Below are positions 1-48,177 of a stretch of 48,177 nt of DNA, piece by piece. The position numbers were made by a program, and so were the translations under genes. The first letter of the stretch is position 1, and each line of letters opens with the position of its first letter. The notes below the pieces were generated by a model, which saw only the letters and a program-made list of their open reading frames with translations, ran no database searches and was not told where the DNA came from. The stretch spans positions 1-48,177 of the forward strand of contig CAMKRY010000005.1 in the NCBI GenBank assembly GCA_946415345.1. The letters are read 5' to 3'. This DNA comes from an uncultured Bacteroidales bacterium. GTDB taxonomy: Bacteria; Bacteroidota; Bacteroidia; Bacteroidales; UBA932.

Positions 1-2
1 GC

Positions 3-686
3 ATCCAGGGCATCAAGACCCAGAAGCACCTCACCCTCGAGGAGATCGGCCGCCGTATCGCCATCGGCAACTTCAAGGAACTCAACGTCATCGTCAAGGG
101 CGATGTGGACGGTTCCGTCGAAGCCCTCTCCGACTCCCTCATCAAGCTCTCGACCGAAGAGGTCCGCGTCAACGTCATCCACAAGGCCGTCGGCCAGATT
201 TCCGAGTCCGACGTCCTGCTGGCTGAGGCCTCCGACGCCGTCATCATCGGCTTCCAGGTGCGTCCTTCCGCAGAAGCCCGCCGCTCCGCCGAGAAGGAGG
301 GCATCGAAATCCGCCTCTACTCTGTCATCTACGACTGTATCAACGAGGTCAAGGAAGGTATCGAGGGTCTCCTCGAGCCGGAGAAGAAGGAAGAGGTTAC
401 CGCGACCGCTGAGGTCAAGCAGACCTTCAAGATCTCCAAGGTCGGCACCGTCGCCGGCTGCCAGGTCAAGGAAGGCAAGCTCGTCTCCAAGGCACAGGTC
501 CGCCTCATCCGCGACGGTATCGTGGTCTACACCGGCGCCCTCGCCTCCCTCCAGAGAGGCAAGGACGACGCCAAGGAAGTCTCTACCGGCTTCGAATGCG
601 GCTGCTCACTGGAGCGTTTCAACGACATCCACCCGGGCGACATCATCGAGGCCTTCCAGATCATCGAGATCAAGCGCAGCCTGTAG
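3..686 (+). CDS. infB: Translation initiation factor IF-2, C-terminal part (5' truncated by window edge)
   Basis: Open frame from the window edge: [46 protein letters not shown]...[24 protein letters not shown], typical IF-2 domains III/IV. Confidence 0.95.
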
Positions 687-707
687 ATTCCACGGACATC
701 TCCAATA

Positions 708-738
708 GGCCCTCCGACTTTGTCGGGGGGCTTTTTTT
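708..738 (+). terminator. Rho-independent terminator after infB
   Basis: ccctccgac-ttt-gtcgggggg followed by a T-run (ctttttttg). Confidence 0.85.
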
Positions 739-757
739 GTATCTGTTGATAATTTTG

Positions 758-797
758 TGGAAAATTTTGTAAAACTGTGGAAGAAAATGGAAAAATT
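758..797 (+). promoter_or_regulatory. Candidate MraZ operator: four 10-bp phased TGGAA-type direct repeats
   Basis: TGGAAAATTT TGTAAAACTG TGGAAGAAAA TGGAAAAATT starting at 758, 768, 778 and 788, immediately upstream of the -7 box TACCTTTG. Confidence 0.6.
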
Positions 798-801
798 TCG
801 C

Positions 802-809
802 TACCTTTG
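802..809 (+). promoter_or_regulatory. Bacteroidetes -7 box (TAnnTTTG) for the dcw operon
   Basis: TACCTTTG, 38 bp upstream of the mraZ ATG. Confidence 0.7.
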
Positions 810-847
810 CACCCAAAGCGTGAACTAAGTTTAACAACCTGTAGAAA

Positions 848-1306
848 ATGGTCAGTTTTATCGGCAACAGCACGGCAAAGGTGGACGACAAGGGAAGAGT
901 GGTCTTCCCGGTTGTCTTCAAGGCCGCATTGGAAGGTGCCGATATGCGACTGGTCGTGCGGAAGGACATTTACGCGGACTGCCTCGAGATCTATGCTTAT
1001 GCAGAGTGGGAGCAGCAGGCCGCAGCCATCCGCGGGAGCCTCGACATCGTGTTCAACAGAGAGCACGCTGCATTCTGGAGGAAATATATGAGCGGCTGCG
1101 CCGTCGTCGAACCCGACGCGAAGCTGGGACGTATCTCCATTCCGAAAGAACTGCTCGAATCGATTGGTGTCATCAAAGAGGTGATTTTCGCAGGTGTCGG
1201 GTACAAAATCGAACTCTGGGCCAAAGAACGGCGCGATGCCGGTCTGATCTCAGACGACAAGTACGAACAGACCGCCGTGGAGCTTTCCTCTCTTCATAAG
1301 AGATAA
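848..1306 (+). CDS. mraZ: Transcriptional regulator MraZ
   Basis: 152 aa, MVSFIGNSTAKVDDKGRVVFPVVFKAAL..., first gene of dcw, followed by rsmH. Confidence 0.93.
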   Translation: MVSFIGNSTAKVDDKGRVVFPVVFKAALEGADMRLVVRKDIYADCLEIYAYAEWEQQAAAIRGSLDIVFNREHAAFWRKYMSGCAVVEPDAKLGRISIPKELLESIGVIKEVIFAGVGYKIELWAKERRDAGLISDDKYEQTAVELSSLHKR

Positions 1307-1318
1307 GGAGGCCCTCAG

Positions 1319-2233
1319 ATGTCACAGTATCATACTCCCGTTTTGCTTGACGAGAGCGTTTCCGCTCTTATTTCCAACCCCCAAGGTATATACGCCGATG
1401 TCACATTCGGAGGCGGTGGTCATACCGCCGCCATTCTTTCACGCTTATCAGCGAGCGGGAAGGTCATCGCCTTCGACCGTGACATGGACGCCATAGAGGC
1501 CTCCCCTATCAAGGACAAACGCCTCACCCTCATCCACAACAATTTCCGTTTCATCGAGAATTATGCGGCGCTGCACGGCGTGCAGTTCGACGGCATATTG
1601 GCAGATCTCGGTGTTTCGTCGCACCAGTTCGACACGCCGGAGCGGGGTTTCTCCTTCCGTTTCGACGCGCCGCTGGACATGCGCATGAACACGGCCGCCT
1701 CCCGGACCGCCGCCGACCTCCTGAACGAGGAAACGCCCGAACGCCTCGAGCAGATTCTCCGTCTCTATGGAGAAGTCGATGGTTCCGGAAAGATGGCACG
1801 CCTCATCGCGGAAGCCCGTGCGCAGGAGCCCATCCGTACGAGCGGACAGCTCGATGCCGCCATTGCCCGGATGCTCCCGAAAGGCGCCGAGCACAAGGTA
1901 CTCGCGAAGGTCTACCAGGCCCTCCGCATCGAGGTCAACCAGGAAATGCGTTCGCTGGAGAAGTTCCTCGACGGCGCAGCCCGCAGCCTCAAGCCCGGCG
2001 GCCGTCTGGTCGTGATCACTTATCACAGCCTCGAGGACCGGATGGTCAAGAACTTCATCAAGAGCGGCAACGTCGCCGGCGAGGAAACAAAGGACCTCTA
2101 CGGCCGTTCCATCTCCCCGCTGGAGGCCGTCGGACGCAAGCCCATCCTTCCGGCCGAGGAAGAAATCGCCGCCAACACCCGCGCCCGGAGCGCCAAGCTC
2201 CGCGTCGCCGAAAAGAAGGAGGGCCTCGCATGA
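1319..2233 (+). CDS. rsmH: 16S rRNA (cytosine(1402)-N(4))-methyltransferase
   Basis: 304 aa, YHTPVLLDESVSAL...YADVTFGGGGHTAAIL...ILADLGVSSHQFD. Confidence 0.96.
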   Translation: MSQYHTPVLLDESVSALISNPQGIYADVTFGGGGHTAAILSRLSASGKVIAFDRDMDAIEASPIKDKRLTLIHNNFRFIENYAALHGVQFDGILADLGVSSHQFDTPERGFSFRFDAPLDMRMNTAASRTAADLLNEETPERLEQILRLYGEVDGSGKMARLIAEARAQEPIRTSGQLDAAIARMLPKGAEHKVLAKVYQALRIEVNQEMRSLEKFLDGAARSLKPGGRLVVITYHSLEDRMVKNFIKSGNVAGEETKDLYGRSISPLEAVGRKPILPAEEEIAANTRARSAKLRVAEKKEGLA

Positions 2234-2547
2234 GCAAGATAGGGAAAATCTTCAAGTCGTTCATCAACGGCGAATTCCTCCTGACCATCGGCCTGGACAA
2301 GTATATCATCCACGTGATTTATACTTTCCTGCTGTTTATGCTGGCCATCTGGATCGGCATCCGCGTAGAGAAAACCTTCATCCGCGTCCAGAACAACAAG
2401 AAGGAGCTGAACGACCTCAAGATCAAGAATTACGAGCTCAACTTCCTCATCGAGGAACTGAATGGGACCGCCCTGATCGAGCAGAAACTCGAGGAAGCCG
2501 GCTCCACGCTCCACCGGCCGACCCAACCGGCCCATAAAACGAAGTAG
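2230..2547 (+). CDS. FtsL-like small bitopic division protein
   Basis: 105 aa, one TM segment then coiled-coil-like region, between rsmH and the PBP; ATGA overlap with rsmH. Confidence 0.75.
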   Translation: MSKIGKIFKSFINGEFLLTIGLDKYIIHVIYTFLLFMLAIWIGIRVEKTFIRVQNNKKELNDLKIKNYELNFLIEELNGTALIEQKLEEAGSTLHRPTQPAHKTK

Positions 2548-2552
2548 ACGAG

Positions 2553-4679
2553 ATGGCACCGAAGAAGAAAGAGAATATCCAGACCAAGAATGCCTCCGGC
2601 CGCGACCGGGTCGGCATGTGGCTCTATATCCTGTATGCCTTCATCCTGCTCGTGTCCGGCATCATCGTCTACAAAATCATCTATATCCAGTATATCTGGA
2701 ATCCGCCGCAGAAACTGGTCGAAATCTTCAGTCCCCGCACCTCATCCCGGGAACTGCAGGCCATGCGGGGCTCGATTCTCACCCGTGACGGCCACGTGCT
2801 CGCCGTCGACGCCCCTGCCTACCAGATCACCTTCGACACCCAGGCCCGCAAGGTCGAGTTCAAGGACAATCCCGAGGCGGAGCAGGAATGGCTCACCAAG
2901 GCCCAGGACATCTGCAACCTCATCGCCGAACTCTACGGCGAAGGGCGCAAGAGCGGCGCCGATTACTTCCGCGAGGTCCAGGACCGTCGCGCCGGCCGGA
3001 ACAGGATGAACCGCAGCATGACCATTGCGGCCGCCAGCACCTATGCCGATATGCAGCGACTGATGGCTCATCCTTTCGCCCAGGAAGGCCCCAACCGCAG
3101 CGGCATCAAGTCCGAGGCCATCGGCAAGCGTAAATATCCCTACCATTCCGTCGCCCGCAGCCTGATCGGCAATTTCGGTGCGGAAGGCTCGCAGGACACG
3201 ACCAACATCGAAGTCCGGATGAACCACTACCTCAGCGGAACCGCCGGCCGGGAATTCAGCCGGAAGACGGATCGCAACGCCTATATCCCGGATTTCGGAG
3301 AGAAGGGTACGGAAGCCGTCGACGGCATGGACGTCCGGACGACCCTCGACCTCGGCCTGCAGCTCATCCTCGACGATGCCATGCACCATAACATCGACAC
3401 CGTCCGCTGGATTGACTGCGGCACCGCCATCCTGATGGAGACCCGCACCGGCGCCATCCGCGCCATGGTCAACCTCAAGCGTGGCGAAGATGACGGAATG
3501 TACGAGAGCCTCAACATCGCCTTCAAGCAGGGCGGCGAGCCGGGTTCGGTCTTCAAGGGCGTCGCCTCCCTGATCGCCATCAACGCCGGCTACGTCACCA
3601 GCATGTTCGAGGAGATGATCCCGACCAACAACGGCTCGTTCGGCGTCTTCGGCTTCGACAAGCACATCCGCGACTACCAGGATACGACCCATCGCCGGGA
3701 AATGCCGATGAGCGAAGGATTCAAGGTTTCCTCCAACAATGTCTTCGCCTTCATCAACACGAAATATTTCTCCACCCACCCGCAGGACTTCTATGACAAA
3801 CTCCTCGAATGGGGCTTCGGTGATCCGGTCATGACCGACATCGGACCGACCGTGAAGCCGACCGTCATCCTGCCGGAGGACAAGGGCTGGAGCCCCCGCA
3901 ACCTCGGTACCGTCGGCTTCGGCTACACCGTCCGCGTCACGCCGATGCATGTGCTGAATTTCTACAACGCCGTGGCCAACGACGGCAAGATGATGCGCCC
4001 CTATTTCATCGAGAGCATCGAGAAGGACGGCCGGATCATCGAGAAGACCACGCCGCAGGTCCTCCGGGAGATCTGCACCCCGGCCCAGGCCGATACGCTG
4101 ACCAACTCCATGAAACTCGTCACGGGGAAGGGCGGCACCGCGGCCAAGCTCGGCAAGGCTCCCTGGAAGGTAGCCGGCAAGACCGGAACCTCCAAGATTT
4201 ACCTCGACCCCAAGGAAAGAGGAACCCGTCCCGCCGGAGCGGCGCTGCAGATTTACGAAACATACGGCAACCACTGGAAGAAGAACCAGGGCTCCTTCGT
4301 GGGCTTCTTCCCTGCCGACAACCCGAAGTACACCATCTATGTAACGATGTACTCCCGACTCAACCCGAAATCCCTCTGGGGCTCCGGTTATCCGGCCCAG
4401 GTAGCCCTGGACGCCATCAAGGGCATCTATGCTTCCGAACCGGCCGGAGAAGGCGTGAAGGCCAGCGGAAATCTCCCGTCCATGGCTGCTCCGAAGGCCG
4501 AAACGGAAAACGGACTGGTCCCGGACGTCACCGGCATGGCCCTGAAGGACGCCCTCTATACCCTTGAAAGCAATGGATACCGCGTCAACTACCGCGGCAT
4601 GGGACACGTAAAGAAAATGCGGCCCGAGGCAGGCGCCCGCCTGTCCGAAGGCAAAACCGTAGAACTGACACTCGAATGA
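2553..4679 (+). CDS. ftsI: Penicillin-binding protein (FtsI-type transpeptidase) with C-terminal PASTA domain
   Basis: 708 aa, MRGSILTRDGHVLA, GSVFKG, SSNNVF, KTGTS motifs; C-terminal VPDVTGMALKDALYTLESNGYRV. Confidence 0.93.
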   Translation: MAPKKKENIQTKNASGRDRVGMWLYILYAFILLVSGIIVYKIIYIQYIWNPPQKLVEIFSPRTSSRELQAMRGSILTRDGHVLAVDAPAYQITFDTQARKVEFKDNPEAEQEWLTKAQDICNLIAELYGEGRKSGADYFREVQDRRAGRNRMNRSMTIAAASTYADMQRLMAHPFAQEGPNRSGIKSEAIGKRKYPYHSVARSLIGNFGAEGSQDTTNIEVRMNHYLSGTAGREFSRKTDRNAYIPDFGEKGTEAVDGMDVRTTLDLGLQLILDDAMHHNIDTVRWIDCGTAILMETRTGAIRAMVNLKRGEDDGMYESLNIAFKQGGEPGSVFKGVASLIAINAGYVTSMFEEMIPTNNGSFGVFGFDKHIRDYQDTTHRREMPMSEGFKVSSNNVFAFINTKYFSTHPQDFYDKLLEWGFGDPVMTDIGPTVKPTVILPEDKGWSPRNLGTVGFGYTVRVTPMHVLNFYNAVANDGKMMRPYFIESIEKDGRIIEKTTPQVLREICTPAQADTLTNSMKLVTGKGGTAAKLGKAPWKVAGKTGTSKIYLDPKERGTRPAGAALQIYETYGNHWKKNQGSFVGFFPADNPKYTIYVTMYSRLNPKSLWGSGYPAQVALDAIKGIYASEPAGEGVKASGNLPSMAAPKAETENGLVPDVTGMALKDALYTLESNGYRVNYRGMGHVKKMRPEAGARLSEGKTVELTLE

Positions 4680-6139
4680 AACTGACTCAGATACTGGAAG
4701 GATGCGGCATCGCCGCCGTCAAGGGAGATGCCCGCGTGGACATCACCGGCATCACCTGCGACTCCCGGAGCGTTACGCCGGGCAGCCTCTTCATCGCCGT
4801 GAAGGGCGCCGCCGCGGACGGACACCGCTTCATCGGCAGCGCCATCGAGAAGGGCGCCGCCGCCATTCTCTGCCAGGATGAGCCTGAAAGCATTCCCGAG
4901 GGCGTCACCCTTGCTGTCGCCAGCGACAGTCGCAAGGCGCTCGCCTTCGCCGCCGACAATTTCTACGGCCACCCGTCCAGGAAACTCGAGCTCGTCGGCA
5001 TCACCGGCACCAACGGCAAGACCACGACGGTCACCCTGCTCTATAACCTCTTCCGCGGCCTCGGCTACAACTGCGGCCTGCTGTCGACCATCGCCAACTA
5101 TGTCGGCACGCGGAGGAGCGAGACCGTGAACACGACCGCCGACCCGATCACCATCAACCGCCTTCTCGCGGAAATGGTCGAGGCGGGCTGCGGCTACTGC
5201 TTCATGGAGGTGAGTTCCATCGGCGTCGAGCAGGACCGCGTCGCCGGGCTCCGTTTCTGCGCGGGCATCTTCTCCAACCTCACCCACGACCATCTCGACT
5301 ACCACGGCACCTTCGCCGAGTATCTCCGTTGCAAGAAACTCTTCTTCGACGGCCTCTCCAAGGAAGCTGCCGCCATCATCAACATCGATGACAAGAACGG
5401 GCGGGTAATGGTGCAGAACTGCGCCGCGAGGGTCGTCACCTACTCCTGCCGGAGCATGGCGGACCACACCTGCCGGATGATGGAGGAGAGTTTTGAGGGC
5501 ATGCTCCTCAAGATCGACGGCCGGGAAGCCTGGACGCGCCTTATCGGTGCCCACAACGCCTACAACGTCCTCGCCATCTACTCCACCGCCGTGGAGCTCG
5601 GCATCTCCCCGGAAGAAGCACTCGTCGGCCTGAGCCGCCTCGAGTCCGCTCCCGGACGTCTCGAGAACATCCCGGGACCGCGCGGCATCAGCGCCGTCAT
5701 CGACTATGCCCACACCCCGGACGCCCTCGAAAACGTGCTGACGACCCTGCGCAGCATCGCTCCGGAGCGCCAGCTCATCTGCCTCTTCGGCTGCGGCGGC
5801 GACCGCGACCGGACGAAGCGTCCCGAGATGGCCGCCGTGGCGGGCCGCCTCGCAGACCGGATCATCGTCACCTCCGACAACAGCCGCACCGAGCGGACAG
5901 AGGACATCCTGGAAGATATCCGGAAAGGCTTCAGCGCCAAGCAGCTGGCCAAGTGCCTGTTCATCGCCGACCGCAAGGAAGCCATCCGCACCGCCGTCCT
6001 GACGGCGGACGACCGGGCCACCCTGCTCCTGGCGGGCAAGGGCCACGAAACCTACCAGATCATCGGGACCGAAAAGCGCCACTTCGACGAGCGCGAGGTT
6101 CTCGCTGAAATATTTGAAAACGTGCAGACAGAAAACTAA
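4676..6139 (+). CDS. murE: UDP-N-acetylmuramoyl-L-alanyl-D-glutamate ligase
   Basis: 487 aa, GITGTNGKTTTVTLLYNL, HDHLDYHGT; ATGA overlap with PBP. Confidence 0.95.
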   Translation: MKLTQILEGCGIAAVKGDARVDITGITCDSRSVTPGSLFIAVKGAAADGHRFIGSAIEKGAAAILCQDEPESIPEGVTLAVASDSRKALAFAADNFYGHPSRKLELVGITGTNGKTTTVTLLYNLFRGLGYNCGLLSTIANYVGTRRSETVNTTADPITINRLLAEMVEAGCGYCFMEVSSIGVEQDRVAGLRFCAGIFSNLTHDHLDYHGTFAEYLRCKKLFFDGLSKEAAAIINIDDKNGRVMVQNCAARVVTYSCRSMADHTCRMMEESFEGMLLKIDGREAWTRLIGAHNAYNVLAIYSTAVELGISPEEALVGLSRLESAPGRLENIPGPRGISAVIDYAHTPDALENVLTTLRSIAPERQLICLFGCGGDRDRTKRPEMAAVAGRLADRIIVTSDNSRTERTEDILEDIRKGFSAKQLAKCLFIADRKEAIRTAVLTADDRATLLLAGKGHETYQIIGTEKRHFDEREVLAEIFENVQTEN

Positions 6140-6142
6140 ACC

Positions 6143-7441
6143 ATGATTTACCATCTCTTCCAATATTTCGAACACCTCGGCTGGGACTTCCCGGGCATCC
6201 GCCTGATGGGCTACATGTCCGTGCGGGCCCTCCTCGCCAGCGTCTTCGCCATCCTCTTCGCCATGACGGTCGGCAAGCGGATCATCACCCTGCTGCAGCG
6301 CAAGCAGATCGGCGAGACCGTCCGCGACCTCGGCCTCCAGGGCCAGATCGAGAAGAAGGGCACCCCGACGATGGGCGGTGTCATCATCATCGGCAGCATC
6401 CTCCTGTCGGTCCTCCTCTTCTGCGACCTGACCAACATCTACGTCCTCCTGCTGATTATCAGCACGATCTGGTGCGGCGCACTCGGCTTCACGGACGACT
6501 ATATCAAGGTGTTCAAGAAGCGCAAGGAAGGCCTCAGCGAGAAGGCGAAACTGCTCGGACAGGTCACCCTCGGTTTCATCATCGGCCTGACGGTCTGGAT
6601 GGACTCCGACATCAAGGTGTTCCAGAAGCAGGACGTCGAGTCGAAGGTGAAGGCCCTCACGGAAGAGGTCAGTGCAGCCCCCGGAGACGTCGATTTCGTC
6701 GACGAGGCCGAGGCTGTCAAGAGCACCAAGACCACCATCCCGTTCGTCAAGAGCCACGAGTTCGACTACGGTTGGCTGAGCCCGGTAAAGGGCGCCTGGG
6801 GCTGGTATCTCAAGTGGGCGATCTACGTCCTCATGATCGTCATCGTCATTACCGCCTGCTCCAACGGCACGAACCTCACCGACGGCCTGGACGGCCTCGC
6901 GGCGGGGACATCGGCCATCGTGGGTGTCGTCATCGGCATCCTGGCCTGGCTGGGCGGCAACCTCATCAATTCGGATTACCTTAATATTATGTATATCCCC
7001 GGCACCGGCGAAATCGCGGTCTTCATGTCCGCTTTCGTCGGCGCGCTGGTGGGTTTCCTGTGGTACAATTCCTACCCCGCCCAGGTTTTCATGGGCGACA
7101 CCGGAAGCCTGACCATCGGCGGCATTATCGGCGTCAGCGCCGTGTTGATCCGGAAGGAGCTGCTCCTTCCCCTTCTGTGCGGCATCTTCTTCGTCGAGAG
7201 CCTGTCGGTACTCATCCAGCGGGGTTATTTCAAATTCACCAAACGCAAATACGGTGAGGGACGCCGGGTCTGGAGCATGACCCCGCTGCACCACCACTAC
7301 CAGGACAAGAAGGAGATTCCCGGCGTGGTCCTGATCCACAAGCCCGTCCCCCCGCACCACGAAGCCAAAATTACCGCCCGGTTCTGGATCGTCGGCATCA
7401 TGCTCGCCGTCGCCACCCTGGCCCTGTTGAAAGTACGTTAA
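6143..7441 (+). CDS. mraY: Phospho-N-acetylmuramoyl-pentapeptide-transferase
   Basis: 432 aa, KKGTPTMGGVIII, GFTDDYIKV, TNLTDGLDGLAAG, FMGDTGSL. Confidence 0.96.
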   Translation: MIYHLFQYFEHLGWDFPGIRLMGYMSVRALLASVFAILFAMTVGKRIITLLQRKQIGETVRDLGLQGQIEKKGTPTMGGVIIIGSILLSVLLFCDLTNIYVLLLIISTIWCGALGFTDDYIKVFKKRKEGLSEKAKLLGQVTLGFIIGLTVWMDSDIKVFQKQDVESKVKALTEEVSAAPGDVDFVDEAEAVKSTKTTIPFVKSHEFDYGWLSPVKGAWGWYLKWAIYVLMIVIVITACSNGTNLTDGLDGLAAGTSAIVGVVIGILAWLGGNLINSDYLNIMYIPGTGEIAVFMSAFVGALVGFLWYNSYPAQVFMGDTGSLTIGGIIGVSAVLIRKELLLPLLCGIFFVESLSVLIQRGYFKFTKRKYGEGRRVWSMTPLHHHYQDKKEIPGVVLIHKPVPPHHEAKITARFWIVGIMLAVATLALLKVR

Positions 7442-7470
7442 TTGTCATTTCGAGCGAAGTCGAGAAATCT
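7440..7470 (+). repeat. REP-like palindromic repeat, copy 1 (GTCATTTCGAGCGAAGTCGAGAAATCT type)
   Basis: 31 bp identical to the reverse complement of 25824..25854; imperfect dyad TTTCGA/TCGAgAAA. Confidence 0.85.
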
Positions 7471-7473
7471 AAT

Positions 7474-8817
7474 ATGAGTAGAGTAGTTGTATTAGGAGGA
7501 GCAGAGAGCGGCGTCGGAGCCGCGGTGCTCGCGAAAGTAAAAGGATTCGACGTATTCCTCTCGGACAAGGGGAAGATCGCCGACAAATATATCGCGACCC
7601 TGAAGGAATGGGACATTCCCTTCGAGGAGGGTCAGCATACGGAGAGCCTCATCCTGAACGCGGACGAGGTCGTCAAGAGCCCCGGCATCCCCGGGACCGT
7701 CCCGATGGTCCGCAAACTGCGGGAGCAGGGCACCCACATCGTGTCCGAGATCGAGTTCGCGAGTCGCTATGACAACGCGAAGAAAATCTGCATCACCGGC
7801 TCGAACGGCAAGACCACGACTACGTCGCTGATCTACTTCCTGCTGCAGAACGCCGGCCTCAACGTCGGCCTCGGCGGTAACATCGGCAAGTCCTACGCCT
7901 ATCAGGTGGCCACCGAGCATTTCGACTATTATGTCCTGGAAATCAGCAGTTTCCAGCTTGACGACATCTACGACTTCAAGCCGGACATCGCCATCATCAC
8001 CAACATCACCCCGGACCATCTCGACCGCTACGACCACAAGATGGAGAACTATGTCGAGGCGAAGTTCAAGATTACGAAGAACCTCTCCAAGGACGACTGC
8101 TTCATCTTCGACTCCGATGATGAGATCACCATCCGCCACCTCGACAACATCATTCTGCGCGCCAAGATGCTCCCCTTCTCCCAGGAGAAGGAAATCGTCG
8201 GCAGCGGCGCCTTCCTGCGTGATGACAAAATGGTCGTCCGCTACGAGGAGGACGAGAGCGAGATCTACCTCCGCGAACTCGCCCTCGGCGGCAAGCACAA
8301 CATCTACAACTCGATGGCGGCCGCCCTCGCGGCCAAGGCCAGCGGCATCTCCAACGAGGTCATCCGCAACTCCCTGATGTCCTTCCAGCCCATCGAGCAC
8401 CGTCTTGAGCCCGTCCTCTCCATCAAGGACGTCCTCTATATCAACGACTCCAAGGCCACGAACATCGACTCGGCCTGGTATGCCCTCGAGTGCCAGAAGC
8501 GCCCGGTCGTCTGGATCGTCGGCGGCACCGACAAGGGCAACGACTACAGCATCCTGACCCAGCTCGTCCGCGAGAAGGTCAAGGCCATCGTCTGCCTCGG
8601 TGTCGACAACACGAAGATCCACGCCGCCTTCGAAAGCATCGTCGGCAGCGACAAGATGAGGGACACGAAATCCGCCGCGGAGGCCGTCAAAGCCGCCCAT
8701 GACTTTGCCGAAAGCGGTGACGTCGTGCTCCTGAGCCCCTGCTGCGCGAGCTTCGACCTCTTCGAGAACTACGAAGACCGCGGCGCCAAATTCAAGGAAG
8801 CCGTCCGCAACCTCTAA
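7474..8817 (+). CDS. murD: UDP-N-acetylmuramoylalanine--D-glutamate ligase
   Basis: 447 aa, GSNGKTTTTSLIYFLL, TPDHLDRYDHK, NDSKATNIDS. Confidence 0.95.
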   Translation: MSRVVVLGGAESGVGAAVLAKVKGFDVFLSDKGKIADKYIATLKEWDIPFEEGQHTESLILNADEVVKSPGIPGTVPMVRKLREQGTHIVSEIEFASRYDNAKKICITGSNGKTTTTSLIYFLLQNAGLNVGLGGNIGKSYAYQVATEHFDYYVLEISSFQLDDIYDFKPDIAIITNITPDHLDRYDHKMENYVEAKFKITKNLSKDDCFIFDSDDEITIRHLDNIILRAKMLPFSQEKEIVGSGAFLRDDKMVVRYEEDESEIYLRELALGGKHNIYNSMAAALAAKASGISNEVIRNSLMSFQPIEHRLEPVLSIKDVLYINDSKATNIDSAWYALECQKRPVVWIVGGTDKGNDYSILTQLVREKVKAIVCLGVDNTKIHAAFESIVGSDKMRDTKSAAEAVKAAHDFAESGDVVLLSPCCASFDLFENYEDRGAKFKEAVRNL

Positions 8818-8826
8818 ACCGCAGCC

Positions 8827-10161
8827 ATGGAGACCACGGAGAAAAAACAAGGCAGCCGCTTCTGGCGCTTCATCGACAACTTCGCCGGCGACAAGGTCGT
8901 CTGGATGATCGTGATCCTGCTGATCCTGATTTCGCTGGTCACGATCTTCTCCTCGACCTCGCTGCTCGCGAACATGCAGAAGACTGACCGGATCAGCATC
9001 CTCAAGGAGCAGAGCATCATCGTCGCGCTCGGCATCGCGCTGATTGTGGTCTGCTACAACATCCGCAGCATCAAGTTCTTCCGTGTCTGCTCCAAGTATG
9101 GTTTTGCCCTGTCGCTGCTACTGCTCGGCCTGCTGGCCGTCCACAAGCCGATCATCCCCATGATTCGGCCGATCCAGATAAACGACGCCTGGCGTATGCT
9201 CTCCGTCTTCGGCTTCCAGATCCACGTCTTCGAAGTCGTCAAGGTGCTGATGGTCCTCTACCTGTCCTGGGCGGTGGATGCCTACAAGTATGACGGATTC
9301 CACCTCGGCAAGCGCCTGGCGAATATCCGTCATCTGGAATGGCTGGGGACGCCGGTCGGGCTTCGCATATTCTATATTTACGTACCGATCGTCATTATCT
9401 GCGGCCTCATCCTGACGGGAAGCGTCTCCAGCGCCCTGTTCATCGGCATGATTCTCTTCGTGACCATCCTCATCGGCGGCATGTCCATCCGCGACGTTGT
9501 CGTGCCGGGCATCATCGCCGTGGTCCTGATCATCGGTGCCGTGGGCATCAACAAGGTCTCAGGCGGCCGCATTTTCAACCGTCTCGACACCGCCGCCTCC
9601 CGCCTCAGCAGCACGGATGAGGCCTACGAAGCCATCCTGCTGGATCCGGATATGAAGGATACCCAGGAATACAACCGGGCCAAGGACAAGCTCAGCCAGC
9701 CGTTCAGCGCCAAGCTGGCCATCCGCCAGGGCAAGCTCTTCGGCAAGGGTCCGGGCGAAAGCACCCAGCGCTATGTCGTGTCCATCATGTACAGCGACTA
9801 CATGTACAGCTTCATCATCGAGGAATACGGTCTGATCGGGGCCCTGGTCATCATTATCCTCTTCGCCAGCCTGCTGGCGCGGGGGGCGCTGATATCCAGC
9901 TGGCTCAACGACTACTACGCCAAGACCGCCGTGGCGGGCCTGGTGGTGCTGACCGTCGGCCAGGCCTTCATGCACATGGCGATCAACCTCGATCTCGTCC
10001 CCCGCACGGGACAGACCCTCCCCATGATCAGCCACGGAAACTCCTCTTTCCTCGCCTTCAGCATCGTCTTCGGCATCATCCTTTCCTTCAGCCGCCAGGC
10101 GCGCAAGGACCGCGAGGAACGGATCCGCATAGAAAAAGAAATCCAGGAAGAAATCGGATAG
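8827..10161 (+). CDS. ftsW: SEDS-family division protein FtsW
   Basis: 444 aa polytopic protein between murD and murG; FGKGPGES, PRTGQTLPMISHGNSS. Confidence 0.92.
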   Translation: METTEKKQGSRFWRFIDNFAGDKVVWMIVILLILISLVTIFSSTSLLANMQKTDRISILKEQSIIVALGIALIVVCYNIRSIKFFRVCSKYGFALSLLLLGLLAVHKPIIPMIRPIQINDAWRMLSVFGFQIHVFEVVKVLMVLYLSWAVDAYKYDGFHLGKRLANIRHLEWLGTPVGLRIFYIYVPIVIICGLILTGSVSSALFIGMILFVTILIGGMSIRDVVVPGIIAVVLIIGAVGINKVSGGRIFNRLDTAASRLSSTDEAYEAILLDPDMKDTQEYNRAKDKLSQPFSAKLAIRQGKLFGKGPGESTQRYVVSIMYSDYMYSFIIEEYGLIGALVIIILFASLLARGALISSWLNDYYAKTAVAGLVVLTVGQAFMHMAINLDLVPRTGQTLPMISHGNSSFLAFSIVFGIILSFSRQARKDREERIRIEKEIQEEIG

Positions 10162-10163
10162 CC

Positions 10164-11291
10164 ATGCAGTACAAACCTCTTCGCATCATCATCAGCGGCG
10201 GCGGCACGGGAGGCCACATCTTCCCGGCCGTGTCCATCGCCAACAAGCTCAAGGAACTCTGCCCCGAGAATGACATCCTCTTTGTCGGCGCCAACGGCAA
10301 GATGGAAATGGAGAAGGTGCCTGCGGCGGGCTACAAGATTATCGGCCTGCCCATCGCCGGCCTCCAGCGCCGGCTCACCGTGAAAAACATCATCAACGAC
10401 ATCCAGGTGCCGTTCAAGTTGATGTCCAGTCTCCGCAAGGCGCGGAGAATCATCCGCGAGTTCAAGCCCGACGTCGCCATCGGTGTCGGCGGCTATGCCA
10501 GCGCCCCCCTGCTGAAAGCCGCGACGAAATTGCACATCCCGGCGCTGATCCAGGAGCAGAACGGCTTCGCCGGCATGACCAACAAGATGCTCGGCGAGAA
10601 GGTTCAGTGCATCTGCGTCGCCTATGAAGGCATGGAGCGTTTCTTCCCCGCAGACAAGATTGTCATGAGCGGCAATCCGATCCGAAAGGAAGTCTCCACC
10701 CCTCCGACCCCGACGATGCGCGCTGAGGCCATGGAGTTCTACGGACTGAACCCGCAGAAAAAGCACCTTTTCATTGTCGGCGGTTCCCTCGGCAGCGGCA
10801 CGCTGAACAAGGCGATGCGCAGCTGGATCGAGGCCGGTTGCCCCGGCGGAGAGGGCGTTGAAGTCATCTGGCAGTGCGGCAAGTACTACAAGGCCGGCGT
10901 GGACGAATTCATGGCGGCACATCCGGTTCCCGCCGTGAAGCATTTCGACTTCATCCAGCGGATGGACCTCGCCTTTGCCGCGGCGGATGTCGTGGTCTCG
11001 CGCTCCGGCGCCAGCACGGTTTCCGAAATCTGCGCCATGGGCAAGGCCTGCATTTTCGTTCCCTCGCCGAACGTGGCGGAGGACCACCAGACCCATAACG
11101 CGATGGCCCTCGTCCGGAAGGATGCGGCCCTCATCGTGAAAGATGCCGAAGCCGCGGAGAAGCTGCTCCCGGAGGCGCTCGGCCTTCTTGCGGACCCGGA
11201 GCGGACCGCCACTCTCGGCGCCAACGCCGAAAAGATGGCCCTCCGAGACGCTGCCCAGGTTATTTGTGACGAAGTATATAAATTGGTATAA
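10164..11291 (+). CDS. murG: UDP-GlcNAc:lipid I GlcNAc transferase
   Basis: 375 aa, ISGGGTGGHIFPAVSIA, QEQNGFAGMTNK, SRSGASTVSEICAMGKACIFVPSP. Confidence 0.96.
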   Translation: MQYKPLRIIISGGGTGGHIFPAVSIANKLKELCPENDILFVGANGKMEMEKVPAAGYKIIGLPIAGLQRRLTVKNIINDIQVPFKLMSSLRKARRIIREFKPDVAIGVGGYASAPLLKAATKLHIPALIQEQNGFAGMTNKMLGEKVQCICVAYEGMERFFPADKIVMSGNPIRKEVSTPPTPTMRAEAMEFYGLNPQKKHLFIVGGSLGSGTLNKAMRSWIEAGCPGGEGVEVIWQCGKYYKAGVDEFMAAHPVPAVKHFDFIQRMDLAFAAADVVVSRSGASTVSEICAMGKACIFVPSPNVAEDHQTHNAMALVRKDAALIVKDAEAAEKLLPEALGLLADPERTATLGANAEKMALRDAAQVICDEVYKLV

Positions 11292-12644
11292 ATGGAATAC
11301 ACGAGCGTCTACTTTCTCGGAATCGGTGGCATCGGCATGAGTGCCATCGCCCGATACTACAAGTTCAAGGGCCTGGAGGTCAGCGGCTATGACCGCACGC
11401 CTTCCGACCTGACCGCCGCCCTCGAGCGGGAAGGCATCCCCGTGCACTACGAGAGCCGGCCGGACCTGATTCCTGCGGACACGGCCAGGACCCTCGTCGT
11501 CTATACGCCCGCCATCCCCAAGGACTTCCCGGAATTCCTCTACGTCCAGGAGAAGGGCTACCGCGTCATCAAGCGCTCCCGCATGCTCGGCGAAATCGCC
11601 GCCGGACAGGACTGCCTCGCCGTCGCCGGCACCCACGGCAAGACGACGACCTCGACGCTCACCGCTCACATCTTCACGCAGACCCAGGGCTGCACCGCCT
11701 TCCTCGGCGGCATCTCCAAGAACTACCGGACCAACCTCCTCACCAGCCACAATCCCGTGGTCGTCGCCGAAGCGGACGAGTTCGACCGCTCCTTCCTGCA
11801 GCTCTTCCCGAAGATCGCCGTCATCACTGCCATGGACGCCGACCATCTCGACATCTACGGCGACCTCAACCAGTACCAGCAGGCCTTCCGCGACTTCGCG
11901 GCGCAGGTGAGCGGCACCCTCATCGTCAAGAAGGGACTCCCCCTCACCGCGGCCGACACCAAGGCCACGCTGAAGACCTACCATGCCAGCGATCCCGACG
12001 CGGATTTCCACGCCGAGAATGCCCAGGCCGATGCCTGCGGCCATTTCACCTATGACCTCCGCTGGCCGGGCGGCCTCCTGAAGGGCGTCCGCGTCGGCAT
12101 CCCCGGCCGCATCAACGTCGAGAACAGCATCGGTGCTGCCGCCATCGCCCTTACCTACGGACTGGATCCCGAGGCCGTAAAAGCCGCCATCGGCTCGTTC
12201 CAGGGCGTGCTGCGCCGCCTTGACGTCCACCTCAACACGCCGAAACTCTCCTACATCGACGACTACGCCCACCATCCCGCCGAGCTCGCCGCCGCCATCG
12301 CCTCAATGCGCGACATCTTCCCCGGCCGGAAGCTGACGGCCATTTTCCAGCCGCACCTCTACACCCGTACGCGGGACTTCGCGGCGGAATTCGCCAAAGC
12401 GCTCAGCGCCGTCGACAAGCTCATCCTCCTCGACATCTACCCCGCCCGGGAGCTGCCGATCGAGGGCGTCACCTCCGAGATTATCTTCGACCGGGTGACC
12501 GCGCCCGAAAAGGTGCTCCTCAATAAGGAAGAGCTGATGGATTACCTGGCCAAAGAGCCCGTCGACGTGCTCGCCTCGTTCGGTGCGGGCAACGTGGACC
12601 GCTATATCCAGCCCATCACAGAATTATTGCAATCCCGCTTATAG
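11292..12644 (+). CDS. murC: UDP-N-acetylmuramate--L-alanine ligase
   Basis: 450 aa, YFLGIGGIGMSAIARYY, GTHGKTTTSTL, YAHHPAEL. Confidence 0.95.
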   Translation: MEYTSVYFLGIGGIGMSAIARYYKFKGLEVSGYDRTPSDLTAALEREGIPVHYESRPDLIPADTARTLVVYTPAIPKDFPEFLYVQEKGYRVIKRSRMLGEIAAGQDCLAVAGTHGKTTTSTLTAHIFTQTQGCTAFLGGISKNYRTNLLTSHNPVVVAEADEFDRSFLQLFPKIAVITAMDADHLDIYGDLNQYQQAFRDFAAQVSGTLIVKKGLPLTAADTKATLKTYHASDPDADFHAENAQADACGHFTYDLRWPGGLLKGVRVGIPGRINVENSIGAAAIALTYGLDPEAVKAAIGSFQGVLRRLDVHLNTPKLSYIDDYAHHPAELAAAIASMRDIFPGRKLTAIFQPHLYTRTRDFAAEFAKALSAVDKLILLDIYPARELPIEGVTSEIIFDRVTAPEKVLLNKEELMDYLAKEPVDVLASFGAGNVDRYIQPITELLQSRL

Positions 12645-12647
12645 ACC

Positions 12648-13448
12648 ATGGAAAACGCCGGACGGAACAATCGAAAAACGATCTTCGCTCTCGCAGGCCT
12701 CGCACTGATGGCCCTTGTATTCGGCTTTGTCCTTCTGCTCGGCCGTGCCGAACGCAGGGGTAGCCGTTGTACGGGCCTGACCGTGGAGGTTCGCGATTCG
12801 AGCGAACACCGTTTCGTGACCGCCTCGGACGTAGAGACCTATCTCTCGGACGAAATCGGCGCCGTCGAAGGAAAAGATCTGGACAGTCTCAACCTCGCGG
12901 ACATCGAGCACCGGCTCAACCGGGGCGTCGGCATCCTCCGCTCGGAGGTATGGCTGACCCCGGACGGTCAGCTCCATGCCCGCATCGACCAGCGCATCCC
13001 CGTCGTCCGTTTCCAGGGTCCTGAGGGCGGATACTATTGCGACGCCGAGGGTTATATCCTCCCGCTGAACGCCAACGCCATCCGCGTCCAGACAGTGGAC
13101 GGAGCCCTGGGCTACATACCCGCCGAAGGTTTCTCCGGCTTTCCGGAGGACGGACCCGGTAAGGAGTGGCTCGACAGGATGCTGGGCCTCGTCGCCGTCA
13201 TCCGCCAATCCCCGGCCTGGTCCGGCAACATCGCCCAGATCCACGTGGCAGAGGGCAACGGGGAACTGACGCTAATCCTGCGCGACCGTCCCGAGCGCTT
13301 CCTCTTCGGCCAGCCGGAGCATGCTCAGGCCAAGCTTGCCCGCATGGGACAGTATTTCAGGAAGGTGCTTCCGCAACTGCCGGAAGGCGCCGCCTACAAG
13401 AGCGTGAACGTAAAATATAAAGGTCAGATCATCTGCCGAAACAAATAG
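12648..13448 (+). CDS. ftsQ: Cell division protein FtsQ
   Basis: 266 aa, N-terminal TM and POTRA-like region, position between murC and ftsA. Confidence 0.82.
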   Translation: MENAGRNNRKTIFALAGLALMALVFGFVLLLGRAERRGSRCTGLTVEVRDSSEHRFVTASDVETYLSDEIGAVEGKDLDSLNLADIEHRLNRGVGILRSEVWLTPDGQLHARIDQRIPVVRFQGPEGGYYCDAEGYILPLNANAIRVQTVDGALGYIPAEGFSGFPEDGPGKEWLDRMLGLVAVIRQSPAWSGNIAQIHVAEGNGELTLILRDRPERFLFGQPEHAQAKLARMGQYFRKVLPQLPEGAAYKSVNVKYKGQIICRNK

Positions 13449-13453
13449 AAGTT

Positions 13454-14950
13454 ATGGAAGAGAAACACATTGCCGCCATCGACCTGGGCTCCTCGAAATT
13501 CGCCGTGACCGTCGCACGGATCAGCGGGGACGACATCCAGATCGTCTACTACAAGGAAACGCCCTCGGACGGTATCCGCAACAGCGAGGTATTCAACCCG
13601 GGCAAGACGCGCCAGAAACTGGAAGACGCAATCCGCGAAGCCGAGCGTGAGCTGAACATCAAGATCATGCAGGTCTGCGTGGGTCTGCCGCGCTATCCGG
13701 TCACGCAGGAGATTGCGACCGGCCGCTTCGACCGCACCGAACCCAACAGCTGCATCTCCGAAGAGGAGATCGAAACGCTCAAGAGCCTCGCCCTGGAAGC
13801 CTATCCGCTCAGCAATCCCGAGACCGACGAACTCTACGGCGCCGTCGCCCAGTCCTTCTCGACCGCCGAGTACCACCAGCTCGTCGAGCAGGATGTGATC
13901 GGCACCGTCTCGCGCACCCTGGAAGGCAATTTTAAGGTCTTCATCGGCCGCCAGCACGCGGTCAACACCATCGACGTTCTCTTCAACCAGCTCCATATCG
14001 CCATCGCCCGGATGTACTTCCTTCCGGATGCCGTGGCCAAGGCCGTCCTCACCAACGAGGAGATGGACAGCGGTGTCGCCCTCATCGATTTCGGCGGCGG
14101 GGTGACCTCGGTCAGCATCTATCACGGCAACATTATGCGTTATTACGGCGCGATTCCCTTCGGCGGCAAGGTCATCACGTCCGACATCAAGGCGGAATGC
14201 TCCATCTCCGAAGAACTCGCCGACAACATCAAGAAGGGCTTCGGCTCCTGCATGCCGTCCAAGCTCCAGAATCTCAGCGAAAAGACCCTCCAGATCCAGT
14301 ACGACGACCGCAACGGCATCGAGGTCCGCGTCAGCTACCTCGCCGAAATCATCAGCGAGCGCACCCGCGAGATCGTCGACGCCATCCTCTGGCATATCCA
14401 GCAGAGCGGCTTCGCCAACAATCTCCGCAGCGGCATCGTCATCACGGGCGGCGGCGCCAACCTCATGGGCCTCAGCTTCCTCCTCAAGGAACGCTCCGGC
14501 TTCAACGTCAAGATGGGGTATCCGCGCCATCTCTTCTCCGCCGAGGGCTGCTCGGGCATCTATGAAACCAGCGCCACCGCGGCGATGGGCATGATCCTGG
14601 CGGCCAAGAACGACCATCTCCCGGACTGCGTCGATCTGCCGGAATTCGATCCGGAGGCCCTGCGCAACGCCGGCCTCGAGGTGGTCAGCCCGGAAGAGGA
14701 GGAAACCGTCGAAGAAACCACCGAGACTCCCGCCACCGAGTGGAACGGGGAGTTCGAGCAGGGTGAAACCGGCAAACTCATCGAGGATGAAGAGTTCGGC
14801 GAGCCGGTCAAAAAGGAGAAAGTCAAGAAGGAAAAGCCGCAGCGGAAACGTTGGAAAGGTCCGCAGATCAAGACGCCGGAATCCCTCAACATCTTCTGGA
14901 AGAAGGTCTCCAACACCTTCGTGGATATCTACGACGAAGCAACCAAATAG
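13454..14950 (+). CDS. ftsA: Cell division protein FtsA
   Basis: 498 aa, AAIDLGSSKFAVTVARI, ALIDFGGGVTSVSIY, GIVITGGGANLMGL. Confidence 0.95.
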   Translation: MEEKHIAAIDLGSSKFAVTVARISGDDIQIVYYKETPSDGIRNSEVFNPGKTRQKLEDAIREAERELNIKIMQVCVGLPRYPVTQEIATGRFDRTEPNSCISEEEIETLKSLALEAYPLSNPETDELYGAVAQSFSTAEYHQLVEQDVIGTVSRTLEGNFKVFIGRQHAVNTIDVLFNQLHIAIARMYFLPDAVAKAVLTNEEMDSGVALIDFGGGVTSVSIYHGNIMRYYGAIPFGGKVITSDIKAECSISEELADNIKKGFGSCMPSKLQNLSEKTLQIQYDDRNGIEVRVSYLAEIISERTREIVDAILWHIQQSGFANNLRSGIVITGGGANLMGLSFLLKERSGFNVKMGYPRHLFSAEGCSGIYETSATAAMGMILAAKNDHLPDCVDLPEFDPEALRNAGLEVVSPEEEETVEETTETPATEWNGEFEQGETGKLIEDEEFGEPVKKEKVKKEKPQRKRWKGPQIKTPESLNIFWKKVSNTFVDIYDEATK

Positions 14951-14962
14951 GAGGAACAAGAC

Positions 14963-16213
14963 ATGGAAGACAATCTCATCAAGAATTTCTATACGCCGAA
15001 CGACTGGTCCCGCGAGGGATCGCTGATCAAGGTGATCGGTGTCGGCGGCGGCGGTTGCAACGCCGTCAACTACATGTACGAACAGAAGATCGAGGGCTGC
15101 AGCTTCATCGTCTGCAACACCGACTCCCAGGCGCTGGCCTCCTCCCCTGTCCCGACCAAAATCCAGATGGGCAGCCAGGGTCTCGGCGCGGGAACGGACC
15201 CCGCCGCAGGCCGCAACGCCGCCCTGGAAAGCCAGGATGAAATCGCTGCCAAGGTGATCGACAACGGCACCCAGATGCTCTTCATCACCGCCGGCATGGG
15301 CGGCGGCACCGGCACCGGTGCCTCCCCCGTCATCGCCAAGATGGCCAAGGACAAGGGCATCCTCACCGTCGCCGTCGTCACGCTCCCGTTCAAGAACGAA
15401 GGTCTCGAGTCCCACTCCAAGGCCATCGACGGCATCCATGAGCTCGAGAAGAACGTCGACTCGCTCATCCTGATCAACAATGAGAAGCTCTACGACTTCT
15501 TCGGCGACATGCTGATCCAGAAGGCCTTCCCGAAGGCCGATGAGGTCCTGTCCACCGCCGTCCGCGGCATCATCGAGGTCATCACCAAGCACGGTTTCAT
15601 CAACGTCGACTTCCAGGATGTCTGCAAGCTTATGCGCGGCAGCGGCATGGCCCTCATGGGCATGGGCACCGGCCGCGGTAGCAACCGCCTCGAGGAAGCC
15701 GTCAAGGGCGCCTTCGAATCCCCGCTCCTCAACGACTTCGACCTCAAGACCTCCAAGAATGTGCTCTTGAACATCACGACCGGAAAGAACGAGCAGGGCG
15801 TCAGGATGACCGAGCTCAAGACCATCGACGAGATGATCTCGAAATACACCGGCGACGCCAACCACTTCAAGCGCGGCCTCATTTGGGACGACAGTCCGGA
15901 GTTCGGCGACCAGGTCAAGATCACGGCCATTGTGACCGGCTTCGACATGGGCAAGCTCGGCGACATCACCGACATCAACCTCGGCAACCTCATCCGCATC
16001 CCCGCGGACTACCGCTATGAGCGCCCGAAGGTCGGCGACGAGATTTCCCTCCCCGACGCTCCTCCGGCCACCAAGATCGGCTACAACACGAGCGAGAACG
16101 CCCCGCGCTTCAACTTCGAGGAGAAACCCCTCCTGATTATCGAGCCTGGCCGCAGCATCTCCGAGCTCGAGAGCACCCCGGCCATCCGCCGCTCCCATCA
16201 CGAGAAGAAATAG
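14963..16213 (+). CDS. ftsZ: Cell division protein FtsZ
   Basis: 416 aa, IKVIGVGGGGCNAVNYM, GMGGGTGTGASPVIA. Confidence 0.97.
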   Translation: MEDNLIKNFYTPNDWSREGSLIKVIGVGGGGCNAVNYMYEQKIEGCSFIVCNTDSQALASSPVPTKIQMGSQGLGAGTDPAAGRNAALESQDEIAAKVIDNGTQMLFITAGMGGGTGTGASPVIAKMAKDKGILTVAVVTLPFKNEGLESHSKAIDGIHELEKNVDSLILINNEKLYDFFGDMLIQKAFPKADEVLSTAVRGIIEVITKHGFINVDFQDVCKLMRGSGMALMGMGTGRGSNRLEEAVKGAFESPLLNDFDLKTSKNVLLNITTGKNEQGVRMTELKTIDEMISKYTGDANHFKRGLIWDDSPEFGDQVKITAIVTGFDMGKLGDITDINLGNLIRIPADYRYERPKVGDEISLPDAPPATKIGYNTSENAPRFNFEEKPLLIIEPGRSISELESTPAIRRSHHEKK

Positions 16214-16232
16214 CGGACAACAGACAGTATAG

Positions 16233-16267
16233 AAAAAGCGCAGAGCCCCACGGTCTTGCGCTTTTTG
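16233..16267 (+). terminator. Terminator after ftsZ
   Basis: aaaaagcgca...tgcgcttttt stem followed by gtct. Confidence 0.8.
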
Positions 16268-16278
16268 TCTCTTCCGCA

Positions 16279-16484
16279 GCGGGCTGGGACTGCAGTTCGG
16301 GCTCGGAAGGCGAAAACGGAGCGGCACCGGGGTCTTGACGAGCAACTTCTCCTTTTAGTCCCGCCGAGCGGGCCTAACGTCGGCGGACAGTGCTCGTCAT
16401 GCCGCTTCGCGTCACCGCCCCCTGCACAAGGCCCACGCGCATTTCCGTTTTCGCCAACGAGCCCTCACCGCAGCCCCAACCCGC
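16279..16484. other. Long nested fold-back: candidate structured ncRNA or palindromic element
   Basis: Collinear nested complementary arms: GCGGGcTGGG/CCCAaCCCGC, GGGCTC/GAGCCC, GGCGAAAACGGA/TCCGTTTTCGCC, GCGGCA/TGCCGC, TGACGAGCA/TGCTCGTCA, GTCcCGCCGA/TCGGCGGAC. Confidence 0.5.
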
Positions 16485-16558
16485 CGCTACAGAGCCCGAT
16501 CCAGCGATTTGCATCCACGAAAACGGCCATTTTTGAGGATGAGTCCCGCCCATAAACC

Positions 16559-16584
16559 GTCATGCCCGACCTGATCGGGCATCT
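16559..16584 (+). repeat. REP-like palindrome GTCATGCCCGACCTGATCGGGCATCT
   Basis: ATGCCCGA/TCGGGCAT stem, framed by GTCAT...ATCT. Confidence 0.75.
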
Positions 16585-16590
16585 GTCTCC

Positions 16591-16618
16591 GTCATTACCC
16601 GGCTCGTCCGGGTAATCT
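16591..16618 (+). repeat. REP-like palindrome GTCATTACCCGGCTCGTCCGGGTAATCT
   Basis: ATTACCCGG/CCGGGTAAT stem, framed by GTCAT...ATCT. Confidence 0.75.
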
Positions 16619-16622
16619 CTCG

Positions 16623-16670
16623 CGCGTTTGCATGAAATCTGCCTCTCACAGCACTCTAACTGCAAACGCA
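16623..16670. repeat. Tandem inverted-repeat module 1 (GCGTTTGCA-N28-TGCAAACGC)
   Basis: Perfect 9-bp arms, 46-bp span; same architecture as module 2. Confidence 0.7.
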
Positions 16671-16705
16671 TTCCCAAAAACTCCCTTGTTCGCCAAAATC
16701 CGCCT

Positions 16706-16753
16706 CGCGTTTGCAGAAGACCAGACTCCTGTAGCATTCTAAGTGCAAACGAG
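16706..16753. repeat. Tandem inverted-repeat module 2 (GCGTTTGCA-N28-TGCAAACGa)
   Basis: 46-bp span; shares AGCAyTCTAAsTGCAAACG with module 1. Confidence 0.7.
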
Positions 16754-16780
16754 GAGGAACAGTTCAACGCCAAATAATTA

Positions 16781-17365
16781 TTATAGAGATTTCCGCAGCT
16801 CTACGAAGTAAGAGACATTGAGATAGGTGGTGCCGAACATCGCCTTTCTATTTAAGCCTTCCTCGTGGACGTGGCCGAAAATGTGGTACTTGGGGCGGGC
16901 GCTGGAGATGTCCAGGAAGAGCTGTTTGCAGCCTTGGTCTCTATCGAGATAGCTATAGGCCGGGCCGTGAGTTATGAGGAAGTCGATTCCAGCCGGCAAT
17001 GATGCCGGGGCTTCCAAATAGGGTCTGGCTGGGACGCTATAGAACTGAATACCATCGTATTCTATGCCTTCGTTCTCGAGATAGACAATGCCGCCAGGGA
17101 CCAGTTTTCGGGCACGGGACGGTTCGATGTTGAAGATGCGGTCATGATTGCCTGGCACAAAGATTCGGAGTTTTGCAGGAATGGCTGCATACCAAGCAAA
17201 GAAGTCCGTCAGATCTGACGGATTGAAGCCCTCACAGGCATCCCCGGCGCAGATAAGTATGTCCGCTTCAGAGGGCACAGCCATTCTCCGATACATTCCA
17301 TGAGTATCAGAGAATGCAAATATGATGTGTCCCTTGAATCCTAATAGCATATGCCTATGAGACAA
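16781..17365 (-). CDS. Calcineurin-like metallophosphoesterase
   Basis: 194 aa, FAFSDTHGMYRRM, CAGDACEG, FVPGNHD, LITHGPAYSYLD, HIFGHVHEEG. Confidence 0.9.
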   Translation of the reverse strand: MSHRHMLLGFKGHIIFAFSDTHGMYRRMAVPSEADILICAGDACEGFNPSDLTDFFAWYAAIPAKLRIFVPGNHDRIFNIEPSRARKLVPGGIVYLENEGIEYDGIQFYSVPARPYLEAPASLPAGIDFLITHGPAYSYLDRDQGCKQLFLDISSARPKYHIFGHVHEEGLNRKAMFGTTYLNVSYFVELRKSL

Positions 17366-17386
17366 TTGCGTTCCAGCATCTTCTCC

Positions 17387-17805
17387 TTAAGAATTGCGAA
17401 GAATACCAATGACCTCTTTATAAAGCTCTTTTAAATACTCAGCAAAGCTTTTGTCTATAACACAAACCTTCCAAAACTCATCGGTGCCGGTTGTCAAAAA
17501 GCGGCGATCATTCGGCGTCTTGTAGGCCGGCCACCAACGCGATTGTTTGTAACCTAGTCGAGAATAACGATTCCAAGTTTTCTCAGGGAGAACATCCCCT
17601 TCATTTACATCGTTATTTGATATTCCATAGATGTTACTGCCATCCCCTTCTGTATGGAAATGAAAAGTAGATTTCTTCTGCTCAGGAATAGACATCCTTA
17701 TGGATAGGAACTGATAGGAATAGTCTTCAGAATAAGTTATACCTTCTTCCTCACAGAATGCTCTGAGGATTGGAGAGATAGGCAACAATTCGCGCAGGAG
17801 CTGGT
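17387..17805 (-). pseudogene. Probable C-terminal remnant of a second PDDEXK-type nuclease-family gene
   Basis: Open frame with no ATG (ORF track starts at TTG; in-frame TGA at about 17803-17805). LPEKTWNRYSRLGYKQSRWWPAYKTPNDRRFLTTGTDEFWKVCVIDKSFAEYLKELYKEVIGIL resembles the C-terminal layout of the adjacent PDDEXK protein. Confidence 0.4.
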
Positions 17806-17829
17806 TTCATGCTTAAAATATATAGTTTA

Positions 17830-19029
17830 CTATAAATCAGAGAAACCAGGAATGGTTTCTGTCGCTGCGATTATCTCATCAATTAGCTTTCCGATTTCGT
17901 CAATAAACTTCCCTGACAAAATATCTTCAATAGTTTGAGCATCGTAGAGCCAGCGATAAACCCCTGGTAGCCACTTTGACCCGAACGGGAAGGTCTTTCC
18001 CGTTCCATCAGGTAGAATGCTTAAAGGTATAACATTAGCACATTTGTTATTGTCATCATCTTTAATAAAAATTGCAATCCAATAATTGCTTTGTTTCGTT
18101 TCGGGCAAAATAGCGATTTCAGCATTCTTCCATTCTTTCTTTCTAAGAGAGAGCGTACTCTGTTTCGCTCCGCACAAAAAACCAGGATCAATGATTAACT
18201 CAAGATTACGGCTGGATGCAAACTTCTGGAAGTCTGCCTTAAGCTCGTTTTCTATAACAGTCTGTTTATAAGCATCCACATTGGTCAATAGCTTAGTAAC
18301 GACAGAGGGATTCTTTCTCATTATTGCAATAATCTCCTCGCTGCTGTTTTCCATATTATTAGCCAAATTAAGTATTAACGATAGATACTGTCTTAATGTT
18401 TCACGTATTAGTGGTTTATCATATGATATTGAAAGGCACTCTTTAATCCACAACTGGATTTCAGTATTATAAGCTATTGGGAAATAATGCTTCCCTGATT
18501 CTACGGTTGTATTTGCCGATTTTGATGAATAGTCACTTGCATCATGTGCATTCAAGCAAAGATAAAGAATAAGGAAATTTCCTTCTCCATACTTTTTCTT
18601 TGCATAATTATAATACCGAACAAGTTGATTCTCTTGCTCTTGAGCATATATTTTATTCTCAACGATGATTGCTTTATCGCGTTTTTTTGTCTCGATGATG
18701 ATGTCAATACGTCCACCGTTTTCTTTTTCATCTGTTAAGGGACCTATTGATCTTTCCACTTCAACTATTGCTTCTTCTGAATCAAAATCAAATTGACACA
18801 CACGATTATTAATCAATCGAAGGAAGATAGCGAGCGGTTTATTCTCAAGTCCATGAGAGCCGTCATGCCTCAACAATTCTGCAAGAAATGCCGAATGAGT
18901 TTTTGTTTCGTTTGCAGAAAGACCTAATACCTCGAAAACATTGAAGAACTCTCCTCTTAATAGTTGCTCTTTAAGCTGTATTCGTTCTTTTTCAATAACA
19001 TTCTTGATTTGTTCAAAAAATGAATTCAT
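17830..19029 (-). CDS. PD-(D/E)XK nuclease family protein
   Basis: 399 aa, GEFFNVFEVLGLSANETKTHSAFLAELL...GRIDIIIETKKRDKAIIVENKIYAQEQENQLVRYYNYA (D...ExK core); AT-rich relative to flanks. Confidence 0.8.
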   Translation of the reverse strand: MNSFFEQIKNVIEKERIQLKEQLLRGEFFNVFEVLGLSANETKTHSAFLAELLRHDGSHGLENKPLAIFLRLINNRVCQFDFDSEEAIVEVERSIGPLTDEKENGGRIDIIIETKKRDKAIIVENKIYAQEQENQLVRYYNYAKKKYGEGNFLILYLCLNAHDASDYSSKSANTTVESGKHYFPIAYNTEIQLWIKECLSISYDKPLIRETLRQYLSLILNLANNMENSSEEIIAIMRKNPSVVTKLLTNVDAYKQTVIENELKADFQKFASSRNLELIIDPGFLCGAKQSTLSLRKKEWKNAEIAILPETKQSNYWIAIFIKDDDNNKCANVIPLSILPDGTGKTFPFGSKWLPGVYRWLYDAQTIEDILSGKFIDEIGKLIDEIIAATETIPGFSDL

Positions 19030-19156
19030 AGGCAGAAAAAGATAGACTTATCGGTTTGATTTATGAAATAAAGAAAGAGATTACATACTATAGGACTCAA
19101 ATATAGGAATTATTCGTAACATCTGCGACATAATGAGGATATTGTGTACAGCAAAA

Positions 19157-20200
19157 TCAACTATTATCCGGAATTACCACCTCCGGGAAATGCTCGCGAG
19201 CTTTCTCCAAAGCAACGGCTTTGACCAGCTCGATGTCGTCGAGGTCGACGTAGTCGTCCAGGAGGTCCTCTTCACCAGACCAGCTTTGGACGGTGATTTG
19301 ATGATAGAGGGCGTCGTCTTCTGACAGTTCGTCAATTATGAGCGTCCAGCCCATGCCTTCGGCATCCAGGAACTCGAAGCACCATTCTCCCTCTGAAGCC
19401 CCCGGATACCATTCGTACATTGGCGGATCCTGTTCATTGTCCTCCCGCTCTTCGAACAAGGTCGTCGCCTTCCGGAAGTATCCCTTGTCCCCATTCCGTT
19501 CGACATTGATAACAAGCTCTCCATAGTTGTTCTCATAATAAGGGAAGCCTTTCGGCAGAATCATCTTATAATGATTGAGCACAATATCCAGGGGATGGAA
19601 GAGGATAATTTGGTCGCAGAGGTCCTCAGTTTCCGTGATGTACTGGATATCCCGGACCGTGGGCTGCCGGTGCTTCTTGAAGCCGTAATCAGATAGTTCT
19701 GAACAGACCACAATAACGATGCTCAAAGCATCTGCCAGAGACTTCAAGATACGAAGCACGCCATTCAGTTCTCTTTCACGGGAAGCGTCATCCAGCAGGC
19801 TGCCATCCACTGCCTGGACAGGCTCAATGATGACCATCTGGATGCCTTGCTGCTCAACCAGCCGGAATATCTGCTCAACGAGTCTTGCGATGGTAATGTT
19901 CGGCGTATCGTCGATATACACCGGATACACGGTCAGTTCTCGCGGAGCAACCTTGCCGTTCTTATAGGCCACGTCACCTACCTGCATTCTCATCAGCATC
20001 TCCGCTATCTTAGCACGGGTGCTCTGCAGCGCAAACAAGGCTACCGGTACTTTGTCTTTCGTTCCTTCCACAATGCAGTTTCCCAGCATATACTGCACCC
20101 GGCCGCCCCAGGAGCGCGATGCGACAAGAATCAGGTTACCGGGAGTCCAAGTCATCCCAAGAATCTCAGGACGATAATCAATCAAGTCTCTTCTATTCAT
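19157..20200 (-). CDS. DnaB helicase C-terminal-domain-like protein with degenerate catalytic motifs plus acidic C-terminal extension
   Basis: Start MNRRDLIDYRPEILGMTWTPGNLILVASRSWGGRVQYMLG; DnaB-like blocks VPVALFALQSTRAKIAEML, VYIDDTPNITIARL, GIQMVIIEPVQAVDG, RERELNGVLRILKSLADALSIVIVVCSELSD, ITETEDLCDQIILFHP. ORF-track start at 20488 is an overcall into the upstream gene. Confidence 0.8.
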   Translation of the reverse strand: MNRRDLIDYRPEILGMTWTPGNLILVASRSWGGRVQYMLGNCIVEGTKDKVPVALFALQSTRAKIAEMLMRMQVGDVAYKNGKVAPRELTVYPVYIDDTPNITIARLVEQIFRLVEQQGIQMVIIEPVQAVDGSLLDDASRERELNGVLRILKSLADALSIVIVVCSELSDYGFKKHRQPTVRDIQYITETEDLCDQIILFHPLDIVLNHYKMILPKGFPYYENNYGELVINVERNGDKGYFRKATTLFEEREDNEQDPPMYEWYPGASEGEWCFEFLDAEGMGWTLIIDELSEDDALYHQITVQSWSGEEDLLDDYVDLDDIELVKAVALEKAREHFPEVVIPDNS

Positions 20201-20202
20201 AG

Positions 20203-20523
20203 CTAAATGTCTTTGAATTTCGGGTTCATTTGCTTCACGGTCTCCAGAGCCTTCTCCATCAGAGCCGGATAATCTTCGTCGGTATAGTATCCGGTGATGA
20301 TCCCCGGGGTATGAACCTTCTCTTCCAGCAGGTCGACCGTATCTGGATGGTTCCACTGGAAGTTCCAATCCTCGTCGCAGTGGACCAGTTCTGCCGTCCA
20401 CGGATCTTGATGACGCCAGCGGAGATAGACGCACCAGTGGCCGCCTTCGCTGTCGATGAAGCAGTAATAGATCTGCGCCGGGCACCAATGCTCCAAGTCA
20501 ATATCCCATTTATTGAGTTCCAT
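20203..20523 (-). CDS. Hypothetical protein (106 aa)
   Basis: MELNKWDIDLEHWCPAQIYYCFIDSEGGHWCVYLRWRHQDPWTAELV..., tightly packed in the minus operon. Confidence 0.8.
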   Translation of the reverse strand: MELNKWDIDLEHWCPAQIYYCFIDSEGGHWCVYLRWRHQDPWTAELVHCDEDWNFQWNHPDTVDLLEEKVHTPGIITGYYTDEDYPALMEKALETVKQMNPKFKDI

Positions 20524-20845
20524 TATTGTTATTCAATTGATTAAAGTGCAAAACAGCCTCCTTGAAGGAGAAGAACTCAAGCTCTTCCGTATAGTCTTCA
20601 TAGAGGATATGACGATAAAAGTGGTCATCCCCTCGGTTGCCCATCATCTCGAATTTCAAATTGACTTTCCGGTCTTCGCCTAGTTGATATTCAAAGATGA
20701 GATCAAAAGAAAACATTTGAGGGTGGTCCTTGTATACGACCTTCACCACATGAATCTTTTCTACTTCTTCTTCAGTCAGTTCTGAGAACTCAGGTAAAGA
20801 GACTAGTAGAAGCTTCTCGTTTAAAGGGTATTTATTCATATTCAA
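20510..20845 (-). CDS. Hypothetical protein (111 aa)
   Basis: 14-bp overlap with downstream gene, same operon. Confidence 0.75.
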   Translation of the reverse strand: MNMNKYPLNEKLLLVSLPEFSELTEEEVEKIHVVKVVYKDHPQMFSFDLIFEYQLGEDRKVNLKFEMMGNRGDDHFYRHILYEDYTEELEFFSFKEAVLHFNQLNNNNGTQ

Positions 20846-20858
20846 TTAGGATATTTAG

Positions 20859-21311
20859 TTAATCACTCCATGTTATCATCTTCTCCGACAGCAGGCGCCA
20901 CAGGAGCATCCAGGCCTTGTCGAAGCGGAGCTGCTGCTCTTTGCAGATAAATCTCATACAGTGATGGTCTGGGCTGGGGATGCGGGAACGATTGCGAATA
21001 TTAACCTTGTAGGGAAACTTAAACCCGATCCCGATCCGCGCGTAGTCCACTTCCCCACCCTCTGCCAAGATGATATTGATGAGCCGGACGGCCAATTCCA
21101 TCTGCTTTCCATAATAGGGGCCGTTACGGATGTATGCCCGGTTCCGGAAATACCTGGCCATCGTGGTCAGCTTCGCTTTGAGTATAAAGAGCAGGTACTC
21201 ATAGTCCCAGTCTTCGTCAAAGGCGTTGATCCATTGCCGGCGGGCCCACTCACGGTGGTTCCTCAAATCCCGCACCCTGCGGGCATGACGATGTTTCTTC
21301 GTCCTTACCAT
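20859..21311 (-). CDS. Hypothetical basic protein (150 aa)
   Basis: MVRTKKHRHARRVRDLRNHREWARRQWINAFDEDWDYEYLLFILKAKL..., 3 bp from upstream gene. Confidence 0.75.
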   Translation of the reverse strand: MVRTKKHRHARRVRDLRNHREWARRQWINAFDEDWDYEYLLFILKAKLTTMARYFRNRAYIRNGPYYGKQMELAVRLINIILAEGGEVDYARIGIGFKFPYKVNIRNRSRIPSPDHHCMRFICKEQQLRFDKAWMLLWRLLSEKMITWSD

Positions 21312-21314
21312 AGC

Positions 21315-22103
21315 TTACTCTTCTCCATTTGGTTCAATGAACGAATACCGTTTCCCATCCCGGTCAGAAAGCAGCTGGTGGGTGATCCGGACCTCGCACC
21401 AGAAGTCATTCATACGGAGCAGGTCTGGAATCGAATAATTCTTGTGCGTGCAGAGGTCGTGGACGGCATGGCAGATGCAGATGTCTTTGAACTCCTCCCT
21501 TTTCAGACACCCTTCCGCCCAGCTCTGTCCATCATCCAGGAAGTTGTCTATTCCCAGCTCCTTGGGCGACATCCCGCGGTTGTGCATTATGCTGTAAGAT
21601 ACACCGCAGGAAGCGCATTCCGGGATGGCGGATTCCTCATAATAATCATACAGGATATCCATCATGGCAGGGAAGTTGGAGCCATAAGCATTGGGCCTGT
21701 TGTAGGGATCCTTCAGATCCTCGTCGGACCAATACAGGGAGCCATCCTCGTCGTTGTAGACAAAGCGCAGCGTACCCTCGACCATGATATCGTCGTCGAA
21801 CTCATGATCATAGCCGGTCTTGAGGAGAGCCTTATACAGCCGCAGGGTTTTGTCATGCATCTTCTGCGTCAGGTCGAGCAGGCGGTCGTTCACTTTCCTG
21901 AAAACCTCCAGTTCCTCGGGCGTGGCGCGGAACATCTCGTTGAGCAGCCGACAGCGCTCGCCAAGCAGCGTATCCAGTTGCTCCTTGGTTTGCTTATCGA
22001 GGTCCTGGATGCGAGCTCCGCAATAACGGTCTTCGACGTAGTGAACCATCGAGATGATTTTCTGTTCCAGACGATGAAGTTCTTTTACTTGTTTCTTGGT
22101 CAT
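21315..22103 (-). CDS. Hypothetical protein (262 aa), possible metal-binding cysteines
   Basis: MTKKQVKELHRLEQKI...PECASCGVSYSIMHNRG...DICICHAVHDLC; first gene of the operon, preceded by a TACCTTTG -7 box. Confidence 0.8.
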   Translation of the reverse strand: MTKKQVKELHRLEQKIISMVHYVEDRYCGARIQDLDKQTKEQLDTLLGERCRLLNEMFRATPEELEVFRKVNDRLLDLTQKMHDKTLRLYKALLKTGYDHEFDDDIMVEGTLRFVYNDEDGSLYWSDEDLKDPYNRPNAYGSNFPAMMDILYDYYEESAIPECASCGVSYSIMHNRGMSPKELGIDNFLDDGQSWAEGCLKREEFKDICICHAVHDLCTHKNYSIPDLLRMNDFWCEVRITHQLLSDRDGKRYSFIEPNGEE

Positions 22104-22122
22104 AGCGCATCTTTGTTTGCCG

Positions 22123-22130
22123 CAAAGGTA
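22123..22130 (-). promoter_or_regulatory. -7 box TACCTTTG for the minus-strand operon
   Basis: CAAAGGTA on plus, 20 nt upstream of the ATG at 22103. Confidence 0.7.
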
Positions 22131-22141
22131 AATGATCTCTT

Positions 22142-22156
22142 TGCCAAAATGTGGCA
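22142..22156. promoter_or_regulatory. Inverted-repeat operator A TGCCA-AAATG-TGGCA
   Basis: Perfect 5-bp half sites, 11 nt from the -7 box; same motif at 22722 and 22873. Confidence 0.8.
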
Positions 22157-22293
22157 GTTCATTAAAAGTGCAAAAAAAGCAACCATCCCATGAGATTCCC
22201 CCAATGGAATGGCTACAGAAACTAACAGGTAATTATACGAATCTAATTCTTCAAGAGAAATCAGATTTAGTACAAATTGCCAATTCTTGACTA

Positions 22294-22680
22294 TTAAGCT
22301 AACATAAAGTCTCCAGGTTCGATATCTGCAAGATGCTCCTGCACCTTTCGAAGAATAATTACATCATCGAATGTGTCACGGTTGTCAACGTAAGCCTGGA
22401 ATGCAAGGACTTCATCTGTGAATCTGTTAATTGTAAAGAAAAGACGAGCTCTCAGATCCTCAATACTTTGCTCTCCCATGAAGGGTATCTGCGTTTGATA
22501 AAGGTCCCAAGCGGCTTCGTTTACATCACAATGGTTGAATCCCAAAGCCATAATATCCGACATCCAAATGGACAGCAGGGCGAAATTACTACGGATATTG
22601 TCAACATGATCAGTCCCAGCCAGTCTTTTTTCAAGGCTGTTGAGGATGAGTTGTTTTACTTGTGGTTCTATCTCGTACAT
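22294..22680 (-). CDS. Hypothetical protein (128 aa)
   Basis: MYEIEPQVKQLILNSLEKRLAGTDHVDNIRSNFALLSIWMSDIMALGFNHCDVNEAAWDLYQ...; promoter with operator B upstream. Confidence 0.75.
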   Translation of the reverse strand: MYEIEPQVKQLILNSLEKRLAGTDHVDNIRSNFALLSIWMSDIMALGFNHCDVNEAAWDLYQTQIPFMGEQSIEDLRARLFFTINRFTDEVLAFQAYVDNRDTFDDVIILRKVQEHLADIEPGDFMLA

Positions 22681-22702
22681 ATGACACTAATGTTTTGTTG
22701 TG

Positions 22703-22710
22703 CAAATATC
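22703..22710 (-). promoter_or_regulatory. -7-like box GATATTTG for the 128-aa gene
   Basis: 7 of 8 matches to TAnnTTTG, 22 nt upstream of the ATG. Confidence 0.5.
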
Positions 22711-22721
22711 GATGGCGAAAC

Positions 22722-22736
22722 TGCCAAAGCTTGGCA
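22722..22736. promoter_or_regulatory. Inverted-repeat operator B TGCCA-AAGCT-TGGCA
   Basis: Same half sites, same 11-nt offset from the -7 box as A and C. Confidence 0.8.
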
Positions 22737-22872
22737 TCTGCTAAAGAGTTTTGTGGTTGCATCTTCTTCCAAAGGTAAGTTTTTTTTCTCGTACTTTAAC
22801 AGATCGACAGCCAAATAGTGTTTCTTTCTTGACACCGCTACAATTCATGAGAGAAGACAGAATTAATTTAGC

Positions 22873-22887
22873 TGCCACTTTTTGGCA
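22873..22887. promoter_or_regulatory. Inverted-repeat operator C TGCCA-CTTTT-TGGCA
   Basis: Same half sites, 11 nt upstream of TATCTTTG (22899..22906) of the WYL gene. Confidence 0.8.
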
Positions 22888-22898
22888 AATAATATCAC

Positions 22899-22906
22899 TA
22901 TCTTTG
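22899..22906 (+). promoter_or_regulatory. -7 box TATCTTTG for the WYL gene
   Basis: TAnnTTTG match 23 nt upstream of ATG 22930. Confidence 0.75.
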
Positions 22907-22929
22907 CAGTCGGAACAAAAGAACACGCT

Positions 22930-23844
22930 ATGGCAAAGAACTACTTCGACAGGTATGTATGGCTGATTGAGTTGATCAACCGCCGCGGACCTATATCTTT
23001 TAAGGATATCAGCTACCTTTGGTCTCGGAGCTCGGTCAACACCCTCCGGGAGAACTACCTCCCGGAAAGGACATTCCACAACCACAGGGAAGCCATCCTG
23101 GAAATATTCGGCATCGAAATCAAATGCGACCGCTCCGCCGGCTACTATATAGCCAAAGGAGCCGACGAGGAAGCCGACGATGTCCGCAAATGGCTGCTGC
23201 ACTCCCTGTCCCTGAGCAACCTGCTCAACGAGACGAAGGATATGCGGGACCGCATCCTCTTCGAGAAGATCCCTTCCTCGCAGCAGTGGCTTTCCGTCAT
23301 CGTCAATGCCATGCGGGAAAGCAAGGTCATCTCGATGACCTACCAGAGCTTCTGGAGGGACGAACCCGACACCTTCACGGCCAAGCCTTACTGCCTGAAA
23401 CTCTTTAAGCAGCGCTGGTACATGCTGGCCAAAAGCGAAGGCTATGAGGAGCCGCGAGTCTACGCCCTCGACGAGCGGATGATGGATGTAAAGACGACTG
23501 ACGAGAAATATAAACTGCCGACAAAATTCAATGCGCAGAAGTACTTCTCCGATTATTTCGGCATCATCGTCGGTACCGATTGGGAGCCTCAAGAGGTGAA
23601 GATCCGCGTGGTCAACGACCAAGTCAAGTACTTTGATACACTGCCGCTTCACGATTCCCAGATGAAGGTCCTGGAAGGATCTGACGAGGAATATACTGTC
23701 TATCGTTATCACATAGCTCCCACCTTTGATTTCAAGCAGGAACTGCTCAGCCGCGGGCCCGCCGTCGAGGTTCTTGCACCGGAGGGATTTCGGGACGAGA
23801 TCAAAGGAGACATCGCCGAGATGGCAAAGCAATATGGCCTATGA
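22930..23844 (+). CDS. WYL-domain transcriptional regulator
   Basis: MAKNYFDRYVWLIELINRRGPISFKDISYLWSRSSVNTLRENYLPERTFHNHREAILEIFGIEI (wHTH), then WYL-like region (VISMTYQSFW...KPYCLKLFKQRWYMLA...RVYALDERM). ATG at 22930 preferred because it lies downstream of the promoter. Confidence 0.88.
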   Translation: MAKNYFDRYVWLIELINRRGPISFKDISYLWSRSSVNTLRENYLPERTFHNHREAILEIFGIEIKCDRSAGYYIAKGADEEADDVRKWLLHSLSLSNLLNETKDMRDRILFEKIPSSQQWLSVIVNAMRESKVISMTYQSFWRDEPDTFTAKPYCLKLFKQRWYMLAKSEGYEEPRVYALDERMMDVKTTDEKYKLPTKFNAQKYFSDYFGIIVGTDWEPQEVKIRVVNDQVKYFDTLPLHDSQMKVLEGSDEEYTVYRYHIAPTFDFKQELLSRGPAVEVLAPEGFRDEIKGDIAEMAKQYGL

Positions 23845-24335
23845 AAGACTTCGCAGCCATAGACTTCGAGACCGCCAATGAGTGCCGTTGCAGCGTATGC
23901 AGCGTCGGCGTTGTAATCGTCAGGGACGGAAAGATCGTAGACTCATTCTATAGCCTGATCCATCCAGAACCGGACTACTATCAGTGGTTCTGCCAACAGG
24001 TTCACGGCCTGTCGGAAGAAGATACCGATGACGCGCCCGTATTCCCACAAGTATGGGAAAAGATCGCGCCGATGATTGAAGGGCTACCGCTTGTCGCCCA
24101 CAATAGCACCTTCGATGAAGGATGCCTGAAAGAAGTATTCAGAGCCTATCAGATGGACTATCCCGATTACGAGTTCTACGACACTCTGTCTGCTTCCAGG
24201 GAGTATTTCGGCTACGATCTGCCGAATCACCAGTTGCCGACAGTGGCTGCCGCATGTGGCTACGACTTGACGAATCACCATCATGCACTAGCCGATGCCG
24301 AAGCGTGTGCGCATATTGCACTTCGGCTTCTTTGA
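23841..24335 (+). CDS. DnaQ-like DEDDh 3'-5' exonuclease, copy 1
   Basis: 164 aa, FAAIDFETAN...LPLVAHNSTFDEGCL...HHHALADAEACAHIA; ATGA overlap with WYL gene. Confidence 0.93.
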   Translation: MKDFAAIDFETANECRCSVCSVGVVIVRDGKIVDSFYSLIHPEPDYYQWFCQQVHGLSEEDTDDAPVFPQVWEKIAPMIEGLPLVAHNSTFDEGCLKEVFRAYQMDYPDYEFYDTLSASREYFGYDLPNHQLPTVAAACGYDLTNHHHALADAEACAHIALRLL

Positions 24336-24420
24336 TTATACTCATGGATATTAGACATTCCTCTTAAGGGATGTGGCTACTCTCCTCTGAAACAGGGAGA
24401 GCGGCTACGGTTTTCCGGGG

Positions 24421-25020
24421 TTACTTGAAGCCAATCCGTTTTCTAGGCTCATTCTTTTTTGTTTCAATTCTTTCAGCCAGCTCTCCGATTGCCAGATAGA
24501 GGCTATCAATATCTTTACGCACATCTTCCGACAAATCGTTGACAGCCTCGAGGCTTTCTTCTTGTTCACGCTGCAGTAAGTCTACTCTTGCCCGTAGTTC
24601 CTTCAGTTCTGCGGAAAAGGAAGCCGTTGTCAGCAAGTACTCCCGGACTCGAACAAAAGCTCTCATGATAGCGATACTGACCTTAACTGCAATATCACTT
24701 TTCAATACCCCGGAAAGCATGGCAACTCCTTGCTCAGTAAAAGCGAATGGCGCGTATTTAGGATACTTCCCACGTGATTCTTCCATGGTCACAAATTGTG
24801 ACCTTATACTGATTATTAACGAGTTATACTCTTCTTGAGAAAGAGTAAACAGAAAATCGTCCGGGAATCGATCTATGTTTCTTCTAACCGCTTGCTTTAA
24901 TGCCTTTGTTTCAACTTGATACAACTTTGCAAGATCAAAATCCAGCATTACCTTCTTGCCCCTAATCTCATAAATCAGGTTCTGAATAGGAATCAATTCT
25001 TCATTCATACTCCTTGTCAT
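24421..25020 (-). CDS. ORF6N-domain protein
   Basis: 199 aa, LIYEIRGKKVMLDFDLAKLYQVETKALKQAVRRNIDRFPDDFLFTLSQEE...YAPFAFTEQGVAMLSGVL. Confidence 0.88.
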   Translation of the reverse strand: MTRSMNEELIPIQNLIYEIRGKKVMLDFDLAKLYQVETKALKQAVRRNIDRFPDDFLFTLSQEEYNSLIISIRSQFVTMEESRGKYPKYAPFAFTEQGVAMLSGVLKSDIAVKVSIAIMRAFVRVREYLLTTASFSAELKELRARVDLLQREQEESLEAVNDLSEDVRKDIDSLYLAIGELAERIETKKNEPRKRIGFK

Positions 25021-25176
25021 TTTCTTCTCGCAATAATACGCACAATTAAAACAACTGTCAATAAAGGAATGTTGCCGGACAAGCAGATTTTTATCTTTCT
25101 TAACAACTTTGTCTGTTTCTTATAGAAAACCCGCGCCAGCGGCAATTACTGGCGCAGCGGAAAGCGGCAGGCATAC

Positions 25177-25208
25177 AAAAAAGCAGGGCCCGACGGGTCC
25201 TGCTTTTT
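25177..25208 (-). terminator. Terminator downstream of ompH (palindromic, possibly bidirectional)
   Basis: aaaaagcaggg cccgacggg tcctgcttttt. Confidence 0.85.
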
Positions 25209-25227
25209 GTTTCGCTATGCAGAAGGA

Positions 25228-25791
25228 TTACTGCTGCTGAGCCTGGGCCTGGGCGGCGAGCTCGGCCTGGAGGGACTCGAGCGTGCGGTCGGCGGGGATG
25301 CCGAGGGCCTTGCGGGCGGCAGCGGTCAGATCGATGGCCGTGGCCTCATCGTAGTAGAGGGCGGAAGAAGCATCGAAGAGAACGGTCAGTCCCTGCTCCT
25401 TGGCGAGGGATTTGACAGTCTCCTGAGCCTTCTGATAGATCGGAGCCATCAGCTCGTTCTGCTTCTGCTGAAGCTCGGCGGAAACGGACTGCTCATATTC
25501 CTGGAGGCTCTGGGTGATGCGCTGGAGCTCGTTCTCCTTGCTTTCCTTGATGGCAGCCGTCCAAGTACTGCTCTTCTGCTGGTAAGCCTGGACCTTGGTC
25601 TGATACTCGGCGTACATGGCCTGGAAAGTCTCTTCGGCGTCCTTCTGGAGGGCGGTGAAGGTGGTGCGGGCCTGGTCGGCTTCCGGCATGAGCTGGACGA
25701 GCTCGGAGAAGTTGACGTATCCGATCTTTACCTGCGCGGAGGCGGCGATGGAAAGGAGTGCTGCTGCAGCGATAAGGATAATCTTTTTCAT
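25228..25791 (-). CDS. OmpH/Skp-family periplasmic chaperone
   Basis: 187 aa, signal peptide, VKIGYVNFSELVQLMPEADQ... Confidence 0.9.
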   Translation of the reverse strand: MKKIILIAAAALLSIAASAQVKIGYVNFSELVQLMPEADQARTTFTALQKDAEETFQAMYAEYQTKVQAYQQKSSTWTAAIKESKENELQRITQSLQEYEQSVSAELQQKQNELMAPIYQKAQETVKSLAKEQGLTVLFDASSALYYDEATAIDLTAAARKALGIPADRTLESLQAELAAQAQAQQQ

Positions 25792-25823
25792 AGTACTATG
25801 GTTTATTAATTATTATCGTTTTA

Positions 25824-25854
25824 AGATTTCTCGACTTCGCTCGAAATGACAATT
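25824..25854 (-). repeat. REP-like palindromic repeat, copy 2
   Basis: agatttctcgacttcgctcgaaatgacaatt, exact reverse complement of 7440..7470. Confidence 0.85.
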
Positions 25855-25868
25855 ATTGTGCCTAAGGA

Positions 25869-28445
25869 TTAGAATTGCTGTCCGATCATGAAGTGGAACT
25901 GGCTGCCGCCGTTGACCGGATCGTCGAAGCCGTAGCCCCAGTCGATACCGAGCAGGCCGATCATCGGGAGGAAGACCCTCACGCCGAAGCCGGCGGAGCG
26001 CTTGATCTGGAACGGGTTGAAGTCACGGATGTCGGACCAGCAGTTACCGCCCTCGAGGAAGCCCAGGACGAAGATCGTGGACTGCGGCTGGAGGATGACC
26101 GGGTAGCGGAGCTCGACGGTGAACTTGTCGTAGACGTTACCGGCGTAACTGTAGCGGCTCTGGGAGTAAGGAGTCCGGATGTACGGAGTCAGCGAGTAGT
26201 TCTCGTAACCGCGCATGGCGATGATATCCGATCCGTACATGTTGTAGCCCGACATGCCGTCGCCGCCGACCTGGAAGCCCTCGAACGGGGAATAGCCCCA
26301 ATTGCGGTTGTAGTAACCGAGGTAGCCGAACTGGGCGCGGGACATCAGGACGAGGTCGCCGACAAGCTTGGTATAGACGGCGCCGCTGAATTTCCATTTG
26401 TGGTACTCGATCCACTTGTAGCGCTGCTCGGAGGTCCAGTTGTCATAGTTGACATCCTTCCAGGAACCCACGCTGATGCGATTGCCGTCCGCGTCGTAGC
26501 TGTGCTTGCGGAACAGGGAGAACGGAGGCGTCACCTGGAGCGTCGCGGAGAACTCGGAACCGGAACGGGGATAGATCATCTGGTCCGTGGAGTTGCGCGA
26601 CAGGCCGAGCGTGTAGCTGATATTGTGGGAGACACCGTCGTTGAACATGAAGTAACTGGAGGTCCAGTTCGTCAGGCGGTAGGTCTGCCAGCTGAGATTA
26701 TTATAAAGGACAAAGTAGTTGTCCGGCCATTTGAGGCGGTTGCCTATACCGGCCGTGAAGCCGAACACCTCGAACATCTTGTCCTTGGAGAGGATACCGA
26801 TGGCCAGATAGGAGTCGGTCATTCTCGAATAGTAACCGGAGAGCGACAGGGACGTCGGTTTCTTACCGAAGAGCCAGGGCTCCGTGAAGCTGGCGGACAG
26901 GGAGGTATAATAGGTACCGTTCGTCTGGAAACGGAAGGCCAGGTTCTGGGCATCGCCGAGCGGAACGGGGCGCCAGGCGCCCTTGTCGAACATGCGGCGG
27001 GTCGAGAAGTTGTTGAAGCTAACGCCGGCCGTGAGGACGAAGGTATTGCCGCCCCAGCCGCCGGAAAGCTCAAGCTGCGAAGAAGGTTTCTCCTGCACGT
27101 TGTAGACCAGGTCGACGGTATTGTTGGCCTGGTTCGGAAGGACGGAGAAGCCCTTGTTCGGGTCCATCGAATACTCCGGATCGAACTGTCCGAGGGAGGA
27201 AATCTCACGGATGGAGCGCTCGAAGTCGGACTGGCTGTAGAGCTCGCCCGGGCGGGTGAAGATCTGGCGGCGGACGACGCGTTCGTTGGTCAGGTCGTTG
27301 CCGTTGATGATGATCTCGTTCAGGGTCGCCTGCTTGCCCTCGACGATGCGCATCTCGACATCGACGGAGTCCTTGACGATGTTGACCTCCACGGGCGTGA
27401 CGTTGAAGAAGAGATAGCCGTTGTCGGTGTAGAGGCTGCGGACGGAGTACTCGTTCTGCTTGCCGCCGCCGAGAAGGCGATGGTTCATCGTGACGACGTC
27501 ATAGACATCGCCCTTCTTGATCTGGAGGATGCTGTTGAGGACGTCGGAACTGTAGACGGAGTTGCCCGTCCAGGTCACGTTGCGGAAATAGTAGCACTGG
27601 CCCTCGTCGAAATCCATGTCGATGGCGAGCCGGTTCGGCTTGACGTAGTAGATGCTGTCGCGGACGAGGCGGGCGTCGCGGTAGCCGCGCTCGTTGAAGG
27701 CCTCCATCACCGTCCGGCGGTCGTTGGCGTACTCCTTCTCCTTGAACTTCTTGCCGTGGAAGAAATTATACCAGCGGACGGACTTCGTCTTCTTCATCGC
27801 CTTGGCGAGCTTGTAGTCAGAGACGTTTTCGTTGCCGGAGAAGTTGATGTATTTCATGCGGACGCGGGGTCCCTTGTCGATGTTGAACTTGACGCGGATG
27901 GCGCTCTTGACGACGCTGTCGCGCTGGACGTCCACGTCCACATTCACCTTGAGAAAGCCCTTCTCCTTGAAATAGCGCTTGATGATGTCGACGGACGTGC
28001 TCTGGACATAGTCGGAGAACTCGCCGCCGCGGCGGTAATGGAGCCGCTCGTTGAGGTCTTTCTTTTCACCGCTGCGGATACCCGTGTAGTCCCAGGCGGA
28101 CATTCTCGGCCGCTCGGTGATGTCGAGACGGAGCCAGGCCGTATCGCGGGAGGCGCTCAGCGAGTCGATGCTGATGGCGATGTCCTCGAGGTAGCGCTGC
28201 TGCCACAGACGGCGGTGGATGGCGGAAATCTCGTCACCGGGGAGCTTGAGGCGCATGCCCTCGCGGAGACCGGAGATCTGCACGATCTGGTCCGACTTGA
28301 CATACTGGTTGCCGGCGACACGGACACCGCCGATGACGTAGGTCTTCGGGGCGTTGTAGTCGATGATGATGTCGTCATTCTGCGCCCGGGCGGAAAGGCC
28401 CGTCAGCGCAAACGCGGCAAGGAGTATGAGGCGGCGGATCTTCAT
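25869..28445 (-). CDS. bamA: Outer membrane protein assembly factor BamA
   Basis: 858 aa, POTRA repeats and C-terminal barrel ending in FHFMIGQQF. Confidence 0.95.
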   Translation of the reverse strand: MKIRRLILLAAFALTGLSARAQNDDIIIDYNAPKTYVIGGVRVAGNQYVKSDQIVQISGLREGMRLKLPGDEISAIHRRLWQQRYLEDIAISIDSLSASRDTAWLRLDITERPRMSAWDYTGIRSGEKKDLNERLHYRRGGEFSDYVQSTSVDIIKRYFKEKGFLKVNVDVDVQRDSVVKSAIRVKFNIDKGPRVRMKYINFSGNENVSDYKLAKAMKKTKSVRWYNFFHGKKFKEKEYANDRRTVMEAFNERGYRDARLVRDSIYYVKPNRLAIDMDFDEGQCYYFRNVTWTGNSVYSSDVLNSILQIKKGDVYDVVTMNHRLLGGGKQNEYSVRSLYTDNGYLFFNVTPVEVNIVKDSVDVEMRIVEGKQATLNEIIINGNDLTNERVVRRQIFTRPGELYSQSDFERSIREISSLGQFDPEYSMDPNKGFSVLPNQANNTVDLVYNVQEKPSSQLELSGGWGGNTFVLTAGVSFNNFSTRRMFDKGAWRPVPLGDAQNLAFRFQTNGTYYTSLSASFTEPWLFGKKPTSLSLSGYYSRMTDSYLAIGILSKDKMFEVFGFTAGIGNRLKWPDNYFVLYNNLSWQTYRLTNWTSSYFMFNDGVSHNISYTLGLSRNSTDQMIYPRSGSEFSATLQVTPPFSLFRKHSYDADGNRISVGSWKDVNYDNWTSEQRYKWIEYHKWKFSGAVYTKLVGDLVLMSRAQFGYLGYYNRNWGYSPFEGFQVGGDGMSGYNMYGSDIIAMRGYENYSLTPYIRTPYSQSRYSYAGNVYDKFTVELRYPVILQPQSTIFVLGFLEGGNCWSDIRDFNPFQIKRSAGFGVRVFLPMIGLLGIDWGYGFDDPVNGGSQFHFMIGQQF

Positions 28446-28478
28446 TCGCTAAAATTCAAACCTGCAAATATAGCAAGA

Positions 28479-29183
28479 TTATTTGACTTTTCCGTATCTT
28501 CTGTCCCTGCGGGCGTATTCCGCCAGCGCCTCCCGGAAGGCCTCTTTCCGGAAATCAGGCCAGAGAATCGGGGTGAAGTAAAACTCGGAATAGGCTGTCT
28601 GCCAGAGCAGATAGTTGGAGATGCGCTGCTCACCGGAGGTCCGGATCAGCAGGTCCGGATCCGGGATGTCGGCCGTCACGAGGAAACGGCTGAAATCGGA
28701 AGCGGAGAACTCCGTCCCGGGATGCGCGGCCATCACGGCGGCCATCTTTTTCGCCGCCTGGAGGATGTCCCATTTGCCGCTGTAGCTCAGGAAGAGAATC
28801 AGCGTCAGGGTCTCGTTCCGGGAAGTTTTTTGCATGATGTCGTCAATCTCGGCGTTGAGCGCCTCCGAAAGCTGGGCGCGGTTGCCGAGGACGACGAAAC
28901 GGATGCCGTTGTTCATGAAGGTTTCAAACTCGCCTTTCATGGACTTCATCATCAGCTCCATCAGGGTATTGACCTCCGATTCCGGGCGGCCCCAGTTCTC
29001 CTCGGAGAAAGCGAAAAGGGAAAGATACTTGACACCGCATTCGACGGCGGCTTCCGTGCATGCGCGCACGCTTTCAACGCCCTCGAAGTGGCCGAATGTC
29101 CGTTCCTGTCCCCTCTCCTTGGCCCAGCGTCCGTTGCCATCCATGATGATGGAGACGTGGGTCGGTATCTTGTTTATATCCAT
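28479..29183 (-). CDS. uppS: Isoprenyl (undecaprenyl diphosphate) synthase
   Basis: THVSIIMDGNGRWAKERG...RTSGEQRISNYLLWQTAYSEFYF. Confidence 0.96.
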   Translation of the reverse strand: MDINKIPTHVSIIMDGNGRWAKERGQERTFGHFEGVESVRACTEAAVECGVKYLSLFAFSEENWGRPESEVNTLMELMMKSMKGEFETFMNNGIRFVVLGNRAQLSEALNAEIDDIMQKTSRNETLTLILFLSYSGKWDILQAAKKMAAVMAAHPGTEFSASDFSRFLVTADIPDPDLLIRTSGEQRISNYLLWQTAYSEFYFTPILWPDFRKEAFREALAEYARRDRRYGKVK

Positions 29184-29187
29184 ATTT

Positions 29188-30018
29188 CTATGCCAATCCG
29201 TTGTTTCTGCGGTCTTCTCCCCAGAAGAGACGGCTCGTGAGCGCAGCCACGAACTCGGACTTAGGGAGCTTGACCCGTTTGAGCGAAAATTGTGCCATTT
29301 CGATATGGATGTTCCAGTCCGGCTCGATTTCCATGGCGGTATTGTCCATGGTCATGGTCGCTTTGCCGTCGCGGCTGCGGAAAGTGATGTCAAGTTTCGC
29401 GGTCTCGGGGACGACCAGCGGACGGACGTTGAGGTTGTGCGGGGAAATCGGGGCGATGATGAGGACCTTCGTGTCGGGGAGGCAGATCGGGCCGCCGACG
29501 CTGAGGGAATAGGCCGTGGAACCGGAGCTCGTCGAGATGATCAGGCCGTCGGCCCAGTAGGTCGGGAGCATTTCGCCGTTGATGGCGACGTCGATGCCGA
29601 GGACGGCGCTGCCGATGCGGTGCAGCGAGACTTCGTTGACGGCATAGGGCAGGAAGCCGATCTGCTTGCGGGCGCCGGGGCCCTTGAGGGTCGCATTCAG
29701 CACGGTCCGGTATTCAATCCGGAACTCTCCCTGCATCAGGGCGTCCAGAACCTCGCCGGGACGGTTCTCGCAGAGGAAACCGATGCGGCCGAAATTCACG
29801 CCGAGGATCGGCAGGCCCACGTCGGAGACCACGTGTGCGGCGGAAAGGAAGGTACCGTCGCCGCCGACGCTCAGCACGAGATCCGTTTCGGGACGGATGT
29901 CGGCCTTGGATTCGATATCATAAAGCTCATAGGAAGCGTCCAGCAGCTGCTTGATCATGTCCTTGTACTCGGGCTTCTCCCGGAGCGACTTCCGCCTGAT
30001 GAATATGCCAATTTTCAT
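29188..30018 (-). CDS. nadK: NAD kinase
   Basis: 276 aa, LSVGGDGTFLSAAH, GVNFGRIGFL, STSSGSTAYSLSVGGPI. Confidence 0.95.
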   Translation of the reverse strand: MKIGIFIRRKSLREKPEYKDMIKQLLDASYELYDIESKADIRPETDLVLSVGGDGTFLSAAHVVSDVGLPILGVNFGRIGFLCENRPGEVLDALMQGEFRIEYRTVLNATLKGPGARKQIGFLPYAVNEVSLHRIGSAVLGIDVAINGEMLPTYWADGLIISTSSGSTAYSLSVGGPICLPDTKVLIIAPISPHNLNVRPLVVPETAKLDITFRSRDGKATMTMDNTAMEIEPDWNIHIEMAQFSLKRVKLPKSEFVAALTSRLFWGEDRRNNGLA

Positions 30019-30105
30019 TTTTTATAACTGTATGCTCAATTCAGACTTCAAAATTAATCATTATTTGACAAATATGACTATTTTTGTCTGTTAAATCGAA
30101 CAATC

Positions 30106-30828
30106 ATGACCCGTTTGAGCGTAAATATCAATAAAATTGCAACGATCCGCAACGCCCGCGGCGGGAATCTGCCCGACGTGACGAAGGCAGCCCTCGCCAT
30201 CGAGGATTTCGGCGCGGAAGGCATCACCGTCCACCCCCGACCCGACGAGCGCCATATCCGCTATGCGGACGTCCGGGAAATCCGCCCGCTGGTGCGCACA
30301 GAATTCAATATCGAAGGCAACCCGATTCCTTCGTTCATCGAGCTGGTGAGCGAGGTCGTTCCGGACCAGGTCACCCTCGTCCCGGACGCCCATGACGCCA
30401 TCACCTCCAATGCCGGCTGGGACACGATCCGCCACCGGGAATTCCTGACGGATGTCATCGCCCGTTTCAAGGCCCTGGGTATCCGTACGTCCGTTTTCGT
30501 GGACCCGAATCCCGAAATGGTCACCGGTGCAAAGGCCTGCGGCGCGGATCGGGTGGAACTCTACACCGCCGCCTACGCCGAGGAGTATGCCGCCGGCCGG
30601 GAGAAGGCCATCGCCCCCTATCTCGCGGCAGCGGAGGAAGCCCGCCGCGTCGGTCTCGGCCTGAACGCCGGCCACGACCTCAATCTCGAGAACCTGGAAT
30701 ACTTCATCCGGACCATCCCCTGGACGGACGAAGTCTCCATCGGTCACGCCCTCATCAGCGATGCGCTCTACATGGGTCTGGAGACCACTGTCAAGGCCTA
30801 CCTTTCCAAAGTCAAAATAAATGCTTAA
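30106..30828 (+). CDS. pdxJ: Pyridoxine 5'-phosphate synthase
   Basis: 240 aa, RLSVNINKIATIRNARGG, GITVHPRPDERHI, GLNAGHDLNLENL. Confidence 0.95.
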   Translation: MTRLSVNINKIATIRNARGGNLPDVTKAALAIEDFGAEGITVHPRPDERHIRYADVREIRPLVRTEFNIEGNPIPSFIELVSEVVPDQVTLVPDAHDAITSNAGWDTIRHREFLTDVIARFKALGIRTSVFVDPNPEMVTGAKACGADRVELYTAAYAEEYAAGREKAIAPYLAAAEEARRVGLGLNAGHDLNLENLEYFIRTIPWTDEVSIGHALISDALYMGLETTVKAYLSKVKINA

Positions 30829-30868
30829 CTTTGCAGTTCACGCGCAAGTAAAAAAACAACGATAAAAA

Positions 30869-31489
30869 ATGAAAATGAACATGCTTCACTCCGGGATCCT
30901 CGGCCTCGCCGCCGCTTCGGTCCTGATGCTTTCCGCCTGCACGGCTTCCCAGAACGCTGAAAACAAGGGCGCTTCCGCCTCCGACTCCCTCGCCACCGTG
31001 ACGCCCGTCGCCGCCGGCGACATCGCCTATTTCAACCTTGACGAGGTCGTTGCCGGTTATGACCGCGCCGCCGACCTGATGAGCGAGTTCGAGAACAAGG
31101 CCAACAAGGAGCTCGGCAACCTCGAGCGCAAGGGCAAGCAGATCCAGTCCGACTACCAGAAACTCGTGGACAACGCCCAGAAGGGACTTATCCTCCAGTC
31201 TTCCGCCGAAAAGCAGGCCCAGGACATCCAGACCCGCCAGGACAAGTTCAACCAGGAGTACGCCAAGAAGCAGGAAGAGCTCGCCAATGAGCAGGCCGTC
31301 ATCAACAACAACGTCATGAATGACATCGCCGAATTCCTCAAGACCTATAACGAGACCCGCGGCTTCCGCCTCATCCTGACGAACCAGACCGGCCTTCTCT
31401 CCATCCCCGTGGCGCTGGCCGATCCGGGCATGAACATCACCCAGGACATCATCAACGGCCTCAACGAAGCCTACGTCGCAACCAAGTAA
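30869..31489 (+). CDS. OmpH/Skp-like lipoprotein
   Basis: 206 aa, lipobox-like LMLSACTAS, IAYFNLDEVVAGYDRAADLMSEFENKANKEL. Confidence 0.8.
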   Translation: MKMNMLHSGILGLAAASVLMLSACTASQNAENKGASASDSLATVTPVAAGDIAYFNLDEVVAGYDRAADLMSEFENKANKELGNLERKGKQIQSDYQKLVDNAQKGLILQSSAEKQAQDIQTRQDKFNQEYAKKQEELANEQAVINNNVMNDIAEFLKTYNETRGFRLILTNQTGLLSIPVALADPGMNITQDIINGLNEAYVATK

Positions 31490-31504
31490 ACAGGATCCCT
31501 CCGC

Positions 31505-32650
31505 GTGAAAATCGCCTTCCTGTCCAGTTTCTACCCCCTTCGGGGAGGGATTGCCCAGTTCAATGCCGCCATGTACGGAGAACTGGGCAAAACCCATACT
31601 GTACGGGCCTGGAATTTCAAGCGGCAGTATCCCGGCATCCTCTTCCCCGGCAAAACGCAGTACGTTACGCCGGAGGATGATGCCACTCCCATCGAGACCG
31701 ACCGGACCCTCGACACGATCTGTCCCGTCAGCTGGTGCCGAACGGCCCGCCGCATCGCGGAATGGGAGCCGGACATCCTCGTCATGAAATACTGGATGTC
31801 CTGGTTCGCCCCTTCGCTGGGCCATGTCGCCCGCCGGCTCCGTAAGAAAGGCTGCACGGTCATCACGGTCCTCGATAATGTCATCCCCCACGAGCAGCGC
31901 TTTTTCGACAAGCCGCTGACCAAGTACTTCCTTCGCGGCAATGACGGATTCGTCGCCCTGTCCGACACGGTGCGGGACGACCTCCTCGCCCTTCGTCCCG
32001 ATGCCCCGAACATCCTCCTGCCGCATCCGCTCTACGACCATTTCGGTCCGAAAGCGGACCGTACGGAGGCGCTTCGCCGCTTCGGGCTGGACCCGGAAAA
32101 GAAGACCCTGCTGTTCTTCGGCCTGATCCGCGACTACAAGGGGCTGGACATCCTCATCGACGCCTTCGGGCAGCTTCCGGAGGACTACCAGCTGCTGATT
32201 GCCGGCGAACCGTATGGCCCGTTCGACAAGTATCAGAAGCAGATGGACGCCCTGCCGGGAAGGGACCGCATCAAGGCCTTCCCGCGGTATATCGACGACG
32301 CCGAGGTCAAGGAATTCTTCGGCGCAGCGGATCTCGTGGTCCTTCCCTACCGCAGCGCGACGCAGAGCGGCATCAGCTCCATCGCCTGCCATTTCGAGGT
32401 GCCGATGGTCGTCACCGACGTCGGCGGACTCAGGAGCACGCTCGGCGACACGGGCACAAGTATTGTAGTAAATCACCCCGATTCCGGAGAGATCCGGGAC
32501 GCGATCGAGGCTTATTTCGCGGATGCCCTTCTGCGGGAAAGCCTCGTGGAAGCCATGCGCCGGGAAAAGCGCAGGCTTTCCTGGAGCACCTTCTGCCGCG
32601 CCCTGACGGATTTTGCCGGAGAGCTAAAGACCGATAAGACGAAGAAATGA
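31505..32650 (+). CDS. Glycosyltransferase family 4-like protein (GTG start)
   Basis: 381 aa, FLSSFYPLRGGIAQFNAAMYGEL...LLFFGLIRDYKGLDILIDAF...LPYRSATQSGISSIA. Confidence 0.9.
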   Translation: MKIAFLSSFYPLRGGIAQFNAAMYGELGKTHTVRAWNFKRQYPGILFPGKTQYVTPEDDATPIETDRTLDTICPVSWCRTARRIAEWEPDILVMKYWMSWFAPSLGHVARRLRKKGCTVITVLDNVIPHEQRFFDKPLTKYFLRGNDGFVALSDTVRDDLLALRPDAPNILLPHPLYDHFGPKADRTEALRRFGLDPEKKTLLFFGLIRDYKGLDILIDAFGQLPEDYQLLIAGEPYGPFDKYQKQMDALPGRDRIKAFPRYIDDAEVKEFFGAADLVVLPYRSATQSGISSIACHFEVPMVVTDVGGLRSTLGDTGTSIVVNHPDSGEIRDAIEAYFADALLRESLVEAMRREKRRLSWSTFCRALTDFAGELKTDKTKK

Positions 32651-34386
32651 TGAAACGCGTTCTGACAACCCTGCTGGCCGCCCTGCTTCTGGCGGGGCCG
32701 GTAACGACGGCGCTGGCACAGGACTACGTCCCGACTCCCGTCACCATCTCCAAGGACAAGGTCAAGTACAAGGGCAAGACCTACTACTCCCATGTCGTGC
32801 TGGAGCGCCAGACGCTCTACTCGATCGCCCAGACCTACGGGGTGACCGTGCAGGAGATCTACGACGCCAACCCCGGCCTGACCGTCCTGAAGAAAAACGC
32901 GATCATCCTCATTCCAGACACGACCGCCAAGGGCTATGAGAAACCCGTCGAAGCAGAGCCCGTCCCTGCGACGCCCGCGCCGGAGCAGACCGTAGAAACC
33001 CCGCAGGAACAGCTTCCCGACGGCGGTTACACGGAATACATCGTCAAATGGAACGACACGCTCTACAGCATCGCCGAGAAGTTTGGCGTGACCGTGGAGA
33101 GCATCCAGAAAGCCAACGGCCTGACCGATACGAAGATCAAGAAACGCCAGGTACTCCGTATCCCGACGCCGGAGACCGTCGCCGCCCAGGAGGCAGCCGC
33201 GGCAGCGACAACACCAGCTGCGGAGCCGGTCCACAAAGAAGAGGAAGGCCCGCTGGCCATCCTGCCTGCAGAGGAAGAGATTTCGCCCGCAGACACCGTG
33301 GAAACGGCAACTTCCTGGACAGAAGACTTCTTCAACACGACCGGTTATTTCCGCACGGACATTCCCTTCGCCCTTGTCCTTCCGTTCCAGAAGGGGACCA
33401 AGGTCAGTGACAACAACATCGATTTCTACAGCGGTGTCCTCCTGGCCGTCCGCGAACTGGCCGTCCGCGATGGAATCCATGCCGACCTCAGGGTCTATGA
33501 CCAGGAAGAGCTACAGGGAGCCTCCCAGCTTCGCGGCGTGGACTTCATTCTGGGGCCGGTCTCCCGCGAGGCCGTATCCAAAGTCATGCAGCAGCGCCCG
33601 GACGAGGAGATTCCCGTCATCTCGCCGCTGGATCCGAAGGTCTCCTCCCTGGTTGGATCGGCTTCCGACCTGATCCAGGTCCCCGTCTCGAACGATGTCC
33701 AGTATGCCGACCTGATCCACTGGCTGCAGGAAGACTACAGCGTCGGCGAGAAGATCCTGCTGATCAGCGAGAAGGATGCCGCCGCGACGGACTACACGAC
33801 CCGTATCAGCGCCCGTCTCGCCCACTCCGGTCTGCCGTACAAGACCTTCTCCTACGGCATTCTTCAGGGCAGGAACATCACGAACTCCCTGACGGAGATG
33901 CTCGCCAAAGAGCGCCCGAACCGCATCCTCATCGCCTCCGAGAACGAGGCTTTCGTCAACGACGTAATCCGCAACCTCAACGTCCTGACGCACAAGGATT
34001 ACCCGATTGTGGTCTACGCGCCGGCCCGGTTCCGCAACTTTGAGACCATCGAGGTCGAAGCCTATCATTCGGTCCGCCTCCACGTCAGCACGGCCTACCA
34101 TGTAGATTATACGGACGAAGAGGTACAGCACTTCCTGATGGAATACCGCGCTTTCTGCCAGACGGAACCGAGTCCGTATGCTTACCAGGGCTATGACATC
34201 GCCACCTTCCTGATTCGCCGCGTCGCCCGATATGGCACCGCCTGGAAGGAGAGCCTCCTCCAGCTCCCCGAGACCATGACCCAACTCCGCTTCGAGTTCA
34301 AACGCAGCGACAGCGGTTCCCTGGAAAACAACGGCACACGCCGCCTCATTTACGACAAGGACTTCGTTATCCGCACGGTGCGGTAA
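32647..34386 (+). CDS. LysM-repeat protein with periplasmic-binding-like C-terminal region
   Basis: 579 aa, two LysM-like repeats (YYSHVVLERQTLYSIAQTYGVTVQEIYDANPGL; EYIVKWNDTLYSIAEKFGVTVESIQKANGL). Confidence 0.85.
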   Translation: MMKRVLTTLLAALLLAGPVTTALAQDYVPTPVTISKDKVKYKGKTYYSHVVLERQTLYSIAQTYGVTVQEIYDANPGLTVLKKNAIILIPDTTAKGYEKPVEAEPVPATPAPEQTVETPQEQLPDGGYTEYIVKWNDTLYSIAEKFGVTVESIQKANGLTDTKIKKRQVLRIPTPETVAAQEAAAAATTPAAEPVHKEEEGPLAILPAEEEISPADTVETATSWTEDFFNTTGYFRTDIPFALVLPFQKGTKVSDNNIDFYSGVLLAVRELAVRDGIHADLRVYDQEELQGASQLRGVDFILGPVSREAVSKVMQQRPDEEIPVISPLDPKVSSLVGSASDLIQVPVSNDVQYADLIHWLQEDYSVGEKILLISEKDAAATDYTTRISARLAHSGLPYKTFSYGILQGRNITNSLTEMLAKERPNRILIASENEAFVNDVIRNLNVLTHKDYPIVVYAPARFRNFETIEVEAYHSVRLHVSTAYHVDYTDEEVQHFLMEYRAFCQTEPSPYAYQGYDIATFLIRRVARYGTAWKESLLQLPETMTQLRFEFKRSDSGSLENNGTRRLIYDKDFVIRTVR

Positions 34387-34399
34387 GCCGAGCTATCCC

Positions 34400-34894
34400 T
34401 TACAGAATCCGGATGGCGATGTGGGCACAGGCTTCCGCATCCGCCAGGGCGTGGTGGTGACGGGTGAGATCAAAGCCACATGCGGCAGCAACGGTCTGCA
34501 GCTGGTGATTAGGCAAGCTGCAACCAAAATGCTTCCTGGATGCAGCCAGCGTATCGTAAAACTCATAATCCGGGTAATCCATTTGGTACACCTTGAAGAC
34601 CTCCTTCAGGCAGCCCTCATCAAACGGACTATTATGGGCTACCAACGGAAGGCCCTCAATCTTAGGCGCAATTTTTTCCCAAACAAAAGGAAACACTGGC
34701 GCATCTTCCGTGTCCTCTTCCGAGAGTCCGTGAACCTGCTGGCAGAACCACTGGTAGTACTCTGGTTCCGGATGGATCAGGCTGTAGAATGAGTCCACAA
34801 TCTCACCGTTCCGGACGATTACCACGCCCACGCTGCAGACGCTGCATCGGCACTCGTTGGCCGTTTCGAAATCTATTGCTGCAAAGTCTTTCAT
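34400..34894 (-). CDS. DnaQ-like DEDDh 3'-5' exonuclease, copy 2
   Basis: 164 aa, 145/164 residues identical to copy 1 by manual comparison. Confidence 0.93.
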   Translation of the reverse strand: MKDFAAIDFETANECRCSVCSVGVVIVRNGEIVDSFYSLIHPEPEYYQWFCQQVHGLSEEDTEDAPVFPFVWEKIAPKIEGLPLVAHNSPFDEGCLKEVFKVYQMDYPDYEFYDTLAASRKHFGCSLPNHQLQTVAAACGFDLTRHHHALADAEACAHIAIRIL

Positions 34895-35068
34895 AGTCCG
34901 TAGTTCTTGGCCATGGCAGCTGCCCTACTCCGGCAGTTTCTGGATTTCCGCTGCTTCGACCACCCGGTCGAAATGCTTGTCCATTCCAATCGGCTTCCCT
35001 ACAAAGTTAGAACTTTTGCGGAGAATATGAAACCATCCCTCCACGTAATCCATCTCAGACATCAAACG

Positions 35069-35100
35069 AATAAACCCCGCGAGATTTCGCGGGGTTTATT
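35069..35100. terminator. Strong palindromic terminator downstream of gdhA
   Basis: AATAAACCCCGCGA-gat-TTCGCGGGGTTTATT. Confidence 0.9.
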
Positions 35101-35117
35101 GTGTCTGAAGGGTTCGA

Positions 35118-36461
35118 TTAGATCGTGCCCTGCTCGAGCATGGCCTGGGCGACCTTCATGAAGCCGGCGATGTTGGCGCCCTTCACGTAGTCGACCTTGC
35201 CGTCCGGCTGGGTGCCGAACTTGACGCACTGCTCGTGGATGCTCTTCATGATGAAGTGGAGCTTATCGTCGACTTCCTTGGCATCCCAGCTGATGTGCTC
35301 GGCGTTCTGGGTCATCTCAAGACCGGAAGTGGCGACACCACCGGCGTTGACGGCCTTGCCCGGAGCAAAGAGGATACCGTTGTGCTGGAAGTAGTGGATG
35401 GCCTCAGGCTGGCAGCCCATGTTGGAGACCTCGCAGCAGCACCAGCAGCCGTTGGCGACGAGTTCCTTCGCGTCCTCTTCGGAGAGTTCGTTCTGGAAGG
35501 CGCAAGGGAGAGCGATGTCCACGGGGATGCTCCAGGCCTTCTTACCGGCGGTGAAGAGGGCCTTGCCCGGGAACTTCGTGGCCATATCCTCAACCTTGTT
35601 GCGGTTGGAGGCGCGCATGTCGAGCATGTAGTCGATCATTTCCTTGGTAATGCCGTCAGGGATGTGGCAGACACCGTCCGGACCGGAGATCGCGACGACC
35701 TTGGCACCGAGCTCGGTGGCCTTGGTGGCAGCGCCCCAGGCGACGTTACCGAAGCCGGAGAGGGCGACCTTCTTGCCCTTGATGTCCTTGCCAGCCTTCT
35801 CGAGGAGGTGCTGGGTGAAGTAGAGGGCGCCGAAGCCGGTGGCCTCCGGACGGAGGATGGAACCGCCCCAGGTGCCGCCCTTGCCGGTCAGGACACCGGT
35901 ATTGTACTGGCGGGCCAGTTTCTTGTACATGCCATAGAGGAAGCCGATCTCACGGCCGCCGACACCGACGTCACCGGCAGGGATATCCTGGTCGGGACCG
36001 ATGCAGTTCCAGAGCTCCAGCATGAAAGCCTGGCAGAAACGCATGATTTCGTCGTTGGACTTGCCGACCGGGTCGAAGTCGGAACCACCCTTGGCACCAC
36101 CCATCGGGAGGGTCGTGAGGGCGTTCTTGAAGGTCTGCTCGAAACCGAGGAACTTCAGCATGGACGGAGTGACCGCCTTGTGGAAACGGAGGCCGCCCTT
36201 GTAGGGACCGATGGCGCTGTTGAACTGGATACGATAGCCGAGGTTCGTCTGGACCTCGCCCTTATCGTCGACCCAGGTCACGCGGAAAGTGAAGATACGA
36301 TCGGGCTCGACCATTCTTTCGACGATCTTGGCCTTCTCGAACTCCGGATGCTGGTTGTAGACATCCTCGATGGACTCAAGCACTTCCTGCACAGCCTGCA
36401 GATACTCCTTCTCAAGCGGATACTTCGCCTGGAGGCGGGCCATAATTTCCTGTGTTTTCAT
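35118..36461 (-). CDS. gdhA: Glutamate dehydrogenase (hexameric, NADP-type)
   Basis: 447 aa, GPYKGGLRFHKAV, LPMGGAKGGSDFDP, PAGDVGVGGREIG. Confidence 0.96.
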   Translation of the reverse strand: MKTQEIMARLQAKYPLEKEYLQAVQEVLESIEDVYNQHPEFEKAKIVERMVEPDRIFTFRVTWVDDKGEVQTNLGYRIQFNSAIGPYKGGLRFHKAVTPSMLKFLGFEQTFKNALTTLPMGGAKGGSDFDPVGKSNDEIMRFCQAFMLELWNCIGPDQDIPAGDVGVGGREIGFLYGMYKKLARQYNTGVLTGKGGTWGGSILRPEATGFGALYFTQHLLEKAGKDIKGKKVALSGFGNVAWGAATKATELGAKVVAISGPDGVCHIPDGITKEMIDYMLDMRASNRNKVEDMATKFPGKALFTAGKKAWSIPVDIALPCAFQNELSEEDAKELVANGCWCCCEVSNMGCQPEAIHYFQHNGILFAPGKAVNAGGVATSGLEMTQNAEHISWDAKEVDDKLHFIMKSIHEQCVKFGTQPDGKVDYVKGANIAGFMKVAQAMLEQGTI

Positions 36462-36501
36462 GACTGATTTGTTTGTAGTGTGTTATTAATTAAAAAATTT
36501 A

Positions 36502-36552
36502 GGAATTCTCTTTTATTCCGTTACAAATGTAAAGAATAAAAAGGGAATTCCC
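36502..36552. promoter_or_regulatory. Long imperfect palindrome enclosing the gdhA -7 box
   Basis: GGAATTCtCTTTTATTC cg TTACAaaTGTAA a GAATAAAAAgGGAATTCC; minus-strand TACATTTG at 36524..36531 is the -7 candidate. Confidence 0.65.
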
Positions 36553-36593
36553 AATAAAAATAGAAGAATCCTTCTCGAAAGAATATCTTTGTT

Positions 36594-38267
36594 TTATGCA
36601 AGTCGCTTCGAAATGTATTCCAGGCGGCGGGCGGTTTCCTCCCGACCGATGCGGGCGACGATGTCGGCGATGCCGAGACCGGAAGCGGCGCCGGTCAGCG
36701 CCAGGCGGAGCGTGTTCATGACCTTGCCCATCGGCCACTCCTGCGCCTTGATACGGGTCTCGAGAGCCTCGGCGACGGCGGCAGGGGTGAAAGGACCGTC
36801 ATATTCCTTGACCAGCCAGTCGCAGGCCTGCTGCGCGAGAGCGGCATTCTCGGGAGTCCAGAACTTCTCGGCGTCCTTGGCGAGGAACGGGGCGGTCAGG
36901 CTGTCGTCATAGACCTTGGCGCGGGGATCCACCGGGCGGTTGGGATCGACGGGCTTGGTCTGGAGGGCGGCCCCTGCCTTGACGCCATAGGCCTCGAACT
37001 CGCTCGGGGCGATGAAGAGATAGGAGGCGATGTCCCAGAAGTCGGCGACGAAGGTTGCGCGCTCCTTGATCAGGGAAACGACGCTGAGGACATAGTCGCG
37101 TTCGACATTTTTGACGCCATGGGTCTCGAGAACGGGGATGAAGAGGTCCGTGAGCTCCTCGTCGGATTTCATGCGGAGGTACTCCTTGTTGTACCATTTC
37201 GCCTTCTCGGGGTTGAACTTGGCACCGCTCTTGCCGACCTTGTCGAGGGAGAAAGCCTGCACCAGCTCTTCCAGGGAGAAGATTTCCTGCTCCGTTCCGG
37301 GGTTCCAGCCCAGCATGGCGAGGAGGTTGACGAAAGCCTCGGGGAAATAGCCGTCCTCGCGGTAGCCGCGGGAAGGATCGCCTTCCTCCGGGACCCAGCG
37401 GAGCGGGAACACCGGGAAGCCCATCTTGTCGCCGTCACGCTTGCTCAGCTTGCCGTTTCCGACGGGCTTGAGCAGCAGCGGCAGGTGGGCAAACCTCGGC
37501 ATGGTGTCCGTCCATCCGAAGGCTTCGTAAAGGAGATAGTGCAGCGGCAGAGACGGGAGCCACTCCTCGCCGCGGATGACCTCGGTGATCTCCATCAGGT
37601 GGTCGTCCACGATGTTGGCAAGGTGGTAGGTCGGGAGCTCGTCGGCGCGCTTCCAGAGCACTTTATCGTCGAGGGTGTCAGTGTTGACTTCGATATGGCC
37701 GCGGATGAGGTCGTCCATCGCAACGATGCGGTTTTCGGGCATCTTGAAACGGACCGTCCAGTCGGTCGTGGTCTCGAGCAGGTGCTTCACCTCGTCCTCC
37801 GGGAGGGTCAGGGAGTTGCGGAGCGCGCGGCGGGTCGTCTGATTATAAATAAAAGTCTCCCCAGCGGCCTCGGCGGCGGCGCGGCGCTCGTTCAGGTCCT
37901 CGGCGGAGTCGAAGGCGTAGTAGGCCCAGCCGGCGGCGATCAGCTGCTCGGCGTACTGCCGGTAGATCGGGCGGCGCTGGCTCTGGCGGTACGGGGCATG
38001 GGGATGGCGCTCGCTGGCCGTCTCGACGACATGGCCCTCGGCGTCCACGCCTTCGTCGGGATAGATCCCGCACCAGGCGAGGGATTCGATGATGTACTTC
38101 TCGGCACCCGGCACGAAGCGGTTGGAGTCCGTATCCTCGATGCGGAGGATAAAGTCGCCGCCGTGCTGCTTGGCGAAGAGATAGTTATACAGGGCCGTCC
38201 GGACGCCGCCCATGTGGAGCGGACCGGTCGGAGAGGGAGCAAAACGTACGCGGGTTCTTCTTTCCAT
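36594..38267 (-). CDS. gltX: Glutamate--tRNA ligase
   Basis: 557 aa, RTRVRFAPSPTGPLHMGGVRTALYNYLFA, KLSKRDGDKMGFPVFP. Confidence 0.96.
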   Translation of the reverse strand: MERRTRVRFAPSPTGPLHMGGVRTALYNYLFAKQHGGDFILRIEDTDSNRFVPGAEKYIIESLAWCGIYPDEGVDAEGHVVETASERHPHAPYRQSQRRPIYRQYAEQLIAAGWAYYAFDSAEDLNERRAAAEAAGETFIYNQTTRRALRNSLTLPEDEVKHLLETTTDWTVRFKMPENRIVAMDDLIRGHIEVNTDTLDDKVLWKRADELPTYHLANIVDDHLMEITEVIRGEEWLPSLPLHYLLYEAFGWTDTMPRFAHLPLLLKPVGNGKLSKRDGDKMGFPVFPLRWVPEEGDPSRGYREDGYFPEAFVNLLAMLGWNPGTEQEIFSLEELVQAFSLDKVGKSGAKFNPEKAKWYNKEYLRMKSDEELTDLFIPVLETHGVKNVERDYVLSVVSLIKERATFVADFWDIASYLFIAPSEFEAYGVKAGAALQTKPVDPNRPVDPRAKVYDDSLTAPFLAKDAEKFWTPENAALAQQACDWLVKEYDGPFTPAAVAEALETRIKAQEWPMGKVMNTLRLALTGAASGLGIADIVARIGREETARRLEYISKRLA

Positions 38268-38275
38268 AGTATAGA

Positions 38276-39952
38276 TTAGGATTGTGCCTCCTTGAGGAGG
38301 GCTTTTGCATTCGCCAGGGCGGCGGGGGTGATTTCGGCGCCGCTGAGCAGGCGGGCGGTTTCCTGGATGCGCGCTTCGGCATCCAGCGGTCGGATGGAGG
38401 TGACGGCAGCGCCACTGCCGGCCACCGATTTTTCTACGAGATAATGGGCCTTGCCGCGGACGGCGACCTGCGGGAGATGGGTGATGGCGAAGACCTGCAT
38501 GTCAGCGCCCATGCGCGAAAGCATGGCGCCCATCTTGTCGGCGACGCTGCCGGAGACGCCGGTGTCGATCTCGTCGAACAGGAGGGTCGGCATCTTCGTC
38601 CAGCGGGCCATCAAGGCCTTGAGGCAGAGCATGATGCGGGAGAGTTCACCACCGGAGGCGCAGCGGGCCAGCTCGACCGGAGCCGTCCCCGTCGCGGAGA
38701 AGCGGAAGGTCACGGCATCGGCACCGTCAGGACCGGGCGCGACAGGAGTGAGATCCACCAGGAAGGCGGCCTTTTCGAGCTCCAACCCCTTCAGCAGGGA
38801 CTTGACCTCGGCGGCAAAAGGCGTCGCGGCGCTCTGGCGGGCCTTCGTCAGGGCACTTCCCTGCTTCGCAAGATCCTTCTCCAGCGCAGCGACTTCCTTC
38901 TCCAGGGCGCCCATGTTGCCGGCTGCATTTTCGCAGCGGTCCAGCAGACCCGCCAGACGGTCCCGCTCGGCGATGAGCTCCGCCGGAGTGGCGGCAGAGA
39001 AGCGGCGCATCAGTTCGTAGAGCACCCCGATGCGGTCCTCCACCTCGGTCAGGCGGTCCGTAGATACGTCGGTCCGGGCATTGACGGCGGCGAGTTCATC
39101 GGCGATGTCGTCCAGCTCCACCCGGGCAGATGCGGTCCGCTCCGCCAGCGGCAGTAGGGACGGGATATAGCGGCCGGCTTTCTCCAGCTGGGCGGCGATC
39201 TCCTTCAGCGTCGAGGACAGGGACTGGCGGTCCTCCGTCTCGGGCTCGAACAGAGACTCGGCAGCGCAGAGGGATTCTTTGATCTGCTCGGCGTTGGCGA
39301 GAATCTGCTGCTCGGCTTCCAGTTCCTCCAGCTCCCCCTCGCGAAGTTTCGCGGAAGCCAGCATCTCATGGCGGGAGCGCAGGAAATCCTGCTCCTCCTT
39401 GAGGCGGGCGGCTTCTTCCCGAACGCGGGCAAGCTCTGCACGGCGCTCCTGCAGGGTCCGCCAGGTCTGGCGGTAGGCACTCAGCAACTCTCCGTCGCCG
39501 GCGAAGAAATCCAGCATGGAAAGCTGGGTCTTCCGGTCAGTCAGCAGAAGGGTCTGGTGCTGGGAATGGATATCCACGAGTCGGGCAGAGAGGGCCGTCA
39601 GCACGGGCAGGGACACGGGCTCGTCATTGAGGAAGGCCCGCGAACGGCCGCTTCGGCTCACCACGCGGCGGATCAGGAGCTGCCCGTCGGCCCAGTCGAG
39701 GTCCTCCGCCTTGACGGCGGCCTCCAGGGCGGCGTCTCCCCTGCCGTCGAACTCCCCTTCCACGACGCAGCTGTCCGCGCCGTCGGAGATCATCGCCGCA
39801 TCGGCCTTCGCCCCCATCAGGAGGGAAAGGGCACCGAGAAGGATGCTCTTGCCGGCGCCGGTCTGGCCCGTAAGAACGATGAAACCCTCCGGAAAACGGA
39901 TTTCCAGAGAGTCTATTAGGACGTAATGCTCGACGTGGAGAGAGCGGAGCAT
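38276..39952 (-). CDS. recN: DNA repair protein RecN
   Basis: 558 aa, VLTGQTGAGKSILLGAL...ASGGELSRIMLCLKAL...LLFDEIDTGVSG. Confidence 0.95.
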   Translation of the reverse strand: MLRSLHVEHYVLIDSLEIRFPEGFIVLTGQTGAGKSILLGALSLLMGAKADAAMISDGADSCVVEGEFDGRGDAALEAAVKAEDLDWADGQLLIRRVVSRSGRSRAFLNDEPVSLPVLTALSARLVDIHSQHQTLLLTDRKTQLSMLDFFAGDGELLSAYRQTWRTLQERRAELARVREEAARLKEEQDFLRSRHEMLASAKLREGELEELEAEQQILANAEQIKESLCAAESLFEPETEDRQSLSSTLKEIAAQLEKAGRYIPSLLPLAERTASARVELDDIADELAAVNARTDVSTDRLTEVEDRIGVLYELMRRFSAATPAELIAERDRLAGLLDRCENAAGNMGALEKEVAALEKDLAKQGSALTKARQSAATPFAAEVKSLLKGLELEKAAFLVDLTPVAPGPDGADAVTFRFSATGTAPVELARCASGGELSRIMLCLKALMARWTKMPTLLFDEIDTGVSGSVADKMGAMLSRMGADMQVFAITHLPQVAVRGKAHYLVEKSVAGSGAAVTSIRPLDAEARIQETARLLSGAEITPAALANAKALLKEAQS

Positions 39953-39964
39953 AGGGAAGGAGAA

Positions 39965-40291
39965 TTACTGGTTCTCCTGCTCCCCGGCCGTACGGTAGGC
40001 GATCTCGCCGTTCTCGAATTCGGAGATGGCGACGAGGTCCGGCTTCGGCTGGCGCTCGTAGTATTTGGAGATTTCGATCTGCTCCTTGTTCTCGAAGACC
40101 TCTTCCATGGTGTCGCGGTCGTTCTTGAAATCCTCGAGCTTCTTGGTCAGTTCCTTCTTCTCGGCGAGAGCGATCTGGTTGGCTCTCTTATAGAGGATGA
40201 CGACGGATTTGTAGATGTTGCCGGTCGGTTCGGCGAGGTCTTTCACGTCCCGGGTGATGGTGTTGGTCGGGACTTTCGCTTTGTTTTCCAT
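39965..40291 (-). CDS. RNA polymerase omega-like (Rpb6/RpoZ-type) Bacteroidetes protein
   Basis: 108 aa, TNTITRDVKDLAEPTGNIYKSVVILYKRANQIALAEKKEL; located next to bamD and recN. Confidence 0.75.
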   Translation of the reverse strand: MENKAKVPTNTITRDVKDLAEPTGNIYKSVVILYKRANQIALAEKKELTKKLEDFKNDRDTMEEVFENKEQIEISKYYERQPKPDLVAISEFENGEIAYRTAGEQENQ

Positions 40292-40341
40292 ATTGTGATT
40301 TACTGATTATCTATATAAAGTACCGCCCCGTTTTCGGGAAG

Positions 40342-40361
40342 GTTTCAAAAATTTTTGAAAC
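40342..40361. repeat. Perfect 20-bp palindrome GTTTCAAAAATTTTTGAAAC
   Basis: Direct reading; lies 7 bp beyond the bamD stop. Confidence 0.85.
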
Positions 40362-40367
40362 GGCGGA

Positions 40368-41198
40368 TTACGCCTTCGTACCCTCTTCATCCTCTTCGGA
40401 GACACCGCGTCCGAGCGCGCGCTGGGCACGGCGGTAGAGGACATCCAGTTCCGAACGGAAAGAGGATTCGGGATACTCGCCGATGAAGGCGAGATAGTCG
40501 TCCACGAAGACGAGATAACGCTCGCGCTGCTTCGCTTCGACGCTCAGCTGGGCGTACTTATAGGAGGACATGGCCGTGTAGTAGAGAATCTCCTCGCGGT
40601 AGACGTTCTCCGAGTTGTTCTTGAGGATGTTCTTGAAGTCCACGTGGGCGGACTTATAATACTCCATGCGGTAATAGAGCTTGCCTTCCTCGAGCGCTTT
40701 CTTGTCGAGACGCTCCTGCAGATCATTCAGCATGAGATTACAGGCCTCGGTGTAATCCGTGGTCGGGTGCTCCTTGAGATACTCGCGGATGGCCTGCATG
40801 CAGGCCTTGGTCGGTGCCTGGTCGAGTTCCCAACGATAGGTAGCACGGAACATGCAGTCGAGGCGGAGGAATGCAGCCTCTTCCGTGAACGGACTCACGG
40901 GGAACTTCTCGACAAAGCTGGCGAAATTGGTCTCGGCCGTATAGTAGTCCTTGTCCCGGTAGTTGCTCAGGCCCCAATAGTAGCGGACGGTATCTTCGCG
41001 TTCGGTGCCGTTGACAAGGAACATCATGGATTCGAACATGGAAGCGGCCTTGCCGTACTTCTTGGCGTTGAACAGGTCGAAGGCGGCCTGGTATTTCGCG
41101 TCGGCGTCATTGCTGGAGAGCAGCGCCTCGTACTGCGACTTGCAGGCGGGCATGAGCATCAGCAGGATGAGGCCGGAAAGGAGTATATATTTCTTCAT
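40368..41198 (-). CDS. bamD: Outer membrane assembly lipoprotein BamD
   Basis: 276 aa, lipobox LMLMPACKSQYE, TPR-like ALLSSNDADAKYQAAFDLFNAKKYGKAASMFE. Confidence 0.9.
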   Translation of the reverse strand: MKKYILLSGLILLMLMPACKSQYEALLSSNDADAKYQAAFDLFNAKKYGKAASMFESMMFLVNGTEREDTVRYYWGLSNYRDKDYYTAETNFASFVEKFPVSPFTEEAAFLRLDCMFRATYRWELDQAPTKACMQAIREYLKEHPTTDYTEACNLMLNDLQERLDKKALEEGKLYYRMEYYKSAHVDFKNILKNNSENVYREEILYYTAMSSYKYAQLSVEAKQRERYLVFVDDYLAFIGEYPESSFRSELDVLYRRAQRALGRGVSEEDEEGTKA

Positions 41199-41202
41199 CT
41201 TT

Positions 41203-42129
41203 CTACTTGTTTTCGAGCAGGAAATCCCTCACGTCGATGGCGGCTTTGCAGCCCGATGCGGCAGCGGTCACGGCCTGGCGATAAGACGGGTCCTGGACAT
41301 CGCCGGCGGCGAACACGCCCGGGACGCTCGTGCGCGAGCTCTTTCCGTCGGTGATGATGTAACCGTTGTCATCGATTGCCACCGCGGGAGTGAAGATCTC
41401 GGCATTGGGATGGTGCCCGATCGCGAGGAAAAATCCGTCGACCTCTATATCAAAAACAGTACCATCCTTGCGGAGGAGACGGGCGCCGGTGACGCCACTG
41501 TCGTCGCCGAGGACTTCCTGCGTGTTGCAGTTCCAGAGGATCTCGATGTTCTCCGTGGCGAAAACCTTCTCCTGCATGGCCTTGGAGGCGCGGAAGACGT
41601 CGCGGCGGACGATCATGTAGACCTTGCGGGCCAGGCCGGCCAGGTAGACCGCCTCTTCGCAGGCCGTATCCCCGCCGCCGACCACGGCAACGACTTTCTT
41701 GCGGTAGAAGAAACCGTCGCAGGTCGCGCAGGCGGAAACGCCCATCCCGCGGTATTTCGTCTCGGAGGGAAGGCCGAGATACTTGGCTGTGGCGCCGGTG
41801 GCGATGACGAGGGTCTCGGCAAGGAGCTCCGTCCCGTCATCGATCGTGATATGGAAAGGGCGCTCGCTGAGATCGGCCTTGACGGCACTCCCCCGGCGCA
41901 CATCCGCGCCGAAGCGCTGGGCCTGGGCCTTCATCTCGGCCATCAGCTGGTTGGCGTCAACGCCATTGGCGAAGCCGGGATAGTTCTCGACAATCGTGGT
42001 GGTCGTCAGCTGGCCGCCGGGCTCCATCCCCTCATACAGCACGGTCTGGATCCCCGCCCGCGAGGCATAGATGGCAGTCGTATAGCCGGCCGGTCCGGCT
42101 CCGAGTATCAGGCACTTGATGCTTTCCAT
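41203..42129 (-). CDS. trxB: Thioredoxin reductase
   Basis: 308 aa, LILGAGPAGYTTAIYASRAG, SACATCDGFFY, VVGGGDTACEEA. Confidence 0.95.
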   Translation of the reverse strand: MESIKCLILGAGPAGYTTAIYASRAGIQTVLYEGMEPGGQLTTTTIVENYPGFANGVDANQLMAEMKAQAQRFGADVRRGSAVKADLSERPFHITIDDGTELLAETLVIATGATAKYLGLPSETKYRGMGVSACATCDGFFYRKKVVAVVGGGDTACEEAVYLAGLARKVYMIVRRDVFRASKAMQEKVFATENIEILWNCNTQEVLGDDSGVTGARLLRKDGTVFDIEVDGFFLAIGHHPNAEIFTPAVAIDDNGYIITDGKSSRTSVPGVFAAGDVQDPSYRQAVTAAASGCKAAIDVRDFLLENK

Positions 42130-42219
42130 ATTCCTTTTCGTTTGAGTCTGCTAATTTAGCACTTTCCGCCGACATTGTCAAAAAATGCTTCTTTCAAAGA
42201 AATCATTTCGTAAAAGCAG

Positions 42220-42292
42220 ATAAGAAAGAGAAAAATCTTTCAGCATGTTTCTTAAGTCCCGGCGGAAATCTCCGCCGGGCTTATTATATTTG
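42220..42292 (+). repeat. 73-bp direct repeat, copy 1 (two hairpins plus TATATTTG)
   Basis: ATAAGAAAGAGAAAAATCTTTCAGCATGTTTCTTAAGTCCCGGCGGAAATCTCCGCCGGGCTTATTATATTTG; near-identical to 46966..47038. Confidence 0.9.
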
Positions 42293-42370
42293 GCCATTCC
42301 GTTCTTCGGACAGCACGATTCCGTGTGCTGAGCACTGATGTAATAATTGTAAAATTTCTACTTTAATAGT

Positions 42371-42401
42371 TTTGAAAATAATAGAAATATTACTAATTTT
42401 G
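42371..42401 (+). promoter_or_regulatory. Promoter of hicAB (TTTG-N19-TAATTTTG)
   Basis: -33 TTTG at 42371..42374 and -7 TAATTTTG at 42394..42401. Confidence 0.7.
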
Positions 42402-42413
42402 TTGCGTGAGATT

Positions 42414-42609
42414 ATGAAGTCCGACGAATTTCACAAACTTGTATGGGAGAATGGCTGGATAGATTCGACAAACAGGGAGCCATGTAATATACAAGAAGGG
42501 GAACCGCACTTATCCGGTTCCGTATCATCAAGGTAAGGAGATGGGTAAAGGCCTTGCCAGAAAAATAAAGAAAGAGATGGGACTACAAGCTGTCTCCAAA
42601 AGTGAATAA
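42414..42609 (+). pseudogene. hicA: HicA-family toxin, apparently frameshifted
   Basis: Frame 1: MKSDEFHKLVWENGWIDSTNREPC...*; another frame continues IRQTGSHVIYKKGNRTYPVPYHQGKEMGKGLARKIKKEMGLQAVSKSE*. Confidence 0.8.
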
Positions 42610-42612
42610 GCC

Positions 42613-43020
42613 ATGAAACAGATTGAAGCAATGATCGAAAGGGCAGAGGACGGGACATTCAGCGTCTACTGCAAGGACGAAATCTTCTCGGGTATGGGAG
42701 ATACCATAGCTGAAGCCAAAGCGGACATGACGGAGCAGATGGAATTCTATAGGAAAACTGCTCTACAAGAAGGCTTTAAGTATCCGGCTTTCCTGGATGG
42801 CGATTATACTATTCATTATACGGTGGAGCCGCTCAGCCTTATGAAATACTATATCAAATCGGGCTATTTCTCCCTTGCCACGCTTGAAAAGTTAACAGGT
42901 ATCAATCAAAAGCAGCTTTGGGCTTATAACAATGGCACCAAACCCCGCCAACCGCAAGTAGATCGGATTCGGACGGGGCTCCTTAACCTATATAGGGATC
43001 TTGATGCCGTGTTTGCGTAG
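42613..43020 (+). CDS. hicB: HicB-family antitoxin with C-terminal helix-turn-helix-like region
   Basis: 135 aa, IEAMIERAEDGTFSVYCKDEIFSGMGDTIAEAKADMTEQMEFY... Confidence 0.85.
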   Translation: MKQIEAMIERAEDGTFSVYCKDEIFSGMGDTIAEAKADMTEQMEFYRKTALQEGFKYPAFLDGDYTIHYTVEPLSLMKYYIKSGYFSLATLEKLTGINQKQLWAYNNGTKPRQPQVDRIRTGLLNLYRDLDAVFA

Positions 43021-43073
43021 GAATACCATATTTTTATGTATCTATGTATGATTGGAAAATAGCAACAAACGAT

Positions 43074-43160
43074 ATGGCAAAACGAGAAATCAAGTTCTCC
43101 CTGGTGGCTCCGGCCATCGTCGATATGGGTGCTTTGACTCTTTTTGTATTTGGCAAATAA
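43074..43160 (+). pseudogene. Probable remnant of a biotin-dependent carboxylase/decarboxylase N-terminus with internal deletion
   Basis: MAKREIKFSLV + APAIVDMG + ALTLFVFGK*, reminiscent of the N-terminus of Bacteroidales oxaloacetate decarboxylase/pyruvate carboxylase subunits, as recalled from family knowledge. Confidence 0.45.
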
Positions 43161-43177
43161 TAAACGGACTTCTTACA

Positions 43178-43774
43178 TCACTCAAAGAGCTCAGAAGGGC
43201 ATTCTACGCCCAAAAGAGTGAAAAGACCGTCTCGATCCAAGTCTGAATACCCAAACTCTTTTGCTTTTGAAAGCATATCCCTGAAATCCGGTGAAGTATT
43301 AAAACACTTACGGTGGAAATAATCATATTTGATATATGACCAAAATAGATAGTAAACACCAAACGGTTTAATTGACACAGCGGCATTGAGCATTTCTTCT
43401 ATCTTATCAATCTTAGGACGTGGGGTAAGAAATGCCTTCTGCCCTCCTAAAAGGGACACCGCTGCGTAAAAATACGTCTCGGGATTATCAAAATTGTCCT
43501 CAATCGCCTTCTCAAACGCATCAAAGGCTTTATCGTACATCTTCAATTTAAGATAACACATTGCTACGGAATTATTGAGCAATGTATTATCAGGATTGGT
43601 CGCCAGGGCTTTCTGGTATGTACGTGCATATTTGTTCAACTCCGGCAGAGGCATACTGGCCACGCTGGAAAAAGTTGAGATAACGATAGGCCTTCCACAG
43701 GAGCATTCTTTCTGGCCAATGGTTACCGGACGCCCACATCCTGGGCATTCTAGTTCTATGTTCTGAATATCCAT
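43178..43774 (-). CDS. Zinc-ribbon plus TPR-like protein
   Basis: 198 aa, ELECPGCGRPVTIGQKECSCGRPI then helical TPR-like repeats. Confidence 0.7.
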   Translation of the reverse strand: MDIQNIELECPGCGRPVTIGQKECSCGRPIVISTFSSVASMPLPELNKYARTYQKALATNPDNTLLNNSVAMCYLKLKMYDKAFDAFEKAIEDNFDNPETYFYAAVSLLGGQKAFLTPRPKIDKIEEMLNAAVSIKPFGVYYLFWSYIKYDYFHRKCFNTSPDFRDMLSKAKEFGYSDLDRDGLFTLLGVECPSELFE

Positions 43775-43777
43775 ACT

Positions 43778-44458
43778 TTAGTTCTCTAACCGCAACTTGC
43801 TATTACGTTTGGTGGCCAAGGAAATAATCATCTCGACAGATTTCATCATTTCTACACTATCGGTTGACGGGGCACTATCCTCAATATCGGAGATCTCCTG
43901 GATGATGCTATCTTCAAATGATTTTACAGCTGGGCTGGATTTGGAAGGACTGGTCGAAATCAAATCATACGCTTCTTCAATCTTCTTTGCGAGCGTCTTA
44001 TCCTTCACGGTACCCATCAGCATTTTCAGACGAGCCGAAGAATCCTTAATATACTTAAGTTCCGCCTCTCTTTTCTCCTGTTGGTCTGCAGTATGCTCGT
44101 TCGAAAGGAGATTTGCCAGCAAGAAAATCGCAAATAGCCCAAACAAAGCAACATTGATTAGTAAAGTGGCTGTATGCTTCTCCGGCTGGACAATCATAAC
44201 AATCACCCCGACAATGAGAGTTATCAGGAAGTATGCAGATGATGCAACATATAAGGGCCGCCTATAATCAGTGGCGACAGAACTCTTCCTTACCATCAAC
44301 GGGGTGCAGAACAAAACAACATAGGAAAACAGGATTGCTCCAAAAGAAATCCAAACGGCCGTATTATTATCTGTTCCAGATAGGGTGAAAAAGAACACCA
44401 GGAACACAATTACAAATACGGTATCTAATGCAAGCCAAAAGAAATTTGTTCGTTTCAT
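43778..44458 (-). CDS. Polytopic membrane protein with cytoplasmic helical tail
   Basis: 226 aa, four predicted hydrophobic segments then a charged tail. Confidence 0.7.
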   Translation of the reverse strand: MKRTNFFWLALDTVFVIVFLVFFFTLSGTDNNTAVWISFGAILFSYVVLFCTPLMVRKSSVATDYRRPLYVASSAYFLITLIVGVIVMIVQPEKHTATLLINVALFGLFAIFLLANLLSNEHTADQQEKREAELKYIKDSSARLKMLMGTVKDKTLAKKIEEAYDLISTSPSKSSPAVKSFEDSIIQEISDIEDSAPSTDSVEMMKSVEMIISLATKRNSKLRLEN

Positions 44459-44461
44459 AAT

Positions 44462-45529
44462 CTACATCTGGCTAAGGATTTCACTCTTCTTTGCATCAAA
44501 ATCAGCCTGAGAGATAAGCCCCATATCCAGCATCTCCTTAAGCTGCTTCAGTTTCTCCATTATTGGATTCCCGCCTGTCGAGGGATTCAGGATAGTTTGC
44601 CCCTGCATTGTTTGCTGTCCCATGCCTCCGAAGATTCCGCCAGCTGCCATGCCGAGGCCCAATCCTGCGCCAGCGGCAGCAATACCACCACTTCCTGGAT
44701 TCTTTGCAACGTCTTTGAGAATGTCGACCTGTTGCTGAGCTGCCCAATTCTGACCAAGATAGTTCATCCTTGCTCTATCGGTGATCATCTTCTGGATTTC
44801 AGGATCATCAGATGTGGCCTTGCATGAAGCGACCGAAAAAGCATCCAGCTTTAATCCGTATTCTTCAATAATGGAGGCAATATGGGGCTCAATCTCGGCG
44901 GCAATCTCAACCGTATTGCGAACAGTCTCAAAGATTACCTTACCTGAGGCTTTCAGTCGATCAAGAGTTTGACTGAGTGAATTGACAATGTGCATTTGGA
45001 ACTCATTGGCAAAGTACTTCTTTAATCCCTGCTGAGTTTCAAAATCAACATTGTTGCCCAACAACTTGGTAAGGAACTTGGCCCCATTATCAATATGGAC
45101 CTTAAAAGCGCCATAAGACTTGACATTCAAATTACCGAATGTGTCATCATAATACTGAATCGGAGACATTGTACCCCATTCAATCTCTTGGCTATGGGCA
45201 GTACGCACAAAATAGACAACACAGTTGAACGTGCTGATGCCTCCGGAGAAAGCATTGCGTAAACGACTTATAACAGGGTAATTCTGTGTGGATAGTTTAT
45301 ACGTCCCGTTCGTAAATGTCTGCTCAATAACGCCGCCCTTAACGAAGATCGCCTCTTCGCCAGGCATTACTATCAAGGTTGAATTCGTATTAAAGTCTTC
45401 TTCCGGCTGACGCCAGATCATAAGGCTTCCATCTCCCGAATTCTTAATAACGTCTACCCAATGCTGTTCCCTTCCCTTATCTTCAGTGTCGTTTTGTTTT
45501 TTGCCAAATAACCCCATACGTGGATACAA
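44462..45529 (-). CDS. SPFH-domain protein with C-terminal SHOCT-like motif
   Basis: 355 aa, ...TLIVMPGEEAIFVKGGVIEQTFTNGTYKLSTQNYPVISRLRNAFSGG...; C-term MEKLKQLKEMLDMGLISQADFDAKKSEILSQM. Confidence 0.8.
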   Translation of the reverse strand: MYPRMGLFGKKQNDTEDKGREQHWVDVIKNSGDGSLMIWRQPEEDFNTNSTLIVMPGEEAIFVKGGVIEQTFTNGTYKLSTQNYPVISRLRNAFSGGISTFNCVVYFVRTAHSQEIEWGTMSPIQYYDDTFGNLNVKSYGAFKVHIDNGAKFLTKLLGNNVDFETQQGLKKYFANEFQMHIVNSLSQTLDRLKASGKVIFETVRNTVEIAAEIEPHIASIIEEYGLKLDAFSVASCKATSDDPEIQKMITDRARMNYLGQNWAAQQQVDILKDVAKNPGSGGIAAAGAGLGLGMAAGGIFGGMGQQTMQGQTILNPSTGGNPIMEKLKQLKEMLDMGLISQADFDAKKSEILSQM

Positions 45530-46066
45530 TTAAGGATATTCTATACGATTTATTGTTCCCTTGCAACGGTGATCCAATCTGTACTTTGTCAGAATGCAAC
45601 CGAAAACAAGGCCATATTTTCTTATTGCAAGTATAGCAAAGGTTGAGCAAGAAGGCATCAAAATGCATCTTCTTCGAATATGCTCTGGTGCATATCTCTG
45701 ATATAGTTTAATGCAGTCAATTACCAGAAAACGAAGAAAGAAACACAAACTGATACATGTTGCCAGAAAAGGTATTAAAAAAAAGGATGTCTCTTTGAGA
45801 TTCACCAATAATGACGCAATCAAACTCCCCGATAAGAAACGGGGAATAACCCAAAGAGATAAGAATCTCAAAGCGAAATAATAAGCAAAAAAAGAAACCA
45901 GCATTACGATGGACCATTTGATGAGGATCCCCCAATAAGAGACTCTAGGTCGAAACAAAGGCCTATCCTCACAGTAAGAGCGAGCAATTTCTTGAACGAA
46001 ATCACTCGGAATATCCTCCCAAATATCCTCAAAACGGCTTAATGATCGATTAATTCTTTTTTTCAC
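45530..46066 (-). CDS. Hypothetical membrane protein (178 aa)
   Basis: Hydrophobic segments; same operon as the SPFH gene. Confidence 0.65.
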   Translation of the reverse strand: MKKRINRSLSRFEDIWEDIPSDFVQEIARSYCEDRPLFRPRVSYWGILIKWSIVMLVSFFAYYFALRFLSLWVIPRFLSGSLIASLLVNLKETSFFLIPFLATCISLCFFLRFLVIDCIKLYQRYAPEHIRRRCILMPSCSTFAILAIRKYGLVFGCILTKYRLDHRCKGTINRIEYP

Positions 46067-46679
46067 GCAGCTTCGCCTTCATTCCTTGAATTGAGGTTTG
46101 GGTATACTTGTTCTTTTTTACGGAACACTCGAACTTTTCCCCAGGAACAACAATTTTAAACTTATCCGCCTCAACCAACTGTCTACTATATATACCTTCT
46201 CCGCGACAAGTCCTTTTGTCAAGAACTTCTTTTTCAACCGTCTCACTTACTGTAGAAAAATTCGTAATGTCTTTATAAAAGTATTCCTCTCCCCGTTCAG
46301 ACTTTCCATCTTCAACCATATTGATTGTACGCTGATAAACATAGATCTGTTCATCAGAGAAGAAAATCCAAGTAATCTGATAAGCAGAGCTACGCCAAAT
46401 TCCATCTTTCCCCATTTTTGCATAAGCAGAAAGAGAATCAAATGACCAGTTCTCGAAATGTACTGGTTCAACTTCTTTTACTTGATCCTCATCGACTCCT
46501 AAATACTTTAAAGCGCGTTTTTTCCAATTAACAGCAGTGATTTTCTTAGCAACCATTTCATCATACTGCGCATCGTCCATTATCGAAGAGAAACATCCTC
46601 CGTCTTCTAAAAAATACTGGATAACTGCTTGTTGCTCCTTGGTCCTTCCCCTGAGTTCTGTTTGTAAGTAATTTGCCAT
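46050..46679 (-). CDS. Hypothetical protein (209 aa)
   Basis: Overlaps downstream gene by 17 bp; first gene of the SPFH operon. Confidence 0.7.
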   Translation of the reverse strand: MANYLQTELRGRTKEQQAVIQYFLEDGGCFSSIMDDAQYDEMVAKKITAVNWKKRALKYLGVDEDQVKEVEPVHFENWSFDSLSAYAKMGKDGIWRSSAYQITWIFFSDEQIYVYQRTINMVEDGKSERGEEYFYKDITNFSTVSETVEKEVLDKRTCRGEGIYSRQLVEADKFKIVVPGEKFECSVKKNKYTQTSIQGMKAKLREKKN

Positions 46680-46767
46680 AGTAATTTTGCCTTTATTTAT
46701 AAAGAATCAGTTATAACTCTACTATCGCCATCAATCATGATAGCGATTACTAAAAAGTTGTAAATCA

Positions 46768-46911
46768 ATGGATATTAAGGTTTTATACCCCCCCCCGAAA
46801 CAGGAAAAAGGAATCGAGTATAAATCTAATGAAGTGATTATAAACACAAATATACCTTTAACGATTAACAAATATACTGATTTGTGGTGGAAAAACAAAA
46901 AGTGCTTCTGA
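46768..46911 (+). CDS. Small ORF with poly-C tract (47 aa)
   Basis: MDIKVLYPPPKQEKGIEYKSNEVIINTNIPLTINKYTDLWWKNKKCF*, with C9 at 46788..46796. Confidence 0.3.
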   Translation: MDIKVLYPPPKQEKGIEYKSNEVIINTNIPLTINKYTDLWWKNKKCF

Positions 46912-46965
46912 AAGGGATATCAACAAGAATAATGATTCCTTTCCGGACCTATAAAAGAAAGACAC

Positions 46966-47038
46966 ATAAGAAAGATAAAAATCTTTCAACATGTTTCTTA
47001 AGTCCCGTCGGAAATCTCCGGCGGGCTTTTTATCTTTG
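46966..47038 (+). repeat. 73-bp direct repeat, copy 2 (two hairpins plus TATCTTTG)
   Basis: ATAAGAAAGATAAAAATCTTTCAACATGTTTCTTAAGTCCCGTCGGAAATCTCCGGCGGGCTTTTTATCTTTG; immediately upstream of radC. Confidence 0.9.
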
Positions 47039-47051
47039 TCAAAAAGTGCGT

Positions 47052-47834
47052 ATGAAGATAGCGGAGATGTACCCCGACGAGAGACCGCGGGAGAAAGCCC
47101 GGAAGTTTGGAACGGAAGTCCTCACACTGGCGGAACTGCTGGCCATCCTGATCCGGACAGGCACCGAAAGGGCCGGTGCCGTGGAAGTGGCGAGATCCTT
47201 GCTGATGGAAGCGGAAGGGTCCCTGACCCGGCTATATGGCATGTCCATGGAAAGAATCAGCGAGACCGACGGCATCGGTCCCGCCAAGGCCATTACCCTG
47301 AAAGCGGCACTGGAAATCGGGCGGCGGCTCTTTCTGGAGGACATGACGCGGCCGGATGAAGCCATCGTCGGTCCGGAGGCCGTCTTCCGGCATATGTTCC
47401 CCCGGCTGCGGGGTCTCGATCATGAACAGTGCTGGGCCCTTTTTCTCAATCGCTCGAAACGTATGATCAGCGAGGATCTTCTCTCCCGCGGCGGCATGTC
47501 GGAAACGACCCTGGACATTCCCGCCCTCGTGCGCATGGCGCTCGAGAAAAAGGCCTATGCCGTCATCCTTATCCATAATCATCCCTCCGGCGATCCCCAT
47601 CCCGGGAAGGCCGACCTGGAGCTGACCCGCCGGGCACAGCTGTCGCTCAAGTTGATGGGGCTGGTCCTGCTGGACCATGTCATCATCTCGGACGGCGCTT
47701 ATTTCAGTCTGGAAAGCGAAACGGTCTACTGCACGAACGCGACGATTTCGCCCTTCTCGAGCTTGTCGCCCTGCTTGCCGAGCACAGCCACGATGCGGCC
47801 GTCGACGGCGGAGACGATCTCTTCCATGCCGTAG
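47052..47834 (+). CDS. radC: RadC/MPN-family JAB-domain protein
   Basis: MKIAEMYPDERPREKARKFG...AVILIHNHPSGDPHPGKADLELTRRAQLSLKLMGLVLLDHVIISDGAYFSLESE; the 46884 start in the ORF track runs through the upstream repeat. Confidence 0.92.
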   Translation: MKIAEMYPDERPREKARKFGTEVLTLAELLAILIRTGTERAGAVEVARSLLMEAEGSLTRLYGMSMERISETDGIGPAKAITLKAALEIGRRLFLEDMTRPDEAIVGPEAVFRHMFPRLRGLDHEQCWALFLNRSKRMISEDLLSRGGMSETTLDIPALVRMALEKKAYAVILIHNHPSGDPHPGKADLELTRRAQLSLKLMGLVLLDHVIISDGAYFSLESETVYCTNATISPFSSLSPCLPSTATMRPSTAETISSMP

Positions 47835-48177
47835 TAGGTCTGGACGTAGCCGATGACCTCGCCGGCCTTGACGGCTTTGCCGACCGCCGGAGCCTTGGAC
47901 GCGTCATCCACATCGACCTCCCAGAGCAGCTGGCCCTTGACAGGGAGTTGTACGGGAACGGCGTTGGGATAGCGTGTGGCGTACTCTTCAGCATTGAACT
48001 TCGGCATCTCCACGACGGGACGGGTGATGACGATCGGGGCGCCGGCCTTGGCCTTGAGTTCCTCGAGTTCTTTGTTGAAGCGCTCCTTGGCGATACCGCT
48101 CTTGTAGTCGCGGTACTGGCGCTCGAACATGGCCATATTCAGGAGTTCCTCGTCGTCCTCGCCGCAGTCCCAACCTT
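47726..48177 (-). CDS. Biotin carboxyl carrier-containing C-terminus of a carboxylase/oxaloacetate decarboxylase subunit (5' truncated by window edge)
   Basis: GWDCGEDDEELLNMAMFERQYRDYKSGIAKERFNKE...VKAGEVIGYVQTYYGMEEIVSAVDGRIVAVLGKQGDKLEKGEIVAFVQ. Confidence 0.85.
   Translation of the reverse strand, partial: GWDCGEDDEELLNMAMFERQYRDYKSGIAKERFNKELEELKAKAGAPIVITRPVVEMPKFNAEEYATRYPNAVPVQLPVKGQLLWEVDVDDASKAPAVGKAVKAGEVIGYVQTYYGMEEIVSAVDGRIVAVLGKQGDKLEKGEIVAFVQ

Follow-up and report, generated by a model that had tools for sequence, protein, structure and literature searches.

A DnaB-like protein with replaced active-site motifs in a WYL-associated island of uncultured Bacteroidales, tentatively read as a replisome decoy

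Inactive enzyme copies have already been proposed as immune decoys in bacterial conflict systems. Kaur et al. (2020; PMC7159879) describe MoxR-vWA ternary conflict systems that contain inactive copies of cellular enzymes, for which a decoy or dominant-negative role is proposed. A single-domain RecA-core protein of phage origin, mycobacteriophage D29 Gp65, has been reported to be functional, as an exonuclease (PMC4523182). Literature searches for an inactive DnaB or DnaE in defence turned up no direct example. The gene described here lies on contig CAMKRY010000005.1 of an uncultured Bacteroidales bacterium (GCA_946415345.1), of which the whole analysed stretch of 48,177 nucleotides is referred to as the window. 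Its product is like the DnaB C-terminal domain (PF03796) in fold, in sequence over residues 17-241 and in motif order, but it differs from DnaB in being without the N-terminal and linker region, in the change of four motifs and in an extra acidic C-terminal domain. The reading tentatively favoured below, with a confidence somewhat short of even, is that the protein is an ATPase-dead replisome mimic, serving as a decoy or dominant-negative effector in a conflict island that varies horizontally and is under WYL control.

The DnaB-like gene is encoded on the minus strand, with its ATG at 20200 and its stop at 19157, and the 347-aa product consists of a RecA core (residues ~17-245) followed by an acidic C-terminal domain (residues ~262-340). 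An earlier note on this DNA had given the extent as 19600-20200, which describes the RecA core but falls short of the whole gene. Pfam DnaB_C covers residues 17-241 (E=3.2e-18, 66.5 bits, cut-off 27), and when the family profile is compared with solved structures in the PDB, every significant match is a DnaB helicase (best E=4.8e-21). With the AlphaFold model (pLDDT 85, pTM 0.70), Foldseek ranks DnaB structures first (E about 3e-17); since the alignment supplied to this run contained added viral DnaBs and was biased towards the DnaB fold, the model confirms that fold and does not prove it. An earlier run with five family sequences only was poor (pLDDT 48), and DnaB was nonetheless the first structural match. 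Homology search thus succeeds in placing the protein in the DnaB/RecA family, and the Pfam, profile and structure matches agree with the earlier note that the chain follows the DnaB C-terminal domain with its motifs in order. The absence of the DnaB N-terminal domain is likewise borne out, since the alignment with DnaBs begins at the RecA core and both this domain and the linker are missing. The normal dnaB of the same assembly sits on another contig, and PADLOC profiles gave no match to the DnaB-like protein.

Table 1. Features of the island and of related loci. Positions are those of the window unless a locus (L number) is given.
Feature	Position	Strand	Evidence
Calcineurin-like metallophosphoesterase	16781-17365	-	Pfam; recurs in related islands
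133-aa gene	17387-17788	-	Homologue in G642 island, 46% identity
PD-(D/E)XK nuclease (PDDEXK_4)	17830-19029	-	Pfam E=4e-37; PADLOC PDC-S26 E=2.5e-90
DnaB-like pseudo-helicase, 347 aa	19157-20200	-	ORF, PF03796, AlphaFold pLDDT 85, Foldseek DnaB E about 3e-17
C-terminal domain, residues ~262-340, predicted strands plus one helix, net acidic	19181-19417	-	AlphaFold pLDDT ~83-92, relatives, charge
SELSD, residues 167-171, replacing SQLSR	19688-19702	-	Alignment
Degenerate Walker B VIIEPVQA, residues 123-130 (DnaB IIVDYLQL)	19811-19834	-	Alignment
Degenerate catalytic-Glu block FALQST, residues 56-61 (DnaB FSLEMS)	20018-20035	-	Alignment
Degenerate Walker A SRSWGGRV, residues 28-35 (DnaB ARPSMGKT)	20096-20119	-	Alignment
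106-aa partner gene, directly upstream of DnaB-like gene	20203-20523	-	Adjoins DnaB-like gene in most relatives, 55-75% identity
111-aa operon gene	20510-20845	-	ORF, no Pfam match
150-aa operon gene	20859-21311	-	Homologues in UBA3290, RUG603 and G795 islands, 33-54% identity
262-aa gene, first in operon	21315-22103	-	Homologues in UBA3290, G661 and G914 islands, 37-55% identity
Putative operator TGCCAAAATGTGGCAG within Bacteroidota-type promoter (-7 TACCTTTG) of the operon from the 262-aa to the DnaB-like gene	22142-22157		Pattern search
128-aa island gene	22294-22680	-	ORF, no Pfam match
Related palindrome TGCCAAAGCTTGGCA upstream of 128-aa gene	22722-22736		Sequence
Putative operator TGCCAAAAAGTGGCAG (minus strand) within WYL-gene promoter (-7 TATCTTTG)	22872-22887		Pattern search
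WYL-WCX transcriptional regulator, start MAKNYF at 22930	22930-23844	+	Pfam WYL E=2e-13, WCX 3e-9
DnaQ-like exonuclease, overlaps WYL gene	23841-24335	+	Sequence; recurring WYL-DnaQ pair
Short DnaE-like ORFs	L100:13693-15918; L104:4554-5909 and 11861-13999; L075:5164-7371; L203:6808-8064; L122		

The active site was compared with that of 53 normal Bacteroidales DnaBs aligned with the DnaB-like protein. Four residues that are invariant in 53 of 53 DnaBs are replaced: the Walker A Lys by Arg, the Walker A Thr by Val, the SLEM Glu by Gln, and the Walker B Asp by Glu. The Gln and Arg of SQLSR are changed to Glu and Asp, respectively, which is weaker evidence because the 53 DnaBs were chosen by that motif and these columns are partly conserved by construction. 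The Lys-to-Arg change is common to the closest relative, hRUG909 (Walker A GGRI, 68% identity over the available 62 aa), which argues that the motif change is not due to chance. The substitutions listed in the earlier note for Walker A, the catalytic Glu, Walker B and SQLSR are therefore real, but its statement that apparently every catalytic motif is substituted goes too far, as the Arg of the Lys-x-Arg finger (R235) is retained and only the Lys is replaced, by Val. Replacement of such Lys, Thr, Glu, Asp and Gln residues in P-loop NTPases normally abolishes hydrolysis. Loss of ATPase activity is strongly inferred from these changes, and canonical ATP hydrolysis is probably impossible in this protein and tight ATP binding probably absent. 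That the protein might instead be an active ATPase or helicase using unusual active-site residues could be argued from the retained R235 and from the RERE-bearing helix near the DnaB DNA-binding loop, which is also kept, but with five active-site residues exchanged, namely Lys, Thr, Glu, Asp and Gln, this is considered extremely improbable. A role other than unwinding, as suggested previously, is the natural reading given the replaced active-site residues and the missing N-terminal domain. Natural Walker A variation is also seen in a viral DnaB (L138), which reads ARPGMCKT (Gly to Cys) with SLEM intact.

The acidic C-terminal extension described in the earlier note is present and acidic, residues 246-347 containing 30 D/E vs 4 K/R, though it is predicted to be a folded domain rather than a disordered tail. 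The domain is kept across seven members of the DnaB-like family, and a Pfam scan of it returned no family. Homology between this domain and the 106-aa partner appeared likely by eye and was unsupported by profile comparison (probability 7%). Between G795 and RUG603 (L082 vs L061), the cores are 84-90% identical and the last 95 codons 48%, the C-terminal domain having apparently been exchanged.

Whole-genome searches with the full protein returned mostly normal DnaB, so a C-terminal profile was needed to find relatives. Of 399 genomes sampled at the family level, 5 contained the gene by profile search, as did 8 of the 400 at the genus level, and among 395 genomes at the order level only the window's own copy was found. 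The DnaB-like family is thus small and, in the genome sets searched, confined to one family of uncultured Bacteroidales. Ten relatives are known besides the window, identical records being counted once; the named records RUG603, UBA3290, RGIG3514 and hRUG909 include uncultured Bacteroidales, at least one of them from goat rumen. No relatives came from scanning genome and viral collections with the single sequence, and viral scans that used the profiles of the C-terminal domain and of the 106-aa partner were equally negative, so a phage origin of the gene is not supported. In the tree, the DnaB-like family is separated from DnaB with full support, while the deeper order within the family is not resolved.

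The motif states of these relatives vary. Walker A reads GGKS in RUG603, G795, G875 and G594, GAKT in G771, CGKT in UBA3290, CGAF in RGIG3514, and VARS in G642 and G914, in which the Walker B Asp is changed to His. Conservation of the substitutions among homologues, a check proposed in the earlier note, was not found: in UBA3290, RUG603, G795 and G771, Walker A still has its Lys and Walker B its Asp, and these variable states rule out a substitution set conserved family-wide. Since Walker A and B are intact in about half of the family, it does not represent one fixed pseudo-enzyme. The catalytic Glu is missing from all seven full-length proteins (Q, G, D, G, G, G and G at the SLEM position), as are the Arg of SQLSR and the Lys of the Arg finger; the truncated fragment from hRUG909, which has FAPEG here, may retain the Glu. 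Judged by the pattern of states rather than by the tree, the Walker residues would have been lost independently at least twice. These states bear on a further explanation, in which the ancestor kept Walker A and B and lost the Glu to become an ATP-locked ring, a switch that binds ATP without hydrolysing it, and the window copy was later reduced further. The four relatives that retain Lys and Asp without the Glu fit such a switch, but the Lys is lost in the window, hRUG909, G642 and G914, the first two having also lost the Thr/Ser, so ATP binding in these proteins would be absent or weak. As an account of the window protein, this switch is thought quite unlikely.

The stretch around the DnaB-like gene, bounded by ftsZ (61% GC) and ompH (60%), has a low GC content of 36-53%; in it, the gene is the last of an operon that begins with the 262-aa gene and continues with the 150-aa, 111-aa and 106-aa genes (Table 1). 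A Pfam scan of the 106-aa, 111-aa, 150-aa and 128-aa genes gave no match. The 106-aa partner is 75% identical to its hRUG909 counterpart, with dN well below dS, and the WYL-DnaQ pair is found again in related islands (77-83% identity). A second DnaQ-like gene is found in the window at 34400-34894 on the minus strand, whose identity to the island copy is 78% in nucleotides and about 88% in protein, and a two-copy 55-nt imperfect direct repeat (71% identity) lies at 16614-16751, between ftsZ and the island. A 16-bp palindromic operator, TGCCAAAANNTGGCAG (TGCCA-n5-TGGCA), occurs in exactly two copies in the 1.34-Mb assembly, as counted with a slightly looser pattern for which the reversed control gave 0. 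Both copies are in the island, one preceding the DnaB-like operon and the other the WYL gene, and both overlap promoters of the Bacteroidota type, for which the -7 consensus is TAnnTTTG. The UBA3290 island contains five operator sites at up to one mismatch where 0.1 is expected, one of which precedes its MoxR-vWA-DnaB-like operon. The palindrome, found before three transcription units, is probably the binding site of the WYL regulator.

In UBA3290, genes for MoxR and a vWA protein (DUF2201) belong to the operon of the DnaB-like gene; in G914 they lie near it, and in hRUG909 a vWA gene is located upstream. Neither gene is present in the islands of the window, RUG603 and G795, and a search for DUF2201/vWA gave no match in the window island or in its assembly, which is 56% complete. 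A constant MoxR-vWA linkage is ruled out, as MoxR or vWA is linked in only three loci. An IetA-like AAA gene is also absent from the window island; the UBA3290 island has an AAA ATPase matching PADLOC IetA profiles (L060:14704-16371, E=6e-29), which adjoins the WYL gene. That the window island is without MoxR, vWA or an IetA-like AAA gene counts against the decoy and conflict reading, as does the linkage of MoxR or vWA in no more than three loci.

A search for DNA polymerase III alpha, covering a small sample of ten non-randomly chosen genomes, found eight normal DnaEs that retain PDID[IV]DF and KMDFLGL and six extra, shorter DnaE-like ORFs, each lacking no fewer than two catalytic aspartates, the first and the third. 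For five of these six ORFs, a WYL gene is present in the locus (G344 with two, G351, G661 and G594). The dead DnaE-like gene of G351 and that of G344 each adjoin a DnaB-like gene of a different branch. These neighbours are motif-intact, so no operon was seen to combine a dead DnaB with a dead DnaE; this, too, counts against the decoy and conflict reading. The DnaE copies also bear on one of the two main rivals, in which the DnaB-like protein is a structural subunit or adaptor whose RecA core is a nucleotide-independent scaffold of the island machinery, presenting for instance its acidic domain to the MoxR-vWA chaperone, with no replisome target. Such an internal role would accord with the conserved pairing with the 106-aa protein, with the conservation and predicted fold of the acidic domain, and with the apparent exchange of that domain in G795, but it leaves unexplained why related loci recruited replication folds, DnaB and DnaE, specifically, and it is regarded as unlikely.

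The other main rival is gene decay, in which an accessory gene has lost its MoxR, vWA or IetA-like AAA system at this locus and its motifs are eroding. Three of the ten distinct relatives are broken, G875 by an in-frame stop, G594 by an internal deletion, and RGIG3514 as a chimera (L064:7953-8639) in which the DnaB-like gene is fused to the tail of the downstream RecA/KaiC-like gene (matching L061:9078-9989), a fusion that arose by recombination or deletion; because all three come from metagenome assemblies, assembly error is possible in each. These breaks count against the decoy and conflict reading and suit decay, as do the varying motif states and the absence from the window locus of the MoxR, vWA and AAA genes found in UBA3290. 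Selection speaks the other way. The most degenerate pair, G642 and G914, which belong to different species, have pN 0.028 and pS 0.091 (Fisher p=1.6e-4), and the window and hRUG909, both with Lys changed to Arg, have pN 0.185 and pS 0.776 (p=7e-13) in a test limited to 62 codons of the N-terminus. Over the whole gene, pN is 0.339 and pS 0.826 between the window and RUG603. Such simple counts reveal constraint while averaging over time; purifying selection is detectable on G642 and G914 and on the window N-terminus compared with hRUG909, where it is strong and follows the common Lys-to-Arg change. Decay must further contend with an intact frame of 347 codons, an intact operator and promoter, and the retained and constrained 106-aa partner. 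The earlier note had opposed a decaying gene to a conserved pseudo-enzyme, and neither description fits entirely: the gene is under purifying selection and is not simply junk, but the substitution set is not conserved and three relatives are broken. Decay and the adaptor role thus each fit part of the data, and decay is given a similarly low probability.

The decoy role is offered as a hypothesis, and the structural or decoy idea of the earlier note is backed circumstantially by the WYL gene and shared operator, by MoxR-vWA in some relatives, and by dead DnaE in WYL-linked loci. In the uninduced state, the WYL regulator would occupy the TGCCA-n5-TGGCA operator, which overlaps the promoters of the WYL gene and of the operon. 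Infection or damage may then provide a signal that relieves this occupancy, upon which the DnaB-like protein would be made together with its 106-aa partner. The DnaB-like surfaces, without a motor, would engage a helicase loader, a primase, a phage helicase or the DnaB ring, and the resulting decoy or dominant-negative subunit could slow replication of the invader. In some relatives, the MoxR AAA+/vWA pair may remodel or control the DnaB-like protein. Against this reading, Walker A and B are kept in half of the family, so the role does not depend on full motif loss, and the RecA core has no linker helix, which in DnaB aids hexamer assembly, so hexamer poisoning is not assured. A broader proposal, that the WYL islands of one Bacteroidales family keep dead DnaB and DnaE copies beside a DnaQ-like exonuclease as a pseudo-replisome defence that jams phage or plasmid replication, is more doubtful. 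With its operon and operator both defined, and with natural variants of one gene in which the motifs are either intact or lost, the island offers a compact test system.

Among known systems, D29 Gp65 resembles the window protein in having a DnaB-related RecA core and no N-terminal domain, whereas the window gene is encoded in a chromosomal island, is degenerate and has an extra domain. The PADLOC candidate defence protein PDC-S26 (PDDEXK_4), itself a candidate only, matches the neighbouring nuclease gene and not the DnaB-like gene. The window island differs from the MoxR-vWA ternary systems in that both MoxR and vWA are absent from it; the vWA proteins of related islands are of the DUF2201 type, and neither DUF2201 nor DnaB is mentioned in the main text of the description of these systems (PMC7159879). 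The likeness lies in the related islands of UBA3290, G914 and hRUG909, which contain the pair or its vWA part, the ternary systems combining a MoxR AAA+/vWA pair with variable, often inactive enzyme effectors. If the role proposed here holds, replication-fork proteins would be added to the list of targets mimicked in such conflicts.
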